DNA of 64,000 nt from Nitrospiraceae bacterium (GTDB taxonomy: Bacteria; Nitrospirota; Nitrospiria; Nitrospirales; Nitrospiraceae). Location: the NCBI GenBank assembly GCA_013140715.1, contig JABFSG010000062.1, positions 1 through 64,000 of the forward strand, written 5' to 3'. Position numbers and translations under genes: made by a program. The notes beneath the pieces were generated by a model, which was not told where the DNA came from, did not search any database, and was given only the letters and a program-made list of their open reading frames with translations. Shown piece by piece: positions 1 to 64,000 of the stretch; positions within the stretch are counted from its first letter, which is position 1, and every line of letters begins with the position of its first letter.

Positions 1-1452
1 GAGAACCCCCGGGCCCTGGAAGCTCGTCAGTTGCGCGATACCTATCACTACTTCGGGTGCAAGCCAGGTTTTCCGACTTTCCGCTACGACATCATCGATG
101 CCGTCAAAGACCCCGAAGGCCCATTCCTCTGCCTGCCGAAGATTTTCGACCTTCGCTCCGACATCACGACGAAGGCGCTCGCCGAATCCGGCTGGGCAGT
201 CGTCGTCAGCGAGCAGGAGGAGAGTTTCAAAATCCAGGATTTAGAAAAGAAGATTTTCACGCCCACTCGCAACCGCCTCATGTGCGAAGCTTTTCTCAAG
301 GAAGCTCAGAAAGATCCAGCGGGAGCCATCGGCAAATCTATTGTCTTCGCGGTAAATCAGACACATGCGACGAATCTCACGAAGATCTTCAACGAGCTGC
401 AACCCGGCATTGCTTTGACAATCACATCACGCATCCCCGAGGCGTCGGTGCTGGCGAAGGAATTCCGTGACGGCAAACGCACCGAGCGCATCGCGGTATC
501 CGTGGACATGCTCTCCACCGGCTACAACTGCCGCGACCTGCTTAACATCGGCCTCTTTCGCCCCGTGTTCTCTCCGACCGAATACATTCAGATCAAAGGA
601 CGAGGCACTCGCCTCTTTACCTTTACCATCGGCCACACTGCCTATGAAAAGTCCTGCTTCTTTCTTTTAGACTTCTGCGCCGTCGCGGAATACTTCGAGG
701 AGCAATACGATTATTCGGTGCCGTTGAAGATTCCGCGTGAAAAGAAGCCCTCCATTGCAACCGATTCCTATGCGCAGGGCGATGGCGGTAACAGTGTGGC
801 CGCAGAAGGCCAGCCGGAATTTCCTTCACGGGACAAACCACCGCGAACAATTCCAACGTGGGAAGGCATAGACACCCTCGTCAGCCTAGAAGTCCGTATC
901 GTCGGGCCCAATGGCGAGAAGGTGGACATCATGACCTTCCGTGGCGGATATGAACGCGACATCAAGGAGTTCGTTGAGAAGACGCCAGCACTCAAAACAG
1001 CCGTTGAAGCCGAGGACGACGACGCCATCGAAACCATCCTCAACGAACGGTTCTACCATCGTCCGGAAATGTATTACTCACCGGACAAGCTCATCGTTTC
1101 CTACGGCGTACCGGCGACCACACCGGCCTTCGTCTACAATGCACTCGGTCGCAAGCCGTTGCCGACGCGTGAAGCGATTATTACCGACACGGTCGATTCC
1201 ATCGCCGCCCGCTTCAATCTCCGCTACAGCGAACAGAAATGGGTGGATGCCACCGCGCAACTCCTGGCCGAAGATCCGGCAGCACTACGGCGCTTCATGG
1301 CCGGAGACATGACGCTTTTCACTGCAAGCCAGTTCAACCAGCTAGGCGGTGTTTCCGCACTCGCTCGTTTTGCGGATCGGGAGCAGGTATTCGAATCCTT
1401 ACGTCAATCCACACTTGTACGGCAATCGTTGGTCGCAGCATCACTCTCTTGA
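1..1452 (+). CDS. hsdR: Type I restriction enzyme R subunit, C-terminal part (cut by window edge)
   Basis: The reading frame is open from base 1, so the gene begins upstream and only about the last 483 residues are visible. HsdR is the ATP-dependent translocase and nuclease subunit of a type I restriction complex. The visible part holds the end of the second helicase lobe, with a motif VI-like QIKGRGTRLF near base 590. It then has an EcoEI-type R C-terminal region that would contact the methylase. hsdM follows after about 20 bp. The nuclease and Walker motifs lie outside the window, so whether the enzyme is intact cannot be judged. Confidence 0.93.
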   Translation, partial: ENPRALEARQLRDTYHYFGCKPGFPTFRYDIIDAVKDPEGPFLCLPKIFDLRSDITTKALAESGWAVVVSEQEESFKIQDLEKKIFTPTRNRLMCEAFLKEAQKDPAGAIGKSIVFAVNQTHATNLTKIFNELQPGIALTITSRIPEASVLAKEFRDGKRTERIAVSVDMLSTGYNCRDLLNIGLFRPVFSPTEYIQIKGRGTRLFTFTIGHTAYEKSCFFLLDFCAVAEYFEEQYDYSVPLKIPREKKPSIATDSYAQGDGGNSVAAEGQPEFPSRDKPPRTIPTWEGIDTLVSLEVRIVGPNGEKVDIMTFRGGYERDIKEFVEKTPALKTAVEAEDDDAIETILNERFYHRPEMYYSPDKLIVSYGVPATTPAFVYNALGRKPLPTREAIITDTVDSIAARFNLRYSEQKWVDATAQLLAEDPAALRRFMAGDMTLFTASQFNQLGGVSALARFADREQVFESLRQSTLVRQSLVAASLS

Positions 1453-1471
1453 ACATTCGATAGGAACATCC

Positions 1472-3007
1472 ATGCGCAAGCCTCCCACACAGCCAGATTC
1501 CGTCGTCGCTCAGGCCCTCGCCACGCCATCGAATTTCTTCTCTTCTGGCCTGCGGCAAAAGGTCGATCAGCTCATGAACATTCTCTGGGCGGGCGGCGTG
1601 AACAATCCGATGGATTCCATCGAGCAGATTTCCTATCTGCTGTTCCTACGCCTGCTGACGGAGAAGGATAATGTCCTGGCCAGTCTCGACAAAAAATACA
1701 CCTGTATCTTCTCCGGCAAATGGGCGCGCTACGCCTGGGGTAACTTCGTCACGCTGACCGGCGACAACCTCTTCAACGCGGTCCGTGACGCCATCGAAAA
1801 GCTGTACGAGCTTCCCAGCCTGACTGAAACCGGCAAGCTCCTCTTCAGCCGCGCCACCCTCAAAATCTACGACCGCCCCACCCTCCGCGCCGTCGTCCAA
1901 GCCATCCATGACATGGACTTGTCCGCCCACGATGGCCATGACCTCAAGGGCGACATGTACGAGTATCTCTTGAGCAAGCTGTCGGCCTCCGGCACCAACG
2001 GCCAGTTCCGGACGCCGCGCCACATCATCGACCTCATGGTGGCACTCGTGAATCCGCAGCCGAATCAGCGCATCTGCGATCCAGCCTGCGGCACGGCCGG
2101 CTTTCTCATTTCAGCCTTCACTCACATATTGCGTCAGCACACCAAACCCGCTGATTTGAAGCGAGGCCTCGTGGATGGTGGGTTACTCAAGGCCGCGCAA
2201 TGGAAGTTCCTCGAAGAGCATGCCTTCACCGGCTTCGACAACGACGCCAACATGGTGAAAATCGCCATCCTCAACCTCTACCTGCACCAGCTGGAAAAGG
2301 CGCACGTCTCCATGCTGAACCCGCTCACCACCGGCTTCGGCGGCGCGTATCCAGGCCAGCGGTTTGATGTCATCCTCGCCAACCCGCCGTTTGCCGGAAA
2401 GGTACAGGACGAAAGCATTCTGTCTGATCTCAACTACAAGCTAAACACCCGCGCGACGGAACTGCTGTTCCTCAAATGGTTCATCGATCATCTCGCACCC
2501 GGCGGACGAGCTGGTGTCATCGTCCCCAACGGAGTGCTCTTTGGCTCGACCAACGCGGCGACGAGTTTGCGAGAACTACTCTTGACCGAATGCGATCTGC
2601 AAGCCGTCATCAGCTTACCCAGCGGCGTGTTCAAACCCTACTCCGGCGTCGGCACCGCCGCGTTGATTTTTCAAAAGACAAAGCCGACGCAGTCGGTCTG
2701 GTTCTACGACCTGACCGCAGACGGCTACAGCCTCGATGACAAACGCACGCTGATTGATGCCAACGATATTCCCGACATACTCGCCAAATGGCCGAACCGC
2801 GAGGAAGGTCCGAACAGCTACCGCGTACCGATTGAGAAGATTCGCGAGAACGACTGGAGCCTTGCCGCGGGTCGTTACAAGCCCGTCACGGTCGAAACCG
2901 CCAACCACGACTCACCAAAAGAAGTTCTCAGCGAGGTACTCAAGTTGGAAAACGAAATCATCCGTCGAGGGAACACGCTGCTTACGCAAATCAGCGGGAA
3001 GAAATGA
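1472..3007 (+). CDS. hsdM: Type I restriction-modification DNA methylase (M subunit)
   Basis: 511 residues, the usual length for HsdM. It transfers a methyl group from S-adenosylmethionine to adenine N6 in the HsdM2S complex. An N-terminal helical domain (about 15-150) precedes the methylase domain. Motif I DPACGTAGFL starts at residue 203 and catalytic motif IV NPPF at residue 304. The frame is open further upstream, but the ATG at 1472 is preceded by AGGAAC and avoids a long overlap with hsdR. Its last codon overlaps the hsdS start (ATGA), which indicates translational coupling. Confidence 0.95.
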   Translation: MRKPPTQPDSVVAQALATPSNFFSSGLRQKVDQLMNILWAGGVNNPMDSIEQISYLLFLRLLTEKDNVLASLDKKYTCIFSGKWARYAWGNFVTLTGDNLFNAVRDAIEKLYELPSLTETGKLLFSRATLKIYDRPTLRAVVQAIHDMDLSAHDGHDLKGDMYEYLLSKLSASGTNGQFRTPRHIIDLMVALVNPQPNQRICDPACGTAGFLISAFTHILRQHTKPADLKRGLVDGGLLKAAQWKFLEEHAFTGFDNDANMVKIAILNLYLHQLEKAHVSMLNPLTTGFGGAYPGQRFDVILANPPFAGKVQDESILSDLNYKLNTRATELLFLKWFIDHLAPGGRAGVIVPNGVLFGSTNAATSLRELLLTECDLQAVISLPSGVFKPYSGVGTAALIFQKTKPTQSVWFYDLTADGYSLDDKRTLIDANDIPDILAKWPNREEGPNSYRVPIEKIRENDWSLAAGRYKPVTVETANHDSPKEVLSEVLKLENEIIRRGNTLLTQISGKK

Positions 3008-4143
3008 AGTGGCCGACTGTCAAACTCAAGTCCGTGACCTCCAAGGTGGGGAGTGGAGCCACACCAAAAGGCGGCGAGGCAGTTTATAAAAACTCGGGCG
3101 TTCCCCTGATTCGCTCGATGAATGTTCATTTCGATGGCTTTCGACGTAATGGCCTCGTTTACATCGACGAAGACGAAGCGTCTTTGCTCAACTATGTTGA
3201 AATTCAGAGCGACGACGTTTTGTTTAATATTACCGGCGCTTCGATTGGCAGGGTTACGACTGCACCAGCCGACATGGCCGGTGCGCGTGTGAATCAGCAC
3301 GTTTGCATTCTTCGTCCGACTGACAAATTGATGCCCCGATTCCTTTCCTACTACATGCGTTCACCTGAGCAGCAGGTTTTGGTGGGGAGCAACCAGATTG
3401 GTGGAACTCGGCAGGCTGTCACCAAAGAGATGCTGTTGAATTGGGACATCCAACTGCCGCCGCTGGTGGAACAAGAGCGGATTGTGAAGCAGCTGGACGA
3501 AGCGGACGAGTTGCGGAAGCTGCGTGCCCAAGCCGACCGCTGCACCGTCAACCTCATCCCCGCACTATTCCACGACATGTTCGGCGATCCAGATAGGAAT
3601 TCAAAAGGCTGGCCGATGAAGCCGTTTGGTGATCTGGTCAGCAATCAAGACGGTAGACGCAAGCCGGTCAAAGCTTCCGACAGAGCAGCGCTAAAGGGCG
3701 AGTATCCTTATTACGGAGCGAGCGGAATCATCGACTATATTGAGGAATACTTGTTCGACGAAACCGCACTCTTGATTGGCGAGGACGGCGCGAACCTGTT
3801 GGCCCGCTCGACGCCGATTGCGTTCTTGGCGCACGGCAAGTACTGGGTCAACAACCACGCACACGTCGTCACCGACAACGGCAAGGCTGACTTGAATTAC
3901 CTCTGCGCAGCTCTGAATCTCCGCGACTTGACAGAGTACGTTACGGGCAGCGCACAGCCAAAACTGAATCAGGCAAACATGAACCGGATGCCGATTCCCG
4001 TTCCACCGCTCCCGCTGCAAAAGGAGTTCTCCTCTCGCGTGTCCGAAATTCGCGCCCTGCAAGGCGAGCAAACCGCCAGCCACCGCCGCTTGGATGACCT
4101 CTTTAAGTCAATGCTCCACCGCGCTTTCCAAGGGGAACTGTGA
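3004..4143 (+). CDS. hsdS: Type I restriction-modification specificity subunit
   Basis: 379 residues. HsdS chooses the DNA target for both methylation and restriction. The protein has the expected two halves: a first target-recognition domain (about 1-150), a conserved helical spacer containing LPPLVEQERIVKQLDEADEL, a second recognition domain (about 200-335), and a second helical repeat containing LPPLPLQKEF at the C-terminus. The recognition sequence cannot be predicted from this. The start overlaps the hsdM stop by 4 bp, and the next gene starts directly after its stop codon. Confidence 0.94.
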   Translation: MKWPTVKLKSVTSKVGSGATPKGGEAVYKNSGVPLIRSMNVHFDGFRRNGLVYIDEDEASLLNYVEIQSDDVLFNITGASIGRVTTAPADMAGARVNQHVCILRPTDKLMPRFLSYYMRSPEQQVLVGSNQIGGTRQAVTKEMLLNWDIQLPPLVEQERIVKQLDEADELRKLRAQADRCTVNLIPALFHDMFGDPDRNSKGWPMKPFGDLVSNQDGRRKPVKASDRAALKGEYPYYGASGIIDYIEEYLFDETALLIGEDGANLLARSTPIAFLAHGKYWVNNHAHVVTDNGKADLNYLCAALNLRDLTEYVTGSAQPKLNQANMNRMPIPVPPLPLQKEFSSRVSEIRALQGEQTASHRRLDDLFKSMLHRAFQGEL

Positions 4144-5193
4144 ATGACATCCTCTGCACCCTCGTGCCTGAGCGAATCGGCCCTAACGATCCTAAGAAAT
4201 ATGTTTGCCGCCACTCAATCTAGCAAGAAAGGGGTGGAAGTCGCGTTCTATCGTGCTAGTCATGAAGATCAGCGGGGCCTTTTAGACGACCTTGAACGGA
4301 AAGGGTATCTCCGAAAGGACCATTCGCAACGGTACTGGGTTTCCCTCAGTGGATTGGCAGAAATAGGAGCGCAGAGCAAGCCCATTTTTGCGTGGTGCGA
4401 TAGGTTATTCACCATTCTGAGAAAGCGCTACAGATCACACCCCCAGACAGCAATTACTGTTTCTCAATTGTCCAAACAGGCAAAATTGTCCCTTCCCAAC
4501 ACTGCACTGTGCTTGTGGTACATGGTCGAAGCATCATGCTGGGGATATAGCGGTGACTTTGAGGTGGAGGGTGCGCATATCAATTCTGCGGAGTCGATCC
4601 TTGACTACAGAACTTTCCATGACGTTGTCGAAGAGGCAAAAAGCAATCGAGCGATGCGTGAGAGAAATGACTTCAGATATTCTGTAGGTATGGAGAAAGC
4701 AGGGCGTCAGTTTGATTTTCTGAACCAGACATTGACCCCTTCTGATGCAACTGCTTCAGCGATTCTTTCACGTATCGATGCTGGGCATGTGAGCGATGCT
4801 TGGCAGAAAGCTCTCGATCGTCGCGCGGTCGATCCTGAAGGAACGATCACCGTTGCACGCTCCCTTTTGGAAACGGTCTGCAAGTTTATCCTCGACGAAG
4901 AGCACGTGACGTACTCAGACACAATGGATCTCCCTGGTCTGTATCAGCTCACAGCGAATAAACTAAGACTCGCGCCTAGCCAGCACACTGAACAGATCTT
5001 TAAGCGGGTTCTTGGAAGTTGTCAGAACGTCGTGGAAGGCCTTGGGTCTCTACGGAATAAACTGAGTGACTCACATGGGAAGAGCAAGCATGCTGTGAAG
5101 CCTGCTGCTCGCCATGCGGAACTGGCAGTCAATCTTGCAGGCACAATGGCCACGTTTCTTATCGCAACCTGGGAGGCAAGAAAAGAACCATGA
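4144..5193 (+). CDS. Abortive-infection family protein with HEPN-type C-terminus (Abi_C-like)
   Basis: 349 residues, starting immediately after the hsdS stop, so it is almost certainly co-transcribed with the restriction system. The C-terminal ~130 residues have the Abi_C pattern: SLLETVCKFILDE, a DLPGLYQL stretch, then SLRNKLSDSHG near the end. R304 and H311 form an R-x6-H motif, which in HEPN proteins marks a metal-independent RNase centre. The N-terminal part looks like winged-helix DNA-binding segments but I cannot assign it firmly. Likely role (inference): a back-up RNA-cleaving suicide module guarding, or guarded by, the restriction system. Confidence 0.8.
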   Translation: MTSSAPSCLSESALTILRNMFAATQSSKKGVEVAFYRASHEDQRGLLDDLERKGYLRKDHSQRYWVSLSGLAEIGAQSKPIFAWCDRLFTILRKRYRSHPQTAITVSQLSKQAKLSLPNTALCLWYMVEASCWGYSGDFEVEGAHINSAESILDYRTFHDVVEEAKSNRAMRERNDFRYSVGMEKAGRQFDFLNQTLTPSDATASAILSRIDAGHVSDAWQKALDRRAVDPEGTITVARSLLETVCKFILDEEHVTYSDTMDLPGLYQLTANKLRLAPSQHTEQIFKRVLGSCQNVVEGLGSLRNKLSDSHGKSKHAVKPAARHAELAVNLAGTMATFLIATWEARKEP

Positions 5194-5309
5194 CGAGTGT
5201 TGTGCTGCAGGGTCATTGCTTGACCGTGCACTTCACGCCCTCGCCAGACCGTCGTTCACTGTGCGTTTCGAGAAAAATCGTGACTCGCTCGCAAGAAGAG
5301 GGCGTGGAC

Positions 5310-5759
5310 TTATTGAAAGAGCAGCGAGACTGAGCCGTCCTTTGCGACTTTCGCGATAAACGGTTTCGTGTGGTGCTTCAAAAACCTGGTGATGCGAGGG
5401 AGTGCCTTGACGAAGATCTGAGCCATTTCTTCGCCTTGCAGATCGCCTGATGTCAGGATAAATGCCGCGACGCCCGCCTTCATGAGCGCCAACCGTTCCA
5501 CGTGTCGATACCGAATGCGATGGTCTTTGGTCAGGACAATCCATCCGCGCTGCCCGGCCTCGGCAAGCCAGTCTTCGTCCTTGGCATTGGGTGGAAAGAG
5601 ATCGTCATGGATGTGAAGTGTGGCTCCGGCCTGACTGAGCGCTGTGGCGACACGGTTCTTCCCCAGAGAACGATCGAGGAAGAAGACCGGCGCTTCAGGC
5701 GGCTTCGACGGAGAGTTCGCACCTGATGGCTTCTTCAATTTCGAGCCGCCGGCGTCCAT
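5310..5759 (-). CDS. PIN-like toxin (DUF5615/VapC45-like)
   Basis: About 149 residues from the ATG at 5759; another ATG lies at 5777. A PIN-like fold is suggested by FFLDRSLG near the N-terminus, the acidic DEDW stretch and VLTKDHRIRYR, which match the spaced acidic residues of small Mut7-C/PIN-like nucleases. The gene overlaps the 3' end of the upstream DUF433 gene by 65 bp or more in another frame, so the start is uncertain and no clear ribosome site is visible. The pairing with DUF433 is typical of a VapBC-like toxin-antitoxin unit; the toxin would cut RNA. Confidence 0.72.
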   Translation of the reverse strand: MDAGGSKLKKPSGANSPSKPPEAPVFFLDRSLGKNRVATALSQAGATLHIHDDLFPPNAKDEDWLAEAGQRGWIVLTKDHRIRYRHVERLALMKAGVAAFILTSGDLQGEEMAQIFVKALPRITRFLKHHTKPFIAKVAKDGSVSLLFQ

Positions 5760-6414
5760 AATCGTTTGCCAAGTCATCCATGGATTCGCCGGCCTTATAA
5801 CGTTCCGCGATCACAGCTGTTGGAATGCCAGTACCTGCCAGCACAGGCCGCCCAAAGGATATTTGTGGATCAATAACGACGGCCCTGGGTTCTTCTTGGA
5901 GGTCGCGTTTCCTCGTGAAGGGGTACAGCCTAACGGGTATGCCTTTGAGGTCTCTCTCAATGCGATGGAGGTGCGCCTGAAGAACCTCGTGGATGGCCAA
6001 TTGTCCTTCCTGAGAGATGTTGATCAATTGGCTGAATTTCTTGATGAAGAGATTCAGTCCATCCGTGACGAACTCTTGATCGGCCAACGGGTGCCGTGAA
6101 GGAAATTGTTTCGTGAGGTAGCTCACCGCAGTCCTGACTTTCTCTAGCGGGATATCATGCTTGCGGCGGATGGCATCCAGAACATGGATTTCTACAAGGT
6201 TCATAAAGGAGAGCAACTTCATGTCTGGATCGGGCACATGGATGATTGGCCTGGAGAAGCGCATGCCGGTGTTGCTGCTATAGTGCCGGCCCGAGACCCA
6301 ATCCCGGATGGTCGTGCGCGGAATGCGCAGATAATGCGCGGCTTCCATGACGCCATAGGAAGGAACTTCTCGTATATCAAAGGGTTTCTCGAATGCTGTG
6401 ACCTTCTGTTTCAT
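5695..6414 (-). CDS. DUF433 antitoxin with N-terminal MerR-like helix-turn-helix
   Basis: 239 residues. Residues ~18-42 (GVMEAAHYLRIPRTTIRDWV) look like a MerR-type winged helix. The C-terminal ~60 residues carry the DUF433 signature (VIDPQISFGRPVLAGTGIP, then the Y-K-A-G-ES region). DUF433 proteins are the usual partners of small PIN-like toxins, and the toxin gene follows with an overlap. Expected role: binds the toxin and represses its own promoter. The middle ~100 residues are unassigned, making it longer than the minimal DUF433 antitoxin. Confidence 0.78.
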   Translation of the reverse strand: MKQKVTAFEKPFDIREVPSYGVMEAAHYLRIPRTTIRDWVSGRHYSSNTGMRFSRPIIHVPDPDMKLLSFMNLVEIHVLDAIRRKHDIPLEKVRTAVSYLTKQFPSRHPLADQEFVTDGLNLFIKKFSQLINISQEGQLAIHEVLQAHLHRIERDLKGIPVRLYPFTRKRDLQEEPRAVVIDPQISFGRPVLAGTGIPTAVIAERYKAGESMDDLANDYGRRRLEIEEAIRCELSVEAA

Positions 6415-6650
6415 ACGGTTGGCACTCTATCGCTCTCTTCGTTACCGGTCAAGTAGCGGAAGTGGAAAGAGTACGTTGATCCCGCCTCGCTTGCTCGTTA
6501 TCTCTTCATGGATGGGGGCTGATTGATCTTTCACTGCGCGCGACTTTTTTACCCGCCCACTGACACGCCGAGACGTGTCATGACCCAAGCGAGGGCCTTT
6601 CGATTCCCAATACCTCTGTTTAGGGGAGTGGCCAAGGCTGCCCTTTACTG

Positions 6651-6754
6651 CGCGCATCGAACGAGCACAGTTTCACCGCGCGCGTTCTGCGAGCAAGAAG
6701 GGCACCTGGCTACTCCCATCCCCCCTTCGGAGTCCGCGCGTTGCGCGAGCACAG
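6651..6754. repeat. Three imperfect copies of a 20-bp GC-rich repeat
   Basis: Copies of a CGCGCGTTCTGCGAGCACAG-like sequence lie at 6651-6670, 6679-6698 and 6735-6754. They sit in the 420-bp non-coding stretch between the DUF433 gene and the truncated secreted-protein gene. Otherwise I see nothing coding in 6415-6837. The spacing is irregular and too short for a CRISPR. The function is unknown. Confidence 0.5.
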
Positions 6755-6837
6755 AAGATCATCAGGCTCCATCCCCTTCTCTGTTCCGGAGCACAGGACC
6801 AATGTGGGTGGCAGTCCACTTTTGTTGGAGGCTCGCC

Positions 6838-7017
6838 ATGCGGGTTGCCGTCCTCACTCTTCTGTCGCTGCTCTTCTTAGTTGCACCTGCGCTTGTCGAA
6901 CCAGGCTTCTCTAAGAAGTACGAGCGCGACTACAACATCCTCAATCCAGCCAGTCGCTATACACCGGATAACTCACTGATATTCATAGGCCTCTCGATTA
7001 TTCTTTGCCGAATTTGA
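6838..7017 (+). pseudogene. Stump of a secreted repeat protein
   Basis: 59 residues. The ATG at 6838 has a good ribosome site (TTGGAGG) and is followed by a convincing signal peptide (MRVAVLTLLSLLFLVAPALV) and a mature start PGFSKKYERDYN. The segment N-P-A-S-R-Y-T-P-D-N looks like the first unit of a tandem repeat of the N-P-x-x-x-Y-x-P-x-N kind. The frame then runs into unrelated residues and stops. I read it as the 5' remnant of a longer exported repeat protein whose repeats have been lost. The original function is not known. Confidence 0.5.
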
Positions 7018-7028
7018 CCGAGGCCACA

Positions 7029-7065
7029 CGTTATATCAAGTAGGGGCCATGAAATTGATATAACG
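7029..7065. repeat. Perfect 11-bp inverted repeat
   Basis: CGTTATATCAA at 7029-7039 is matched by TTGATATAACG at 7055-7065, with a 15-nt loop. It lies just after the truncated gene stop and upstream of the dyad repeat at 7173. There is no T-run after it, so it is a poor intrinsic terminator. It could be a recombination scar or an operator. Confidence 0.5.
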
Positions 7066-7172
7066 CAGGCGGTATGTCAAATGATAGGAGCCGTCTGCAG
7101 CACCTCACGCATCTTTGTGTGATGGTATGGTCCTGTATTGCTTTGCCGTGGAAACCTGCCACCGGTTGTTTG

Positions 7173-7294
7173 CAGGCTGCTCAAAAAGGCGTTCAGCAAG
7201 GCCGCAGGGAGCGCGAATTGCGAGGCGTACTTATTGAAGTACGTTGAGCGATTCGCGCGACTGAGAACGAAGCTGGGGGCCTTTTTCGGCAGCT
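7173..7294. repeat. Dyad repeat family, copy 1 (inside 3' end of bioB)
   Basis: Outer arms GGCTGCTCAAAAAGGC and GCCTTTTTCGGCAGC are imperfect inverted copies. An inner dyad GTACTTATTGAAGTAC lies near the middle. The same layout recurs at 42881-43006 and 49451-49565, with a half copy at 10920-10959. This copy overlaps the last 64 bases of bioB and provides its stop codon. Confidence 0.8.
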
Positions 7295-8274
7295 GTTTGG
7301 TAGTCCACTTCGATCTTGAAGCCGAGGTCTTCGATCATGCCCCAGACTTCTGGAGCCGGTTGGCCTGGTGTTGTAAGGTAGCCGTTGACGAAGATAGAGT
7401 CGGCTGGATAGAGGGCTAACGGTTGGAGACTGCGCAGGTTGTGTTCGCGGCCTCCGGCAATGCGAAGTTCGGTGCGCGGGTGGAGGAAACGGAAGAGGCA
7501 GAGGACTTTCAGACAGCGTTGCGGTGTGAGATTGTCGCAGTTCTCTAACGGCGTGCCTGTCGCTGGATGGAGCATGTTCAGTGGGATCGAATCCGGTCTG
7601 ACTTCGCGGAGCGCCATGGCGAGGTCGATGAGATCTTCGTCCTTTTCACCCATGCCGACAATCCCACCGGAGCAGATCTCCAATCCTGCAGCGCGAGCGC
7701 TCCGGATAGTGCTGAGCCGGTCTTGAAAGGTATGGGTGGTGCAAATTTCGGTGTGAAAGGCTTCGCTCGTATTCAAGTTGTGGTTTACTCGATCGACTCC
7801 TGCCGTCTTCAGTCGCTTGGCCTGTTGTTCGTTCATGAGGCCCAGTGAACAGCAAATCTGAATCGGAATCTCCTGCTTGATCGAGCGCACGGCTCCGGCG
7901 ATTTCGTCGATTTCCCGATCCAAGGGGCTTCGACCGCTGATGACGATGCAATAGCGTTGGGCCTTCGAGGCCGCTGCCTGTCGGGCGCCGTCCATCATCT
8001 GTTGCTGAGACACGAGATTATAGCGTTCGATGGGAGCGGTGGAAGTCGCAGACTGTGAACAGTAGTGGCAATCCTCCTGGCAGGCTCCACTCTTGGCGTT
8101 CTGCAACATCTGGAGCCTGACGGTCTTGCCGAAATAGTGGGATCGAACGGTGAAGGCTGCTTGGAGGAGTCCCAGTAACTGCTCATCCGGGCTCTCGAGT
8201 ACGGCCAGGCACTCGCTTCGTGTCAGCGTCTCATCGCGCAAAGCTTTGGTAGCGAAGTCCTGATAGTCGACCAT
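7231..8274 (-). CDS. bioB: Biotin synthase
   Basis: 347 residues. Radical-SAM enzyme that inserts sulfur into dethiobiotin. The SAM-cluster motif appears as CQEDCHYC at about residues 64-71. The family marks QICCSLG, NHNLNTSE, LNMLHPATGTPL and IAGGREHN are all present. The ATG at 8274 starts at the usual distance before the cluster motif. It is the last gene of the rplU-to-bioB minus-strand run. Oddity: the last ~21 residues (after EVDYQ) and the stop are encoded by an inserted dyad repeat, so the natural C-terminus has been replaced. Confidence 0.95.
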   Translation of the reverse strand: MVDYQDFATKALRDETLTRSECLAVLESPDEQLLGLLQAAFTVRSHYFGKTVRLQMLQNAKSGACQEDCHYCSQSATSTAPIERYNLVSQQQMMDGARQAAASKAQRYCIVISGRSPLDREIDEIAGAVRSIKQEIPIQICCSLGLMNEQQAKRLKTAGVDRVNHNLNTSEAFHTEICTTHTFQDRLSTIRSARAAGLEICSGGIVGMGEKDEDLIDLAMALREVRPDSIPLNMLHPATGTPLENCDNLTPQRCLKVLCLFRFLHPRTELRIAGGREHNLRSLQPLALYPADSIFVNGYLTTPGQPAPEVWGMIEDLGFKIEVDYQTAAEKGPQLRSQSRESLNVLQ

Positions 8275-8356
8275 GGATACTCCATCATCTGTTGAAGTTC
8301 ATTGACTGCGATGCGGGTGGTTGCACTCGCGTGAGGCAGCCAGGCTGGCCGAAAAC

Positions 8357-9757
8357 CTACACGGTTTCAAAGGGAGAAGCAATGCCCTGGTAGGGAACGG
8401 CGGAGACTGGGAGAGAGCCGCGGTCTTGACCGGAGGCCGGTTGATCGGCATTGGGCCATGGCAGCGCGACCAACGTATTCCAGGTTCCACAGCTTCGGCA
8501 CCGACCGGACCATTCGGTCGATTCTTGCTGGCAGGCGGTACAGACATAGGGGACAACCACGCGCTTTTTGAAATGCAGCGCTTTCTTGAGTTCTATGACG
8601 GCCTCCTCCATCTGTTGCTTGCGGAGAAAGAGATTGGCCATGATCTTATGGTAATCGACCAATTGGTCCTGTATCCCTTCGACGGTCGAGAGGATGTCGA
8701 AGGCTTCATCGACCATTTCGAGTCGGTAGTAGAGCTTGCCCAAGTAGAATTGCAGGGCTGGGTTATTCGGGTCTTGCCGGAGAGCCTCTTGATAGACACG
8801 GATAATTTCGCTGGGTTCACCCTGTTCGAGAAAGAGTTCTTCCAGGCGGTGCAGAATAATGATACTGCGAGTTTTGGCATAGACCTTCTTGAGGATTTCG
8901 ACTGCCTGCTTGGTCTTCCCTTCTCGGATCAAGATTTCACCGATGCCGATATAGGCAGGCAAAAACGTCCGGTCTTTCTTAATGGCGCCGCGGAAGTAGC
9001 GTCGGGCCTTATCTGGGTGGCCACGTTCCAGGAGTTGGCGTCCGACCTCGTAGGTACAGCCGGTGAGGAGGTGGGTTGCGGCCTGGCGTTCCGGCTCCGG
9101 CAGGTTGGCCTTGAGGAGGCGATGTTGAATTTCGAGGGCCTCGCTCCATTTTTCGAGCCTGATCAACAGATCGCGCTTGCGGATGAGTGCGGTGAGGTTA
9201 TCCGGTTCGATCTTGAGCATCTTGTGCAGGGTCTGCAGCGCATCTTCATAGCGCTTGGCACCCTCCAAGTCGTTTGCCAATTCCAGTAGAATTTCGATGT
9301 TGCGATCGTCGACACGACTCGCTCGTTGATGGAGGCTGATGGCCTCAGCAAAGTTGCCTTCCGCGCGGTAAATGTTTCCCAGCCAGAGCAGCGAATCGAC
9401 ACGACTGGGGTCCATCGCTAGCGCCCGTTCGAACAGGCCAATGGCCTCCACAGTGCGCTTCGACATGAAAGCGTGGGTGCCGTCGCGATGGAGTGCATCG
9501 ATCTTTTCCTTGCGCCGCAACAGCCGCGTGTTGCGCCAGTTGCCGATGACGTGGGCAGTTTGCCTCATACCCACTGCCATGGCCACGAGCACGGCGCCCA
9601 CAGCCATGGAAAAGACAACGAGTGTGACAGGGCTCAGTTCGAACTGGATGGAAGGACTGGTCCGAACCGAGACCGTTCCGGGATTCAGTTCGCGGAAATA
9701 GCTATAGAGGAAGATGCCGGCGGCGATAAGGAAGATGGTGATGAGCAGTCGGAGCAT
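8357..9757 (-). CDS. lapB: LapB-like TPR protein with fused LapA-like membrane domain
   Basis: 466 residues. The N-terminal ~85 residues hold two membrane segments in a LapA/DUF1049-like arrangement (MLRLLITIFLIAAGIFLYSY and a second around PVTLVVFSMAVGAVLV). About eight TPR units follow (~85-390). A rubredoxin-like zinc knuckle closes the domain (CTACQQ and CRSCGTWNT). In E. coli, LapB controls LPS synthesis by steering FtsH to LpxC, and LapA is a separate small protein; here both appear in one chain. The last ~35 residues after the knuckle look disordered. Confidence 0.85.
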   Translation of the reverse strand: MLRLLITIFLIAAGIFLYSYFRELNPGTVSVRTSPSIQFELSPVTLVVFSMAVGAVLVAMAVGMRQTAHVIGNWRNTRLLRRKEKIDALHRDGTHAFMSKRTVEAIGLFERALAMDPSRVDSLLWLGNIYRAEGNFAEAISLHQRASRVDDRNIEILLELANDLEGAKRYEDALQTLHKMLKIEPDNLTALIRKRDLLIRLEKWSEALEIQHRLLKANLPEPERQAATHLLTGCTYEVGRQLLERGHPDKARRYFRGAIKKDRTFLPAYIGIGEILIREGKTKQAVEILKKVYAKTRSIIILHRLEELFLEQGEPSEIIRVYQEALRQDPNNPALQFYLGKLYYRLEMVDEAFDILSTVEGIQDQLVDYHKIMANLFLRKQQMEEAVIELKKALHFKKRVVVPYVCTACQQESTEWSGRCRSCGTWNTLVALPWPNADQPASGQDRGSLPVSAVPYQGIASPFETV

Positions 9758-9761
9758 CGGT

Positions 9762-10142
9762 CTAGGCCTTTGTTTTTACGGGTGCTTTTTTCCGTTTCAC
9801 GGGCCGTGCGACACCAGCCTGTTTTGTGGCCGGCGGTTTGTCTGGGATGGCAATACGCTTTGCGTCGGCCCACAACCGTTCGAGCGCGTAATGTTCCCGG
9901 ACATCTTGTCTGAAAATATGGGCGACGACATCGCCAAAATCCATCACGACCCACTGAGAGGATCGCTTGCCTTCGATGCTCAGCGGTTTGGAACCGGAGC
10001 GCGAGAGGATGCCGTCGATATGGTCTGCGATGGCGCCGGCTTGACGATCCGAATCCGCAGAGCCTATGACCAGGTAGTCGGCAACGGAGGTCAGCGGGGC
10101 TACCTGGAGGACGAGAGCATCGGTGGCCTTCTTATCCCGCAT
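9762..10142 (-). CDS. rsfS: Ribosome silencing factor
   Basis: 126 residues from the ATG at 10142. RsfS binds ribosomal protein L14 and blocks subunit joining when nutrients are low. Family marks are TSVADYLVIGSADSDRQ, SQWVVMDFGDVVAHIF and LERLWAD. The frame continues upstream with family-like residues (STALAIARAM), but I find no ATG, GTG or TTG there before it runs into the nadD 3' end. Either the short start is real or a non-standard start is used. The C-terminus is a lysine-rich tail. Confidence 0.88.
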   Translation of the reverse strand: MRDKKATDALVLQVAPLTSVADYLVIGSADSDRQAGAIADHIDGILSRSGSKPLSIEGKRSSQWVVMDFGDVVAHIFRQDVREHYALERLWADAKRIAIPDKPPATKQAGVARPVKRKKAPVKTKA

Positions 10143-10170
10143 GGCCCTGGCAATGGCGAGGGCCGTAGAC

Positions 10171-10917
10171 CTAGCTGTTTGTACGATCGCGCTCCTCTTG
10201 GTAGAGATGATGCTGGAGTATATAAGATTCCACTAAGGGCGGCAACAGATTTGCCACAGAGAGTCCTTGCCGGATTCGAGAGCGAACATCCGATGCAGAG
10301 ATCGGGCTGGGTGGGAGTTTGAGATAGATCAGGCGTTGGGTTCCAAGGGGCGTCTCGATTCGGGAAGTCTGTCCTGCATCCAAGTCCGTGAGCGACGAGT
10401 AGGGAATTGGCGGAAGCAACGAGATGGTTGAGAGGGAGCGAAACGATAGACCGGGCCTGGAGAGGACGACGAAGGAGCAGAGTTCCAACACTGTCAGAGG
10501 ATCGCGCCAGGATGGGAAATCCAGAAAGGCATCGAGCCCGATCAGGAAAAACAGTTGAGTGTGCGCTCCATATTCTTGCTGCAGCAGGCGAATGGTATCG
10601 ATGGAGTAGGACTTGCCTGACCGGCGGATTTCCACGTCCGAGATGGCGAAAAATGGGTCTGAGGCGATGGCAATACGAACCATCTCATAGCGGTCTTGCA
10701 CCGGCGCCAGACTGCCGGTTGGCTTATGGGGGGGGTGACTCGTGGGGATGAAGAGGATTCGGTCAAGTCCGAGGGCCTCGCGTGTCTGGCGTGCAATGGC
10801 CAGGTGGCCGCTATGCACTGGGTCAAAACTGCCGCCCAACAGCCCTAGGCGTGTACCAGTTGTTGGGTGCTGGGTGTTGGGTACTGAGGGTTGAGATTCA
10901 GAAACTGGTGACATCAT
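10171..10917 (-). CDS. nadD: Nicotinate-nucleotide adenylyltransferase
   Basis: 248 residues. Joins ATP and nicotinate mononucleotide to form deamido-NAD. The nucleotidyl-transferase signature GGSFDPVHSGHL is at residues ~29-40, followed by FIPTSHPPHKP; SYSIDTI and ISASDVRSRI (the ISSTxIR equivalent) come later. The first ~22 residues before LGLLGG are extra for the family. They are encoded by low-complexity DNA (TGGGTGCTGGGTGTTGGGTA on the plus strand), so a later start is possible. Confidence 0.93.
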   Translation of the reverse strand: MMSPVSESQPSVPNTQHPTTGTRLGLLGGSFDPVHSGHLAIARQTREALGLDRILFIPTSHPPHKPTGSLAPVQDRYEMVRIAIASDPFFAISDVEIRRSGKSYSIDTIRLLQQEYGAHTQLFFLIGLDAFLDFPSWRDPLTVLELCSFVVLSRPGLSFRSLSTISLLPPIPYSSLTDLDAGQTSRIETPLGTQRLIYLKLPPSPISASDVRSRIRQGLSVANLLPPLVESYILQHHLYQEERDRTNS

Positions 10918-10919
10918 AA

Positions 10920-10959
10920 CGCAGCGAGAGCAAAGCTGGCGGGATTTTTCAGCATCCGG
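10920..10959. repeat. Half copy of the dyad repeat family
   Basis: GCGAGAGCAAAGCTGGCGGG followed by ATTTTTCAGCATCC matches the right arm of the copies at 42881 and 49451. It lies exactly in the gap between the nadD start and the proB stop. The left arm is missing. Confidence 0.6.
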
Positions 10960-12081
10960 CTAGAGGATCACGAGGTTGTCCCGATGAATGACTTCCTCAT
11001 ATTCCTGCGGGCCGAGCTGCTGCTGAATCTCGGTTGTTTTGAGCCCTTTGATTCGTGCCAAGATGTCGGAAGAGAAGTTCACGAGTCCTTTGGCGAATTC
11101 CTTGCCCTCCTGGTCGAGACAAACGACCGCATCTCCCGATTCGAATGAACCACTGACGTTCAGGATGCCGGAAGCCAGTAGGCTCTTCCCGCGCATGGCT
11201 AGCGCCTCGACGGCTCCTGAGTCGAGAGTCAGAGTTCCGCGCGGCCTGAGGGTAAAGGCGATCCAATGTTTGCGGCTGGTGAAGCGGCGTTCCTTCGCGA
11301 GGAAGAGGCTGCCGCCTGATCCGCCGGCTAATACTTGTGGAAGGAGGCCTGGTTTTTGCCCGTTCAAGATCAAGGTCGCTACGCCATACTCACTGACTTT
11401 CTTGGCCGCTCGGATTTTCGTGGCCATGCCCCCGGTTCCTTCAAAAGTGGTGGACACGCCGGCTCGTTCCTCGATTTCTTGGGTAATCTCCGGGATCAAG
11501 GGGATCAGCGTGGCTGCCGGGTTCTTGCGCGGGTCTTCGGTAAATAGGCCGTCGATATCGGACAGGATGATGAGCAGTTCCGCGTCGACCAGATGGGCCA
11601 CTTCGGCCGCCAGGGTATCGTTATCTCCCACGCGGATTTCGTCCACTGCGACCGTATCGTTTTCATTGATGACGGGGATGACGCCGAAACCGATCAGCGC
11701 AGTCAGGGTGTGGCGTGCGTTGAGAAATCGCCTCCGGTCGGCGAGATCCTGGTGTGTGAGGAGAATTTGCGCCACCTTGACATCGACCCGCTCAAACGAT
11801 TTTTCATAGGCCCACATGAGCCGACTCTGGCCGACTGCCGCAGCCGCCTGCTTCATCGGGAGGTTCTTGGGGTATTCTTTGAGTCCTAACTTTTTGATGC
11901 CGGAAACAATCGCGCCGGAAGAGACGATCAAGATCTCACGTCCGTTTGACCGAAGTGCCGCGATCTCATCCGCGAGCCGATCGATCTGTTCGGGGCGCAG
12001 TCCTGTATCTCGGGACGCGACGAGACTGCTCCCAATCTTGATGACGATGCGGGTGGTTTCTTTTAGGAGTTTATCGCGCAT
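10960..12081 (-). CDS. proB: Glutamate 5-kinase
   Basis: 373 residues from the ATG at 12081. First step of proline synthesis: ATP plus glutamate gives glutamyl-5-phosphate. Kinase domain marks are TRIVIKIGSSLV, ILIVSSGAIVSG, VPVINENDTV-like VIPVINENDTV and GTGGMATKIRAAK. A C-terminal PUA domain follows (about 275-370). The start overlaps the obgE 3' end by 19 bp. The frame is open 30 codons further upstream, but this ATG precedes the family start MRDKLLKETTRIVIK. Confidence 0.95.
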   Translation of the reverse strand: MRDKLLKETTRIVIKIGSSLVASRDTGLRPEQIDRLADEIAALRSNGREILIVSSGAIVSGIKKLGLKEYPKNLPMKQAAAAVGQSRLMWAYEKSFERVDVKVAQILLTHQDLADRRRFLNARHTLTALIGFGVIPVINENDTVAVDEIRVGDNDTLAAEVAHLVDAELLIILSDIDGLFTEDPRKNPAATLIPLIPEITQEIEERAGVSTTFEGTGGMATKIRAAKKVSEYGVATLILNGQKPGLLPQVLAGGSGGSLFLAKERRFTSRKHWIAFTLRPRGTLTLDSGAVEALAMRGKSLLASGILNVSGSFESGDAVVCLDQEGKEFAKGLVNFSSDILARIKGLKTTEIQQQLGPQEYEEVIHRDNLVIL

Positions 12082-13088
12082 GGTGCGGTTCGAAGCTTCG
12101 CCACCTGTTGCCCGACATAGGTGACAAGTTCCGTCAGTCCTTCTCTCGTGGCGGCAGAGATCTGGAGGCATGGATACCCGTGACCCGCACAGTACTTCTG
12201 TAACTCGCTTAGGCGTGCTTTGTCGCCAGCCAGGTCGATTTTCGTTGCGATCACCGCGAAGGGACGTGTGGTGATTGGCTCATCGTAGGCGGCTAACTCC
12301 TGACGCATGATCTCGAAGGTCTTGACAGGCTCATCGGGAGCCCATTCCGACACATCGATCATGTGCAGCAAAAATGACGTGCGTTCGATATGCCGAAGAA
12401 ATTGGAATCCCAATCCCTTTCCCTCATGGGCGCCTTCGATGATTCCCGGAATGTCGGCAACGGCAAAACTTTCTTTTTCTCCCCAGCGGACGATCCCTAG
12501 GTTGGGGGTCAGTGTGGTGAAGGGGTAATCGGCGATCTTCGGCCGCGCTGCTGAGATTGCGGCGATGAGCGTCGATTTTCCGGCATTGGGAAAACCCACG
12601 AGTCCGACATCGGCCAACAGTTTCAGCTCGAGTCTGAGCGATCGCTCTTCGCTTTCCGTGCCGGTTTCAAATTCCGTGGGTGTGCGATTGGTGGAGGTGG
12701 CGAAATGGCTATTCCCTCGTCCGCCACGGCCCCCGTGAGCTCCTACAAACCGTTGCCCAGGGGCGACTAGGTCTGCCAGCAACTCACCGGTTTGATCATC
12801 GAAGATGACGGTGCCGACTGGAAGTGCGACTACCACATCTGCGCCGGTCCTTCCGGAGCAATTGGCGGCGCCACCCTGGCGACCGGCTTCGGCTTCGTAG
12901 TGTTTCTGATATCGGAGGTCGAGGAGTGTGGTCATGCGAGGCGATGCTTCAAACACGACGTGGCCTCCATGGCCGCCATCGCCACCGTCAGGCCCCCCGC
13001 GCGGCACGAATTTTTCTCGACGAAAGCTGCATGAACCGTCGCCACCTCGTCCGGCTTTGATATGGATACGGACTTCATCGACGAACAT
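12063..13088 (-). CDS. obgE: Obg-family GTPase
   Basis: 341 residues. Essential GTPase tied to 50S ribosome maturation and stress control. The glycine-rich Obg fold is at residues 1-158 (GRGGDGSCSFRREKFVPRGG). The G domain then shows the P-loop GFPNAGKST, DIPGIIEG and TKIDLA. Located between the L27/L21 genes and proB, a common bacterial arrangement. It has no long C-terminal extension. Confidence 0.97.
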   Translation of the reverse strand: MFVDEVRIHIKAGRGGDGSCSFRREKFVPRGGPDGGDGGHGGHVVFEASPRMTTLLDLRYQKHYEAEAGRQGGAANCSGRTGADVVVALPVGTVIFDDQTGELLADLVAPGQRFVGAHGGRGGRGNSHFATSTNRTPTEFETGTESEERSLRLELKLLADVGLVGFPNAGKSTLIAAISAARPKIADYPFTTLTPNLGIVRWGEKESFAVADIPGIIEGAHEGKGLGFQFLRHIERTSFLLHMIDVSEWAPDEPVKTFEIMRQELAAYDEPITTRPFAVIATKIDLAGDKARLSELQKYCAGHGYPCLQISAATREGLTELVTYVGQQVAKLRTAPCAINS

Positions 13089-13213
13089 CGGCGCACCGTT
13101 TCAGCGTGATGGCTATGTAGGCATGATCTATGAGGAACATCCCGTTGCATCCCCACTCATGCCGGGAGTCCTTGCAGTAACCAAACTGTGGCGAGAAGAA
13201 AAAGAGAGATGCG

Positions 13214-13477
13214 CTATGACACTGAAGGCACGGAGTAGACACTGATCTTCTGTCGTCCGCGGCCACGTTCGAACTTCACGATTCCCGTGATGCGAGCGAA
13301 GAGGGTGTGGTCTTTGCCCAGTCCCACGTTGAATCCGGGGAAGAACTTCGTCCCTCGCTGGCGGATCAGAATTGACCCAGCCTTCACGGTCTCTCCGCCA
13401 TAGGCCTTGACCCCAAGATATTGCGGATTGCTATCGCGCCCGTTTCTAGTTGATCCGCCGCCTTTATTTGTTGCCAT
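13214..13477 (-). CDS. rpmA: 50S ribosomal protein L27
   Basis: 87 residues. The N-terminus [19 protein letters not shown] and the [20 protein letters not shown] block are diagnostic for L27. Follows rplU after a 12-bp gap in the usual L21-L27 pair. The 125 bp to obgE hold no gene. Confidence 0.97.
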
Positions 13478-13489
13478 GACTGATCCTCG

Positions 13490-13804
13490 TTAGGCCGTTT
13501 CGATACCGGTAATACGCAATTTGGTAAAGCCCTGGCGATGGCCATTGGTCCGCCGATAGTTCTTGCGCCGTTGTTTCTTGAAGATGGTGATGGAGCGGGT
13601 TCGACCCTGGTTGATGATTTCGGCCTTGACGGTGGCCCCTTTGACCAAGGGTTGCCCAATGGTCAGCCCTGTGTCGCCGTGAACCAGGCGAACCTGGCTG
13701 AGTTCGATGGTCCCTCCAACCTCGCCAGGAAGGGACTCTACCTGGACCAATGAACCAGTTTCAACTCGATACTGCTTGCCGCCTGTCTCAATAATTGCGT
13801 ACAT
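13490..13804 (-). CDS. rplU: 50S ribosomal protein L21
   Basis: 104 residues. MYAIIETGGKQYRVETGSLV at the start and KKQRRKNYRRTNGHRQ near the end identify L21. It is the first gene of the long minus-strand run leading to bioB, and a promoter lies directly upstream. Confidence 0.97.
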   Translation of the reverse strand: MYAIIETGGKQYRVETGSLVQVESLPGEVGGTIELSQVRLVHGDTGLTIGQPLVKGATVKAEIINQGRTRSITIFKKQRRKNYRRTNGHRQGFTKLRITGIETA

Positions 13805-13833
13805 AAGCCCTTATCTCCGTTAGGGAAGATGAC

Positions 13834-13863
13834 TGTGTAGCATAGGGGTTTGAGGCCTGTCAA
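13834..13863 (-). promoter_or_regulatory. Probable promoter of rplU
   Basis: On the minus strand a perfect TTGACA (13863-13858) is followed by a TATGCTACACA region that can supply a -10, about 30-55 bp before rplU. The rest of 13864-14198 shows no gene or RNA that I can support. Confidence 0.5.
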
Positions 13864-14198
13864 GGTAAAGGCCTGGGAAACTATGGTTTGTATGAATTAA
13901 TGAGTGAGTCAGTCTTAGCCTGATATAACTGATTAAGAGGGGAGTTCTGAGTGCAATCCAGTACTTTTGCAACAAAATGCCGTATCCATTGGGCGCCTGA
14001 AACGGTGCTATGCTAGAGGCCATAGCGGTTGAAATTTTCGAATGAGCGATCCTCAGATTACTGGAGGTAGCAGGCTTTGGGGCAATACAGCTCCCTGCTG
14101 CCGACGCAGGTTGACGAAGCACGATCCTAGGGCACCCTGGTTTGTTTCTGCGGAGGCTGGGTGGAAAAGAGCACAGTCACCAAGAGGAGGGGCGCATC

Positions 14199-14345
14199 AT
14201 GAATCATGTTGTCCTCCATGATGTCCGAGCTGGGTTTTTTCTGATGGTGGGGTTGGCCATGTTGGCCTTCATCTGTGCGGTGGCTGCATTGAGTACTGTT
14301 CTACGCCCGGACCGATGGGCTGACCGCAAGCCAGTGCAATTCTAG
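14199..14345 (+). CDS. Small single-pass membrane protein
   Basis: 48 residues. The ATG at 14199 has a strong ribosome site (AGAGGAGG). Residues ~12-34 form one hydrophobic helix (FFLMVGLAMLAFICAVAAL), followed by a short basic tail ending RKPVQF. An in-frame TTG at 14142 would add 19 residues without support. I recognise no family. It stands alone between rplU and pal. Confidence 0.6.
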   Translation: MNHVVLHDVRAGFFLMVGLAMLAFICAVAALSTVLRPDRWADRKPVQF

Positions 14346-14557
14346 GCCTTTTTCTCTCTGTCCATTCGTTCTTGGTGCTTAGAAGAGGAGTGTCGGACGC
14401 CTCTAGATCTGCTTCCTGCCAGGCCTGAAGTCCGCTTTCCAGTAACTCGCTAATTCAAGCAAAATAGCTGCGATTTTTGCTGGACGTCATCTTTTTCTAC
14501 AGGTGCTATATTTGACCTACGCTGGCGAAATATTATTCCAAAGATGGGAGAACAATC

Positions 14558-15175
14558 ATGATCGGAAATCCAATGAAAACAGCTGCCGTGGCAGCAATGG
14601 GGCTCGTTCTATTGGTTGGTCAGGGTTGTAGTATGAAATGGTTGCAGTCCGATGGAGAAACGGGGGCAGGGACCGCACAGAAAGGTGGTTCAAGCGGAGC
14701 ACTAAGCGGGTTCTCTCAGAATCCCGCTGAAGAGCGTTTGGGGAAAGGCGGTGAGATTGCCTCTCTTGCCTCCTCTGGTGGGCTGACCGCCCGTCAGCGT
14801 GCGGAAATAACCAGAGAGGAAAAAGCAGCTATCGAAGCCGGCTTACAGGATGTGTTCTTCGGCTATGACCAGTGGACGCTTTCGGATACAGGAATGGAGG
14901 CTTTGAATCACGACGCACAGTGGCTCAAGGACCATCCGGGTGCTGTGATGAAGGTCGAGGGTCACGCAGATGAGCGGGGCACGGCCGATTACAACGTTGT
15001 CTTGGGTGATAAAAGAGCCAAGGCTGCGCGCAGCTATTTGGTCGAGTCGGGTGTGAGCCCCAAACAGCTGGCGATCGTGTCCTACGGCAAGGCGCGCCCT
15101 TTCTGCTCGGAGCCTTCTGAGTCCTGCTATCAGCAGAATCGTCGCGGCCATGTCTTGTTAAATATGAAGAAGTAA
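14558..15175 (+). CDS. pal: Peptidoglycan-associated lipoprotein (Pal/OmpA-type)
   Basis: 205 residues. A lipoprotein signal ends in VGQGC (lipidation at C24). A low-complexity linker (~25-95) precedes an OmpA/Pal domain with VFFGYDQWTLSD, VEGHADERGTADYN and LGDKRAKAARSYL, which bind peptidoglycan through diaminopimelate. Anchors the outer membrane to the cell wall, normally with TolAB, whose genes are not in this window. A GC-rich hairpin follows the stop. There is a good ribosome site (GATGGGAG) before the ATG. Confidence 0.9.
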   Translation: MIGNPMKTAAVAAMGLVLLVGQGCSMKWLQSDGETGAGTAQKGGSSGALSGFSQNPAEERLGKGGEIASLASSGGLTARQRAEITREEKAAIEAGLQDVFFGYDQWTLSDTGMEALNHDAQWLKDHPGAVMKVEGHADERGTADYNVVLGDKRAKAARSYLVESGVSPKQLAIVSYGKARPFCSEPSESCYQQNRRGHVLLNMKK

Positions 15176-15196
15176 TCTAGCCGATACAGCCTCCAA

Positions 15197-15232
15197 GGAA
15201 CCCCGGCGCCTCTTCATACGGCCCGGGGTTCC
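15197..15232 (+). terminator. Probable terminator of pal
   Basis: Perfect 10-bp stem GGAACCCCGG / CCGGGGTTCC with a 16-nt loop, followed by a short T-rich stretch (TCGTTTAATT). It lies 22 bp after the pal stop. Confidence 0.65.
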
Positions 15233-15263
15233 TCGTTTAATTGGGATGAGACAGGGTGGCTCT

Positions 15264-15650
15264 ATGAAAACTAAGCGAGATTCTGGTACGAAGCATTTTC
15301 AGCCTCGCATTATAAAGGAGAAGTCTTGTACAGAGCAGCGCCAACAGCCACGTTTTACGTCCCAGTTTAGAAGCATCTTTTCAGGCGGGCAACAAGAAGG
15401 CCAAGGTCGGACGCTGGATCTTTCTACCGGTGGATGTAGAATCGAAACGGATGTACCGGTTACGTTGGGGGCTGCATTTGAGTGCCGCATCTACGTCCCA
15501 GGGCTTGACTGGCCTTTGCGAATCGACGAAGCCCAAGTACGGTGGATCAAGGCCGGGACGTTTGGAATCCAGTTTACGAAGATTCAGCCGGACGAGGGGG
15601 CAAAACTCGAGCGTGTCATTGCCAGTCTCAACGAAGAACTTAGTGCGTAG
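15264..15650 (+). CDS. PilZ-domain protein (c-di-GMP binding)
   Basis: 128 residues from the ATG at 15264, which has an AGGGTGG ribosome site; an upstream ATG at 15246 would add six residues. The PilZ pattern is clear: the RxxxR-like EQRQQPRF (about 30-37) and DLSTGGCRIE (the D/NxSxxG motif, about 57-66). These two sites grip cyclic di-GMP. It has no other domain, so it is probably a stand-alone c-di-GMP adaptor. Confidence 0.8.
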   Translation: MKTKRDSGTKHFQPRIIKEKSCTEQRQQPRFTSQFRSIFSGGQQEGQGRTLDLSTGGCRIETDVPVTLGAAFECRIYVPGLDWPLRIDEAQVRWIKAGTFGIQFTKIQPDEGAKLERVIASLNEELSA

Positions 15651-15683
15651 CCTTTCTCCTTCCCCTTTTCTTCCCACTGATTC

Positions 15684-15700
15684 AGACGATTCGATCGTCT
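15684..15700. promoter_or_regulatory. 17-bp inverted repeat
   Basis: AGACGAT-TCG-ATCGTCT is a perfect palindrome around a 3-bp centre, between the PilZ gene and msrA. It could be an operator for msrA or a weak terminator hairpin for the PilZ gene. There is no T-run. Confidence 0.35.
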
Positions 15701-15852
15701 CTCATCGACTGCTAAGCTTGAGAATTTCTGCGCTGGCCGACGGAGCTGTTCGCAGCTTCTGGGCGTGTATGATATAAGGCGTAGTAGGAATCTGAACGAA
15801 AGTGGCGCCTTCCAGGACTCGTTTTCAGACCGGGTAATCAGAGATCTGCACG

Positions 15853-16416
15853 GTGGATCAGGCTACATCGACGGCACAGAAAGGATTCAGTATCGCAACC
15901 GTGGCCGGCGGTTGCTTTTGGTGCCTCGAAGCGGTTTTTGACCAAATGAAGGGTGTGGTGGCGGTCGAGTCCGGTTATATCGGCGGTCAAGTAGACCAGC
16001 CGACCTATGAAGCAGTCTGTAGCGGCAGGACTGGCCACGCAGAAGCGGTTCGCATCACGTTCGATCCCACCGTCGTCAGCTATCGTGAGCTGCTTGAGGT
16101 GTTCTTTGTCATTCACGATCCTACAACACTCAATCGGCAAGGTCATGATACCGGGACGCAATACCGGTCTGCGGTTTTCTTCCATACGGCGGAACAGAAG
16201 CAGATAGCTGAGGAAGTGATTGAAGCAGTGACGAAAGAGAAGCTCTATGCTAACCAGATCGTGACGGAAATTACTCCTGCCGCGACCTGGTACGAAGCCG
16301 AGATCTATCACCAAGAATATTTTGTGCGAAATCCATTCCAAGGCTACTGTACAGCTGTCGTTGGACCGAAAGTCGTCAAGTTCCGTAAACAATTTACTTC
16401 GAAGTTGAAGCCGTAA
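15853..16416 (+). CDS. msrA: Peptide methionine sulfoxide reductase A
   Basis: 187 residues, GTG start. Reduces the S-form of methionine sulfoxide in oxidised proteins. The catalytic GGCFWCLE motif is at about residues 19-26. GYIGGQ, EAVCSGRTGHAEAV and NRQGHDTGTQYRS are family marks. A candidate resolving cysteine sits near the C-terminus (FQGYC). Faces the mtnC end in a tail-to-tail arrangement. Confidence 0.95.
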   Translation: MDQATSTAQKGFSIATVAGGCFWCLEAVFDQMKGVVAVESGYIGGQVDQPTYEAVCSGRTGHAEAVRITFDPTVVSYRELLEVFFVIHDPTTLNRQGHDTGTQYRSAVFFHTAEQKQIAEEVIEAVTKEKLYANQIVTEITPAATWYEAEIYHQEYFVRNPFQGYCTAVVGPKVVKFRKQFTSKLKP

Positions 16417-16466
16417 CTCTTGCCACGTTTATCGGTACACTCCGAACAATTCGTCAATAGTAGGTT

Positions 16467-17156
16467 CTATCTTTCGAGGGAAAGGTGAGTGAGGTCAGGA
16501 TGAATAGGGTGACGGCTGCCTGAATCTGTTCCAGGCCGTACGATGTGGGCTGTCCTGAACCCGGTCAATGCGGCGGCATCCAGCTCGAGCTCTGCGTCCG
16601 ACAGAAAAAGAATATCATGGGGCGGTAGACCGATCTGTTCGCTGATCGTACGGTAGCTGGAAGCTGTTTTCTTCTCCCCGACGCTTGTATCGAAAAAATG
16701 CTCAAACAACGGGGTGACGTCCCCGACGTTGGTATGTGCAAAGAGGAGCTTTTGCGCCTGTTCAGAACCAGATGAGTAGATTCCCAGGCGGATGCCGCTC
16801 TCGCGCCATTGTGTTAAGGCAGGCAGGACGTCGCCATATAGTTCCGGCACAAAAGCCCCCTGCCGATAACCTTCGTCCCAGATCATCCCTTGCAGTGCTT
16901 TGAGGCAAGCCAGTTTTCGGTCCTGATCGATCCAGCCCGTTAGCATGACAGGCAGATCCTCGTGCCCAGGGCGGGTACCTGTTTCCTGCTCGATAGTATC
17001 CTGACATGCTGTGGTCCATCGGAGCACAGTGGGGTCATGCCGCCGCTCTTTGAGAAAGGGGGAGAGACGGTGTTTCGCAAAGGGGAAGAGGACCTCGCGG
17101 ACAAAGGTCACCGAAATAAGTGTGCCTTCGATGTCCATGAGAATGTATCGGACCAT
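16467..17156 (-). CDS. mtnC: Enolase-phosphatase E1 (methionine salvage)
   Basis: 229 residues. HAD-family enzyme that enolises and dephosphorylates diketo-methylthiopentyl phosphate to acireductone. HAD motif I is MDIEGT, motif II is IYSSGS, and motif III/IV residues lie in GEKKTASSY and FLSDAELELDAA. The usual TTT after EGT is LIS here. It follows mtnD by 7 bp, so mtnB-mtnD-mtnC form an operon in reaction-compatible order. Confidence 0.93.
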   Translation of the reverse strand: MVRYILMDIEGTLISVTFVREVLFPFAKHRLSPFLKERRHDPTVLRWTTACQDTIEQETGTRPGHEDLPVMLTGWIDQDRKLACLKALQGMIWDEGYRQGAFVPELYGDVLPALTQWRESGIRLGIYSSGSEQAQKLLFAHTNVGDVTPLFEHFFDTSVGEKKTASSYRTISEQIGLPPHDILFLSDAELELDAAALTGFRTAHIVRPGTDSGSRHPIHPDLTHLSLER

Positions 17157-17163
17157 GAAGTTG

Positions 17164-17691
17164 CTACCAGCGATATCGCCGATCGATTTGGGAATTTGTA
17201 TAGTGGGGAGCCCAACCTGCCTGGTCGCTGAAGATACGGATCGCCCGCACTTTTGGAGGGTCGCCTAGATCGAACCAGTGTTTGGTGTTGGCTGGAACAG
17301 AAATGAGATCACCTTGTTCGCACAGCAGAGCGAAGACTTCTTCCTCGATCCCTTCCTTGTGGAACCAAAAAAATCCACGGCCTTCAACAAAGACACGCAC
17401 CTCATCCTCGCTGTGGGTATGTTCACGGAGAAACTTCTCCCGGATCCCGTCCAGATTTTGTGTGTGGCCGTCCACATGTATCACATCCGCCGTCTGGTAG
17501 CCGCCTTTGTCCATGAATGGTTTGAGCAGGTGATCGTAGGCGGCGAGGACCTGCTCGTTGGTGGCATCGACAGGTAACGTTCTGTCCGCGGACCATCGTT
17601 CATGGAGGATGCCTCGCACGTCGAGAAATTGCCGGACAGCTGATGGATCTCGGAGGGTCACGTTTTTATCTGGTAGTCGCAGGGTGGCCAT
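17164..17691 (-). CDS. mtnD: Acireductone dioxygenase
   Basis: 175 residues from the ATG at 17691. The open frame reaches 17808, but that part lies inside mtnB. Cupin enzyme that oxidises acireductone; the bound metal decides between methionine salvage (Fe) and an off-pathway product (Ni). The metal ligands are visible as H-T-H-S-E-D-E-V with a later PANTKHWFD histidine. Overlaps mtnB by 26 bp. Confidence 0.94.
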   Translation of the reverse strand: MATLRLPDKNVTLRDPSAVRQFLDVRGILHERWSADRTLPVDATNEQVLAAYDHLLKPFMDKGGYQTADVIHVDGHTQNLDGIREKFLREHTHSEDEVRVFVEGRGFFWFHKEGIEEEVFALLCEQGDLISVPANTKHWFDLGDPPKVRAIRIFSDQAGWAPHYTNSQIDRRYRW

Positions 17692-18319
17692 GGAATGTCG
17701 CCTCTCGTTGGCATTGGAGAAGATATTCGAAGACCTCGAGATGTCGTTTTGCCTCCGGGAGATCCTTGCCCCAGACATAGAGGCCGTGTCCTGCCAGCAA
17801 AAATCCATAACAGCACTGTTCAGTTGAAAAGGACTGTCCCACGCGCAGCGACAATGCCTGCATATCCTGTGAATTGGGGAAGATCGGCAAGGAGACTTCT
17901 GTTTCGTGGCTCTCGATGCCGTTTAATCCCTTCAGCAGCTCCCACCCGGAGAGGACTATGCGTCCTTCGTCACGAGCCAGCTGGGAGAGTAATGCTGCTG
18001 AGAGTGAATGGGTGTGAAGCACCGCTCCGGCTCCCATCCTGCGATAGAGGAGCAGGTGAAGGGGAGTTTCGGCTGAAGGTGTCAGTCCGTTTCCGTCTAG
18101 AGCTCTGCCTTGTTGGTCCACGGCAAGGATGTGCTCGACCTCGATCTCAGCTTTGTCGACTCCAGAGCTTGTAATCGCGCAATATTCGGGGGCTGCATCG
18201 TCTGGCAACCGCACACTATAGTTTGTGCTGGTCGCAGGAGCCCAGCCCATACGAGCTGCCCACCTGGCTGTCTGGACCAGTTGTTCTGCGACCGTTTTGA
18301 AATCAGGAGATTGTGCCAT
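17666..18319 (-). CDS. mtnB: Methylthioribulose-1-phosphate dehydratase
   Basis: 217 residues. Class II aldolase-like zinc enzyme that dehydrates methylthioribulose-1-phosphate. Metal-binding marks include VLHTHSLSA (H-x-H) and a late histidine in LLAGHGLYVWG; the acidic residue lies in TPSAETPLHLLLY. First gene of the mtnB-D-C operon. mtnA and mtnN are not in the window. The 155 bp before ttcA hold no gene. Confidence 0.93.
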   Translation of the reverse strand: MAQSPDFKTVAEQLVQTARWAARMGWAPATSTNYSVRLPDDAAPEYCAITSSGVDKAEIEVEHILAVDQQGRALDGNGLTPSAETPLHLLLYRRMGAGAVLHTHSLSAALLSQLARDEGRIVLSGWELLKGLNGIESHETEVSLPIFPNSQDMQALSLRVGQSFSTEQCCYGFLLAGHGLYVWGKDLPEAKRHLEVFEYLLQCQREATFHGHPATTR

Positions 18320-18474
18320 GGGCTACGACCGCAGGCTAGAGAGCTGGTCTGGGATAGCGGATTCATGGATAGGCCGCAACGGTGGACTCGCCAGGGATGC
18401 CTCGCTTTGTGAGCCGGTATTTTGCTGCTCATCAGATGTACCAATCTCATTCTGGTTCAGCAGAGTTGTGAGGC

Positions 18475-19350
18475 TCATGAGAGTGGTGGGGTAGGTGTTT
18501 GGTCCAACCAGGCGTCTTCCTCCCCCGCTGCCTGATTAGACGCACGAAGACCCATGAAGTCGAAGAGCCGTCGGTCCAGGAGAAGCGGCGGTGCCACGTT
18601 CGACAGGGCTGCGAAGATACTGTCCGTACAGCCAGGTGATCGTAGTTCCCATTCTTTCAAGAACCCCTTCACCTGTTTTCGCTTGAGATCCTCTTGTGAG
18701 CCGCAGAGGTCGCAGGGAATAATGGGAAATGCGCGCAGTTCCGCATATCGGGCGAGATCGCTCTCCCGCACTGCGGCCAGCGGGCGAATGACGACATGCC
18801 GACCGTCTTTCGAGCGTAGTTTGGGCGGCATCGTCTTGAGTTTTCCGGTATACAGCAAATTCAAAAATAGGGTTTCAATCAGATCATCTCGGTGGTGACC
18901 CAAGGCGATTTTTGTTGCGCCCAATTCCGTGGCGACGCGATAGAGGATGCCGCGACGGAGTCGAGAGCAGAGTGAACAGGTGGTCTGTTCTTCAGGGATA
19001 AGTCGCTTCACGACGGAATAGGTGTCTCGTTCTTCGATATGGAACGGCACACCGGTATTTGAAAGATAGTCTGGAAGTACATGGGCTGGAAATCCCGGCT
19101 GCTTTTGATCCAAATTCACCGCGACAAGGTCGAAATGAATCGGAGCGCGCCGTTGTAAGACCAGCAGGAAATCGAGCAGGGCATAACTGTCTTTTCCGCC
19201 CGATAGGCAGACCATGATCTTGTCGCCATCTTCGATGAGGCCGTACTCGCCAATGGTTCCTCCCATGAGGCGAAGCAGCCTGGTCTGCAGCTGTTCCGTG
19301 GCGTCATCTAGTTTAAGGCCTGTGCGTGAGGGACTTGCCGGTTGCAACAT
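18475..19350 (-). CDS. ttcA: tRNA 2-thiocytidine biosynthesis protein (TtcA-type)
   Basis: 291 residues from the ATG at 19350. ATP-dependent thiolase that makes 2-thiocytidine at tRNA position 32 with a [4Fe-4S] cluster. The PP-loop [14 protein letters not shown] is near residue 50. Two cysteine pairs, [10 protein letters not shown] and CDLCGSQ, match the cluster-binding cysteines. [17 protein letters not shown] is another family mark. The start before MLQPASPS fits the family better than the upstream frame extension. Confidence 0.9.
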
Positions 19351-19425
19351 AGGCCGGCATTCTACGCGCTCAGCCCTGTGGCTGTCGATCTTCAACCGGG
19401 GCGTTATGGGGAAGGATCAGAATCG

Positions 19426-19899
19426 ATGAGTGAAAAACTTCACTCAGTCCTATTCGTCTGCACCGGGAATATTTTTCGGAGTCTGACGGCAGAATATGCG
19501 CTCAAGAGCAGGCTAGCTCCCGGCATGTCCTGCATTGTTGGCTCGGCTGGGATCGAAGCCAAGTCTCAGACTGTGAATCCTTGGGTTCAGGCTCAATTGC
19601 GCGCGAAGGGTGCTGATCCAACCCTCCACGTTCAACGGCAACTGACCCAGGAACTGATCGAGATTGCCGACCTCGTCATTGCAATGGGGCGAAATCACCA
19701 GGTTTTCGTTCGGGAACGATTCGGCCTCGACATTCCCCTGTTCAATCAGGTCTGTCTCGGTCTAGATCAGCCGATTCTTGATCTGCACGAAGCCATTCCG
19801 GATTGGGAGACCGATCCGGTGCGTGCTCGCCTGTACCTATGCTCGGTGATCGATACCATTTGGGCCACGGCGCCGGCCCTTCTTCCTCGTCTCCATTAG
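19426..19899 (+). CDS. Low-molecular-weight protein-tyrosine-phosphatase-like protein
   Basis: 157 residues. The P-loop VCTGNIFRS gives the C-x5-R phosphatase/arsenate-reductase signature near residue 11, and LGLDQPILDLHEAIPDW resembles the D-P general-acid loop, although the canonical DP is weak. Likely removes phosphate from protein tyrosine or reduces arsenate; the sequence alone does not settle which. Divergent from ttcA. An earlier in-frame ATG at 19342 has no support. Confidence 0.78.
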   Translation: MSEKLHSVLFVCTGNIFRSLTAEYALKSRLAPGMSCIVGSAGIEAKSQTVNPWVQAQLRAKGADPTLHVQRQLTQELIEIADLVIAMGRNHQVFVRERFGLDIPLFNQVCLGLDQPILDLHEAIPDWETDPVRARLYLCSVIDTIWATAPALLPRLH

Positions 19900-20076
19900 C
19901 CCTTCTTGCGCTCATATTGTCTGTGCCGGTTCATTCTTGGACTCGATCGGACATTTTTTCTCCACATATTAATAGGTGCAGTCAACAAAGGGCTTCATAA
20001 ATTAGGGCAATGTTAAAGCACCTGCTATATTTTCTACAGGACCTCTTGCAGATGGACTACATAGACTAAGGCATTG

Positions 20077-21138
20077 ATGCAACAATCGCGACTACAGGAA
20101 GTGACAGAGTCTGGCAGCCATAGTCGCGAGCCGGACTGGGTCTCGTGGTCGAACGAGCAGCTTCTGGACCTTCCGATGAGTCAACTCGGCCTCACCCTCG
20201 ACGGGGCATTCTTGTCGGAACAGATTCAGCAACTCTACGCCGAACTCGAAGCCAGACAGCTTCTCTTCCGCCCCCACTTTTGGTTGTCCAACGAATGGTT
20301 TACGCCAGATGGCGTGCCGGGGATTGCCGTGCCCTTTTACCTGGCCCATCCACGACTCGAGAAACTTGAAATGGACCAGATGCTCGAAGTCGAAGGAGGG
20401 ACGCCGGAATGGTGCATGAGAATTTTGAGGCATGAGGCCGGGCACGCCATTGAAAATGCCTACCGTCTCCGCCGTCTCCGCCGTCGGCAAGAGGTCTTTG
20501 GACGTTCGTCCGATCCCTACCCCAAATATTATAGCCCCCGACCCTATAGCCGGAGCTTCGTCCGGCATCTCGATGTCTGGTACGCACAGAGCCATCCGGA
20601 TGAAGACTTTGCTGAAACCTTTGCGGTCTGGCTCACGCCCGATTCGAGCTGGTCCGACCGTTATAAGGGTTGGCCGGTACTGAAGAAGCTTCACTATGTC
20701 GAGGGGCTCATGGAGGGGTTGGCGGCAGTGCCGCCCAAGGTGGTCACGCATGAGGAGATCGATCCGTTGCCTCAACTGAAGAAGACTTTGCGTGAGCATT
20801 ATGAACGCAAACGTGCTCACTATGGGACCGAGCGCCCGTCGTTGTACGATCCGGACTTGAAGCGCCTATTTTCCGATGCCCCTGTCCATGCCGATAAACT
20901 GAGCGCCGCTACCTTCTTGAACCGCTTTCGAAAAGAGGTGCGTCGCAAAGTCGCAGCCTGGACCGGCGAATATCAATATACGATCGATCAGGTGCTCGAG
21001 GGCATGATTCGGCGTTGCCGGCAGCTCCACCTGCGACTGCCGCTCGCGGAAGAGCAGGCGAAATTGGACTTCACGATTTTGCTGACCGTTCACACGATGA
21101 ACTATTTGCGCAGCGGGCGGCACAAGGTGGCGGTATGA
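20077..21138 (+). CDS. Putative zinc metallopeptidase
   Basis: 353 residues from the ATG at 20077, just after a TTG that also opens the frame. A zincin motif R-HEAGH-AIENAYRLR starts near residue 118, with DFAETFAVWL about 60 residues later as the likely third ligand region. No signal peptide, so it is probably cytoplasmic. It overlaps the next gene, an ATP-grasp ligase, by 4 bp, implying a joint function. A stand-alone zincin coupled to an amino-acid/peptide ligase suggests peptide tailoring or cell-wall-like chemistry, but the substrate is unknown. Confidence 0.7.
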   Translation: MQQSRLQEVTESGSHSREPDWVSWSNEQLLDLPMSQLGLTLDGAFLSEQIQQLYAELEARQLLFRPHFWLSNEWFTPDGVPGIAVPFYLAHPRLEKLEMDQMLEVEGGTPEWCMRILRHEAGHAIENAYRLRRLRRRQEVFGRSSDPYPKYYSPRPYSRSFVRHLDVWYAQSHPDEDFAETFAVWLTPDSSWSDRYKGWPVLKKLHYVEGLMEGLAAVPPKVVTHEEIDPLPQLKKTLREHYERKRAHYGTERPSLYDPDLKRLFSDAPVHADKLSAATFLNRFRKEVRRKVAAWTGEYQYTIDQVLEGMIRRCRQLHLRLPLAEEQAKLDFTILLTVHTMNYLRSGRHKVAV

Positions 21139-22157
21139 GACGGCTCCGCATTCTCGTTTTGATGCACGAAGATCTGGTGCCTCCGGATCTCCTCGACGGA
21201 CAGGACGTGGCTGTCGCCGCGTGGAAGACGGAATACGATGTGGTCTCCGCGCTCCGCAAACTCGGGCATGACGTGAAGCCTCTGGGGGTCCGGAGCGATC
21301 TCGGAGTGCTTCGATCTGCCATTGAAGACTGGAAGCCGCACATCGCCTTCAATCTGCTCGAAGAGTTCGACGGGATAGCGGTGTACGACCAAAATGTCGT
21401 GTCGTATCTTGAATTGCTGCACGTCTCCTATACAGGCTGTAACCCGCGAGGGTTGATGTTGGCGCGCGATAAGGTCCTCTCCAAAAAGTTATTCTCGTTC
21501 CACCGAATCCCATTCCCGGACTTCATGGTGGTGCCGCAGGGGCGGACGGTTAAACGGCCTAAGTGGTTGTCCTTTCCCTTGATCGTCAAATCGGTGACCG
21601 AGGAAGCCTCGTTGGGGATTTCGCAGGCCTCCATCGTCCAGGACGACGATAAACTCAAGGAGCGAGTTGAATTCATTCACACGAGTGTAGGGACTGGGGC
21701 TCTCATCGAACAGTACATCGAAGGACGCGAACTCTATGTTGGAGTCATGGGCAATGGGCATGTGCATGTCCTGCCGGTGTGGGAGTTGATGCTGGATAAG
21801 CTTCCGGATGACGCCAGGCGGATTGCGACCGAGCGGGTCAAATGGAGTCGCGCCTATCAAGACAAGTACGGGATTCGATCCGGTGAAGCCAGGAATCTTC
21901 CCGAAGGGAAAGCCGAGGAGATTCAACACCTCGCCAAACGTGTTTATCGCGCCCTTGGGCTGAGCGGGTATGCGCGTATCGACGTGCGAATGGATGCAGA
22001 GGGTCAGGTATATGTGTTGGAAGCCAATCCGAATCCACAAATCGCGCACGATGAAGATTTTGCAGACTCGGCAGAGAAAGACGGCTATCCCTACAAAGAT
22101 CTGTTGCAAGAATTGCTGAATATCGGACTTCGCTGGCAACCGGCCAAAGCGGCCTAG
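21135..22157 (+). CDS. ATP-grasp ligase (D-Ala-D-Ala ligase-like)
   Basis: 340 residues from the ATG at 21135, which overlaps the preceding stop (ATGA). N-terminal pre-ATP-grasp region with AFNLLEEFDG; SYTGCNPRGLMLARDKVLSK and PLIVKSVTEEASLGI in the ATP-binding part; GYARIDVRMD and VLEANPNPQIA at the magnesium site. These are D-Ala-D-Ala ligase superfamily marks. It is not a canonical Ddl: length and spacing differ and no mur genes are nearby. Probably joins amino acids or peptides for a pathway shared with the metallopeptidase upstream. Confidence 0.8.
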   Translation: MRRLRILVLMHEDLVPPDLLDGQDVAVAAWKTEYDVVSALRKLGHDVKPLGVRSDLGVLRSAIEDWKPHIAFNLLEEFDGIAVYDQNVVSYLELLHVSYTGCNPRGLMLARDKVLSKKLFSFHRIPFPDFMVVPQGRTVKRPKWLSFPLIVKSVTEEASLGISQASIVQDDDKLKERVEFIHTSVGTGALIEQYIEGRELYVGVMGNGHVHVLPVWELMLDKLPDDARRIATERVKWSRAYQDKYGIRSGEARNLPEGKAEEIQHLAKRVYRALGLSGYARIDVRMDAEGQVYVLEANPNPQIAHDEDFADSAEKDGYPYKDLLQELLNIGLRWQPAKAA

Positions 22158-22229
22158 CTATTTCTCTCCCCCACCTTCCACATTACGAATATTTTTAAAT
22201 AGGGCAGAGCATCGCCTTCACAGGCCCCT

Positions 22230-22242
22230 CCCGAGCATCGGG
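22230..22242. terminator. Weak hairpin between convergent genes
   Basis: CCCGA-GCA-TCGGG lies in the gap between the ATP-grasp gene and the outer-membrane protein gene, which converge. A surrounding AGGCCC/GGGCCT pair (22222-22245) offers an alternative stem. No T-run follows, so this is a weak candidate. Confidence 0.3.
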
Positions 22243-22330
22243 CCTCATGTGTTTGGCTCTGTGAACTTGGACAGGAAGAGGAAGATTGAGCAACGCGGGA
22301 ACGGAGTCGGCAGACTTTCTCGATAGACTG

Positions 22331-22900
22331 TTAGGGGCCGAAGCGGAAACCAAACAGCAGGGCTACACTCGTCTGGTCCTTCTCTTGGAGCGATGGAGAG
22401 AGGTCGATGTCGTGGAGATTGACGATCAAGGTCGACGATAACGCGAGATTGTGGGTTGCCTGGTATTCCAACGAGGCGCCGAGGGGGATATACCAGCTCG
22501 TGTCGTTGCGATCGACGCGCGCTGGGCCGGTCCCGCGGTCTAGGTCTGCATGGAGCAAACCGATTCCTGAGAAGGGTACCACGTTGATGCCGTTGTTGAG
22601 ACGAAAGTGATAGCGGGCAACCCCGGCAAAGGAAACCTGAAAAAGATCGCCCATCGGAGTGATCTGCATCATCGGTCCAACCGAGAAATTTCGATCGACG
22701 TAGTAGTCACCGTTGAATGCCAAGGTGAATACCGTGCCGTTGACCGTTCCGGTTGTGAGGCCCAGGTCGCTGCCGAATCCCCAGCGGTTTTCGTCTGCTT
22801 GGGCGAGAGGGACAGACAGGACGGCGCCTGTAGCCAAGACAGCCGTCAGACTGGCGGCACAGATCCATCGTGAGACTGTAGCGGCGATCCGTCGAAACAT
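22331..22900 (-). CDS. Outer-membrane beta-barrel protein
   Basis: 189 residues. The signal peptide (about 1-36) ends near PLAQADE. The rest alternates short amphipathic strands (WGFGSDLGLTTGTV, FTLAFNGDYYV and others) and ends in LLFGFRFGP, consistent with an eight-stranded OmpA/OmpW-like barrel. There is no peptidoglycan domain. Stands alone. The function is unknown. Confidence 0.7.
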   Translation of the reverse strand: MFRRIAATVSRWICAASLTAVLATGAVLSVPLAQADENRWGFGSDLGLTTGTVNGTVFTLAFNGDYYVDRNFSVGPMMQITPMGDLFQVSFAGVARYHFRLNNGINVVPFSGIGLLHADLDRGTGPARVDRNDTSWYIPLGASLEYQATHNLALSSTLIVNLHDIDLSPSLQEKDQTSVALLFGFRFGP

Positions 22901-22998
22901 GGCTGGACTCTAGCACAAGAATTTGGAGTGAACAAGTTGTTTGAGCAGAGTGGCACAGTGGTGTATTCTCTGCCTCCCTGGACGAGTGAGAGGTGCGC

Positions 22999-23493
22999 AT
23001 GTCAGCCAATTCAATGACACCGAGGCAAGCAGCGGTGGCTCTGGTCGCAGCGATGCCGATCGGTGTGACTGTTCAGCAGCTGGAAGAGTATGGGATTGAG
23101 GCCACGGTGGAGCAGGCTCAGGCGATCACGCAAGAAGTGCTCTCGGTGAACCTGTTTTGGATCCTTGCAGCCATCGAAGCGCATATCCCTCAGAAGTATC
23201 AGGCTGCGCTCTCGGGCCTTATCCTCAATGAGATGCAAGCAGGATGGGGTACCACTGTTCCCGTCGGTTCAGTCGACTGGACCGCCTACTTCGACGAATG
23301 GCAGGACCGTCGGCGGCGCTATAGTCGTTTAGTCGAAGAGGGGGCGAGTCCGCTTGCGGTCTGTGCAGAAGCTGCTGCGCTGATGGAAGAAAGCCGCTTA
23401 ATCAAAGAGCCAGATCGACGTAATCTCTTAACCCTACTCATCGATTTCGTCCCGGTCGACACCTACGGGCAACTATTGGAAGACGTCGGATAA
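22999..23493 (+). CDS. Conserved-looking hypothetical protein
   Basis: 164 residues from the ATG at 22999, which has GAGAGGTG before it; a GTG at 22993 is an alternative. Alpha-helical, no signal peptide, no membrane segment, no motif that I recognise. The run MPIGVTVQQLEEYGIEATVEQAQAI suggests a helical bundle. Convergent with gpmA after a 21-bp gap. Function not assigned. Confidence 0.6.
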   Translation: MSANSMTPRQAAVALVAAMPIGVTVQQLEEYGIEATVEQAQAITQEVLSVNLFWILAAIEAHIPQKYQAALSGLILNEMQAGWGTTVPVGSVDWTAYFDEWQDRRRRYSRLVEEGASPLAVCAEAAALMEESRLIKEPDRRNLLTLLIDFVPVDTYGQLLEDVG

Positions 23494-23514
23494 TCTTCCG
23501 TCCTGCCCAACCGA

Positions 23515-24120
23515 TCAGAGGTAGCGGTGGGTGATGACCTTCCCCGTTTCATCCAACTCATAGAGGAGTGGCGCGCCAGTTGGAATGTTCAATTCCAGTA
23601 CTTGCTCTCGGGAAAGTCGCTCCAACTCCATGATCAGGGCCCGTAAGCTGTTTCCGTGCGCCGCGATGAGGATCGTTTCCCCCTTCAAAAGGTAGGGCTT
23701 GATGGTCTGTGCATAGTACGGCAGCACACGTTCCGCAGTGTCTTTCAAGCTTTCTCCCCCCGGCGGGCGCACGTCGTAACTCCGCCGCCAGATCTTCACC
23801 TGCGCTTCGCCGTATTTTTTCGCGGTCTCATCCTTGTTCAATCCCTGTAACTCACCGTACATCCGTTCATTGAGGGCCTTGTCCTTCTCGATGGGGATGT
23901 TCGGTTGACCGATCGCATCGAGCACAAGCCTGAGGGTTTCATTCGCCCGTGAGAGCACAGAGGTGAAGGCGCGGTTGAAGGTAAAACTCCGGAGTGTATT
24001 CCCCGCGTTCTTGGCCTCCTCTATGCCTCGCGGCGAGAGGGGTACATCGACCCAGCCGGTGAAGCGGTTCTCCAGATTCCATTGTGATTCGCCGTGACGA
24101 AGCAGGACTAATCGAGCCAT
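23515..24120 (-). CDS. gpmA: 2,3-bisphosphoglycerate-dependent phosphoglycerate mutase
   Basis: 201 residues from the ATG at 24120 (MARLVLLRHGESQWN); the longer frame to 24213 lacks family similarity. Interconverts 3- and 2-phosphoglycerate. The RHGES active-site motif with catalytic histidine is near residue 8, LNERMYGELQG follows, and the second histidine is in IAAHGNSLRAL. Slightly shorter than the ~250-residue enteric enzyme. Confidence 0.92.
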   Translation of the reverse strand: MARLVLLRHGESQWNLENRFTGWVDVPLSPRGIEEAKNAGNTLRSFTFNRAFTSVLSRANETLRLVLDAIGQPNIPIEKDKALNERMYGELQGLNKDETAKKYGEAQVKIWRRSYDVRPPGGESLKDTAERVLPYYAQTIKPYLLKGETILIAAHGNSLRALIMELERLSREQVLELNIPTGAPLLYELDETGKVITHRYL

Positions 24121-24456
24121 ACCCATCGCCTCCATGATCACAGACAAGGCCGAGCAATCCGGCACAGGATAAACGATCGCCGTACGAAGTGAAAGAGTGG
24201 GGAAACGATTCATGCGGATGCAGGGCGTCGCATCACCCGGTCGGCGTTGAGTCGGACATCATGCCCAATCTCAAGAGCCATGGCGCACCTAGAATTCAGG
24301 CCTCTCGCCCTGAAGATGCCGCTGCCTGCGTAGTTTGTCAGCCCTCCGCATTCTCAGCATCCTTCTGCCGCTGCCCAGCGTGCCATTCTGGATCGTTAGA
24401 CTAGGTTTTATACCACCGTCGGTTTTCTCCCGGTCATTCAACATTATGAATAATTC

Positions 24457-24499
24457 TTCACGATCCGTTCGCCGATCGTTCATGTGGCGGAGCTAGAGT
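24457..24499 (+). promoter_or_regulatory. OmpR/PhoB-type box A with -10
   Basis: Half-sites TTCAC (24457), TTCGC (24468) and TTCAT (24479) repeat every 11 bp. Exactly 10 bp after the third lies TAGAGT (24494-24499) as the -10. The zinc-ribbon gene starts 78 bp downstream. Same geometry as the boxes at 27987, 34465, 35554 and 39659. The remainder of the 457-bp gap to gpmA shows no gene. Confidence 0.65.
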
Positions 24500-24577
24500 G
24501 ACACCGCTGGCTCAAGGCATATCACGTTCTGCAGCCAAGGGCGCATCGCATCGAACCAGGTATAGGGAGGCTGGATC

Positions 24578-24880
24578 ATGGGACCGAGAATGGAAATGAA
24601 AGAGACGAAGTCGGTCGAAACTATGATCCATAATGGGATTGAACATGGTATTCGATTCCTCAGAGCCAGAGAGCAACTCTATACAAGATCTTGCGCTCGT
24701 TGCGCGGGCTTGCTCGTACAGGATTGGTGCTATGACTTGATTAACACCGGAGAACACAACGCCGAGGTCTTCCGTTGCGTGCAATGCGGGCATTGTGTCG
24801 ATCCTGTGATCCTGCGTAATCAAACCCGACTGCCGGTGGAACGCACGCCACTCAGGTCGATGCGCATTAATACTCCGTGA
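24578..24880 (+). CDS. Small zinc-ribbon protein
   Basis: 100 residues with a strong ribosome site (AGGGAGG). Two cysteine pairs, RSCARCAG and FRCVQCGHCVDPVILRN, form a probable zinc ribbon. Residues 1-35 are helical. A paralogue with the same C-terminal block (RCVQCGEIVDPVILRN) lies at 51904-52185, and a decayed copy lies near 34685. Possible roles are nucleic-acid or protein binding; none is proven. Transcription is likely from box A at 24457. Confidence 0.65.
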   Translation: MGPRMEMKETKSVETMIHNGIEHGIRFLRAREQLYTRSCARCAGLLVQDWCYDLINTGEHNAEVFRCVQCGHCVDPVILRNQTRLPVERTPLRSMRINTP

Positions 24881-24960
24881 CGACCGTCCTGCTGGGTCTA
24901 AGTGCATGATCGACAACAAGAGGCACTACAGGAGCACCGGCGTCGTGAAAGGAGAATGCA

Positions 24961-25917
24961 ATGAAGAACGGACATGAACAAGGGAACCTGTGGTCGATCG
25001 TGCTAGCCGGTGGCGACGGGGTGCGAAACAAACAGTTCATCCGACGTTGGCTCGGGCATGAGAAACCGAAGCAATACTGTGTCTTCGTCGGATCGCGCTC
25101 AATGTTCCAGCATACACTCGACCGCGCGGCCAGACCCACGCCCTGGGATCGAGTGGTCGTGGTCGCAGCCAGGCACCATCAGGCCGAAGTCTGGCCGCAA
25201 CTTGATGGACGACCCGCAGGCATGGTGTTGTTGCAACCGGAAAACGTAGACACGGCAGCCGGCATTTTTCTCCCACTCACCTATATCTTGGCTCGTGATC
25301 CACTGGCGACCGTGGTCATCTATCCATCGGATCACTTCATCTTCCCAGAAGATTCATTTCTATTAGCTGTGAATCGTGCAGTGCGGGGGAGCAATGGGCT
25401 GGGAGGCCGACCGGTTATGCTCGCTGCAAGACCTGACGAATTGGAACTGGAATACGGCTGGATCAAGCCGGGACACTGTCTGGAATTGACAGGGGAGACG
25501 GCCATTCACGCGGTAGAGACGTTCTTTGAAAAACCGGACGAGATCACTGCTCACGCAGCCAGGACCAACGGCGGCCTGTGGAATACGATGGTGCTTGCTG
25601 CGAAAGGAAGAAATCTCTGGAGCTTGGGACAAAAATGCTTTCCCGAGTTGATGGCACGCTTCGAACGGCTCAAAGAGGCAATCGACACCATCGGGGAACT
25701 GAGAGTGCTCGATGCGATCTATGACGCCATGCCTTGTCGGAACTTTTCCTCGCACCTGCTCGAATGCGTGCCGGAGCGATTGGCCGTCATGGAGATGCGC
25801 GATGTCTTCTGGAGTGATTGGGGCCACCCCAAGCGGATCACGGACATCTTGGACAAGCTCGGCAATCAAAGGGTTTCTGTAGGAGAACCCCTCCCTTTCG
25901 TTTACCAGGAGAGATAG
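24961..25917 (+). CDS. Sugar-nucleotide transferase (mannose-1-phosphate guanylyltransferase-like)
   Basis: 318 residues, with GAAAGGAG before the ATG. The nucleotidyltransferase signature reads LAGGDGVRN followed by KPKQYC, with VIYPSDHFI as the metal-binding aspartate region, FFEKP, and NTMVLAA near the sugar site. It has only the catalytic domain and no C-terminal isomerase cupin. It probably makes GDP-mannose or a related NDP-sugar, but the classic G-T-R-L-x-P loop is altered, so the substrate is uncertain. Located after the zinc-ribbon gene, possibly in the same transcript. Confidence 0.75.
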   Translation: MKNGHEQGNLWSIVLAGGDGVRNKQFIRRWLGHEKPKQYCVFVGSRSMFQHTLDRAARPTPWDRVVVVAARHHQAEVWPQLDGRPAGMVLLQPENVDTAAGIFLPLTYILARDPLATVVIYPSDHFIFPEDSFLLAVNRAVRGSNGLGGRPVMLAARPDELELEYGWIKPGHCLELTGETAIHAVETFFEKPDEITAHAARTNGGLWNTMVLAAKGRNLWSLGQKCFPELMARFERLKEAIDTIGELRVLDAIYDAMPCRNFSSHLLECVPERLAVMEMRDVFWSDWGHPKRITDILDKLGNQRVSVGEPLPFVYQER

Positions 25918-25946
25918 CCTTCTAGCAGGGCGTCGAGGGAGCATGC

Positions 25947-26665
25947 ATGTTGATTCAATCTACCAGGGCAGAGCCTATTGACGCGTTTATGGACCGGATT
26001 GAGAGAAATTATCGAGATTGCTCGGCTGTCGCCGTCGTCCTCAATTCGCAGCGAGAAATGAATAGTCTCTGGGAAGCGATCACGGCCGAGATTAATAAAG
26101 GGATTCCTTGGGCCCGGGTGTCGGTCAGCCTATACGACTATGAGGGCGATGGGTCGAGGTTCTATGTCATCGCTACAAGGTTGGCGCAGGTGGCGCTCCA
26201 ACGCAATACGGTGATTCCGCGTATCGGAAGCGGGATGGGATGGGCCTACGATCAGGGGACGTTCCATATCCGGCCAGATCTGCAACGAGTACAAGTTTTT
26301 CTGGAAGACCAATGGCAGGTGCAGGAGGGCCTCGGACGCATGAGCAATCGATCTTTCTGGCGGGAGACCAGTGCCTCGGCATTCTTAATTTCTCCAGTAT
26401 CAAGTCGGAGGTTCCCGACCCGGGGGATATCGATTTTTTGACGCGAGCGGCCATACGAATTGCCTGTGCGATCGATTATCTTCAGGCCTACGAACAGATC
26501 GATCGAGTGCAAAGCCTACTGGCCAAAGAAATCGACTATCTTATTGAAGAAATGAAACTTACGAAGAACAGCGACTCCTTGGTGGGAAAGAGGTTTGCCC
26601 TGCCTATCCCCACAAATCGTTCGCGAGACCAGACGAGAAGAGTTGAGCATGAATCAGATTGTTGA
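25947..26665 (+). pseudogene. Frameshifted GAF domain, remnant of an FhlA-type sigma-54 activator
   Basis: The first part (25947 to ~26335, frame 3) reads like the N-terminal half of a GAF domain. The rest of the same GAF domain continues in frame 2 (ILNFSSIKSEVPDPGDIDFLTRAAIRIACAIDYLQAYEQI). The frame change is near 26330. The end, SLLAKEIDYLIEEMKLTKNS followed by DSLVGKRFAL, is the linker into an AAA+ sigma-54 domain, which is then missing. So it is a frameshifted and truncated relative of the intact regulator at 49609. It overlaps the next gene start by 17 bp. Confidence 0.65.
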
Positions 26666-27605
26666 GTATGCGAAGCCGCGCATTCTAGAGCTGGCTCGAT
26701 TTGTGCTGTCCGAACTCGTCACGGAGGTCCTCAACCGATTGAGGGGGCCTCTGCAGGCGAAACATCTTATGGCCCAAACGTCTTTCTCTACCATAGCCGA
26801 TCATCTGCATGGCGATCGAGATCAGATCGGGCAGGTGCTTTTGAACGTCATAGACAACGCCATTTCGGCCTCTTCAATGGACGGATCGGCCATAGATATC
26901 AGGACACATGAGTCATTCCACCATGAACAGCCTGGCATTATGATCCGTATCAGAGATGCCGGTACAGGCATTCCATTCGAATTACTGTCCCGCGGCCATG
27001 AGCCATTTTTCAGCTCGAGAAAATCACATGGTGCTGGGTTAGGCATGACAATCTGCAAGAACATTATCGAGCGACATCATGGAGCAATCCAGCTGACGGG
27101 CACAGTTGAACTCGGCACCATCGTGAGTATTTGGCTGCCAGCCAATCAAGAGCCCCAGTTGACGACAGGCGACCAGAGGCGCGCCGACATCGTTGTGACC
27201 GACGATGAGCAGGTCACTCGTAAGGCCATCGTGAAACGCTTGACGCGGCAGGGTCATCACGCAGTGGGCTATGAATCCGGTGAAGCACTGCTGGTGGGGC
27301 TGCAGCACAGTATTCCGGATCTGGTGTTGCTCGATCTGAAGCTGCCGGGGCTCAGCGGTCTCGAGACGCTCAAATATGTGCGCCAGTTGGCGCCTGCCAC
27401 GCTTGTCGTCATGCTGACGGTCTATGGAACAATGCAGGATGCGGTGGAAGCAATGAAGCTGGGGGCCTACGACTTCACGATCAAGTCGGTGGATATGGAA
27501 AGACTTGATGCGGTGGTCGCGCGGGCACTGGATGTCTTGCGGCTCCGGCAACGCCTTGCAGACAAAACGTGCGACCTCTCAGTGTGGGGATTGGACAAAA
27601 CATGA
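26649..27605 (+). CDS. Histidine-kinase ATPase domain joined to a receiver domain (no phospho-acceptor domain)
   Basis: 318 residues from the ATG at 26649. HATPase marks are QVLLNVIDNAISA (N box), RDAGTGIPFEL (G1) and HGAGLGMTICKNIIERHHG (G2). A receiver domain follows: DIVVTDDEQ, LVLLDLKLPG with the acceptor Asp, and DFTIKSVD with the lysine. The HisKA dimerisation domain with its histidine is absent; the chain starts in the linker before the ATPase. The receiver stops where NtrC-type regulators continue into AAA+. It looks like a fusion of two broken genes and may not signal. Confidence 0.6.
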   Translation: MNQIVEYAKPRILELARFVLSELVTEVLNRLRGPLQAKHLMAQTSFSTIADHLHGDRDQIGQVLLNVIDNAISASSMDGSAIDIRTHESFHHEQPGIMIRIRDAGTGIPFELLSRGHEPFFSSRKSHGAGLGMTICKNIIERHHGAIQLTGTVELGTIVSIWLPANQEPQLTTGDQRRADIVVTDDEQVTRKAIVKRLTRQGHHAVGYESGEALLVGLQHSIPDLVLLDLKLPGLSGLETLKYVRQLAPATLVVMLTVYGTMQDAVEAMKLGAYDFTIKSVDMERLDAVVARALDVLRLRQRLADKTCDLSVWGLDKT

Positions 27606-27986
27606 CAGTGGGATGGAGAGGTGGACTGGTGATCACGCTGTCCTAAATGCCATGGGCCATAATTTGGATACGCACGCATGGGTCAAATTCATCCCATGTG
27701 GGGAGTCAGAACGAGAGAGTTTTCAACAACGAGAAGTATCACGATGACTGTTGCCTCGGCTTTGTTATGGAGAATCACTTTCCGACGATTGTCGAGACCA
27801 ATCCACATGCGACAAGGCTCCCCGAAAATTGACTCCCATCGCGCATGCCATGAGGTAGGCGCGCACCGGTTGTTGGACAACGTACTTCCTTTACCTCTTT
27901 CGAGGGACGAACGCCTAGAGTCGTCTGATTGGATAGGCCGGCTATCAGCATGGAAGATCCCGGCATTTAGAAATGATGAAGAAAAC

Positions 27987-28029
27987 TTCATCATCTATTC
28001 ATGATTCGTTCATGTGACGAGTTTACAGT
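27987..28029 (+). promoter_or_regulatory. OmpR/PhoB-type box B with -10
   Basis: TTCAT at 27987, 27998 and 28009 (three perfect half-sites, 11-bp period), then 10 bp, then TACAGT (28024-28029). It is the cleanest of the five boxes and drives the small ORF at 28049 and the RND operon. The surrounding 27606-28048 stretch shows no convincing gene. Confidence 0.72.
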
Positions 28030-28048
28030 GATGTCATGAGAGGTAACT

Positions 28049-28237
28049 ATGCATTGTACGCAAAATAACCGATATGCGGTGCCAGGCCAGCTCTCGGATC
28101 CCCATGGCATGACCGACATGCGGCGAAGATATGTGCGGGTTGCATTGTACCAACATCCAGGATCCAAGGAGATGCTGTCCGTACGTGGTGTCCAAATGAC
28201 AGAACATTACAGCGCTTTCGAAAGGCTTCGCGCATGA
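28049..28237 (+). CDS. Small leader ORF coupled to the RND pump
   Basis: 62 residues, with AGAGGTAAC before the ATG and only ~20 bp after the predicted -10 of box B. Its stop overlaps the ATG of the pump gene by 4 bp, which argues for translational coupling. The product is basic, has no membrane segment, and resembles nothing I know. It may be a small protein or simply a translated leader. Confidence 0.45.
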   Translation: MHCTQNNRYAVPGQLSDPHGMTDMRRRYVRVALYQHPGSKEMLSVRGVQMTEHYSAFERLRA

Positions 28238-31200
28238 ATCAGCTTGTCCTCACGGCCCTGCGAAGACCGTACACCTTCGTGGTATTGGCCATCCTCATTG
28301 TGCTGTTTGGGGTGATGGCCGTCGAAGAAGCACCGACTGACGTCTTTCCGGTTATCCAGATTCCTGTCAGCTCTATCGTCTGGATTTACGACGGGCTCAT
28401 GCCGGCGGATGTCGAAGGGCGCATCACCTATGTCTTTGAGCGTTTCCTGACCCAGACGGTTGAGGGCATCAAATACATTTGGAGTAATTCCATATTCGGC
28501 AACGCCATCATCAATGTGTATCTTGAGGACGGAGTCGACCTGGGTGGCAGCGAGGCCGATATCGCGGCGATTGCGCAGACGACGGTCAAGGCACTGCCGC
28601 CGGATATTAACGCGCCCATGGTCATGCGCCTGTTCCCATCCCAAGTGCCGGTGGCCACATTGCAAATCACCTCCGATTCGCACACACCGGCGGAGCTCTA
28701 TAATCTCTGTATTATGCGAATCCGACCCCTCCTGGTCACGATACCTGGCGCAATCCTGCCGCATCCCTACGGCGGCCAGGACATGCAGGTGATGGTCAAC
28801 CTCGATCAGCAGAAATTGCTCGCCCGTCACCTCACTCCGGCGGATATTCACCAGGCTCTCGACAGGCAGAATCTCGTGCTGCCGGGGGGGGACATCAAGA
28901 TCAAGTCAACCGACTGGATCGTCCTGACCAACTCGCAACCGCTGAAGATCGAGGACTTCGACGACATCCCGATCAAGAAGGAGGGCAATGCCTGGATCCA
29001 TCTGCGCGACGTCAGCGTGACGCGTCTCGCCGGCCGGGTGCAAACGAACGCCGTGGTGGTGGACGGCCAGCAGGCCGTCATCATCGTCGTGATGAAGAGC
29101 AGCGAGGCATCGACTCTGGAAGTGGTAGACGGGATCAAGAAGATTATCCCGCGCATCCAGGAGATCGTGCCACAGGGCGTGAAGGTAAAGCTCCTCATTG
29201 ACGCCTCGGGTTTCGTGAAACATGCGATCGAGGACGTCGTGCATGAAATGGTGATCGCCGCCGCGCTGGTCGGCATCATCGTGCTGCTGCTGCTCGGTTC
29301 CTGGCGTCCGACGGTCATCGTGATCACCTCGATCCCGCTCTCGATCCTCGCCTCGCTCATCTGCCTGCACATGCTCGGAGAGTCGATCAATGTCATGACC
29401 CTTGGCGGTTTGGCGTTGGCCGTCGGCATTCTCGTCGACAACGCAGCGGTCATGATCGAAAATATCGACACGCATCTCGAGACGGGTAAGCCGCTGGAAA
29501 CAGCGATCATCGACGCCGCGAATCAAATCGTTCTCCCGGTGTTCGTCGCCACGCTCGCCATTACGGTCGTGTGGGTCCCACTGTTCCATCTAAGCGGGCT
29601 CTCCGGCTGGGTGTTCCCCCCGATGGCAGAGGCGGTCATCTTCGCGATGGTTGCCTCTTTTATCCTGACGTACACGCTGGTGCCCACTATGGCGAAGTAT
29701 ATTCTGAAAGCTCACCACGCGCCGCACGCGTCTGCAGTCGATGGACAACCCGAAGCGAAACCGTCAACGAATATCTTCGCCCGCTTCCAACTGGGGTTCC
29801 AGCAACGCTTCGATCAGTTTCGTGAAGGCTACAATGCACAGCTCGAACAGGCGATCGCTCATCGCGTCCCTTTCGTCGTCGTCTCCTTCACCATTGCCGC
29901 AGGCTCCCTCGTCCTTTTTTATTTCAACGGGCGCGAGTTTTTCCCGGAAATCCGGTCAGGGATCTTGCAAATGCACATGCGCGCGCCGCTTGGCACACGT
30001 ATCGAGGCTGCCGCGCGTATCACGTCGCTGGTGGCGAAGGATGTCGAACGATTGCTGCCAGGCCAGGTCGCAGACGTCGTGAGCAATTGCGGCATACCGG
30101 TCGGGGCGCATAACCTGGCCTTCATTCCGACGCCGACGGTCGGCACCCAGGATTGCGACCTCACGATCGCATTGAAGAATGACAAGTCGCCGGTGTGGGA
30201 GTACCGAGAGACTCTCCGTAAGGGGTTGGTGGAACTCTATCCGGGGACCGAATTCACATTCCAGCCAGCGGATTTGACTGCAAAGATTCTGAATTTTGGC
30301 TCGCTTTCGCCGATCGACGTGCAGATTAACGGCCCGGACCTCTATGCCAATCATGCGTTTGCCCGTAAATTGGCCGGCAAGTTGCGACAGATCCCCGGCT
30401 CCAGCGACGTGGTGGTTCAGCAGCCGATGGGCATGCCGACCCTGCTCGCCGAATCCGACCGTAAGTTTGCGCTCGGCGTGAATCTTGACCAGACGGACTT
30501 CGGCAACAACGTGCTGGTGACCACCACCGGCAGCCAACAGATCGATCAGAAGTACTGGCTCGATCGCACGACCGGCATGTCCTACCGAATCAATGTCTAC
30601 ACGCCGCAGGCGCAGCTTACGAGCATAAAGGATCTTAACATTGTCCCGGTGAGTCGGGAGCAGACCGAATCCTCTGAAGGTCTGAGGAATGTGCAGCTCC
30701 TCGGCAATTTGGCGAAGATTTCAGCAATCGGCACGCCCGGTGCGATCACGCACGGAAATATCATGCCGCTGATCGACGTCTATGTGTCCGCTGAGGGGCG
30801 GGATCTCAACTCCGTTCTGGAAGAGGTCGAGGCGGTTATCCACACCATGGAGGCGGATCTCCCCCGGGGCGCGACGATCGAAATTCGCGGCCAAGCCGAA
30901 GTGATGCGCGCCGCGCTTCGTGAAATGCTGTTCGGTCTCATCGCTGCGGTCGTGTTGGTGTATCTGCTGCTCGTCGTCAACTTCCAATCCTGGGTCGATC
31001 CCTTCATCATCATTACGGCCTTGCCCGGCGCGCTGGCGGGCATCGCAGTCGCATTGTTCGTAACCCATACGAATATCTCCGTGCCGGCGCTGATGGGCGC
31101 GATCATGACCATGGGCGCGGCGACGGCCAATTCGATCCTGCTCGTGTCCTACGCCCGCGAGCGGATTGCCGTCCATGGCGACGCAATACGCGCTGCGGTG

Positions 31201-31419
31201 GAGGCCGGAACGGCTCGTATTCGTCCGGTACTCATGACCGCCGCGGCCATGATCATCGGCATGCTTCCGATGTCGATGGCGAATTCCCAGAATGCGCCAC
31301 TGGGCCGCGCGGTCATGGGCGGCTTACTGATCGCCACCCTGTTTACTCTGTATTTTGTGCCCTGTATGTACGCCATGATTTACAATCGGCGAACCGCTCG
31401 CCAAGAGGAGCATGCCTGA
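28234..31419 (+). CDS. RND-family inner-membrane efflux pump
   Basis: 1061 residues with the RND layout: a membrane helix near the start, large periplasmic loops (~35-330 and ~560-860) and two groups of helices. It uses the proton gradient to export substrates through the adaptor and outer-membrane channel encoded next. Departures from AcrB: the fourth-helix DD pair is VDNA (Asp-Asn), and the tenth-helix lysine region reads GAATANSILLVSYARERI, with no lysine. This marks a separate RND clade. The substrate is unknown; the last 8 bp overlap the adaptor gene. Confidence 0.88.
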   Translation: MNQLVLTALRRPYTFVVLAILIVLFGVMAVEEAPTDVFPVIQIPVSSIVWIYDGLMPADVEGRITYVFERFLTQTVEGIKYIWSNSIFGNAIINVYLEDGVDLGGSEADIAAIAQTTVKALPPDINAPMVMRLFPSQVPVATLQITSDSHTPAELYNLCIMRIRPLLVTIPGAILPHPYGGQDMQVMVNLDQQKLLARHLTPADIHQALDRQNLVLPGGDIKIKSTDWIVLTNSQPLKIEDFDDIPIKKEGNAWIHLRDVSVTRLAGRVQTNAVVVDGQQAVIIVVMKSSEASTLEVVDGIKKIIPRIQEIVPQGVKVKLLIDASGFVKHAIEDVVHEMVIAAALVGIIVLLLLGSWRPTVIVITSIPLSILASLICLHMLGESINVMTLGGLALAVGILVDNAAVMIENIDTHLETGKPLETAIIDAANQIVLPVFVATLAITVVWVPLFHLSGLSGWVFPPMAEAVIFAMVASFILTYTLVPTMAKYILKAHHAPHASAVDGQPEAKPSTNIFARFQLGFQQRFDQFREGYNAQLEQAIAHRVPFVVVSFTIAAGSLVLFYFNGREFFPEIRSGILQMHMRAPLGTRIEAAARITSLVAKDVERLLPGQVADVVSNCGIPVGAHNLAFIPTPTVGTQDCDLTIALKNDKSPVWEYRETLRKGLVELYPGTEFTFQPADLTAKILNFGSLSPIDVQINGPDLYANHAFARKLAGKLRQIPGSSDVVVQQPMGMPTLLAESDRKFALGVNLDQTDFGNNVLVTTTGSQQIDQKYWLDRTTGMSYRINVYTPQAQLTSIKDLNIVPVSREQTESSEGLRNVQLLGNLAKISAIGTPGAITHGNIMPLIDVYVSAEGRDLNSVLEEVEAVIHTMEADLPRGATIEIRGQAEVMRAALREMLFGLIAAVVLVYLLLVVNFQSWVDPFIIITALPGALAGIAVALFVTHTNISVPALMGAIMTMGAATANSILLVSYARERIAVHGDAIRAAVEAGTARIRPVLMTAAAMIIGMLPMSMANSQNAPLGRAVMGGLLIATLFTLYFVPCMYAMIYNRRTARQEEHA

Positions 31420-32635
31420 TATGAATAGTCTGCGTGGGAAGGGGCTGGTGATTCTGGCAGTTGTCCTGTGCGTGGTGTATTTCGGCTACCGATACTATGT
31501 AGACGGGATCGAAGCGGCAGTTCTGCACGAGAACACTGTTGACCACTCTATCCAGAGGGTGACCGTGATCAACCCAAAGCTGTTGCCGCCGGAAGAGACG
31601 ATTACGCTGCCTGGAAATATTCAGGCCTGGTATGAGGCGCAGATTTACGCGCAGGTTTCCGGCTATGTGAAGATGTGGTACACGGATTACGGCGCGCTCG
31701 TGAAGCAGGGCGATGTCCTTGCTGAAATCAACGCGCCGGCTCTCGACGCCCAATACGCCCAAGCCAAGGCCGATCTGGAAAGCGAGCGTGCCAAGAATGT
31801 CCTAGCCGAACTGACCGCGAAACGCTACGTGGCGATGCGTGAGCACCAGGCGGTCTCAGAACAGGCGATCTCGGTACAGGTGCAAGAGGCGAAAGCCCAA
31901 GCGGCGAAAGTCAACGCTGCGGAGCAGAACGTCAAGAACTTCGAGGCACTGATCAAGTTCAAGACGATCGTCGCACCCTTTGACGGTACGGTGATCGCGC
32001 GGAATATCAACGTCGGAAACTACGTCAATAAAGAGTCTAGCTCTGGAGAAGGGAGTTCTGGCGCAATCAGGGATCTCTTCACCGTGGCCGACGTCAGTAA
32101 GCTGCGTCTTTTCGTGAGCGTACCTGAGGCGTTCGGACCCTTTCTCCAGCCAGGCTTGACGGCCGACGTGACGGTGCCACAACTGCCCAATCGTCATTTC
32201 ACCGGTAAGTTTCTGACCGTCGCTCGTGGATTCGACGTCAGCACACGTACGGCCATCACGGTCTTCCAGATTGACAACGAGGACGGAGCACTTTGGCCCG
32301 GCTCTTATGCAACAGTCCATCTCACGGCTCCGGTCGACAGGAACATTCTCACCGTTCCAACCACGACGTTGGTCTTCCAGGAGCACGGCTCGGAAATCGC
32401 CATTGTGAGCGAGGACGATCGCGTGCATTTCAAAAAAATCGCCGTGAACAGAGTCCTCGACAATGCCATCGAGATTACGGAGGGGACTGTCGCCAGCGAC
32501 CGCATTATCAACAACCCCAGCGCCGCGTTATTAGAAGGCGACAAGGTGAACATCGTCACGGCCGCACCCGGATATGAGATTGCAGATGAACCTCCGCCAA
32601 AGGATTCCTCGACCACAAAGGCCACGTCCAAATGA
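31412..32635 (+). CDS. RND periplasmic adaptor (membrane-fusion protein)
   Basis: 407 residues. One N-terminal membrane anchor (GLVILAVVLCVVYFGYRYYV). Then a split lipoyl domain (QIYAQVSGYVKMWYTDYGALVKQG and TIVAPFDGTVIARNINVGNYV), an alpha-hairpin (~115-185) and beta-barrel/membrane-proximal parts. It links the pump at 28234 to the channel at 32632. The start overlaps the pump by 8 bp and the stop overlaps the channel gene (ATGA). No lipobox. Confidence 0.9.
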   Translation: MPDMNSLRGKGLVILAVVLCVVYFGYRYYVDGIEAAVLHENTVDHSIQRVTVINPKLLPPEETITLPGNIQAWYEAQIYAQVSGYVKMWYTDYGALVKQGDVLAEINAPALDAQYAQAKADLESERAKNVLAELTAKRYVAMREHQAVSEQAISVQVQEAKAQAAKVNAAEQNVKNFEALIKFKTIVAPFDGTVIARNINVGNYVNKESSSGEGSSGAIRDLFTVADVSKLRLFVSVPEAFGPFLQPGLTADVTVPQLPNRHFTGKFLTVARGFDVSTRTAITVFQIDNEDGALWPGSYATVHLTAPVDRNILTVPTTTLVFQEHGSEIAIVSEDDRVHFKKIAVNRVLDNAIEITEGTVASDRIINNPSAALLEGDKVNIVTAAPGYEIADEPPPKDSSTTKATSK

Positions 32636-34248
32636 CAGGTGAGCTCTTACGATCGAGAGTGGAGGTGTCGTGTACTAGCCGCGCCACAGCATGGTGCGCT
32701 GGTCTTGTGTTGCTGGCGTTTACCCTGCCGAGTTGCAGTTGGTTCCCGGCAGTTGATTTGGCCCCCACGTATACTCCACCTGAATATGTGGTCCCTCCCT
32801 CATGGCATGGGTCCAGTCCTTTTGTGGAGGCGAAGCCTGCCGATAGCGAACTCCGTCAGGATTGGTGGAAGCTCTACGACGATCCGGTGCTGAATGGGCT
32901 CATCGAGCAGGGAGTCGCGGCGAATCCGGATCTGCAAGCAGCCGCGGAGCGTTTCGTGCAGGCCCGTTATGTGATGATGAAGGCTCGGGCGCAATACCTT
33001 CCTCAGGTTGGCCTCGACTTCGGTGCCTCCCATAATAGGCAATCGTTCGAAAGGTTATTTCGACCTGAGAATAGTCCCCTTCAGCAAGGTACCGTGGATC
33101 TTGGAGGAATCGCTGCCTGGGAGCCTGATTTCTGGTCGGCGCTCCGCAATGCGACTCGTGTTGAGATTTACCGCGCAGAAGAGCGAGCGGCTGACTTTGG
33201 GCTCGCGCGTCTCAGCCTGCAGGCTGAGATTGCGGCAGATTATTTCACGCTACGCGGTTACGATGCGCAAGTGGCGATCTATAGCCAATCGATCACTCTC
33301 TACAAACAGTCGCTCAAGCTCGTTGAGAAGCAGTTTGCCGGCAAGATTGCGTCGGCTCTCGACGTGGCCCGCGTCGAATCTCTGCTGTTCAGCACTGAGA
33401 CGAAATTGGCCCAGATTCAAGGCCAGCGCCAAGTGACGGAACAGGCGATTGCCATCATCCTCAATATGGCACCGGGCAGTTTTACGGTCGAACCGGTCGA
33501 TGATCTTCGAGTGGCGACGTTCACGATTCCAGCGACGATGCCCTCCACCCTGCTTGAGCGCCGACCCGACATCGCCGGGATGGAACGCCGGATGGCGGAG
33601 GCGAACCGCGTCATTGGCATCGCCCGCGCCGCCTTTTTCCCCAATGTGTCGTTCCGTCTCGGCGGCGGGTATGAGGATGGCGGTTTCAATCTCTTCAAGC
33701 TGGTCAATAGTTTCTGGTCCTATGGTTCAACCGTTTCGCTGCCGATCTTCCAGGGCGGATATCGTCGGGCCCAATTGCAACAATCCTGGTCAGCCTATCG
33801 CGAAACGGAAGATCAATACCGTTCGATGGTGCTTAACGCCTTTCGCGAGGTCGAGAACAACTTGAGCTTGACGAATCGCCTGACGGTCGCAGTCAACCGG
33901 CAGGACGCCGCTGTCGGGGCCAATTTCAGAACGCAAAACATGACTATGGAACTCTATCGGGGTGGTCTGGCTTCCAGCCTCGAACTCATTTATGCGCAGC
34001 TCAATACACTGACGGCACGCATCGACCTTGTCGTAATCAAGGTCGACTTGCTCAAATCTTCAGTTTCTCTCATCCGCGCGCTCGGCGGAGGGTGGAATCG
34101 TAATCAATTGCCCAAGGACGATCAGATCCAACCGTTCGACACATTCCAATTTGTCAACCTTGCCAAACCGAAGCCTATTGGGGGGATCGATGTCAATGCA
34201 GGCAATAACTGGGTGAATAATGATCTGACCAAGCCTTCTGTTCCTTGA
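32632..34248 (+). CDS. Outer-membrane channel of RND system (TolC/NodT-like)
   Basis: 538 residues. The signal region carries a lipobox-like LPSC near residue 37. Two outer-membrane-efflux repeats follow, with YTPPEYVVPPSWHG, LIEQGVAANPDLQAAAERF, LLERRPDIAGMERRMAEANRVIGIARAAFFP and the second copy of the helical repeat; these are typical of NodT-type lipoprotein channels. It completes the tripartite pump with the two genes upstream. No terminator is clear after the stop. Confidence 0.9.
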   Translation: MTGELLRSRVEVSCTSRATAWCAGLVLLAFTLPSCSWFPAVDLAPTYTPPEYVVPPSWHGSSPFVEAKPADSELRQDWWKLYDDPVLNGLIEQGVAANPDLQAAAERFVQARYVMMKARAQYLPQVGLDFGASHNRQSFERLFRPENSPLQQGTVDLGGIAAWEPDFWSALRNATRVEIYRAEERAADFGLARLSLQAEIAADYFTLRGYDAQVAIYSQSITLYKQSLKLVEKQFAGKIASALDVARVESLLFSTETKLAQIQGQRQVTEQAIAIILNMAPGSFTVEPVDDLRVATFTIPATMPSTLLERRPDIAGMERRMAEANRVIGIARAAFFPNVSFRLGGGYEDGGFNLFKLVNSFWSYGSTVSLPIFQGGYRRAQLQQSWSAYRETEDQYRSMVLNAFREVENNLSLTNRLTVAVNRQDAAVGANFRTQNMTMELYRGGLASSLELIYAQLNTLTARIDLVVIKVDLLKSSVSLIRALGGGWNRNQLPKDDQIQPFDTFQFVNLAKPKPIGGIDVNAGNNWVNNDLTKPSVP

Positions 34249-34464
34249 CCGTACTTCCTTAGAAACGTTCCTATCGATGAGAAGCATCTGCTGTCTGTTT
34301 CCTGATCGGATAATGAAACTCAGCGCATCCGGTACAAGGAAGATGGCAGATCGCTGGACTGTCGAGGGAACGCCCTGAAGTCTGCCGCTTGCCACGCCGC
34401 ATAGCATCCTGAACTAGCCACCTATCCGCACTGTCGGTAACGCACAATAATTCATGAAGAACTT

Positions 34465-34507
34465 CGCATGATCCGTTCATCGATCGATCATGTAACACGG
34501 CTACAGT
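34465..34507 (+). promoter_or_regulatory. OmpR/PhoB-type box C with -10
   Basis: Half-sites CGCAT (34465), TTCAT (34476) and ATCAT (34487), 11 bp apart, then 10 bp, then TACAGT (34502-34507). No intact gene follows closely; the DNA downstream is a decayed zinc-ribbon copy. The promoter may be a relic or serve a short transcript. Confidence 0.6.
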
Positions 34508-34684
34508 GATACTAACGACTGGAGAGACAGTGCCCTATTGAAGTCAAAAGTCCATCACGTCAAACCAAAACCCACAACCGAACGGCTGACTCACAAATCG
34601 AAGAGCTGAGTCAACAGCAGCGGTGCGAAACGGAGCTGTGGCAGAAGGGGGGGGCGAATATGATTTTTGGGACGCTTTCTGCGA

Positions 34685-34760
34685 GCGAATAGATCTACAA
34701 GGTCCCGTGCTCGTTGGGCGGACCTGCTCGTGGCCGAGTGGACATCCCTGCACACAGTGG
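34685..34760 (+). pseudogene. Decayed copy of the zinc-ribbon gene
   Basis: The stretch around ATCTACAAGG TCCCGTGCTC up to CTCGTGGCCGAGTGG aligns by eye with the R-S-C-A-R-C-A-G-L-L region of the gene at 24578 (TCTATACAAGATCTTGCGCTC onward). It translates as RSRARWADLLVAEW, so both zinc cysteines are lost, and no long frame is left. The rest of 34249-35107 holds only short frames, such as a 45-codon one at 34812-34949, which I do not call. Confidence 0.45.
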
Positions 34761-35107
34761 TGCGAATTGGTACGTAGAAAAGTCGGCGCATAGGACAAAG
34801 AAGAACAGATCATGGGCAACGGAATTGCCGATGCAAGCGAAGTCGCTTTGAACATGCTTCAACGATATGAAATGTTCACGATGGAAGTCCTCATTATCAG
34901 CTGGACAAATTTTAGTTGGTACAACTATTTCTCGCAGTCGACCAGCTGAGCCAAAAGAGCCTACTCATGCTCCTTCGAGTCGGCATGAGTTATCTAATCC
35001 ACCGGATGGGCCAGACATTGACCTTCGGCCAGGACCGACATCATGAAGAACTGTCCGTTTCTTATTGGTGATGAATCAGGGATGTCCAAAATGGTGACTG
35101 CATCCAT

Positions 35108-35215
35108 GTGAGACTGAAACCCGTGCATACCACCCTCTTTTTTTGCTTCGTCGTCGTCTCTGGGCTCCTTTTCTTAGGGGTCATGACGTGGCTCGTGGTG
35201 CGGAAATGGAGGTAA
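35108..35215 (+). CDS. Tiny putative membrane protein
   Basis: 35 residues from a GTG at 35108. One hydrophobic helix (TTLFFCFVVVSGLLFLGVMTWLV in outline) with basic residues at both ends (VRLK and RKWR). No clear ribosome site, so it is tentative. It lies in a region otherwise lacking genes. Confidence 0.3.
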   Translation: MRLKPVHTTLFFCFVVVSGLLFLGVMTWLVVRKWR

Positions 35216-35350
35216 GGAGGTGCCTGGAAAGTGTTCCGCAATACGGCTGGCCCGTCGGTCCGATCCCCTCGACAACCAGATGGGCAGAGTGAATAGTTTC
35301 GGCGCAAGGAGGCCTTCGACCAAGTCTCTCACTCTGGAGGGAGGGGAGAC

Positions 35351-35476
35351 TTGAAAAAAAAGATTACGTGCCGGGGTCGGATGACTGCGGGACAGGTGCA
35401 CGCAGGAATTGTCACCCTGGTGACCACACTCTTATTCTCGGGTCCTTCTTCCGGCGCTTATCGCTCGTTGAGGTAA
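35351..35476 (+). CDS. Tiny putative exported or membrane peptide
   Basis: 41 residues from a TTG at 35351 with a purine-rich ribosome site (GGAGGGAGGGGAG). Basic start MKKKITCRGR and a hydrophobic stretch AGIVTLVTTLLFSG. No family recognised. The start codon is weak and the call is tentative. Confidence 0.3.
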   Translation: MKKKITCRGRMTAGQVHAGIVTLVTTLLFSGPSSGAYRSLR

Positions 35477-35553
35477 ACCTTCCATCACATCGCGGGTCAT
35501 GACCAGCCCTTGGCTCTGTGTTTTCCATCCATTCATGGTTTGATGAAGACTTT

Positions 35554-35596
35554 TTCATAGTTCCTTCATGGTTCGATCATGTGACGGAGCTACAGT
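35554..35596 (+). promoter_or_regulatory. OmpR/PhoB-type box D with -10
   Basis: TTCAT (35554), TTCAT (35565) and ATCAT (35576), 11 bp apart, then GTGACGGAGC (10 bp), then TACAGT (35591-35596). It is followed by a leader that resembles the one before the zinc-ribbon gene at 24578, including the ATGGGAC start. It likely drives the small ORF at 35677 and the DUF2934 gene. Confidence 0.68.
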
Positions 35597-35676
35597 GCCA
35601 CCAAAGGGTTGAGGATCTGACGACGGGCTGAAGGCAAAAGCTCATCGGTTCGAACCTATAACTGGGATCCAGGCGC

Positions 35677-35871
35677 ATGGGACTGAACATGGAAGCAAAT
35701 GCGTCGATGAGTGTTTGGAGCTATGAACCAGAGCGAAAATGGACGCGGTATTGTTTCCTCGCATCCAGCGGGCAATTCTATTCGGACTCCTGGGCTGCAT
35801 CTCACCGAGGGAGGCAGGATCTGTTGCCCTTTCCGCTCTCACTGCGTCAATGGGTGAACCCGTGCAAGTGA
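35677..35871 (+). CDS. Small ORF downstream of box D
   Basis: 64 residues. The first bases (ATGGGACTGAACATGGAAGC) resemble the start of the zinc-ribbon gene at 24578 (ATGGGACCGAGAATGGAAAT), but the rest of the protein does not. It probably arose from a copied promoter-leader unit. Moderate ribosome site only. Function not assigned. Confidence 0.35.
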   Translation: MGLNMEANASMSVWSYEPERKWTRYCFLASSGQFYSDSWAASHRGRQDLLPFPLSLRQWVNPCK

Positions 35872-35916
35872 ATGCGTCTCTCTGAACGGACATCTGATGA
35901 AAGAAGGGGAATCACT

Positions 35917-36201
35917 ATGAAGTCGCAGAAAGCACAAGCAGCAAGGGGAGGGAAGTCAAACTCGATTGTGCGTGACCAACCAGGCGCAGCCGCTCCGAAC
36001 AGCAAACCCGAGAGACCAGTGTTCGACGATCTGCATCGGCGCATTACCATACGGGCTTATGAGTTGTATGTCCAGCGAGGCTGCCGAGAAGGCTGTGCCG
36101 TGGAGGATTGGCTGGATGCAGAGCGGGAAATTACGAGCCATGCATCATTTTCAGCCTACTATCAGATAGGTGCTGCAGATGGTTTGCGAGAGTCGCCCTA
36201 G
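35917..36201 (+). CDS. DUF2934-domain protein
   Basis: 94 residues from the ATG at 35917, with GAAGGGGAA before it. After a basic, disordered ~40-residue start comes RITIRAYELYVQRGCREGCA followed by VEDWLDAEREI, the DUF2934 helical motif (A-Y-x-L-Y, G, D-W-x-x-A-E). Such proteins are small and cytosolic, with no known activity. Likely expressed from box D. Confidence 0.75.
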   Translation: MKSQKAQAARGGKSNSIVRDQPGAAAPNSKPERPVFDDLHRRITIRAYELYVQRGCREGCAVEDWLDAEREITSHASFSAYYQIGAADGLRESP

Positions 36202-36313
36202 CCCGTGTCGTGATTGCTACAACAACTGCACCGAAACGGGGACCCTCGTTTGTCAAAACGAAATCATGCACTGGCGATTATCTCGGTTCAGATAACGGAT
36301 ATCGTGCCACGGA

Positions 36314-36772
36314 ATGAAGCGTGGGAGAACACCGTGGACAGGAGTGATCGGAGAACCCTACATCCCGACACCCGCACAAGAGGAGGACATCCTGCTGACC
36401 ATTGAAACATGCATCGATGTCAACGTGTCGGTGCAGACTGCTCATGAGCAATGGTGGAAGTTTGAAAAATCACCCGAGTTGATGGAAGGCGTGAATCAGG
36501 GCAAGCACATCAATACCTGCCAGCTGCATGGGAAAACCAATATCGCAGGCGAGAGGGTGGTGACCTTCCACCCGATCTCGGATGTCATGTCAACGGTGGT
36601 CGTGCAATGCGTCTACCCCTCTGAGGAGGTCGTCGGGCAGGTGGAAGATGGAATGACCCTGTCGGCCGTACGTATGCAGAAAGAGCTGAAACGATTCAAA
36701 ACATTCGTGGAATCATCTACGCAAGTGAAACGAGACTGGCTCGCTTGCCTGCCGTACCACGCATTTTTTTAG
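36314..36772 (+). CDS. SRPBCC (polyketide-cyclase/dehydrase-like) protein with internal deletion
   Basis: 152 residues. The SRPBCC start is recognisable (LLTIETCIDVNVSVQTAHEQ then WWKFEKSPELMEGV) and so is the end (VVTFHPISDVMSTVVVQ and LKRFKTFVESS). Between them HGKTNIAGE runs straight into RVVTFHPISD. In related proteins about 30 residues with the central strands, usually W-x-A-E-I-T-E and R-I-A-W-R-S, lie there. The deletion keeps the frame but should break the fold. The gene may be a pseudogene. Confidence 0.6.
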   Translation: MKRGRTPWTGVIGEPYIPTPAQEEDILLTIETCIDVNVSVQTAHEQWWKFEKSPELMEGVNQGKHINTCQLHGKTNIAGERVVTFHPISDVMSTVVVQCVYPSEEVVGQVEDGMTLSAVRMQKELKRFKTFVESSTQVKRDWLACLPYHAFF

Positions 36773-37079
36773 CCGTCCTGCTGGCGTGCCTGTGGCGCGG
36801 AGCAATCGACGAAAATATAAGACGATCGACAACCTCAAGAAGTTTATGAAACTCTGAAGCTCAGGCGGTACGGTGTCTTGACGCAAGCAGTGAGGATGCT
36901 CTAGGGGAGGTGGTTCCCGATATCGAGAAACCCCACGGGCTGAAGCATTAACCAAGATCGTGATGGCCTCGTGGACCTCTGATCGGTTAGAAAGCATGAT
37001 CGTGCTTATCGATCTGAATCGGCACATAGGTCAGCAATGGAAAATGATTGTGTATTGAGGGATTCGGGGTCTTGGTGAT

Positions 37080-38519
37080 CTAGGCCGGAATTGTCTGGTG
37101 AGTTGAAGCCGGCAGGCGCAGGGTAAAGCTCGAACCCTTGTCGACTTGGCTTGTAACGGAGATTGATCCGCCGTGGGCTTCTACGATTTCTTTGACGATG
37201 GCGAGCCCAAGTCCGGTGCCACCGGAATCCTTCGCCCTACCCCGATCAGTTCGATAAAACCGCTCGAAGAGATGAGGAAGATGTTCTGGCTCAATTCCAT
37301 GGCCCGTGTCCTCGACAGTCAGAGCGATTCCTTCCCCGGCTGTCTGCAAGCGGACGGTTACGGCTCCACCAGATGGAGTATAACGAAGCGCATTGTCGAG
37401 TAGATTAATCAACGCTTGTTTGAGCCACTGTGCGTCGCCGAGGACAGGCGGGACCGATTGGGATTCGAATGACAATTTGATTCGGCATTCATCGAAAAGG
37501 ATAGTCAGTTCAGCCACGACATCGTGAATCAACGGTTCTAGGGCGAGCGGCGCGAGGTATACAGGAGGCTTGTCGCCAGAGAATTTCGCGAGGGTTAACA
37601 GAGCACGTTTCAGTGCAATGAGTCGTCCCACTTGCTCAAGGTTATTGATAACCACGTCGCGATATTCTTCAGCAGTCCTGGCTTTGAGGAGCGCGACCTC
37701 CAGATTCCCCTGCATGATGGTCAAGGGCGTACGTAACTCGTGAGCGGCATGATCGATGAAGCGCCGTTGGCTTTCAACGTTGCGTTGGAACCGGTCCATC
37801 ACGGAGTTAAACGCCTGCGCCAGCTGTAGCAACTCCTGATAAGGGGATTCCAGCGTCAATCGTTTCCCGAGTTCAACTTCGGAAATCGTTTCGGCGCTCA
37901 CGCTCAGCATCGCGATCGGCGTCAATACTTTTTGTGCGAGCCATCGACTGCCTATCCAGGCGACGAGAAGCATGGCTCCAGATCCAATGGTCAGCAAGAT
38001 CAAAAGACTCTTCATCGTGTTTCGGTAACGGCGCAGGGATGTTTCGGCCTGCAAGACGTACCGCAGCTGACCGTAGCGGGGAATGGAAATATATAAATGT
38101 CGAGCAGTCGTACCATCAGTTGCCTGGGCAGATTCATACACAGGGTTTCCGCTCCGGACCTGTTCGATCACCCAACCGGCAACCGACTGCTGTGGCACTG
38201 TATCAGACACTCTCCAGACGAGCCGGCCATCAGACGAGTAGATTCGGATGGAATGTGTGACCCCCTGGAATCCCTGCTGTTCTGTGTTGCGCTGAATCCT
38301 CTCGGTAGCTAACGAACGCTCCTCATTGGATTCTTCGAGGATGTTGGGATGTTGCTCAACGATCTTGGCGATCGTCTCCGCCAACGCCATGAGTCGGCCG
38401 TCCACATAACGGTCCAACAAGACCTCGACCCCGACATAGATTAGGACAGAAAAAGCGAGGAGAATTCCTGCCATCAGTATGACGGCAGACTTACTGGTTA
38501 CATCTCGGAGAGACTTCAT
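37080..38519 (-). CDS. Two-component sensor histidine kinase
   Basis: 479 residues. Two membrane helices (about 12-33 and 170-192) bracket a ~135-residue periplasmic sensor. HAMP follows (~190-245), then HisKA with HAAHELRTPLT (phospho-acceptor His), then HATPase with LINLLDNALRYTP (N), VEDTGHGIEPEHLPHLFERF (G1/F) and GGTGLGLAIVKEIV (G2). The ATG overlaps the regulator stop by 4 bp. The signal is unknown. The 307 bp between this gene end and the SRPBCC gene hold no supported feature. Confidence 0.93.
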   Translation of the reverse strand: MKSLRDVTSKSAVILMAGILLAFSVLIYVGVEVLLDRYVDGRLMALAETIAKIVEQHPNILEESNEERSLATERIQRNTEQQGFQGVTHSIRIYSSDGRLVWRVSDTVPQQSVAGWVIEQVRSGNPVYESAQATDGTTARHLYISIPRYGQLRYVLQAETSLRRYRNTMKSLLILLTIGSGAMLLVAWIGSRWLAQKVLTPIAMLSVSAETISEVELGKRLTLESPYQELLQLAQAFNSVMDRFQRNVESQRRFIDHAAHELRTPLTIMQGNLEVALLKARTAEEYRDVVINNLEQVGRLIALKRALLTLAKFSGDKPPVYLAPLALEPLIHDVVAELTILFDECRIKLSFESQSVPPVLGDAQWLKQALINLLDNALRYTPSGGAVTVRLQTAGEGIALTVEDTGHGIEPEHLPHLFERFYRTDRGRAKDSGGTGLGLAIVKEIVEAHGGSISVTSQVDKGSSFTLRLPASTHQTIPA

Positions 38520-39199
38520 GCGACCGGTTCCGGTTCCTCCAGCATATACCCGGCGCCGCGCACCGTGGCGATTAGCGGAGGTAGAAAGTCTCGGTCAATC
38601 TTCGCGCGTAGGGCCTTGATATGGGCATCCACAATGTTCGTCATGGGATCATAGCTGATGTCCCACACGTGTTCGATGATCGCCGTTCTCGTCAATACCC
38701 GATTCTTGTTTCGCAAGAGGAATTCAAGCAGGGCATATTCTTTATTGGTCAGCGTGATCTCTCGTCCGGCCCGCCAGACGCGGCGAGAAACCTGATCCAG
38801 TTTGAGATCGGCGGCTTTCAGGTGGGCCAACGGTTGTGGACCTCCCCGGCGCAACAAGGCACGGATTCGAGCCAGCAATTCTGCAAAGGCGAAGGGCTTC
38901 GGTAGAAATTGGTCCGCACCGGTATCGAAACCGGAGACCTTCGCCTCCACGGTGTTCTGTGCAGTCAACAGCAACACCGGCGTCACATTTCCCTTGGCAC
39001 GAACACGGCGGCAGAGCGTGAGCCCGTCAAGCTTGGGTAACATGATGTCGAGGATTAATAGATCGTACGGATTTGTCAAAGCCAATTGCAGTCCTTCTTC
39101 GCCATCAGCTGCAAAGTCCACTGCATACCGTTCTTCCTTCAGCCCTTTGCGGATAAAATGTGCAAGATCCAGATCGTCTTCAACCAGTAGTATTCGCAT
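38516..39199 (-). CDS. OmpR-family response regulator
   Basis: 227 residues from the ATG at 39199, which has AAGGGAG before it. Receiver domain: MRILLVEDDLDLAHFIRKGL, LLILDIMLPKLDGL (acceptor Asp) and FLPKPFAF (Lys). Winged-helix DNA-binding domain (about 130-225): ITLTNKEYALLEFLLRNKNR and VDAHIKALRAKI. Proteins of this type bind direct repeats with an 11-bp period, exactly what is found at its own promoter (39659-39701) and at four others here. The open frame extends 64 codons upstream to a well-placed ATG at 39391. Confidence 0.94.
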   Translation of the reverse strand: MRILLVEDDLDLAHFIRKGLKEERYAVDFAADGEEGLQLALTNPYDLLILDIMLPKLDGLTLCRRVRAKGNVTPVLLLTAQNTVEAKVSGFDTGADQFLPKPFAFAELLARIRALLRRGGPQPLAHLKAADLKLDQVSRRVWRAGREITLTNKEYALLEFLLRNKNRVLTRTAIIEHVWDISYDPMTNIVDAHIKALRAKIDRDFLPPLIATVRGAGYMLEEPEPVA

Positions 39200-39207
39200 G
39201 GGCTCCC

Positions 39208-39444
39208 TTATCCCCAAGTCATTATTAACCCGCAGGGACCACGATCCATCACCGACTGTGCGGAGTTCTTCGCCGCCCCTATTATGACATCTCTCAACTG
39301 GCCGGTCACTCTGGCGACAGTCGGTCGGGGTTTCGGCGGACTTTTGGGAATGGGTTCGCTCGGCAGAGAGTTGCTTCTCCATGTTATCCATTTACTTTCC
39401 TCCGTAACGTAGGCATTGCGTTCGTTTGCCATAAATCTCATCAA
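39208..39444 (-). CDS. Possible small protein ahead of the response regulator
   Basis: 78 residues, ending 8 bp before the regulator start. Composition is not unusual (…VTGQLRDVIIGAAKNSAQSV…) but no family is recognised. A competing frame from 39391, with a stronger ribosome site (GGAGG), runs into the regulator itself. Only one of the two can be right, or neither. Confidence 0.25.
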   Translation of the reverse strand: MMRFMANERNAYVTEESKWITWRSNSLPSEPIPKSPPKPRPTVARVTGQLRDVIIGAAKNSAQSVMDRGPCGLIMTWG

Positions 39445-39458
39445 GGGATCATTCCCTT
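39443..39458. promoter_or_regulatory. 16-bp palindrome in the regulator leader
   Basis: AAGGGA-TCAT-TCCCTT is a perfect inverted repeat in the transcribed leader between box E and the regulator gene. It could be an operator for another factor or an RNA hairpin. Confidence 0.35.
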
Positions 39459-39658
39459 AAATCCATCTCCGTACACATTCCGGGGCCTCAACCATATAGG
39501 ATGTCAAGATTTCCGCAACGTACATGGTATCAATCGAGGCGATGGTTATCGTGACGTTCCCCCTTCCGCCATTATCCATCGGCGGCTTGGACCGACGGGA
39601 TGGCTGGGTTTATTCGCAAGAACGGTTTCAGGTTCCACTCATCGCAATATTTATGGGT

Positions 39659-39701
39659 AGTGTAACGACTAAGTGTGAATGGGTGATGAAGCAACCGTGA
39701 A
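39659..39701 (-). promoter_or_regulatory. OmpR/PhoB-type box E with -10, facing the two-component genes
   Basis: Read on the minus strand: TTCAC (39701-39697), TTCAT (39690-39686) and TTCAC (39679-39675), 11 bp apart, then 10 bp, then TACACT (39664-39659). The spacing is identical to boxes A-D. It points towards the response regulator and kinase and suggests autoregulation, with a ~450-bp leader. No gene is supported in 39702-40048. Confidence 0.62.
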
Positions 39702-40048
39702 GAAATTCTAATAATTGGTGTTGGACTCCGTCAGCGGATGCCGGGCAGACGGTCAACATCGTTTGGGTGGAGTGCCGCATTCCCCAATCTCGGAGCTCAG
39801 GTCGCAATGTACTGAAGCAGTCTTAAGGGGTGTCTCTGCGCCTCACTATGCATGCGCGATACAAGCTGATTGGTTGTTTCGGTTAGCGATATTCACCGTG
39901 TTTCTTGGCGTACGATCTGAGTGAGGATTTCAATGATCTTCGGATGTCGATCAAGATGCGCAAAGCCAGGGGCGAAGTGGAATGAAGCTCGAACCGATTG
40001 ACTTCCCTCGCAATTTCACAAAGAAACATAGGCGTGACATTTTCCAGG

Positions 40049-40079
40049 TTGACTCTGTCCTAGCTAGGACTATTATAAT
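40049..40079 (+). promoter_or_regulatory. Promoter with palindromic operator upstream of the redox cluster
   Basis: TTGACT (40049-40054) and TATTATAATA (40071-40080) supply -35 and -10 elements with 16-19 bp between them. The spacer contains GTCCTAGCTAGGAC (40057-40070), a perfect 14-bp palindrome placed so that a bound repressor would block RNA polymerase. The NmrA-like gene starts about 250 bp downstream; no gene is seen between. No cognate regulator gene is adjacent. Confidence 0.55.
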
Positions 40080-40330
40080 AGGACCCTGGCTGGGTGGTTA
40101 TCGATGGCAATGGGCAAGGTGATAAGACAGTCGCGGAGGCGAGACATTTTTCTGGAATTATCGGAGAGTGCCTCTGCAGCATTGCGCTGTTAGTGGAGTC
40201 TCGGCGCGTCTCTAGTAGGGATTGCAGCTGAACTGGTGTGTACACAACGGGGAGAATTGAGGAGTATCATCTCCCGACGATCGGAATGGTAATAGCTTCC
40301 ATGAGGGCTAATGCGAAAGGAGAAGCTGCG

Positions 40331-41188
40331 GTGTTTGTCGTATTGGGTGCCACAGGACATACGGGGTCGGTGGTTGCAGAGACATTATTGGCCCGCAAGC
40401 AATCAGTGCGGGTTGTCGTACGCTCGGCAGAGAAAGGCGCTTCATGGCAAGAGAAGGGGGCGGAGATTGCCGTCGCATCGCTAGACGATCTGCCGGCATT
40501 GACGAAAGCCTTTCAAGGTGCGCAAGGACTTTACCTCTTGGTCCCGCCGAACTATGGAGCGTCGGCCTGGCTCTCGGAGCAACGGCAACGGATGGAGCAA
40601 GCGGCTGAAGCTGTGAAGGCGAGTGGAATTCCACACGTCGTGTTCTTGTCGTCAGTCGGCGGGCAGATTCCGGAAGGTACCGGTCCTATTCGCGCCGCTC
40701 GATACGGTGAGCAGAAACTGGGATCTGTTGGACAGAACCTGACGATCTTGCGTCCCTGCTATTTCATGGAGAATTGGGGACCTGGGATAGCTATGGTCAA
40801 GGGCCAAGGAATTCTGCCGACGTTCATTGCGCCAGCAGTCAAGATTCCGATGATTTCGACGAGAGACATTGGTCGAGCGGGAGCGGAATGTTTGATCGGG
40901 GGCGGCATGGGGAAGCAGATTGTAGAACTAGCCGGGCCGGAAGAATATAGCCCTGCGCAGGCGGCTGCTGCGCTCGGTCAGATCTTGGGGAAGTCTGTGT
41001 CGGCTCACCTTGCGCCTCTGAGCGCCGTGGTGCCGACCTTCAAATCATTCGGCTTCTCTGATGAAGCGGCACAGCTCTTCGAGGAGATGTATACGTCGTT
41101 CTCAAAAGGGGCGATCGGATATGAACAGCCCGCGTCGCTCGTGCGCGGGACCGTCACCCTGTCCGAAGCATTGCGAGGGATGGTCTAA
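40331..41188 (+). CDS. NmrA-like NAD(P)H-binding oxidoreductase
   Basis: 285 residues from a GTG at 40331 with AAAGGAG seven bases before it; the frame is open to 40238 but without a better site. VFVVLGATGHTGSVVAETL is the Rossmann GxxGxxG motif, and VVVRSAEKG fits an NADP-binding arginine. SDR-atypical/NmrA family; members act as quinone reductases or redox sensors. There is no YxxxK catalytic pair. First gene of an NmrA-pirin-FrnE run. Confidence 0.82.
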   Translation: MFVVLGATGHTGSVVAETLLARKQSVRVVVRSAEKGASWQEKGAEIAVASLDDLPALTKAFQGAQGLYLLVPPNYGASAWLSEQRQRMEQAAEAVKASGIPHVVFLSSVGGQIPEGTGPIRAARYGEQKLGSVGQNLTILRPCYFMENWGPGIAMVKGQGILPTFIAPAVKIPMISTRDIGRAGAECLIGGGMGKQIVELAGPEEYSPAQAAAALGQILGKSVSAHLAPLSAVVPTFKSFGFSDEAAQLFEEMYTSFSKGAIGYEQPASLVRGTVTLSEALRGMV

Positions 41189-41200
41189 GGAAGGAGGCAG

Positions 41201-42085
41201 ATGATGACGACGGTTGCGACGACCACCAAAGAGGTTTTCGGTGTCTATCGGCCCGGATCGACCCATATGGTCGGCGATGGCTTTCCTGTGCGCAATCTCT
41301 TTCCCAGCAACGACCTTGATCGAGCGGTGGACCCATTTCTTATGCTCGACTATGCGGGGCCGCGGTATTTTGAACCGACCGACCATCCGCGTGGTGTCGG
41401 CGAACATCCGCACAGGGGATTTGAAACAGTGACGATTCTCTATGAAGGAGTCGTCGCCCATCGCGACTCTGCCGGAAACGCCGGAGTGATCGGTCCCGGT
41501 GATGTGCAATGGATGACTGCGGCCTCCGGCGTCGTCCATGAAGAGTTGCACGAGAAAAAGTTCGCCAAGAAGGGCGGCACCTTGCAGGCCATCCAGTTGT
41601 GGGTCAATTTGCCCCGTGCGTCGAAAATGTCGGCGCCCGGCTATCAGACCATTCTCAACGCCGACATTCCGGCGATCGACCTCGGTGGTGGCGGAAAGTT
41701 GCGGGTAATCGCAGGGTCATTCCAAGGGCGGAAGGGGCCGGCCCGTACCTTTACACCAATACAGTTGTACGATCTTCAACTGAAGGCAGAGGCGCCTCTA
41801 TCTCTGACATTTCCCGACGGACACAACATGTCTCTCTTTGTCTTGCAAGGGAGCATCTCAGTGAATGGGTCATCCAATGCAGGAGAAGCAGAGTTAATCG
41901 TCTGTAAGCGTCATGGATCGCAGGTGACAATCGAAGCGCAGGTAGACAGTCGGCTCTTGGTCATGAGTGGCGAGCCGATTGAGGAGCCGATTGCCCGCTA
42001 TGGCCCCTTTGTCATGAACACACAAGCTGAGCTGGTTCAGGCCGTGCAGGACTATCAGGCAGGCAAGATGGGACATTTGTCCTGA
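41201..42085 (+). CDS. Pirin-family protein
   Basis: 294 residues, 12 bp after the NmrA-like gene, with AAGGAGG before the ATG. Bicupin protein. The N-terminal cupin carries the pirin metal site: DHPRGVGEHPHRGFETVTIL supplies histidines and VQWMTAASGVVHEE the later His/Glu. Some pirins are iron-dependent quercetin 2,3-dioxygenases; others are redox-linked regulators. The context of quinone/NADPH genes favours an enzymatic or protective role. Confidence 0.9.
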   Translation: MMTTVATTTKEVFGVYRPGSTHMVGDGFPVRNLFPSNDLDRAVDPFLMLDYAGPRYFEPTDHPRGVGEHPHRGFETVTILYEGVVAHRDSAGNAGVIGPGDVQWMTAASGVVHEELHEKKFAKKGGTLQAIQLWVNLPRASKMSAPGYQTILNADIPAIDLGGGGKLRVIAGSFQGRKGPARTFTPIQLYDLQLKAEAPLSLTFPDGHNMSLFVLQGSISVNGSSNAGEAELIVCKRHGSQVTIEAQVDSRLLVMSGEPIEEPIARYGPFVMNTQAELVQAVQDYQAGKMGHLS

Positions 42086-42155
42086 CGCTGTCGTTCGTTC
42101 CTCGTGAAACGTATCTCGTTGAAAGAGGACCGGGCATAAGAAGGTGGTCGATTCG

Positions 42156-42806
42156 ATGAATGAGCAGGATGTGCTGTTGCGAATTGAGATCTATTCAGAT
42201 GTCATCTGCCCTTGGTGCTACGTCGGGAAGCGTCGGCTTGAGCGGGCGTTGGGTCAATCGGATGGGGTGCAGGCGCAGATCAGCTGGCGGCCCTTTCAGT
42301 TGAACCCAACGATGCCGGAGGAAGGAATGGATCGGACCCTGTATCTAAAAGCCAAGTTCGGCAGTCTCGATGCGTTCGGTCAAATGAAGGAGCATCTTCT
42401 TGCGGCTGGAGTCGAGGAGCAGATTCCCTTTGCCTTTGAGAAGGTGCTGCGGACACCGAATACATTCCTAGCCCATCGCCTGATTCGGTATGTGGAACAG
42501 CAGGGCCGCCAGGATGCTGTTGTGGAATCGCTGTTCCGGGGGTACTTCACGGAGGGGGCCGATATCGGTTCAGTGCCGGTGCTCGGTCAACTGGCTGGTC
42601 GCGCCGGCCTCGATGTTGCTGCCGTTGAATCATTTCTGCGCAGTGAGGAGGGGACGACAGAGGTCAAGGCAGAAGAAACGGCCGGTCGCAAGCTCGGCAT
42701 TCACGGGGTGCCCTATTTCGTTTTCAACGGCAGTCTATCGCTCTCCGGGGCGCAGTCTCCCGATATCTTTCTGTCTGCCTTTCAGCAGGCCGAGAAGCGG
42801 TCCTAA
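42156..42806 (+). CDS. FrnE/DsbA-family thiol oxidoreductase
   Basis: 216 residues from the ATG at 42156; a GTG at 42144 is possible. IEIYSDVICPWCYVGKRRLE has the CPWC active site near residue 20, followed by the helical insertion of the DsbA fold and GVPYFVFNG with the cis-proline. No signal peptide, so it acts in the cytoplasm like FrnE of Deinococcus, a disulfide isomerase linked to oxidative stress. Third gene of the NmrA-pirin-FrnE run. Confidence 0.88.
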   Translation: MNEQDVLLRIEIYSDVICPWCYVGKRRLERALGQSDGVQAQISWRPFQLNPTMPEEGMDRTLYLKAKFGSLDAFGQMKEHLLAAGVEEQIPFAFEKVLRTPNTFLAHRLIRYVEQQGRQDAVVESLFRGYFTEGADIGSVPVLGQLAGRAGLDVAAVESFLRSEEGTTEVKAEETAGRKLGIHGVPYFVFNGSLSLSGAQSPDIFLSAFQQAEKRS

Positions 42807-42880
42807 CAGGCCACGGAAGAACTCAGTTTCAGACAATACACCGGTGGAGTTTCCCTATTGGTGCCGATGCCGACATAGCC

Positions 42881-43006
42881 GCAGGATGCTCAAAAAGGCC
42901 GTCCTGCAAGGCCGCAGCGAGTGAAGAGCTGGAGGTGTACCTTCTGGGTACGTTGAGGGTCTGAACGATGCGAGAACGATGGTGACAGGCTTTTTCAGCA
43001 CCCTGC
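42881..43006. repeat. Dyad repeat family, copy 2
   Basis: Outer arms GCAGGATGCTCAAAAAGGCC and GGCTTTTTCAGCACCCTGC are inverted copies with few mismatches. The inner dyad GTACCTTCTGGGTAC and the block GGCCGCAGCGAG are shared with the other copies. It fills the gap between the FrnE gene and the VOC gene, ending 15 bp before the latter starts, so it can also form a hairpin in the mRNA. Confidence 0.85.
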
Positions 43007-43021
43007 TAGAAAGGAAGGGGT

Positions 43022-43453
43022 ATGGTGGCTATCCAAGTCTATGGATGTAACCATATTGTGATTGAGGTGACCGACGCCAAGAAGGCGGTGAAGTTTTACT
43101 CCGATGTCTTTGGCTTGAAGATGCTGCGAGACGGTGAAGGCGCTGCTTGGTGTAAACTCGGCGAGCACCAATTCATGGCGATCTTTGAAGTGGAGAAACT
43201 CCAGCCGGATCGGATGAAACATTTTGGATTGATGGTCCGTGATGCCAAGCAGATCAAAGAGGTGCGACAGAAACTCACGAAGAAGTACAAACTCACAATG
43301 CACCCCAATTTCCGTTGCGACTTCCGCGATCCTTGGGGGAACCGGATTCAAGTGGGGGATCTGAGCGACGAATCGCTGGTTTGGCTGCTCCCCTATCAGG
43401 AAGTGCAGAAGGCCGGGATCACATTCACCAACAAATCGCATAAGGAGAAATGA
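43022..43453 (+). CDS. VOC-family (glyoxalase-like) protein
   Basis: 143 residues with GAAAGGAAGGGG before the ATG. VOC fold: NHIVIEVTDAKKAVKFYSDV, then MKHFGLMVRD and DPWGNRIQVGD. The metal ligands would be the His in NH, the His in KHFG and a residue near the end; the canonical GNxxEL glutamate is replaced (GNRIQV), so metal binding may be partial. It overlaps the SnoaL-like gene region at its stop. Confidence 0.8.
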   Translation: MVAIQVYGCNHIVIEVTDAKKAVKFYSDVFGLKMLRDGEGAAWCKLGEHQFMAIFEVEKLQPDRMKHFGLMVRDAKQIKEVRQKLTKKYKLTMHPNFRCDFRDPWGNRIQVGDLSDESLVWLLPYQEVQKAGITFTNKSHKEK

Positions 43454-43455
43454 TC

Positions 43456-43827
43456 ATGAGCGCGATCAATCTACAACAACGGCTGAACGATCTCTTCGGC
43501 TACATCCGGCAAGGCAAGATCGTTGAGGCCATGAGTGAGTTCTATGACAAGGAAACGGTGATGCAGGATAATGCTAATCCTCCGACCGTCGGCCAGGCTG
43601 CCAATGTCGAGCGGGAAAAGCAGTTCTTGAGCGGCGTCAAGGAATGGAAAGGGTTCAACGTGACGGCTTCGGCTGTGGGCGACAACGTGACATTCTACGA
43701 ATGCAGTCTGGACTTTATTGCCACCAGCGGCCAGCCGGTGCATATGGAGCAGGTCGTTGTGGCCAAGTGGAACAACGGCAAGATCGTGCACGAGCGGTTC
43801 TATTACGATACCGGTGCGAAAAAGTAA
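43456..43827 (+). CDS. SnoaL-like (NTF2-fold) protein
   Basis: 123 residues from the ATG at 43456, eight bases after AAGGAG; an ATG at 43450 is too close to that site. The cone-shaped NTF2 fold is suggested by MSEFYDKETVMQDNANPPTV, the FLSGVKEWKGFNV stretch and VVAKWNNGKIVHERFYYD. Proteins of this family bind or isomerise small hydrophobic molecules. The substrate is unknown. Part of the VOC-SnoaL-Rieske run. Confidence 0.75.
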   Translation: MSAINLQQRLNDLFGYIRQGKIVEAMSEFYDKETVMQDNANPPTVGQAANVEREKQFLSGVKEWKGFNVTASAVGDNVTFYECSLDFIATSGQPVHMEQVVVAKWNNGKIVHERFYYDTGAKK

Positions 43828-43860
43828 GGCGCCGTGACTGCATCTTCGAGGGAGCCTGTC

Positions 43861-44967
43861 ATGCCGGATACGCAATGGACGGATATTGGCAGTGTCGAAG
43901 CGCTGAAAAAGAAGTCCTTGCAGGAAGTCTCTTCCGGAAAGACGACCATCGCGCTGTCATACAAAGACGGCTCATTCGCTGCGATCTCTGGGGTCTGCAA
44001 TCATGTCGGTGGCCCGTTGGGTGAAGGTGCCCTCGACGGCGACTATGTTGTCTGTCCCTGGCACTACTGGAAGTTTCATCACAAGACCGGTCAAGGTGAG
44101 CCGGGGCACGAACAGGATCAGGTTCCAAGTTATGCGGTTAAAATCGAGAATGGCCAGCTTTACATCGACCTGTCGTCCGCCACGAAGCGGAAGAAGCAGC
44201 CGCATACACCTCATCCACTTGCACGCCCGGTGCTGCGCCAGGCAGGCCCGATCCGCGTCGTGGGCATCTCGACGACCGCGATGACCACGGACCATCCACG
44301 GTACAGTACCTCCGACGCGATGTTGGAGGTGGCGCTTCAGCATGCCCGAAGCACGCTGAAGCTGGAGACGCAATGCATTAAGCTTCGCGAGCTGAACTTT
44401 CGCTCGTGCGAGGGTTTCTATTCGAAATCCGCCCAGGCTTGCACCTGGCCCTGTTCGATCACGCAAATGGACCCGACGGACCAGCTCGATCGTGTGTATG
44501 AAGCCATCGTGCATTGGGCCGATGTCATTCTGATTTCAACCCCGATCCGCTGGGGCAATGCGAGTAGTCTCTATTACAAAATGGTCGAGCGGATGAACTG
44601 CATCCAAAATCAGGAAACCATCGCGAACAAACATTTGCTCAAGAACAAGGTGGCGGCGTTTATCGTTATGGGCGGGCAAGACAACGTCCAGGGAGTGGCC
44701 GGGCAGCTCATGACCTTTTTCTCCGAGGTCGGTTGTCAGTTCCCTCAATTCCCGTTCATTGCCCATTCGAGGGGCTGGAGCGCGGAGGACATGGAACGGA
44801 ATGTCAGCGAGGTACAGAATAGCCGGGCACTGCGTGAAGGAGCACAACAACTCGTGGCACGCGCTGCAGATATGGCAACCCTCATGGTCGGCGGTCAGAT
44901 TCCAGAACATTTGCTCGCTCGTGGCGGACGCAAGGCGCATCAGCTCGATAGCGAGCCGACCGGGTAG
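43861..44967 (+). CDS. Rieske ferredoxin fused to an NADPH-dependent FMN reductase domain
   Basis: 368 residues from the ATG at 43861 with a GAGGGA ribosome site. Residues ~1-110 are a Rieske domain with C46-x-H48 and C65-x2-H68 (CNHVGG and CPWHYWKF) holding a [2Fe-2S] cluster. Residues ~130-350 match flavodoxin-like NADPH:FMN reductases (VVGISTTAMTTDHPRYSTSD, then DVILISTPIRWGNASSLYYK). A linker rich in K, H and P joins them. A one-chain NADPH-flavin-iron-sulfur route is plausible; the final acceptor is not known. Confidence 0.85.
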   Translation: MPDTQWTDIGSVEALKKKSLQEVSSGKTTIALSYKDGSFAAISGVCNHVGGPLGEGALDGDYVVCPWHYWKFHHKTGQGEPGHEQDQVPSYAVKIENGQLYIDLSSATKRKKQPHTPHPLARPVLRQAGPIRVVGISTTAMTTDHPRYSTSDAMLEVALQHARSTLKLETQCIKLRELNFRSCEGFYSKSAQACTWPCSITQMDPTDQLDRVYEAIVHWADVILISTPIRWGNASSLYYKMVERMNCIQNQETIANKHLLKNKVAAFIVMGGQDNVQGVAGQLMTFFSEVGCQFPQFPFIAHSRGWSAEDMERNVSEVQNSRALREGAQQLVARAADMATLMVGGQIPEHLLARGGRKAHQLDSEPTG

Positions 44968-45055
44968 AGGCAGCAATTCAGTGAGGCCGCAATCCCAGTC
45001 GGCACCCGAGGCAGTACGAAATCTGTAGCCGAACTGTAGGCAAGGGAACTGGATC

Positions 45056-45463
45056 ATGTCGGGGCGAGACCGCGCACATCTGGACGATCTTTTCCGGGCG
45101 TTGCTTCGTCTGCACAAAGCCTTGCTGGACGACGAAAGAGTGTCGTATGAGCGTGTGCATGGACGTATCCCATCCAATGGCGCGTTTTTGCAGCTGGTGC
45201 TGGGGGATGGGTGGTTTGCCTGGCTGCGCCCACTGTCTCAATTCATGGCCACGCTCGATGAACTCGGAGAAAATGGCGAATCGCCAGACGGTCCGGATAT
45301 AGCCACCAGTATCGCATCGATCCGGACACTCCTGACCCCGACGGAAGAAGGAGAGGGGTTCGGCAGACAGTACCATAACGCGCTGCAACGAGGGCCCGAT
45401 GTGGTGTTGGCGCACGCGGCGATCAGAGCGTTGCTTTTGCAGCGGTCGTCCAACAAGGAGTGA
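45056..45463 (+). CDS. Hypothetical helical protein
   Basis: 135 residues. Mostly helical, with FRALLRLHKALLDDERVSYE near the start and DGWFAWLRPLSQFMATLDEL in the middle. No signal peptide or membrane helix, and no family that I can name. It lies between the Rieske fusion and the second VOC gene, six bases before the latter, so it is probably in the same operon. Confidence 0.7.
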   Translation: MSGRDRAHLDDLFRALLRLHKALLDDERVSYERVHGRIPSNGAFLQLVLGDGWFAWLRPLSQFMATLDELGENGESPDGPDIATSIASIRTLLTPTEEGEGFGRQYHNALQRGPDVVLAHAAIRALLLQRSSNKE

Positions 45464-45468
45464 TCCCC

Positions 45469-45915
45469 ATGAAAGCCCATTACCTCGGACACGTTGTTTT
45501 CTATGTGAGGAATCTGGAACAGTCGTTGGCTTTTTATCGCGACCTGCTCGGATTTCAGGAGGTGGGCAGAATTTTTAATGGGGCGGCTGCGGCGTTGACA
45601 TCCGGTCGTACCCACCATGAGTTACTATTGATCCAGGTTGGTGACGAGCCGGGGCCTCCAACCGGACGGCATCGCGGGCTCTATCACATCGGCATCAAGG
45701 TCGGCGACAGCCTAGAGGAGCTACGCGCAGCAAAAAGAGAACTGGAGCGTGCCGGTGTGACGATTGATGGCATGAGCGATCATACCGTCAGTCAAAGTCT
45801 TTACCTGCGCGATCCTGATGGGAACGAAGTGGAATTGTACGTGGACGCAGACGAGTCAGTATGGAAGAATAATCCGGCGGCCGTCGTGTCGCCCATCAAG
45901 CCGTTACAGTTGTAA
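45469..45915 (+). CDS. VOC-family (glyoxalase/dioxygenase-like) protein
   Basis: 148 residues from the ATG at 45469, eight bases after AAGGAG; a GTG at 45460 is less likely. YLGHVVFYVRNLEQSLAFYR gives the first metal His, LYHIGIKVGD the second, and DPDGNEVELYVD the glutamate, so unlike the VOC protein at 43022 a complete metal site is present. It could be a lyase, an extradiol dioxygenase or a fosfomycin-type enzyme; the context favours detoxification of an electrophile. Confidence 0.85.
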   Translation: MKAHYLGHVVFYVRNLEQSLAFYRDLLGFQEVGRIFNGAAAALTSGRTHHELLLIQVGDEPGPPTGRHRGLYHIGIKVGDSLEELRAAKRELERAGVTIDGMSDHTVSQSLYLRDPDGNEVELYVDADESVWKNNPAAVVSPIKPLQL

Positions 45916-45938
45916 CGTACATACAAGGAGGACCGTTC

Positions 45939-46175
45939 ATGGAAAAGCCACGTATTGCGGCCAAGCAGCCCGAAGTGCTCACGTTGGAACAGGGCACGTA
46001 CTATTGGTGTCAATGTGGCCGTTCGAGGGACCAACCGTTCTGTGACGGATCTCACCAAGGAACCGGGATCGAGCCGGTCGAATTTACAGTAGATGAAACG
46101 AAAGAAGTGGCCTTATGCATGTGCAAGCAGACGAAGACTCCGCCGTATTGCGACGGCACGCACAAGACGCTTTGA
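45939..46175 (+). CDS. Double CDGSH iron-sulfur protein
   Basis: 78 residues, with AAGGAGG before the ATG. Two CDGSH motifs are visible: C-Q-C-x9-CDGSH at ~24-39 and C-M-C-x9-CDGTH at ~60-75. Each binds a labile [2Fe-2S] cluster by three cysteines and one histidine. Bacterial double-CDGSH proteins are small electron carriers or redox sensors. Last gene of the redox run; no gene is seen in the following 170 bp. Confidence 0.9.
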   Translation: MEKPRIAAKQPEVLTLEQGTYYWCQCGRSRDQPFCDGSHQGTGIEPVEFTVDETKEVALCMCKQTKTPPYCDGTHKTL

Positions 46176-46345
46176 GTAAGGCATCGCTAGGTGAGCATAC
46201 GATGGCTTGCGTAGCGACTAATCTCTGCGCATCTCAGCGAGGCAGTAGCATGTTTATTTGTGCACTATTGCTTTGATAGGTCGAACGTTTGACATGAGCG
46301 AACCGCGATGGCGACACGCCGTCATGGGCATGCTCGAAGGAAGGG

Positions 46346-46852
46346 TTAGCGTTCTTTTCGTGGAAGTAGCCCGTAGACGATTGCCGCGAGGCCAAGAAGA
46401 GAGAGTGGAAGTATGTACAACAGGATGCCCAATTGAGGCTTGCTCCTGTCGATCACTGCTCGCTATGGATCGGCTGCATCGACGTAAGCCTGAACAGCGC
46501 TACCACGTGGGAATCGTGCCGCCACAGACTCGGCGGATACGAAGTCGCTCCATCCGTCGCCCATAAAGAAGTAGCGACTGCTTTCGTAGTTCACTCCAGC
46601 AACGCTGTAGCGGTACACAATACGCGGCAAGAAGGACTCACCATGCGTTGTGGACGTGCTGCCTCTTGATTCAACAGATGTTTCGATGACCGTTGCCTCG
46701 ACCGGCACGAAGGAAGAATACGCTTTCCACTGCCACGCGTAAGACCGGAGAGCGGCATACGCGAAGTAGACCGCAGCAGCCAGGATGAGAAGGCCAGCTG
46801 CGACAACTTCGTATCGACGCCTGGATGGGCGAACAGAGCGTGATGAGTTCAT
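46346..46852 (-). pseudogene. DUF3592 membrane protein interrupted by an in-frame TAG
   Basis: From the ATG at 46852 the frame encodes an N-terminal membrane helix (VVAAGLLILAAAVYFAYAAL) and the DUF3592 beta domain. It reaches AVQAYVDAADP and then meets TAG at 46465-46463. After that codon the same frame continues with RAVIDRSKPQLGILLYILPL and a second membrane helix, ending PRKER-stop at 46346. That second helix is expected in DUF3592 proteins. A single base change would restore a 168-residue gene. The substitution is either a true nonsense mutation or a sequencing error. Confidence 0.65.
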
Positions 46853-46990
46853 TGAGGCTGAGACTGCGAGCAAAAATTAAACTGATCCGCATGAGGGGCG
46901 GAGTCGCAGTATTCTTTCCGTAACAACACACCTTGGAATGTCTTGGAGCAGAACGAGGGAATTCAGAATCGCAGTTGGGGGTTGCTTCAA

Positions 46991-47485
46991 TCACACGGCA
47001 AGAAAATCAGAAGGTTCGTGTACGTTCTCTGATCGTGAAGCACGAAAATCCTGGCGCTTTCTTGGACTACGCAATTGTGAGGTTTGTATCGTATTGACCA
47101 TCCTGATTCGTTCTGCTGGAACCCACAATCGAGCCAACAAAAACTCTTTAAACGATATCTCATAGGGCTGAACAGCAATGGCATGTTGCATACAGAGCAT
47201 CCACGCGTCTCGCTCTTCAGTTCCAATTGGAAATTTCCTATGAAAATCAGGGAGGTTGACCGGGCCGTAATGATCGATATACAGCCGGGGGCCGCCGAGC
47301 ACTCCGCACAGAAAGTACGTGAGTTTTTTCCTCGCCTCGGTCAAATCTTCGGGATGCATTTTCCTGATCACACAGGCCTCCGGAAAGGTATCCATGTTCG
47401 AGTAGAACGCATCGACGAGACTCGTAACCCCTGCAAGTTCTCCAGCGGCATGATATGGGCTCATGTCATTACCGTATCCGTTCAT
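46991..47485 (-). CDS. Group II truncated haemoglobin
   Basis: 164 residues. A 2-on-2 globin: VTSLVDAFYSNMD, VIRKMHPEDLTEARKKLTYF, GVLGGPRLYIDHYG, the proximal histidine in DFHRKFPIG and the group-II tryptophan in ERDAWMLCMQ. Binds haem and O2 or NO, probably for NO detoxification. The ~35 residues after the globin core (MVNTIQTSQLRSPRKRQDF onward) are extra and unlike the family, so the 3' end may have been altered. Confidence 0.82.
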   Translation of the reverse strand: MNGYGNDMSPYHAAGELAGVTSLVDAFYSNMDTFPEACVIRKMHPEDLTEARKKLTYFLCGVLGGPRLYIDHYGPVNLPDFHRKFPIGTEERDAWMLCMQHAIAVQPYEISFKEFLLARLWVPAERIRMVNTIQTSQLRSPRKRQDFRASRSENVHEPSDFLAV

Positions 47486-47555
47486 GTGTAGATAAATCCT
47501 GCGCGAGCTTGCTGAGAAAACTATGGTGTATTGATGCTATGTGGGGTCGAACGCG

Positions 47556-47879
47556 CTAAGCGGCGGCGCGCTTGCGCGCTGTCCGGCTTGATCGTGCAGG
47601 GATACGCCTTTGCGTCTCGACGAGACGACCCGACACAAACTTGTGGAGTACGCTCGCCATAAGAGTCTGGTAAGGAACACCCTCTTCGGCGGCCTTGGCT
47701 TGCAACCCCTCAAGGTCTCTGGACGAGATTCTGATGTTGACCCGCTTGTCTTTGAGCAAGGTGGCTTCCGCAGCGGCCCGGAACCGCGCAATCTCGCCCT
47801 TCTGATTCCGAACCGGCTTCCATTCTCCGCGCTCGAACGAAGCAAGAATTTCTTCCTCCAACAACCGTTCGCTGTTCAT
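47556..47879 (-). CDS. brnA: BrnA-like antitoxin
   Basis: 107 residues. RVNIRISSRDLEGLQAKAAEEGVPYQTLMASVLHKFV is a ribbon-helix-helix with the BrnA-type G-x-P-Y-Q-T-L segment. It starts one base after the toxin stop, so the pair is coupled. It should neutralise the BrnT toxin and repress the shared promoter. The tail is very basic (RRIPARSSRTARKRAAA). Confidence 0.83.
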   Translation of the reverse strand: MNSERLLEEEILASFERGEWKPVRNQKGEIARFRAAAEATLLKDKRVNIRISSRDLEGLQAKAAEEGVPYQTLMASVLHKFVSGRLVETQRRIPARSSRTARKRAAA

Positions 47880-47880
47880 A

Positions 47881-48159
47881 TCAGTTGCCTCCCGATAAGA
47901 AATCCCGAGTTGCCTTGCGGCTTGGCATGATGCTCTTCAAGAAAATCTCCTGCTCGTTTTCCACATAAGGAACCAGATAGGCGTAATCGCGTATCCGCAC
48001 AACAAGCATCTTTTGGTGTCCGTACTTTGCTCGGTTCGGGTGGTCCATGATCCTGAGAAGTCCGCCCTGTGAGATTGCAGATAGAACTTCTTCGAAAGAC
48101 ACGCCGCGTTCCAATTTGAGCGAAAGACTCTTGTCGGCGTTCCATCGGATGGGCTTCAC
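47881..48159 (-). CDS. brnT: BrnT-family toxin
   Basis: 92 residues. Small RelE-like RNase: IRWNADKSLSLKLERGVSFEEV at the start, then HQKMLVVRIRDYAYLVPYVE and FLKSIMPSRKATRDF, typical of BrnT/DUF4258-like toxins. The usual K-x-x-x-N-x-x-K-H-G start is altered (N-A-D-K-S-L-S-L-K-L-E-R-G). Located directly before the antitoxin gene, the common BrnTA order. Confidence 0.8.
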   Translation of the reverse strand: MKPIRWNADKSLSLKLERGVSFEEVLSAISQGGLLRIMDHPNRAKYGHQKMLVVRIRDYAYLVPYVENEQEIFLKSIMPSRKATRDFLSGGN

Positions 48160-48192
48160 AACCGCAATATTACACCTGTGTGCCTTATGTAC

Positions 48193-48426
48193 TCAAGATG
48201 TATAGCTATAATTAGGCTGCTCCGCCTCACGGGAGAGGCCAGATGCCTTAGTAATCTCGCTCATGCCGCGAGCGCGGGCGATGTCGCCCAACGCAAAAGC
48301 CAGCAAAGCCGGATCATTTGCCTCAAGAACATCGGTCAGATAAGTCGCAATCGCCGCTTCGCTACCAAGATAGGGCGCGGTATCAAATTCAGGCAGGTCA
48401 GCCACCTTGATACGTTTCATAGTCAT
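48193..48426 (-). pseudogene. Truncated addiction-module antidote (HigA-like)
   Basis: 77 residues. EAAIATYLTDVLEANDPALLAFALGDIARARGMSEITKASGLSRE in outline is the N-terminal half of the 'probable addiction module antidote' family, including the first helix of its helix-turn-helix. After GLSRE the family normally continues with the recognition helix and ~30 more residues. Here it ends EQPNYSYTS-stop. No RelE-type toxin is beside it. A clipped, orphan antitoxin. Confidence 0.6.
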
Positions 48427-48519
48427 CTCTTATTGGTGCGGACGGCTGCTCGAATCACGCGTCAAAAAAACCGGAAGGTCCGCGTAAGCTTTCCTCAAGC
48501 AGGTGGTTAGCGGTCAATA

Positions 48520-49257
48520 TTAGCAAGACAGCCATATTTTAATAAAATCCAGCGATTGCGGTTTTGATTGGCACGCAGATAGAACGTGAAAGTAGAAGAA
48601 TCCCAAAGCGGAGTACATACCCATTTCCGGATCATGGGTAGGGAGCCATTCGGGGCGTAAGCTTTTTTTCTTATCGCGTGGCCTCACCCAAACGCTGTGG
48701 CCAGCGTCGAGTGCAACGAGCGTAGTATCCTCGGCGCGAGTATCATGCAGAAAAGACAAGCACCGTTGCGGAGTGCTCTTCAGCTTGAAGCCAAAGAGAA
48801 AGAAAGCTGGGCCTTCGCTGTCTCGCTTTCGAGAGGCACTATTGGCTTGGGCCTCTTTTGCCAGCGCACGAATCGCTCCGAATTTGGTCCGTGCATCTTC
48901 TAATGCTGCCGTATCAATGATCGAACGTACTTCAATGATTGCGAACACGCCTTCAATCGGAATTTGCTGGACAGACTTATCTTTTCCGAAGATCGGCGTA
49001 CGCATGCGGTCGTAAACGACGAGGTCACATTGTGGTGAAATGCCTTCAGTATTGAAGGAGAATACCTCGCCCGTTCCCACGCCGTAAGCCTCAGGAAGAT
49101 TCTCTTTCAGAAATCGCGCAACTCCAGATTCGCGGCTTCGCCCACGTTCTCCTTTGTGCCTGATCGTCGACGATACGTCGTATGTGGCTTGGAGCTGCTG
49201 TTGAAAGCCAGCGAGAATCTTTGCGTGAATCACTTGATGCCTACTTTGAGATCGCAA
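48520..49257 (-). CDS. DUF6602-like protein (possible nuclease-fold)
   Basis: 245 residues from a TTG at 49257; a GTG at 49233 is an alternative. RHKGERGRSRESGVARFLKENLP, then QCDLVVYDRMRTPIFG and GVFAIIEVRSIID, match the DUF6602 pattern, in which the D of CDLVVYD and the E of IIEVR would be nuclease-fold residues (E-V-K is E-V-R here). Such proteins often sit in defence islands, as here beside toxin-antitoxin genes. Activity is not established. Confidence 0.6.
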   Translation of the reverse strand: MRSQSRHQVIHAKILAGFQQQLQATYDVSSTIRHKGERGRSRESGVARFLKENLPEAYGVGTGEVFSFNTEGISPQCDLVVYDRMRTPIFGKDKSVQQIPIEGVFAIIEVRSIIDTAALEDARTKFGAIRALAKEAQANSASRKRDSEGPAFFLFGFKLKSTPQRCLSFLHDTRAEDTTLVALDAGHSVWVRPRDKKKSLRPEWLPTHDPEMGMYSALGFFYFHVLSACQSKPQSLDFIKIWLSC

Positions 49258-49450
49258 ACTATTAAGTGAGCTGCAACGAGGCTTCTAAGGCTAACGGTCT
49301 ATTGCTAAGAGCCTCTTAATGCAGGATGAGCCAAAGCTGCTAATACTATCGGCACTTGTGGAAATCGTGTCAAGCGCGACTTGGTGAGAAAATCAGTTTG
49401 TGCTCAAAACTCAGCGCGACCTCACGAATGGTTATGGACAAGAACGGCCC

Positions 49451-49565
49451 GCAGGATGCTCAAAATGGCCGTCCAGCGCGGCCGCAGCGAGGGTGTACCC
49501 TCAGGGTACGTTGAGCCTCTGAGCGATGTGAGAACAAAGCTGGCGGTCATTTTCAGCATCCTTGC
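49451..49565. repeat. Dyad repeat family, copy 3
   Basis: Outer arms GCAGGATGCTCAAAATGGCC and TCATTTTCAGCATCCTTGC are inverted copies; the inner dyad is GTACCCTCAGGGTAC. It is about 11 bp shorter than copy 2 because the segment between the left arm and the inner dyad is reduced. It ends 43 bp before the sigma-54 activator gene. The remainder of 49258-49608 holds no gene. Confidence 0.85.
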
Positions 49566-49608
49566 ACCCTCTTGAGGCGTTACTGACCAATAGTCCATAC
49601 TGCCCCCC

Positions 49609-51684
49609 ATGGATACGTACCCTACATCTCCCTGCGAGACGCTGGCTGAGCGGTACCAAGCTCTGCTGGAGGTTGCGCAGGCGATCTCCACACACCGCGA
49701 CCTCGACGAACTTTTTCGAGGTCTCGCCCAGCGCCTTCCTCGGGTCGTCCATGTCAACTTTGTCGCCCTGTCCTTACACAATCCTGTCCGAAACACGATG
49801 CGGTTGCACGCCATTCAGGCGAATGTGCTGGTCGATCTCGTGGGCGGCCATGAAGGGCCGGTCGAAGAGAGTCCCGCGGGATTGGTCTGGCAGACGCAGG
49901 AACCCGTCATCGTGCCGAATCTTGCCGCAGAACGTCGTTGGCCGAAGGTCACTGAACGCATGAGCGAAGACGGCGTGAACTCGTTTTGCTTCGTTCCCCT
50001 GACCACGTCGGTGCGGCGGCTGGGTGCCATGGGGTTTTTGAGTTTACAGAAAGAGGCCTATGGTGAAGCGGACATGGAATTTCTCCAGCAAGTAGGTAAA
50101 CAGGTCGCAGTTGCAGTGGACAATGTTCTTAATTTCGCCGGAACGGAGGTCGCGCAGCAGTCCTTGGCTCGTGAGCGAGATCGACTCAGCTTGGTACTGG
50201 AAATCAACAACGCCGTCGTGTCGCACCTCGAATTGAGAGGACTCTTGAAAGCGATCTCTGCCTGCCTCGGTCGTGTCATCCCGCACGATTTCGCGTCGTT
50301 TTGTCTCTATGATCCTGAGATACACCAGTTGCGGGCCCATGCGCTCGACTTCCCCGGCAATCAAGTCTTTGTCGAGTCGGGAGATCCCATTCCGTTGGAA
50401 GGAACCCCTGAAGGGTTGGCATTTACGACTCAGCAGACCGTTCATGTCAGACGTCTCAACCTCACGGAGTTTCCTGCGGAAATCATGAAACGGGCAGAGG
50501 CCGAAGGCCTGAAATCGGGATGCGCGGTTCCCCTGATCTTGCACGGGCGAGCACTAGGCACGCTGAGCGTCGTCAGCATGCAGGAGGACGCGTTTACCGA
50601 CGACGATGCGAAATTGTTCAGCCGGATTGGCGCCCAGGTCGCGCTCGCCGCTGCGAATTTGATGGCCTATCAGGAAATTTCATCGCTGAGGGACAAGCTC
50701 GCAAAGGAAAAGCTGTACCTGCAGGAGGAGATCCAGACGGCGTACAACTTCGAGGAAATCATCGGGGACAGCCGCGCTCTCAAGCTGGTGCTCAAAGAGG
50801 TCAAAACCGTGGCGGCGACCGATTCGACGGTCCTGATCTTGGGCGAAACAGGGAGCGGGAAGGAACTCGTTGCCCGGGCGCTCCACAACGGCAACAATAG
50901 GCGGGAGCGAACCTTCGTGAAGCTCAATTGCGCCGCGATTCCAACGGGGCTGTTGGAAAGCGAACTCTTCGGACATGAAAAAGGCGCATTCACCGGTGCG
51001 ATCGCCACCAAGATCGGCCGATTCGAATTGGCTGATCGCGGGACGCTCTTCCTCGACGAAGTGGGAGAAATTCCACTGGAGTTACAAGTGAAGTTGCTCC
51101 GTGTCCTCCAGGAGCAGGAGTTCGAACGATTGGGGAGTACCAGGACGATTCGTGTCAATGTTCGCATACTTGCCGCAACCAATCGCGATCTTGATCACAT
51201 GGTGGAGGAGCAGAAGTTTCGCAGCGACCTCTATTACCGGCTCAAGGTCTTTCCGATCACGGTGCCCCCTCTGCGTGAGCGCCCGGAAGATATTCCCTCG
51301 CTCGTCCGGCACTTTGCTCAGAAATTCGCCCTACGGATGAAGAAACGCATCGAGACGATCCCGTCGGAGGCCATGAAAGCGCTCCAAGCCTATCACTGGC
51401 CCGGTAACGTGCGAGAGCTGGAGAACTTCATCGAGCGAGCGGTGATCCTGACCCAAGGACCGGATCTGGTTGTGTCGCTCGCAGAATTGAAGCGGACACC
51501 GGGTCATTTAACGAACTCCGGGACTACGACGCTTGAACAAGCCGAACGCGAACACATTCTTAAGGCCCTTCGCGAGTCGGAATGGGTCATCGGTGGCGCT
51601 GTCGGGGCTGCTGCCAGGCTCGGGATGAAACGTACGACCCTCCAATCCAAAATGCAGAAGCTCAACATTTCACGTCCACAGTAA
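49609..51684 (+). CDS. Sigma-54-dependent transcriptional activator (GAF-GAF-AAA+-Fis HTH)
   Basis: 691 residues. Two GAF sensor domains (about 15-170 and 190-350) precede an AAA+ domain with Walker A GETGSGKE (from residue 412), GAFTGA (from 459, contacts sigma-54) and GTLFLDEVGE (Walker B). The C-terminal Fis-type helix-turn-helix (about 640-690) ends the chain. It is an FhlA-like regulator that senses a small molecule through GAF. No obvious -24/-12 promoter stands in front of the neighbours, so its targets are unclear. A broken relative lies at 25947. Confidence 0.93.
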   Translation: MDTYPTSPCETLAERYQALLEVAQAISTHRDLDELFRGLAQRLPRVVHVNFVALSLHNPVRNTMRLHAIQANVLVDLVGGHEGPVEESPAGLVWQTQEPVIVPNLAAERRWPKVTERMSEDGVNSFCFVPLTTSVRRLGAMGFLSLQKEAYGEADMEFLQQVGKQVAVAVDNVLNFAGTEVAQQSLARERDRLSLVLEINNAVVSHLELRGLLKAISACLGRVIPHDFASFCLYDPEIHQLRAHALDFPGNQVFVESGDPIPLEGTPEGLAFTTQQTVHVRRLNLTEFPAEIMKRAEAEGLKSGCAVPLILHGRALGTLSVVSMQEDAFTDDDAKLFSRIGAQVALAAANLMAYQEISSLRDKLAKEKLYLQEEIQTAYNFEEIIGDSRALKLVLKEVKTVAATDSTVLILGETGSGKELVARALHNGNNRRERTFVKLNCAAIPTGLLESELFGHEKGAFTGAIATKIGRFELADRGTLFLDEVGEIPLELQVKLLRVLQEQEFERLGSTRTIRVNVRILAATNRDLDHMVEEQKFRSDLYYRLKVFPITVPPLRERPEDIPSLVRHFAQKFALRMKKRIETIPSEAMKALQAYHWPGNVRELENFIERAVILTQGPDLVVSLAELKRTPGHLTNSGTTTLEQAEREHILKALRESEWVIGGAVGAAARLGMKRTTLQSKMQKLNISRPQ

Positions 51685-51705
51685 CCGCGCCGATCATCCG
51701 GCATC

Positions 51706-51735
51706 TGCCGGGATATCGGCAGATCGTTCTCGGCA
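51706..51735 (+). repeat. 30-bp hairpin-bearing repeat, copy 1
   Basis: TGCCGGGATATCGGCAGATC plus the next ten bases match 59101-59130 at 28 of 30 positions. The left 18 bases (51705-51722) form a CTGCCG/CGGCAG stem with a GGATAT loop. Located 21 bp after the sigma-54 activator stop. Confidence 0.65.
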
Positions 51736-51903
51736 CCCCTCTTTTTTCGCGACAGACATTCCCGGACAGAACCGCTCAATCCCCTCTAATGTCAATGACA
51801 TCGATGATCCAAGTCTGGCGAGAGCCTGCTGGAACGCGAGTTGCCATTAGACCTCGTTAGAAATGGCGTGAGGTAAATCGGTGGTTCGCTGAGGGAGGCA
51901 ACG

Positions 51904-52185
51904 ATGGGAACGGCGCTGGCGGTGCCACAACAGCTATTAAATGAGGCTACGACTCGAAGTTGGGCAAGAATCCACAGCGAGGATCGTTGTCCGCGCTGCA
52001 GCGGACTCATGGTCGCTGAGTGGTACGAGGATCTATCGGACTATACCGCTCAGCGCTGCGTGCAATGTGGCGAGATTGTCGATCCGGTGATTCTGCGCAA
52101 CCGAGGAGCACAGCAAAGAAACGGAGATCGGTTTCTTCTCCCCGTCGAGGTGGACGCCGCAAATTCTCGCAGCGTCTCCCGCTGA
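51904..52185 (+). CDS. Small zinc-ribbon protein (paralogue of the 24578 gene)
   Basis: 93 residues with GAGGGAGG before the ATG. EDRCPRCSGLMVAEWYEDL followed by AQRCVQCGEIVDPVILRN gives two CxxC pairs. The second block is nearly the same as in the protein at 24578 (RCVQCGHCVDPVILRN). The N-terminal helical part differs. Located after the sigma-54 activator. Function not known. Confidence 0.68.
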   Translation: MGTALAVPQQLLNEATTRSWARIHSEDRCPRCSGLMVAEWYEDLSDYTAQRCVQCGEIVDPVILRNRGAQQRNGDRFLLPVEVDAANSRSVSR

Positions 52186-52292
52186 GGCAGATAGGCCCCT
52201 CTCTACACCCCGGAAGGGCCTGTCTGCTCGGTGAGCCACAGAGACGGGTGACAAGAATAAGTTGGATTGTCGGCGGTGATGAGGAGGGCGAT

Positions 52293-52430
52293 ATGGAGCA
52301 GATGATCTTGAGTGCACTGGCAATAGGGGCGCTCTGTTGGGGCTTCCGTGTCATGCCATGGAAAACGGTAAAGGCACGTGTGCGCGTCGCCCAGGGCTTC
52401 TCGTTGCGTCGTTTTCGGCCACGGCGATGA
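52293..52430 (+). CDS. Very small membrane-type protein
   Basis: 45 residues from the ATG at 52293 with a strong ribosome site (GAGGAGGGCG). One hydrophobic stretch (MILSALAIGALCWGF) and a basic tail (KTVKARVRVAQGFSLRRF). A longer frame from 52020 exists only as an overlap with the zinc-ribbon gene. Family unknown. Confidence 0.5.
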   Translation: MEQMILSALAIGALCWGFRVMPWKTVKARVRVAQGFSLRRFRPRR

Positions 52431-52550
52431 CTGGATCGTCGAACGGAACAGGCCGATGAGGGGGAAGGCGGCGGCCTCGGACGGGCGATCCGCCAGAGAC
52501 GACGCACAGGGATCGCTGAGTCGCACGATTCTATACAGGAGGGTTCGGCC

Positions 52551-53138
52551 ATGATGAAATACGTGACAGGAATAGGTGCGACGGGGTTCATGCTTCTTGT
52601 CATACTGTCCAACCCCGGCGTCGCCGCGGCCCATGGCACAGCGAGCGGAGAAGACGACCCCTGCCTACGGCGGGTGGGGGAGAAGGTGGTGCATTTCAAC
52701 GCCTATCAGCCGCAGTACCAGTTGAAAGATCAATACTGCACGGACATTCCCAAAGAAGGCGAGACCTTCCTGGTCGTCGATCTCGTGGACCCGGCGTTGC
52801 GCAACGAGCCGATTGGGATGCGGATCATGAAGGGGAACGGGAGTACTGAGGCAGACGATCAGATTGTGGCAGATATTCGTCCGAGCACCCACCCAGACGG
52901 AATACTGAGAGGCGAAGTCAGGCTGGACGAGGGCCTGTATACCGTCACCATTGCGTCGGAGAAGCAGAATTTGATGAAGCGCCCACAGTATCTCTTGCGG
53001 GTGCATATGACCGATTATCAGAAGCTGGTGCGCACCGTGGCTCTCCCGCTACTGGGCATGCTGCTCATAGCCTGGTTCGGGTACAAGCTCATAGGATCGA
53101 AGTGGCTGTGGAGTCGGTGGGCAGGCCTCCGTTCGTAG
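52551..53138 (+). CDS. Exported protein with C-terminal membrane anchor
   Basis: 195 residues; ATG at 52551 or 52554, after ACAGGAGG. A signal peptide ends near GVAAAHG. The mature part has two conserved-looking cysteines (DDPCLRRVGEKVVHFNAYQ and KDQYCTDIPKEGE), a beta-rich domain, and a membrane helix at ~165-185 (LPLLGMLLIAWFGYKLIG) with the tail inside. A family is not assigned. It could be a periplasmic copper or redox-related protein, but the sequence does not prove it. Confidence 0.7.
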   Translation: MMKYVTGIGATGFMLLVILSNPGVAAAHGTASGEDDPCLRRVGEKVVHFNAYQPQYQLKDQYCTDIPKEGETFLVVDLVDPALRNEPIGMRIMKGNGSTEADDQIVADIRPSTHPDGILRGEVRLDEGLYTVTIASEKQNLMKRPQYLLRVHMTDYQKLVRTVALPLLGMLLIAWFGYKLIGSKWLWSRWAGLRS

Positions 53139-53236
53139 GAAGCCGGGCGCTCCGGCCCGTGATCATATGGTTTACAAATGAGAGAAGGTGCAGGCTTGTA
53201 GTTCTGATAATTATTACCCAGCAAAGGACAAAACCG

Positions 53237-53959
53237 ATGACATCAGCAAATCGTTATCTGACATCCTGGGAAGGTTTTTGGAGCACCTCGACCGGAGCAC
53301 CAGGCGAAATCTTTTGGGATGCCGATCCTGCTCATGCGGGCCAACAAGATTTGGCGCTGTTCAGAGGCGATGTGGACCGACAGCTCCCGTTGATCGATCT
53401 GGGGTGTGGCAACGGAACGCAAACGCGCTTTCTTGCGAATCACTTTCCTAGAGTGCTGGGGACGGAAATTTCGCCCGCCGCAGTCGAAATTGCCCGGACG
53501 AAGCATGCGGCCTCTAACGTCTCGTACCGGGTTCTTGATGTGCTTTCTCCTGATGCTGCTCAAGTCCTCCACGAGGAAATCGGTGATGCCAATGTCTACA
53601 TGCGGGCGGTGTTGCATCAACTGTCGCCCGCAGACCATGCGACGGCAATACAGAGTATCGAGCGGCTGCTTGGGAGAACGGGAGTATTGTATCTTGTCGA
53701 ACTATCGTCAGCGGCTGAGCCCTTCTTTGCCCAACTGATTACACAGTATGGACCACCTCCCGGCCTTGCACGGGTATTTGAGCATCAGATTACGCCAGGC
53801 ATGGTGAATGAAAACGACTTAGAGAGACTGTTTCCGCCGGATCGGTTTACGCTCATTCGCACCGGCAAGAGTCATATTCAGACGGTGCATACCCTCCCGA
53901 CGGGTGAAGTGGTGAAGGTACCGGCGTTTTATGCCCTCCTTCGGCAGCGGCAGAGCTAA
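53237..53959 (+). CDS. SAM-dependent methyltransferase
   Basis: 240 residues from the ATG at 53237; the frame upstream to 53102 overlaps the previous gene. Class I methyltransferase fold: LIDLGCGNGTQTRFLA (motif I, SAM-binding), VLGTEISPAAVEIA (motif II acidic residue) and VLYLVELSS. The substrate-binding C-terminal half is not recognised. Stands between the exported protein and the TetR-led efflux operon. Confidence 0.82.
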   Translation: MTSANRYLTSWEGFWSTSTGAPGEIFWDADPAHAGQQDLALFRGDVDRQLPLIDLGCGNGTQTRFLANHFPRVLGTEISPAAVEIARTKHAASNVSYRVLDVLSPDAAQVLHEEIGDANVYMRAVLHQLSPADHATAIQSIERLLGRTGVLYLVELSSAAEPFFAQLITQYGPPPGLARVFEHQITPGMVNENDLERLFPPDRFTLIRTGKSHIQTVHTLPTGEVVKVPAFYALLRQRQS

Positions 53960-54066
53960 GCACAGTTGCGGCCCGCTGAAAAGCTATGTGAATTCAGGCC
54001 ACATGCTCCGTGCCCAACTTCAAACTGATCTTGAGGAATTGAATGTACGCCGGAAGACATGAACTA

Positions 54067-54103
54067 ACCGACCGGACGGTTGACGCCAGACCGACCGGAC
54101 GGT
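54067..54103 (+). promoter_or_regulatory. Paired palindromic operators of the TetR-family gene
   Basis: ACCGACCGGACGGT occurs twice, at 54067-54080 and 54090-54103, centres 23 bp apart. Each fits the palindrome ACCG-W-CCGG-W-CGGT, a usual TetR-type operator form. The second copy ends 11 bp before the regulator ATG. They most likely bind the TetR protein encoded next, giving autorepression of the whole efflux operon. Confidence 0.75.
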
Positions 54104-54114
54104 ATCCTCAACCC

Positions 54115-54738
54115 ATGAAACGAACAACCTCGAAACTGCAAGACATGCTTCTCGATGCGACTGAAGCCGTGGTCGCCCGTCAGGGCATCGCCAACCTGAC
54201 GCTCGACGCCGTCGCCTCCGAGGCGCGCATGAGCAAAGGCGGCCTGCTGCATTACTTCCCATCGAAGGACCGGCTCGTCGAAGCGCTGGTCATTCGCACC
54301 GCCGAAGGCTGGCGATCCTGTTACACCGAAGCCTACGAGCGCTCGCCTGAAGGGCCTGGGCGCATGGCGCGCGCGCTTTTGGACCACTGCCTTTCGGACG
54401 CCAAGTGTTGGACGGAGGAACTGCGCCGCAGTTCCTCCGCGGTGTTCGCGGCGCTCGCTCAGAATCCCGCGTTGATCGAACCCATGCGAGCAGTCTACGC
54501 CGATCTCCACCGGCGCATCGCGCAGGATGGCTTGCCGCCAGGCGTCGCTGAAGCGGTCGCCGCCGCGATCGATGGGCTCTGGCTCGACTGGGTGCTGGGA
54601 ATCGTGCCTCTTGAACAAGACCGTGTCGTTCGAGTGCGCCGTGCGTTGGAAGACATGCTTGCCCGCGTGACAGAGGATTGCCGGTTGCCCAAGGCCAAGC
54701 GTACGCCAAGGAAGCGTTCAGGAAGGCGTCGCGTATGA
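54115..54738 (+). CDS. TetR-family repressor of the adjacent RND system
   Basis: 207 residues from the ATG at 54115. The N-terminal helix-turn-helix is LLDATEAVVARQGIANLTLDAVASEARMSKGGLLHYFPSKD in outline, typical of TetR. The ligand-binding part (about 60-185) and a basic tail (KAKRTPRKRSGRRRV) follow. The stop overlaps the adaptor ATG (ATGA). The region appears more GC-rich than the 45-49 kb stretch, hinting at separate acquisition. Confidence 0.9.
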   Translation: MKRTTSKLQDMLLDATEAVVARQGIANLTLDAVASEARMSKGGLLHYFPSKDRLVEALVIRTAEGWRSCYTEAYERSPEGPGRMARALLDHCLSDAKCWTEELRRSSSAVFAALAQNPALIEPMRAVYADLHRRIAQDGLPPGVAEAVAAAIDGLWLDWVLGIVPLEQDRVVRVRRALEDMLARVTEDCRLPKAKRTPRKRSGRRRV

Positions 54739-55865
54739 ACCGTCGGAGTTGGATCGGATCTTTTCTCCTGCTCGTCATGGTTGTGTCGGTCGGCGTAGGC
54801 CTGGCGGCTTGGAAGTATACGTCCATTCAGAAAGCCATCGCGGTTTCCATGAACCAGCCTGAGCCGAAGGAGTCGGTGACGATCGCCCTTGCGAGGGAGA
54901 TCGAACACCGTCAAATGGCCACATCCATCGGGACGGTTCTGGCGCTGCGATCCATTACCTTGCGTAACGAACTCCCCGGCACGGTTCGATATGTCAGTCT
55001 CACGCCCGGGCAAATCGTCGACACGGGCATGGTGCTCGTTGCACTCGATGTGTCGGTCGAAGAAGCAGAGCTGAAAGCGCAGGTAGCGCAGGCTGCTCTG
55101 GCGCGAACGGTGCTCGACCGCAGAAAGAACTTGAGTCATGACCGTGCCACGACCCAGGAAGAGGTGGATCGCGCGCGCGCGGACCTCGATATCGCGCTGG
55201 CTCAGATCGCGCGCACCAAGGCGATCATTGCCCGCAAGACCATTCGGGCGCCGTTCCACGCGCGAGTCGGCATGGCGGACCTGCACCTGGGCCAGTATCT
55301 GAACGAAGGCACCGAACTCACGACGCTGCAGGGTATCGACGACGCCGTGCATGTGGACTTCACCGTCGCGCAACAGGTCGCCGCCGGCCTGCGGGAAGGC
55401 GACAGCGTCGAGGTATCCACCGCCGGCCAATCGTCTCCAATCTCAGCTCAAATTGTCGCGGTGGACGCGAGGATCGATCCCACGACGCGCAACGCCGCGG
55501 TGCGCGCGAGAATTGAGGGCGCGGCCAACGCGCCGTCTCCCGGCGCTTCGGTGCGTGTTCGAGTGCCGGTCGGTTCTCCGCGCCAGGCGGTCGCCATTCC
55601 GGCGAGCGCTCTGCGAAAGGGTCCGGGCGGCGATCAGGTATTCGTGATCGAGTTGGACAAGAGCGGCAAGACGCGCGCGCACGTACGGCCGGTCGAGAGC
55701 GGCGCGATGCTCGGCGACGAAGTCATGATTCACGCCGGACTGTCTGCCGGCGAACAAGTAGCGGTCTCGGGGTCCTTCAAACTGCGAGAAGCCGCGCTGG
55801 TCGTCATCGCCGGCAGCCCCGAGGACGGGAGCGGATCGGGTCACGTGGTCGTCGGCGAGCGCTGA
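54735..55865 (+). CDS. RND periplasmic adaptor (TetR-controlled system)
   Basis: 376 residues from the ATG at 54735. Membrane anchor at residues ~7-27 (IGSFLLLVMVVSVGVGLAAW). Lipoyl halves ELPGTVRYVSLTPGQIVDTG and KTIRAPFHARVGMADLHLGQ flank a short alpha-hairpin (~105-160), then beta-barrel and membrane-proximal domains. Links the pump at 55898 to an outer-membrane channel, for which no gene follows in this operon, so it must borrow one. Confidence 0.9.
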   Translation: MNRRSWIGSFLLLVMVVSVGVGLAAWKYTSIQKAIAVSMNQPEPKESVTIALAREIEHRQMATSIGTVLALRSITLRNELPGTVRYVSLTPGQIVDTGMVLVALDVSVEEAELKAQVAQAALARTVLDRRKNLSHDRATTQEEVDRARADLDIALAQIARTKAIIARKTIRAPFHARVGMADLHLGQYLNEGTELTTLQGIDDAVHVDFTVAQQVAAGLREGDSVEVSTAGQSSPISAQIVAVDARIDPTTRNAAVRARIEGAANAPSPGASVRVRVPVGSPRQAVAIPASALRKGPGGDQVFVIELDKSGKTRAHVRPVESGAMLGDEVMIHAGLSAGEQVAVSGSFKLREAALVVIAGSPEDGSGSGHVVVGER

Positions 55866-55897
55866 GGGGCCGGAAAGAACAGGAGAAAGACATCTGC

Positions 55898-58800
55898 ATG
55901 CGCTCGTTCACCGACATCTTCATCAAACATCCGGTCCTGGCGATTGTCGTGAATCTCGTGATCCTGCTCGCGGGGTGGCGGGCGCTGACGACTCTGCCGT
56001 TGCAACAATATCCAAAGATCGAGAGTTCGTCCGTGATCATCACGACGGTGTACTACGGCGCCAGCGCCGAAACCGTCCGCGGCTTTCTCAGCACACCGAT
56101 CGAACGGGTCGTCTCCGCGATCGGCGGGGTCGATTATGTAGAGTCGACTAGCCGAGCCGGCGTCAGCACCGTCACGGTGCACTTGAAGCTGAACCACAGC
56201 AGCACGGCGGCTCTGGCCGAGGTCACGGCGCGATTACAACAAGTACGGTCCGAGCTGCCTGCGGAAGCCGAGCCGCCCGCGGTCGAGGTTCAACGAGCCG
56301 ATCGGCCATATGCGTCCTTCTATCTCAGCTTTGCCTCCACGGAACGTACGGTGCCGGCCGTCACGGATTGGCTGTTGCGTACACTACAGCCCCAGCTCTC
56401 GACGTTGCCCGGTGTCCAGCGGGTTACCTTCGAGGGCGGACGTCAGGTTGCCATGCGAATCTGGATCGACCCTGACCGCCTCGCTGCGCTCAATCTCTCG
56501 CCCGGAGATGTGCAGGCCGCTCTCAAGCGTAATAATTTCCTGGCGGCCGTCGGTCGAACGAAAGGCAACCTCGTACAGATCAACTTGCTGGCGAATACCG
56601 ACCTGCGCTCTGCCGCGGAGTTCGAAAACCTGATCGTCGCCGACCGGGGAGGCGCGATCGTACGGCTGAAAGACGTGGCCCAGGTCGAGCATGGGGCCGA
56701 AGAGGCCGACATGATTGCGAAGTACAACGGGAAAGAAGGTGTCTACCTTGGGATCTGGGCGCTGATCGGTTCGAACGAGATCGATGTCGCGCACCGGTTG
56801 CGCGATGAAATGGACCGTATCCGGCCAACGCTGCCGAAGGACATCGACATGCAGCTCGTCTGGGACGGCACGATGTTCATGCGGAACGCGCTGACAGAGA
56901 TCAGCAAGACGCTGGCGGAGACGATTTTGATTGTGGCGCTGGTCGTGTTTCTCTTTATGGGCTCGGTGCGCACCGCGCTGGTACCCCTCGTCGCGATGCC
57001 GGTGTCGCTGGTCGGAGCCGCGACGTTCATGTTCGCGTTCGGCTTCAGCCTCAATCTTTTGACATTGCTCGCGATCGTGTTGTCGGTCGGACTGGTCGTG
57101 GACGACGCGATCGTCGTCGTGGAGAACGTCGAGCGGCATGTGCGCCTGGGCAAGTCTCGGATCGAGGCGGCGCTGGCCGGCGCGCGCGAGTTGATCGGTC
57201 CGATCATTGCCATGACGATCACGCTGGCCGCGGTCTACACGCCGATCGGTTTCCAGGGCGGCTTGACCGGCTCGCTGTTCTTGGAGTTCGCGATGACGCT
57301 TGCCGTGGCGGTAGTCCTGTCGGGGATCGTGGCAGTCACGCTGTCGCCGGTCATGAGTTCGCGATTCGTGCATTCGCAGGGCAAGGAAGGCCGCATGACC
57401 GCCTTCGTCAACAACAGGTTTGAAGAGGTGCGCCGTGTCTACGCCTGGCTGCTCGACCGAGCGCTGGAGATGCGCTGGGCGGTCGTGGCGGCGTCACTGC
57501 TCATCATGATTTCGGTGTGGCCGTTGTACATGTTTTCTCGGCAAGAACTCGCTCCCGTTGAGGATCAAAGCCATATCAGCTTGTTTTTCGAAGCGTCGCC
57601 GGACTCCACGGTGGCCGCCACCAATCGCGAGCATTTGCAGGTTGTCAAAACCATCACGTCTTTTCCCGAGACGGAATTCACGTGGTCGCTGACGGCGGCA
57701 TGGGGTGGATTTGGAGGCCTGGTCGCGAAGGACTGGCACGGACGGGCACGCTCGACCGAGGAGATGTACGGCGAGGTATTCGGCGCCGTGTCGCAGGTCC
57801 CAGGCCTTCGCGTGTTCCCGCGCTTGGATCCGCCGCTGCCGACTCCCGGCCAGTATGACGTCGAACTGGTGCTGCAGAATGATGTGCCGCCCGAGCAGAT
57901 GCTCGAAACGGTCGGTGCCGTGCTCGGCGCCGGTTGGCAAAGCGGCAAGTTCTTGTATGTGGACACCGATCTCAAGATCGACCTCCCTGAGGCGCGTGTC
58001 GTGTTGGATCGTGAGCGTCTCGCCGATTTAGGGCTCGACCTGGCGGGGGTCGGCCGCGAACTTGGCACGCTCCTCGGCGGTGCATATGTCAACCGGTTCA
58101 ACTATTTCGACCGCAGCTACAAAGTCATTCCTCAGATCGGCGACAAGGACCGCGCAACGGTCGATCCGCTCCTCGATCTCAAAATCAAGACCCCGAGTGG
58201 CCAGCTTGTGCCGGTCTCGACGTTCACGCACATCGAAACGAGCACGGCGCCGCGCACGCTGAACCGCTTCCAGCAGCGCAACGCGGTGCGAATCTTCGGC
58301 GGCGTCAGGCCGGGTATCACCAAAGAAGAAGGGCTGCGCGTCCTCGAAACCGCAGCCGCTGCAGCAAACGGATCCGGTATCGCCATCGACTACGCGGGCG
58401 AGTCACGACAGATCCGTCACGAGGGATCTGCGCTTGTCGTGACGCTTGGATTCGCCGTCGTGCTCATCTATCTGGTGCTCGCAGCGCAGTTCCAGAGCTT
58501 CCGCGACCCGCTGATCGTCCTGGTCGGCTCGGTCCCGCTCGCGATTTCGGGAGCGCTGATATTCAGCTTCCTGGACCTGACTACGATCAACATCTACTCC
58601 CAGGTCGGGCTGATTACATTGGTGGGGCTGATCGCCAAGAACGGCATCCTCATTGTGGAATTTGCCAACACGCTGCAGGCTCGAGGACTTTCGAAGGCCG
58701 CCGCGTTGCGCGAGGCGTCGTTGACGCGGCTGCGACCGGTACTGATGACATCGGCGGCCACCGTCTTTGGCCACCTTCCTCTGGTGCTGGCTTCGGGACC

Positions 58801-59008
58801 GGGGGCCGCTGCCCGCAACAGCATCGGCATGGTGCTGGTCACCGGCATGACCGTGGGCACGGTGTTCACACTGTTCGTTGTGCCGGTGTTCTACTCGCTG
58901 ATCGCGGCCCAGCACCAGCCGAGCCCGGCGTATGAAGATCATGAGCACAACGAGCTGCTGACGGAAACGAACGGTCGGTCGTTTGACCAGACAGTTTCCG
59001 CTGGTTGA
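55898..59008 (+). CDS. RND multidrug-type efflux pump
   Basis: 1036 residues with standard HAE1-type layout. The fourth-helix relay reads GLVVDDAIVVVENVERH, with both aspartates, and the tenth helix GLIAKNGILIVEFAN, with the lysine, so the proton pathway is complete. Two large periplasmic loops are at ~35-330 and ~555-860. The gene follows the adaptor after 32 bp, with AACAGGAG before the ATG. No channel gene follows; a STAS gene comes after ~250 bp without a coding region. Confidence 0.93.
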   Translation: MRSFTDIFIKHPVLAIVVNLVILLAGWRALTTLPLQQYPKIESSSVIITTVYYGASAETVRGFLSTPIERVVSAIGGVDYVESTSRAGVSTVTVHLKLNHSSTAALAEVTARLQQVRSELPAEAEPPAVEVQRADRPYASFYLSFASTERTVPAVTDWLLRTLQPQLSTLPGVQRVTFEGGRQVAMRIWIDPDRLAALNLSPGDVQAALKRNNFLAAVGRTKGNLVQINLLANTDLRSAAEFENLIVADRGGAIVRLKDVAQVEHGAEEADMIAKYNGKEGVYLGIWALIGSNEIDVAHRLRDEMDRIRPTLPKDIDMQLVWDGTMFMRNALTEISKTLAETILIVALVVFLFMGSVRTALVPLVAMPVSLVGAATFMFAFGFSLNLLTLLAIVLSVGLVVDDAIVVVENVERHVRLGKSRIEAALAGARELIGPIIAMTITLAAVYTPIGFQGGLTGSLFLEFAMTLAVAVVLSGIVAVTLSPVMSSRFVHSQGKEGRMTAFVNNRFEEVRRVYAWLLDRALEMRWAVVAASLLIMISVWPLYMFSRQELAPVEDQSHISLFFEASPDSTVAATNREHLQVVKTITSFPETEFTWSLTAAWGGFGGLVAKDWHGRARSTEEMYGEVFGAVSQVPGLRVFPRLDPPLPTPGQYDVELVLQNDVPPEQMLETVGAVLGAGWQSGKFLYVDTDLKIDLPEARVVLDRERLADLGLDLAGVGRELGTLLGGAYVNRFNYFDRSYKVIPQIGDKDRATVDPLLDLKIKTPSGQLVPVSTFTHIETSTAPRTLNRFQQRNAVRIFGGVRPGITKEEGLRVLETAAAAANGSGIAIDYAGESRQIRHEGSALVVTLGFAVVLIYLVLAAQFQSFRDPLIVLVGSVPLAISGALIFSFLDLTTINIYSQVGLITLVGLIAKNGILIVEFANTLQARGLSKAAALREASLTRLRPVLMTSAATVFGHLPLVLASGPGAAARNSIGMVLVTGMTVGTVFTLFVVPVFYSLIAAQHQPSPAYEDHEHNELLTETNGRSFDQTVSAG

Positions 59009-59100
59009 ACGGTTGCCCTGCGCCGCTTTACGTTTAGAAATTTGTCTTGGCAGCCCATTCTGTAGTCTACTTCTTTATCTCCTGCCGATGGTTCGTCGTG

Positions 59101-59130
59101 TGCCGGGATATCGGCAGAACGTCCTCGGCA
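59101..59130 (+). repeat. 30-bp hairpin-bearing repeat, copy 2
   Basis: Differs from 51706-51735 at only two positions. TGCCG/CGGCA stem with the same GGATAT loop. Located 93 bp after the stop of the RND gene, again downstream of a coding region. Confidence 0.65.
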
Positions 59131-59254
59131 GTTAGATATGTCTACTAGATGGGGCTTAAACCCTTTACCGAAATAACAATGGGTTATAAAAATAGACTCG
59201 ATCGTGGCTGCTGGAATGCCCCTTGCGCTTCCATACAAGCAAAGTAGAGAATCC

Positions 59255-59551
59255 ATGCTGAAAATAACAACACTGATTCATGCAGAATCGACAACCTTCA
59301 AGCTTGAGGGACGTCTCGCGGGACCTTGGGTGCAGGAGCTTGAGCGGTGTTGGGACTCTATCGTCGGCACGATGACGACCCACCCTCTGATTGTAGACCT
59401 CTCAGCCGTGACCTATGTTGATTCAGATGGAAAAGATCTGCTGAAGAAAGTCCATCGACAAGGGGCCAAACTTGTCGCGTCCGGTTGTCTGACAAGCTGT
59501 ATTGTAAATGAGATTGTGCAAGTGACTCGAAGGGCTGAACGGGCGAAGTGA
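59255..59551 (+). CDS. STAS-domain protein
   Basis: 98 residues from the ATG at 59255. FKLEGRLAGPWVQELERCWD and LIVDLSAVTYVDSDGKDLLKKVHRQGAKL in outline are the STAS fold. At the site of the phosphorylated serine in SpoIIAA-type antagonists (D-S-S-G) the sequence is D-S-D-G, so it cannot be switched there. It ends four bases before the adaptor gene, suggesting a link with the third efflux system. Partner unknown. Confidence 0.8.
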   Translation: MLKITTLIHAESTTFKLEGRLAGPWVQELERCWDSIVGTMTTHPLIVDLSAVTYVDSDGKDLLKKVHRQGAKLVASGCLTSCIVNEIVQVTRRAERAK

Positions 59552-59555
59552 CCGG

Positions 59556-60791
59556 ATGATTTCAGAAGAACGATTGATGGCACACATGATGACACAGAAT
59601 CGAATACACGGACTTACGTTCAGCGTGATCAGTTTTCTGCTCGTTCTCGGCCTTATCGGGCTAGCTGGCTGCAAACAAGAGGCGGGTTCTACGCCGGCGC
59701 CTCCCATCCCGGAGGTGCCGGTGGTGACGGTGTCGTCTGGCACGATGCCGGATGAACCGGAGTTCATCGGTCAAACCGAAGCGTCGCGACCGGTCGAAAT
59801 CCGCTCACAGGTGACCGGCATCCTCAAAGAGCGTTTTTTTGCGGAGGGGCGTGATGTCAAGCAAGGCGACCGGCTCTATCAAATCGATCCGATTCCATTC
59901 AAAGCGGCCATGAGCAGCGCCCATGCCAGGGTGGCGCAGGCGGAGGCGCGGCTGGTGCAAGCCAAGCAAAATTTTGCTCGCGTGAAACCGCTGCTGGCGG
60001 AACAGGCGGTCAGCCAAAAAGATGTGGACGATGCGGTGGCGGAGGAATTGGCTGCCAGGGCGGCGCTGGAGGGAGCCAAGGGCGATCGGGTGAAGGCCAA
60101 GTTCGATCTCGACAACACGCTTATCATGGCGCCTATCAGCGGTCGGATCGAGCGGAGTCGGCTCTACGAAGGGCGCCTCATCTCCGCGCAGACCGATCTA
60201 CTGACCACGATCCATCAGTTAGACCCCATGTATGTGAATGCGAGCGCCCCGGAAGCGTTTGTCCTCAAACGTTTCCGAGACCGCGCGACTCATCGAATCC
60301 AAGGCGCGACACTCTACGAACTGCGCGGTGTCATCACATTTACGGACGGCAGCACCTATGCCCATGAAGGCAAGTTTGATTTGCTCGAAGTCGGCGTGCG
60401 CTCGGCCACCGGCACCAGGGATTTTCGCGTGATCTTCCCGAATCCGGATAGCGTCCTGTTCCCAGGACAGTTTGTGAAAGTCCGAATTTTGGGCGCCGTG
60501 AGAACCGACGTCATCCTGGTTCCTCAGAGCGCAGTCCAGCAAGGACCCAAGGGACCCATCGTCTTTGTCGTCGGCCCCGACAATAAGGTAGAGATCCGCC
60601 CTGTTAGGGCCACGTCCTGGCGCGGCAACCAGTGGTCCATCGAAGACGGGTTACGTGAGGGAGAGCGGGTGATCGTGGCAGGATTCCATATGATCGCGCC
60701 GGGCGCGCCGGTGAAAACCGTTCCGTATCCTCAATCCGACCCAGCCGCCTCCGGCCAGCCGGCAGATGCGAAGCCGGAGCAGGCAAAGTGA
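59556..60791 (+). CDS. AcrA-type lipoprotein adaptor of RND system
   Basis: 411 residues; ATG at 59556, with further in-frame ATGs at 59577 and 59586. Lipobox LIGLAGC is followed by a proline-rich linker, lipoyl halves (EIRSQVTGILKERFFAEGRD and NTLIMAPISGRIERSRLYEG), an alpha-hairpin (~120-175) with AEQAVSQKDVDDA, and beta-barrel and C-terminal parts (LVPQSAVQQGPKGPIVFVV), close to AcrA/MexA. The stop overlaps the pump ATG by 4 bp. Confidence 0.93.
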   Translation: MISEERLMAHMMTQNRIHGLTFSVISFLLVLGLIGLAGCKQEAGSTPAPPIPEVPVVTVSSGTMPDEPEFIGQTEASRPVEIRSQVTGILKERFFAEGRDVKQGDRLYQIDPIPFKAAMSSAHARVAQAEARLVQAKQNFARVKPLLAEQAVSQKDVDDAVAEELAARAALEGAKGDRVKAKFDLDNTLIMAPISGRIERSRLYEGRLISAQTDLLTTIHQLDPMYVNASAPEAFVLKRFRDRATHRIQGATLYELRGVITFTDGSTYAHEGKFDLLEVGVRSATGTRDFRVIFPNPDSVLFPGQFVKVRILGAVRTDVILVPQSAVQQGPKGPIVFVVGPDNKVEIRPVRATSWRGNQWSIEDGLREGERVIVAGFHMIAPGAPVKTVPYPQSDPAASGQPADAKPEQAK

Positions 60792-63700
60792 TCTCGCACT
60801 TTTTTATCGATCGACCGATCTTTGCTTCCGTCCTGTCCATCGTGATCGTTGTCCTGGGGTTGGTCGCGTTACAAGGCCTGCCTATCGCTCAGTTTCCGGA
60901 GATCACGCCGCCTGTCGTCCAGATCGACGCCGACTATCCGGGCGCGAGCGCGGAAGTGATCGCAAATTCAGTTGCGCGCCCGATCGAAGTGCAGCTTCCC
61001 GGCATCGACAAACTTCTCTACTACGATTCCACCAGCACCAATGATGGGCACATGACCATCAAGCTCACGTTCGAGATTGGGACGAATGTGGACATCGCGC
61101 AAGTGCAGACCCAGAACCGCCAGAAGTTGGCGGAACCCCAGTTGCCGCCCGAAGTCGTCCGCCAAGGCATTTCGGTCAAGAAAGTGTCGCCGGACCTGCT
61201 GGCGGTCGTCGCGCTCAGTTCCAGCGATCCCACGAAGGATACGGTCTTTATCTCCAATTACGCGCTTCTGAACGTGATCGATAATCTCAAACGATTGCCT
61301 GGCGTCGGAGACGCGGTGGTCTTCGGCGGGCAGAATTACTCGATGCGTCTGATCCTGGACCCGACCAAGATGGCGCAACTCAATCTCACGCCCACCGACA
61401 TTGCCAATGTAGTTCGTGAACAAAATCGGGACTTTCCAGCCGGGACAATCGGGCGAGAACCGGCGCCGAAAGGCACCGAACTGACGATCCCGGTGATCAC
61501 ACAAGGGCGTCTCACGGACGTGAAAGATTTCGAGGAGATGATCGTCCGGGCGCTTCCCGACGGGTCGATGATCCGTCTAAACGATGTAGCTCGGATCGAG
61601 CTGGGAGCTCAATCTTACAGTCTCGAGGGCCGGTGGAACGGCAAACCCAATGTGTTTCTCTTGACCTTTCTGTCGCCAGGCGCCAATGCCCTCGACACGG
61701 TGAAGCGAGTCAGGAAGGAGATGGACGCAGTATCGAAAAGTTTCCCACAGGGGATTTCCTACGATATTCCGTACGATACGACCAAATTTATCGAAGTGTC
61801 TATCCAAGAAGTGGTGAAGACCTTGGCGGAAGCGATGGTGCTAGTCATCCTCGTCGTGTATCTGTTCCTCCAAAGTTGGCGCGCGACGCTGATCCCAGGC
61901 GTGGCTGTGCCGGTCTCCCTCATCGGGACCTTTGCCGGCATGCAGGCGCTCGGTTTTTCGATCAACACCCTTACCCTCTTTGGAATGGTCCTGGCCATCG
62001 GGATGGTGGTTGACGACGCCATTGTGGTGGTGGAGAACGTCGAGCGCCATATGGGAGAAGGCCTTTCGCCGAAAGAGGCCGCCAAGAAGGCGATGGATGA
62101 GGTGACGGGCCCTGTGATCGCGATCGTGTTGGTGCTCTGCGCCGTGTTCGTGCCGGTGGGTTTCTTGGGTGGCATTACGGGTGAGCTGTACAAGCAATTT
62201 GCTATCACCATCGCTATCTCCGTCATCATTTCCGGGGTCACGGCCCTCACGCTGAGTCCAGCCCTCTGTTCCCTGGTGCTGAAGCCGGGCCACAGCCAGC
62301 ACAGAGGTTTTTTCGCGGTCTTCAATCGATTCTTCGGTTGGACGCAGGCTCGTTATACAAGCGTCGTGGGGACGATCCTCAACCGCTCGGTCTTATCCTT
62401 AGTGCTCTTCGGCATCATCGCCCTCTTCGCCGTGGGGTTATTCAGGACGATTCCCTCCAGTTTCCTGCCGGAAGAAGATCAGGGCTACTTCATTACAATT
62501 GTCCAGCTGCCGGACGGTGCGTCCAAGCAACGGACCGATGCGGTACTGAGTAAAATTGAAAACTATTTTCTCTCGGTTCCCGCCATCCATTCGACCGATG
62601 CATTGGCCGGTCAGAATTTCGTCTTCGGCACCAGAGGACCGAACTCGGCCACGATGTTTTTGCCTTTGCATCACTGGGACGAACGGCAGGGACCGCAGAA
62701 TCACGTGAAGGCTCTGATCGGCGCCGCGTATGGAGAGTTCGCAAAAATTCCCGAGGCGCTGATTTTGGCCTTTAATGCGCCGTCTATCCGAGGACTCGGC
62801 GCCACGGGCGGATTTTCCCTCCAGCTTCAAGACCCCAGCAGCGGGGATTTCAACAAGTTCGCCGGCGTCACCCAAGAGTTTCTCACAAAAGCCAGACAGC
62901 ACCCGGCGATCGGAGCGGTCGGCTCCAGCTTTCGCGTGAGTGCGCCTCGAATTTTTGCTCATGTGGACCGGGAACGAGCCAAATCGTTGGGCGTGCCGAT
63001 CTCCGAAGTGTTCGACACGCTGCAGGCCTATTTCGGCAATCTCTACATCAATGACTTCCTCAAATTTGGCCGTGTCTATCGGGTACAGACGGAGGCCGAA
63101 GCGCAATTTCGATCTTCGCCTGAAGACGTCGCCAAGATCTATGTGCGTGCGGTCAATGGACAGAAATCCACCATGATCCCTCTCGATACGGTCGTGACGA
63201 CGGAATTCACCAGTGGACCGGATCCGGTCACCCACTTTAATGGATACAACACGGCCCTGGTCCTAGGAGCTGCGGCTCCCGGATACAGTTCCGGAGAGGT
63301 GCTGGATGCACTGGATCAGGTGGCCAAAGAGGTATTGATTCCCCAAGGATATGGGATCGACTGGAGCGGGATCTCCTACCAGGAACGGATGGTCGGGCAG
63401 CAATCACTGTTCGTCTTTGGCTTCGGCTTGCTGATGGTATTTCTTGTACTCGCCGCGCAGTATGAGAGTTGGGCTGTGCCCTTTGCCGTCCTCCTCGCCG
63501 TGCCCTTCGGTGTGTTCGGAGCCCTGTGCGCTGTGTGGGTGATGGGGATGTCCAATGATATCTACTTCCAGATCGGATTGGTGACGCTGATCGGACTCTC
63601 CGCCAAAAATGCCATTCTGATCGTCGAGTTCGCTAACAAACGCTATGAGGCCGGACAATCCCTGGTCGATGCCGCGATGGAAGCAGCCAAGATTCGGTTC

Positions 63701-63958
63701 CGGCCGATCGTCATGACGTCGATGGCCTTTATTCTGGGCGTCGTACCATTGGTGCTCGCCAGCGGCGCGGGCGCAGCCAGCCGTAATTCCATCGGCACCG
63801 GCGTGTTCGGTGGCATGTTGGCTGCCACGTTCCTGGCCATCTTCTTCGTGCCGCTCTTTTTTGTGCTGGTTCGGAAACTGAGCCGGCGTGGCCCCGGTCA
63901 AGCGGTTTCCAGTCCTGGGACAAGCTCAAATCCGTTAGGAATAGAAGGAGGAGAGTGA
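60788..63958 (+). CDS. RND multidrug efflux pump (AcrB/MexB-like, HAE1)
   Basis: 1056 residues. MISHFFIDRPIFASVLSIVI is the typical HAE1 start. The fourth-helix DD pair (GMVVDDAIVVVENVERHM) and tenth-helix lysine (GLSAKNAILIVEFANKRYE) are complete. The periplasmic part contains PGASAEVIANSVARPIEVQL and FSLQLQDPSSGDFNKF. It is the closest of the three pumps here to AcrB. The channel gene starts directly after, with AGAAGGAGGAG between. Confidence 0.95.
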   Translation: MISHFFIDRPIFASVLSIVIVVLGLVALQGLPIAQFPEITPPVVQIDADYPGASAEVIANSVARPIEVQLPGIDKLLYYDSTSTNDGHMTIKLTFEIGTNVDIAQVQTQNRQKLAEPQLPPEVVRQGISVKKVSPDLLAVVALSSSDPTKDTVFISNYALLNVIDNLKRLPGVGDAVVFGGQNYSMRLILDPTKMAQLNLTPTDIANVVREQNRDFPAGTIGREPAPKGTELTIPVITQGRLTDVKDFEEMIVRALPDGSMIRLNDVARIELGAQSYSLEGRWNGKPNVFLLTFLSPGANALDTVKRVRKEMDAVSKSFPQGISYDIPYDTTKFIEVSIQEVVKTLAEAMVLVILVVYLFLQSWRATLIPGVAVPVSLIGTFAGMQALGFSINTLTLFGMVLAIGMVVDDAIVVVENVERHMGEGLSPKEAAKKAMDEVTGPVIAIVLVLCAVFVPVGFLGGITGELYKQFAITIAISVIISGVTALTLSPALCSLVLKPGHSQHRGFFAVFNRFFGWTQARYTSVVGTILNRSVLSLVLFGIIALFAVGLFRTIPSSFLPEEDQGYFITIVQLPDGASKQRTDAVLSKIENYFLSVPAIHSTDALAGQNFVFGTRGPNSATMFLPLHHWDERQGPQNHVKALIGAAYGEFAKIPEALILAFNAPSIRGLGATGGFSLQLQDPSSGDFNKFAGVTQEFLTKARQHPAIGAVGSSFRVSAPRIFAHVDRERAKSLGVPISEVFDTLQAYFGNLYINDFLKFGRVYRVQTEAEAQFRSSPEDVAKIYVRAVNGQKSTMIPLDTVVTTEFTSGPDPVTHFNGYNTALVLGAAAPGYSSGEVLDALDQVAKEVLIPQGYGIDWSGISYQERMVGQQSLFVFGFGLLMVFLVLAAQYESWAVPFAVLLAVPFGVFGALCAVWVMGMSNDIYFQIGLVTLIGLSAKNAILIVEFANKRYEAGQSLVDAAMEAAKIRFRPIVMTSMAFILGVVPLVLASGAGAASRNSIGTGVFGGMLAATFLAIFFVPLFFVLVRKLSRRGPGQAVSSPGTSSNPLGIEGGE

Positions 63959-63959
63959 C

Positions 63960-64000
63960 ATGCGCAGCCTCGTCCTCGTAGTCTTGTCGTTGCTCACGTT
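63960..64000 (+). CDS. Start of a probable outer-membrane channel gene (cut by window edge)
   Basis: Only the first 13 codons are inside the window (MRSLVLVVLSLLT), which form the start of a signal peptide. The ATG overlaps the end of the pump region, with AGGAGG nine bases before it. Position after an AcrA-AcrB-like pair makes a TolC/OprM-type channel likely, but the visible part cannot confirm it. Confidence 0.5.
   Translation, partial: MRSLVLVVLSLLT

Follow-up and report, generated by a model that had tools for sequence, protein, structure and literature searches.

The five promoter boxes in the analysed window, a stretch of 64,000 nucleotides, very probably serve as operators for the response regulator of the OmpR family whose gene lies at positions 38516 to 39199. 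Judged from sequence comparison, this regulator would be an autoregulated protein of the CusR/CopR/AgrR type that activates transcription in a class II manner from promoters without a −35 element. An earlier note on this DNA had listed five sites, each with three TTCAT-like half-sites at an exact 11-bp period, then 10 bp, then TACAGT, TAGAGT, or TACACT, and had read them as OmpR/PhoB-type operators of the neighbouring regulator. All five sites and their spacing are confirmed by direct reading of the sequence. The reading itself is supported by the specificity of the pattern in the genome, its conservation, its co-occurrence with the regulator, and loci that were selected by the regulator. What was computed directly is the sequence of the sites, their spacing, their specificity within the genome, their conservation, and how they are linked to the regulator.

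The operator as initially described, with three direct half-sites, 10 bp, and the −10 element, stands but is incomplete, as a conserved inverted half-site, ATGAA, had been overlooked. An alignment of 58 distinct sites revealed strong conservation immediately 5′ of the first TTCAT, with the consensus ATGAAGAATTC. ATGAA is TTCAT reversed, so that the box begins with an inverted pair, which forms the perfect palindrome ATGAAGAATTCTTCAT in the best sites and is followed by two more direct half-sites. The full operator reads ATGAA-N6-TTCAY-N6-TTCAY-N6-WTCAY-N10-TAnnnT. Its four half-sites, the first of them reversed, take on an exact 11-bp pitch, and the position of the −10 element is fixed. The spacers vary among the 58 sites, while the half-sites and the −10 element are constant. 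Where loci had been picked by the pattern itself, counting spacings would be circular with respect to the −10 element, and a regulator-selected set was therefore used instead. In each of the 16 distinct boxes of these loci, a TA follows the last half-site at a distance of exactly 10 bp, and 11 boxes have the full TAnnnT. The box appears to share with PhoB-type operators the 11-bp direct repeats that replace the −35 element at a fixed distance to the −10 element. With its inverted fourth half-site, it is less a pure PhoB box than a CusR/CopR/AgrR-type box to which direct repeats have been added.

When this genome is left out of the training of the matrix, the five window sites score 37.6 to 59.2 bits, and the next best window position scores −5.7. 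In 100 dinucleotide shuffles of the window no position exceeded 1.9 bits, the matrix in this case including the window sites. Box 1 (24446–24499, plus strand, 57.8 bits with the matrix trained without this genome) consists of ATGAA at 24446–24450, direct half-sites at 24457, 24468, and 24479, and the −10 element TAGAGT at 24494–24499. As the predicted promoter of two genes, it precedes first that of a CxxC protein of 100 amino acids (24578–24880, plus strand), for which no Pfam match was found and whose homologues are located directly behind boxes in several genomes (loci L065, L072, L056, L052, L068, and L132). The adjoining gene encodes a mannose-1-phosphate guanylyltransferase-like protein (24961–25917, plus strand; NTP_transferase, PF00483). 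It is a recurrent member of the predicted regulon, with homologues behind boxes in L144, L138, L141, L142, L193, and others. Box 2 (27976–28029, plus strand) is the predicted promoter of the RND exporter operon at 28234–34248, which lies downstream of it. The operon is composed of an RND efflux pump subunit (28234–31419), an RND periplasmic adaptor (31412–32635; TIGR01730, above cut-off), and an outer membrane efflux subunit of the NodT family (32632–34248; TIGR01845, above cut-off), all on the plus strand. Both other orthologous RND operons that were found (G006:C177 and G043:C217) also have a box upstream.

Box 3 (34454–34507, plus strand) has a degenerate first direct half-site, CGCAT, and the CxxC gene copy that follows it has decayed, its alignment showing a premature stop and a small deletion; for both reasons the box is probably a relic. 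Box 4 (35543–35596, plus strand) is the predicted promoter of a short ORF, by its sequence apparently a diverged CxxC gene copy, and of a DUF2934 gene (35872–36201, plus strand; PF11154), the nearest gene behind this box that is recognised by Pfam. The four accessory transcripts proposed in the earlier note correspond to the RND operon, the CxxC gene with the nucleotidyltransferase gene, the small DUF2934 unit, and the probable relic. A structured RNA leader was considered since the leaders behind several boxes are alike, and was rejected, as a small coding gene common to them, together with decayed copies of it, explains the likeness. Box 5 (39659–39712, minus strand) is the predicted promoter P1 of the regulator–kinase operon and lies about 450 nt upstream of the regulator start, with its −10 element TACACT at 39664–39659. 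Its inverted half-site is the variant ATTAG, which is kept in five genomes and may mean weaker autoregulation.

The regulator (38516–39199, minus strand, 227 amino acids) is the putative cognate protein of the boxes. It harbors the Response_reg and Trans_reg_C domains, that is, the receiver (PF00072, 96.5 bits) and the C-terminal winged helix (PF00486, 91.4 bits) of the OmpR/PhoB family, and the phosphorylation-site residues D8, D9, D51, T79, and K101 can be read in its sequence. The gene of its partner, a sensor histidine kinase of 479 amino acids with HisKA and HATPase_c domains (37080–38519, minus strand), overlaps the regulator gene by 4 bp. The best NCBIfam model for the regulator is cztR_silR_copR (TIGR01387, 249.6 bits versus a cut-off of 279.2), and the closest one for the kinase is cztS_silS_copS (261.5 bits versus 292.55). 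The family scores point to heavy-metal regulators, yet stay below the cut-offs. Membership in PhoB (179.2 bits versus a cut-off of 296.2) and in CreB (155.5 bits versus 273) was rejected. The hallmarks of CusR/CopR/CzcR systems, which are an inverted-repeat operator, 11-bp spacing of half-sites, autoregulation, and linked RND efflux, all appear to be present at the locus. Residues 36–170 of the kinase, presumed to be periplasmic, contain no cysteine, three histidines, and two methionines, and thus give no hint of a metal site. A comparison of recognition helices revealed no residue that separates box-linked regulators from others.

A candidate basal promoter of the regulator, P2, is located closer to the gene (39281–39309, minus strand). 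It has the conserved sigma70-like sequence GTGACC-N17-CATAAT, whose hexamers are kept in five genomes, one of them of another genus. The motif lies within the longest open frame, and the start at 39199 is therefore favoured over that at 39391.

The pattern is highly specific in the 3.58-Mb genome. A bare TTCAT triple without the −10 element was too loose (89 genome matches versus 19 for the reversed control), so that the full pattern of three half-sites, 10 bp, and TASAST was used with up to three mismatches. It yielded seven matches, namely the five window sites and two sites on contig C83 (C83:3342 and C83:5487), where 0.46 are expected from base composition and the reversed control gave none. 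The genome encodes just five proteins with an OmpR-type DNA-binding domain, and all seven matches lie at C10 or C83 beside OmpR-type regulators. The two C83 sites flank two paralogous OmpR-type regulators that are 44 to 46% identical to the regulator at 38516–39199; they probably belong to these paralogues, and in the site alignment they are without the inverted half-site. Since these two boxes adjoin paralogous regulators, the regulon is not strictly confined to the locus.

Box and regulator occur together throughout Nitrospirales, and the scan of related genomes supports the proposed link. In G023, G006, G043, G045, and G100, the last belonging to another genus, the orthologous regulator gene has a box upstream of it. 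In 32 genomes of the genus, the presence of a box with at most two mismatches was compared with that of a regulator of the 38516–39199 or the C83 type: 16 genomes have both, 13 have neither, and three are discordant, two of which are fragmented assemblies (Fisher test, 4e-6, a value that ignores kinship and rests on classes set after the data were seen). Within the order, a relaxed pattern was detected in 111 of 236 genomes and its reversed control in none. For genomes of the order that have the regulator, 168 sites were listed; no more than 16 kb separates 72 of them from the regulator, where about 1.4 are expected, and 66 of the 72 share its strand. Additionally, 20 regions surrounding the regulator were examined, mainly in genomes where the strict motif had no match near it, and 15 contain a box of at least 31 bits. 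The box is situated either ahead of the regulator gene or operon or immediately downstream of the kinase gene, and these positions are typical of the 20 regions as well. In one genome (G010) the regulator is present with 68% identity and no box was found at its locus. Many further boxes occur away from the regulator in the larger genomes of genus g24. A weak match of 12.5 bits (G020:C17:202021) was treated as noise.

The same operator is also found in other phyla. When 84,980 species genomes were scanned for exact matches to the four half-sites and TAnnnT, 68 stretches were returned, far more than the 0.01 to 0.6 expected from composition. Many of them are from Nitrospirota, and the others from Campylobacterota, Opitutales, Anaerolineaceae, Lambdaproteobacteria, and more; no exact box was found in viral contigs. 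Of the 68 stretches, none longer than 8 kb, 26 also encode a full OmpR-type regulator, where a few percent are expected (about 1–5% per stretch). In Campylobacterota, Chloroflexi, and others, some exact boxes adjoin related regulators of the CopR/CusR type; in Sulfurovum, the box separates the regulator gene from a divergently oriented target. That many bacteria have one and the same box beside related regulators suggests a common, little-described mode of gene activation.

It is unlikely that the boxes, while true operators, serve another OmpR-type regulator, such as a C83 or C90 paralogue or PhoB, with the adjacent regulator as a mere neighbour or sharer. Such sharing has a parallel in Pseudomonas, where CusR, CopR, and CzcR have one box in common (PMC11195947), and the C83 boxes do adjoin regulators with 44 to 46% identity to the one at the locus. 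However, nearly every genome of the genus has the C90 type (about 53% identical), whereas the box is mostly missing from genomes that have neither this regulator nor one of the C83 type. Moreover, the boxes track this regulator in the regulator-selected loci (families f1, f2, and f3), and the C83 boxes lack the inverted half-site. That the boxes resemble each other mainly through copying, with a promoter–gene cassette duplicated at the locus and its repeats kept by descent and not by function, is extremely improbable. Boxes 1, 3, and 4 have leaders that are alike, both mutually and in comparison with other genomes, and the gene behind box 3 has decayed, which speaks for copying. Yet the boxes of the regulator and of the RND operon have identical spacing within unrelated flanks, half-sites and −10 are fixed over 58 distinct sites with variable spacers, and the same geometry recurs in unrelated phyla.

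The direction of control was considered as well. The last half-site overlaps the −35 position, and this position alone would be compatible with a repressor operator at which the regulator blocks polymerase at the −35/−10 region. This alternative is very unlikely: there is no recognisable −35 element to block, PhoB and AgrR activate from sites at this position (PMC4415409, PMC7380067), and the rigid spacing to the −10 element is as expected for a contact with sigma.

From the arrangement of the operator we infer binding of the regulator, its dependence on phosphorylation, activation, and the role of P2. As activator, the phosphorylated regulator would bind the inverted pair head to head, and the array would extend head to tail as far as the half-site at the −35 position. 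Since this last half-site takes the place of the −35 element 10 bp before the fixed TAnnnT, the array would recruit sigma70 RNA polymerase, with the regulator in the role of class II activator. P2, close to the regulator start, would likely serve as basal promoter, and box 5 would add positive autoregulation of the two-component system. Once active, the system is predicted to switch on the RND exporter and small accessory genes. The regulon would comprise the regulator operon, the RND exporter, and the CxxC protein with the sugar-nucleotidyltransferase.

The closest precedent is AgrR from Cupriavidus metallidurans, a CopR-type member of the OmpR family that is reported to act as type II activator with positive autoregulation (PMC7380067). 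Its box resembles the Nitrospira box in the inverted core ATKACA-N4-TGTMAT with 11-bp centre-to-centre spacing and in the in-phase direct half-site repeats at some operators (PMC7380067). The extra direct repeats of AgrR are imperfect and present at some operators only (PMC7380067), whereas the Nitrospira box has two regular direct repeats on the promoter side, the half-site TTCAT, and a fixed spacing to the −10 element. The CusR box of E. coli is AAAATGACAAnnTTGTCATTTT (PMC11195947). Its inverted pair, ATGAC-N6-GTCAT, matches ATGAA-N6-TTCAT in geometry, as do the pairs of its relatives, and CusR, as predicted for the Nitrospira regulator, is autoregulated and controls an efflux system; E. coli CusR and Pseudomonas CusR, CopR, and CzcR differ in their single palindrome without a direct-repeat extension and in their known metal signals (PMC11195947).

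The PHO box replaces the −35 element ahead of the −10 element. Like the Nitrospira box, it is built from 11-nt direct repeat units and bound by regulators of the OmpR/PhoB family (PhoB/PhoP), but it has no inverted half-site, its cores are CTGTCAT in E. coli and GTTCACC in Streptomyces, and its signal is phosphate (PMC4415409). The CreB/BlrA tag TTCACN6TTCAC has nearly the same half-site and an 11-bp pitch, with two direct half-sites and none inverted (PMC4689548). The direct part of the Nitrospira box resembles this tag, and the half-site sequence alone therefore cannot name the regulator.

The novelty lies in a regular arrangement of four half-sites at a fixed promoter position, in its spread through the order and other phyla, and in its use in Nitrospira; in the openly licensed papers that were searched, no description of the operator in Nitrospira was found. 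In hard-to-grow nitrifiers few regulator–target pairs can be assigned, and the specificity of the box lets the regulon be read from sequence across hundreds of genomes. The boxes also provide a natural operator series, with three direct half-sites, one inverted and three direct, or one inverted and five direct, which is suited for testing how OmpR-family proteins combine head-to-head and head-to-tail binding. We tentatively propose, while leaning toward doubt, that these boxes form a distinct and widespread operator class, in which a palindrome would position a four-protomer array, mixed in orientation, of a CopR/CusR-type regulator whose last protomer contacts sigma70, and that this class has captured a copy of nxrA in some Nitrospira. 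Such a capture would bring core energy metabolism, that is, nitrite oxidoreductase, under a stress-type system. Boxes with up to five direct half-sites precede nxrA copies in two genomes, and they make one part of the control of nitrite oxidation directly testable.

In two genomes, G041 and G004, the box, the predicted operator of the OmpR-family response regulator, is directly followed by a copy of nxrA, the gene for subunit A of nitrite oxidoreductase, which was assigned by a match to PDB 7b04 over the full length. The positions are L087:8683-8864 in G041 and L084:3304-3503 in G004 (L numbers denote fetched loci). The G041 box comprises one inverted half-site and five in-phase direct half-sites. 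The nxrA copy of G004 appears to be frameshifted. No box was detected near the remaining nxrA copies with fetched loci.

At L083:6663-7750 in genome G007, a box sits immediately upstream of a gene whose sequence, on inspection, resembles that of an alpha-type carbonic anhydrase; an NCBIfam search of this gene returned no match. Boxes of ~29 bits also precede a 683-aa kinase-like gene, distant from the regulator, in L146 (genome G122) and L149 (genome G156), and possibly belong to other regulators in the larger genomes of that genus. In the source genome itself, L074:684-6058 on another contig, C83, encodes two OmpR-type regulators together with a kinase and proteins that consist of a receiver only. 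Boxes with three direct half-sites are located between these genes; this is another small system, which may employ a related box.

The leader of the regulator contains a sigma70-like motif, GTGACC-N17-CATAAT, at 39281-39309 that is kept in five genomes, another genus included, and is a possible basal promoter of the regulator. At 25947-27605, an ORF with a GAF domain is disrupted by frame changes and followed by an ORF with HATPase_c and receiver domains; an intact homolog of the first part, a sigma54-type activator, is found at L085:9782-11359.
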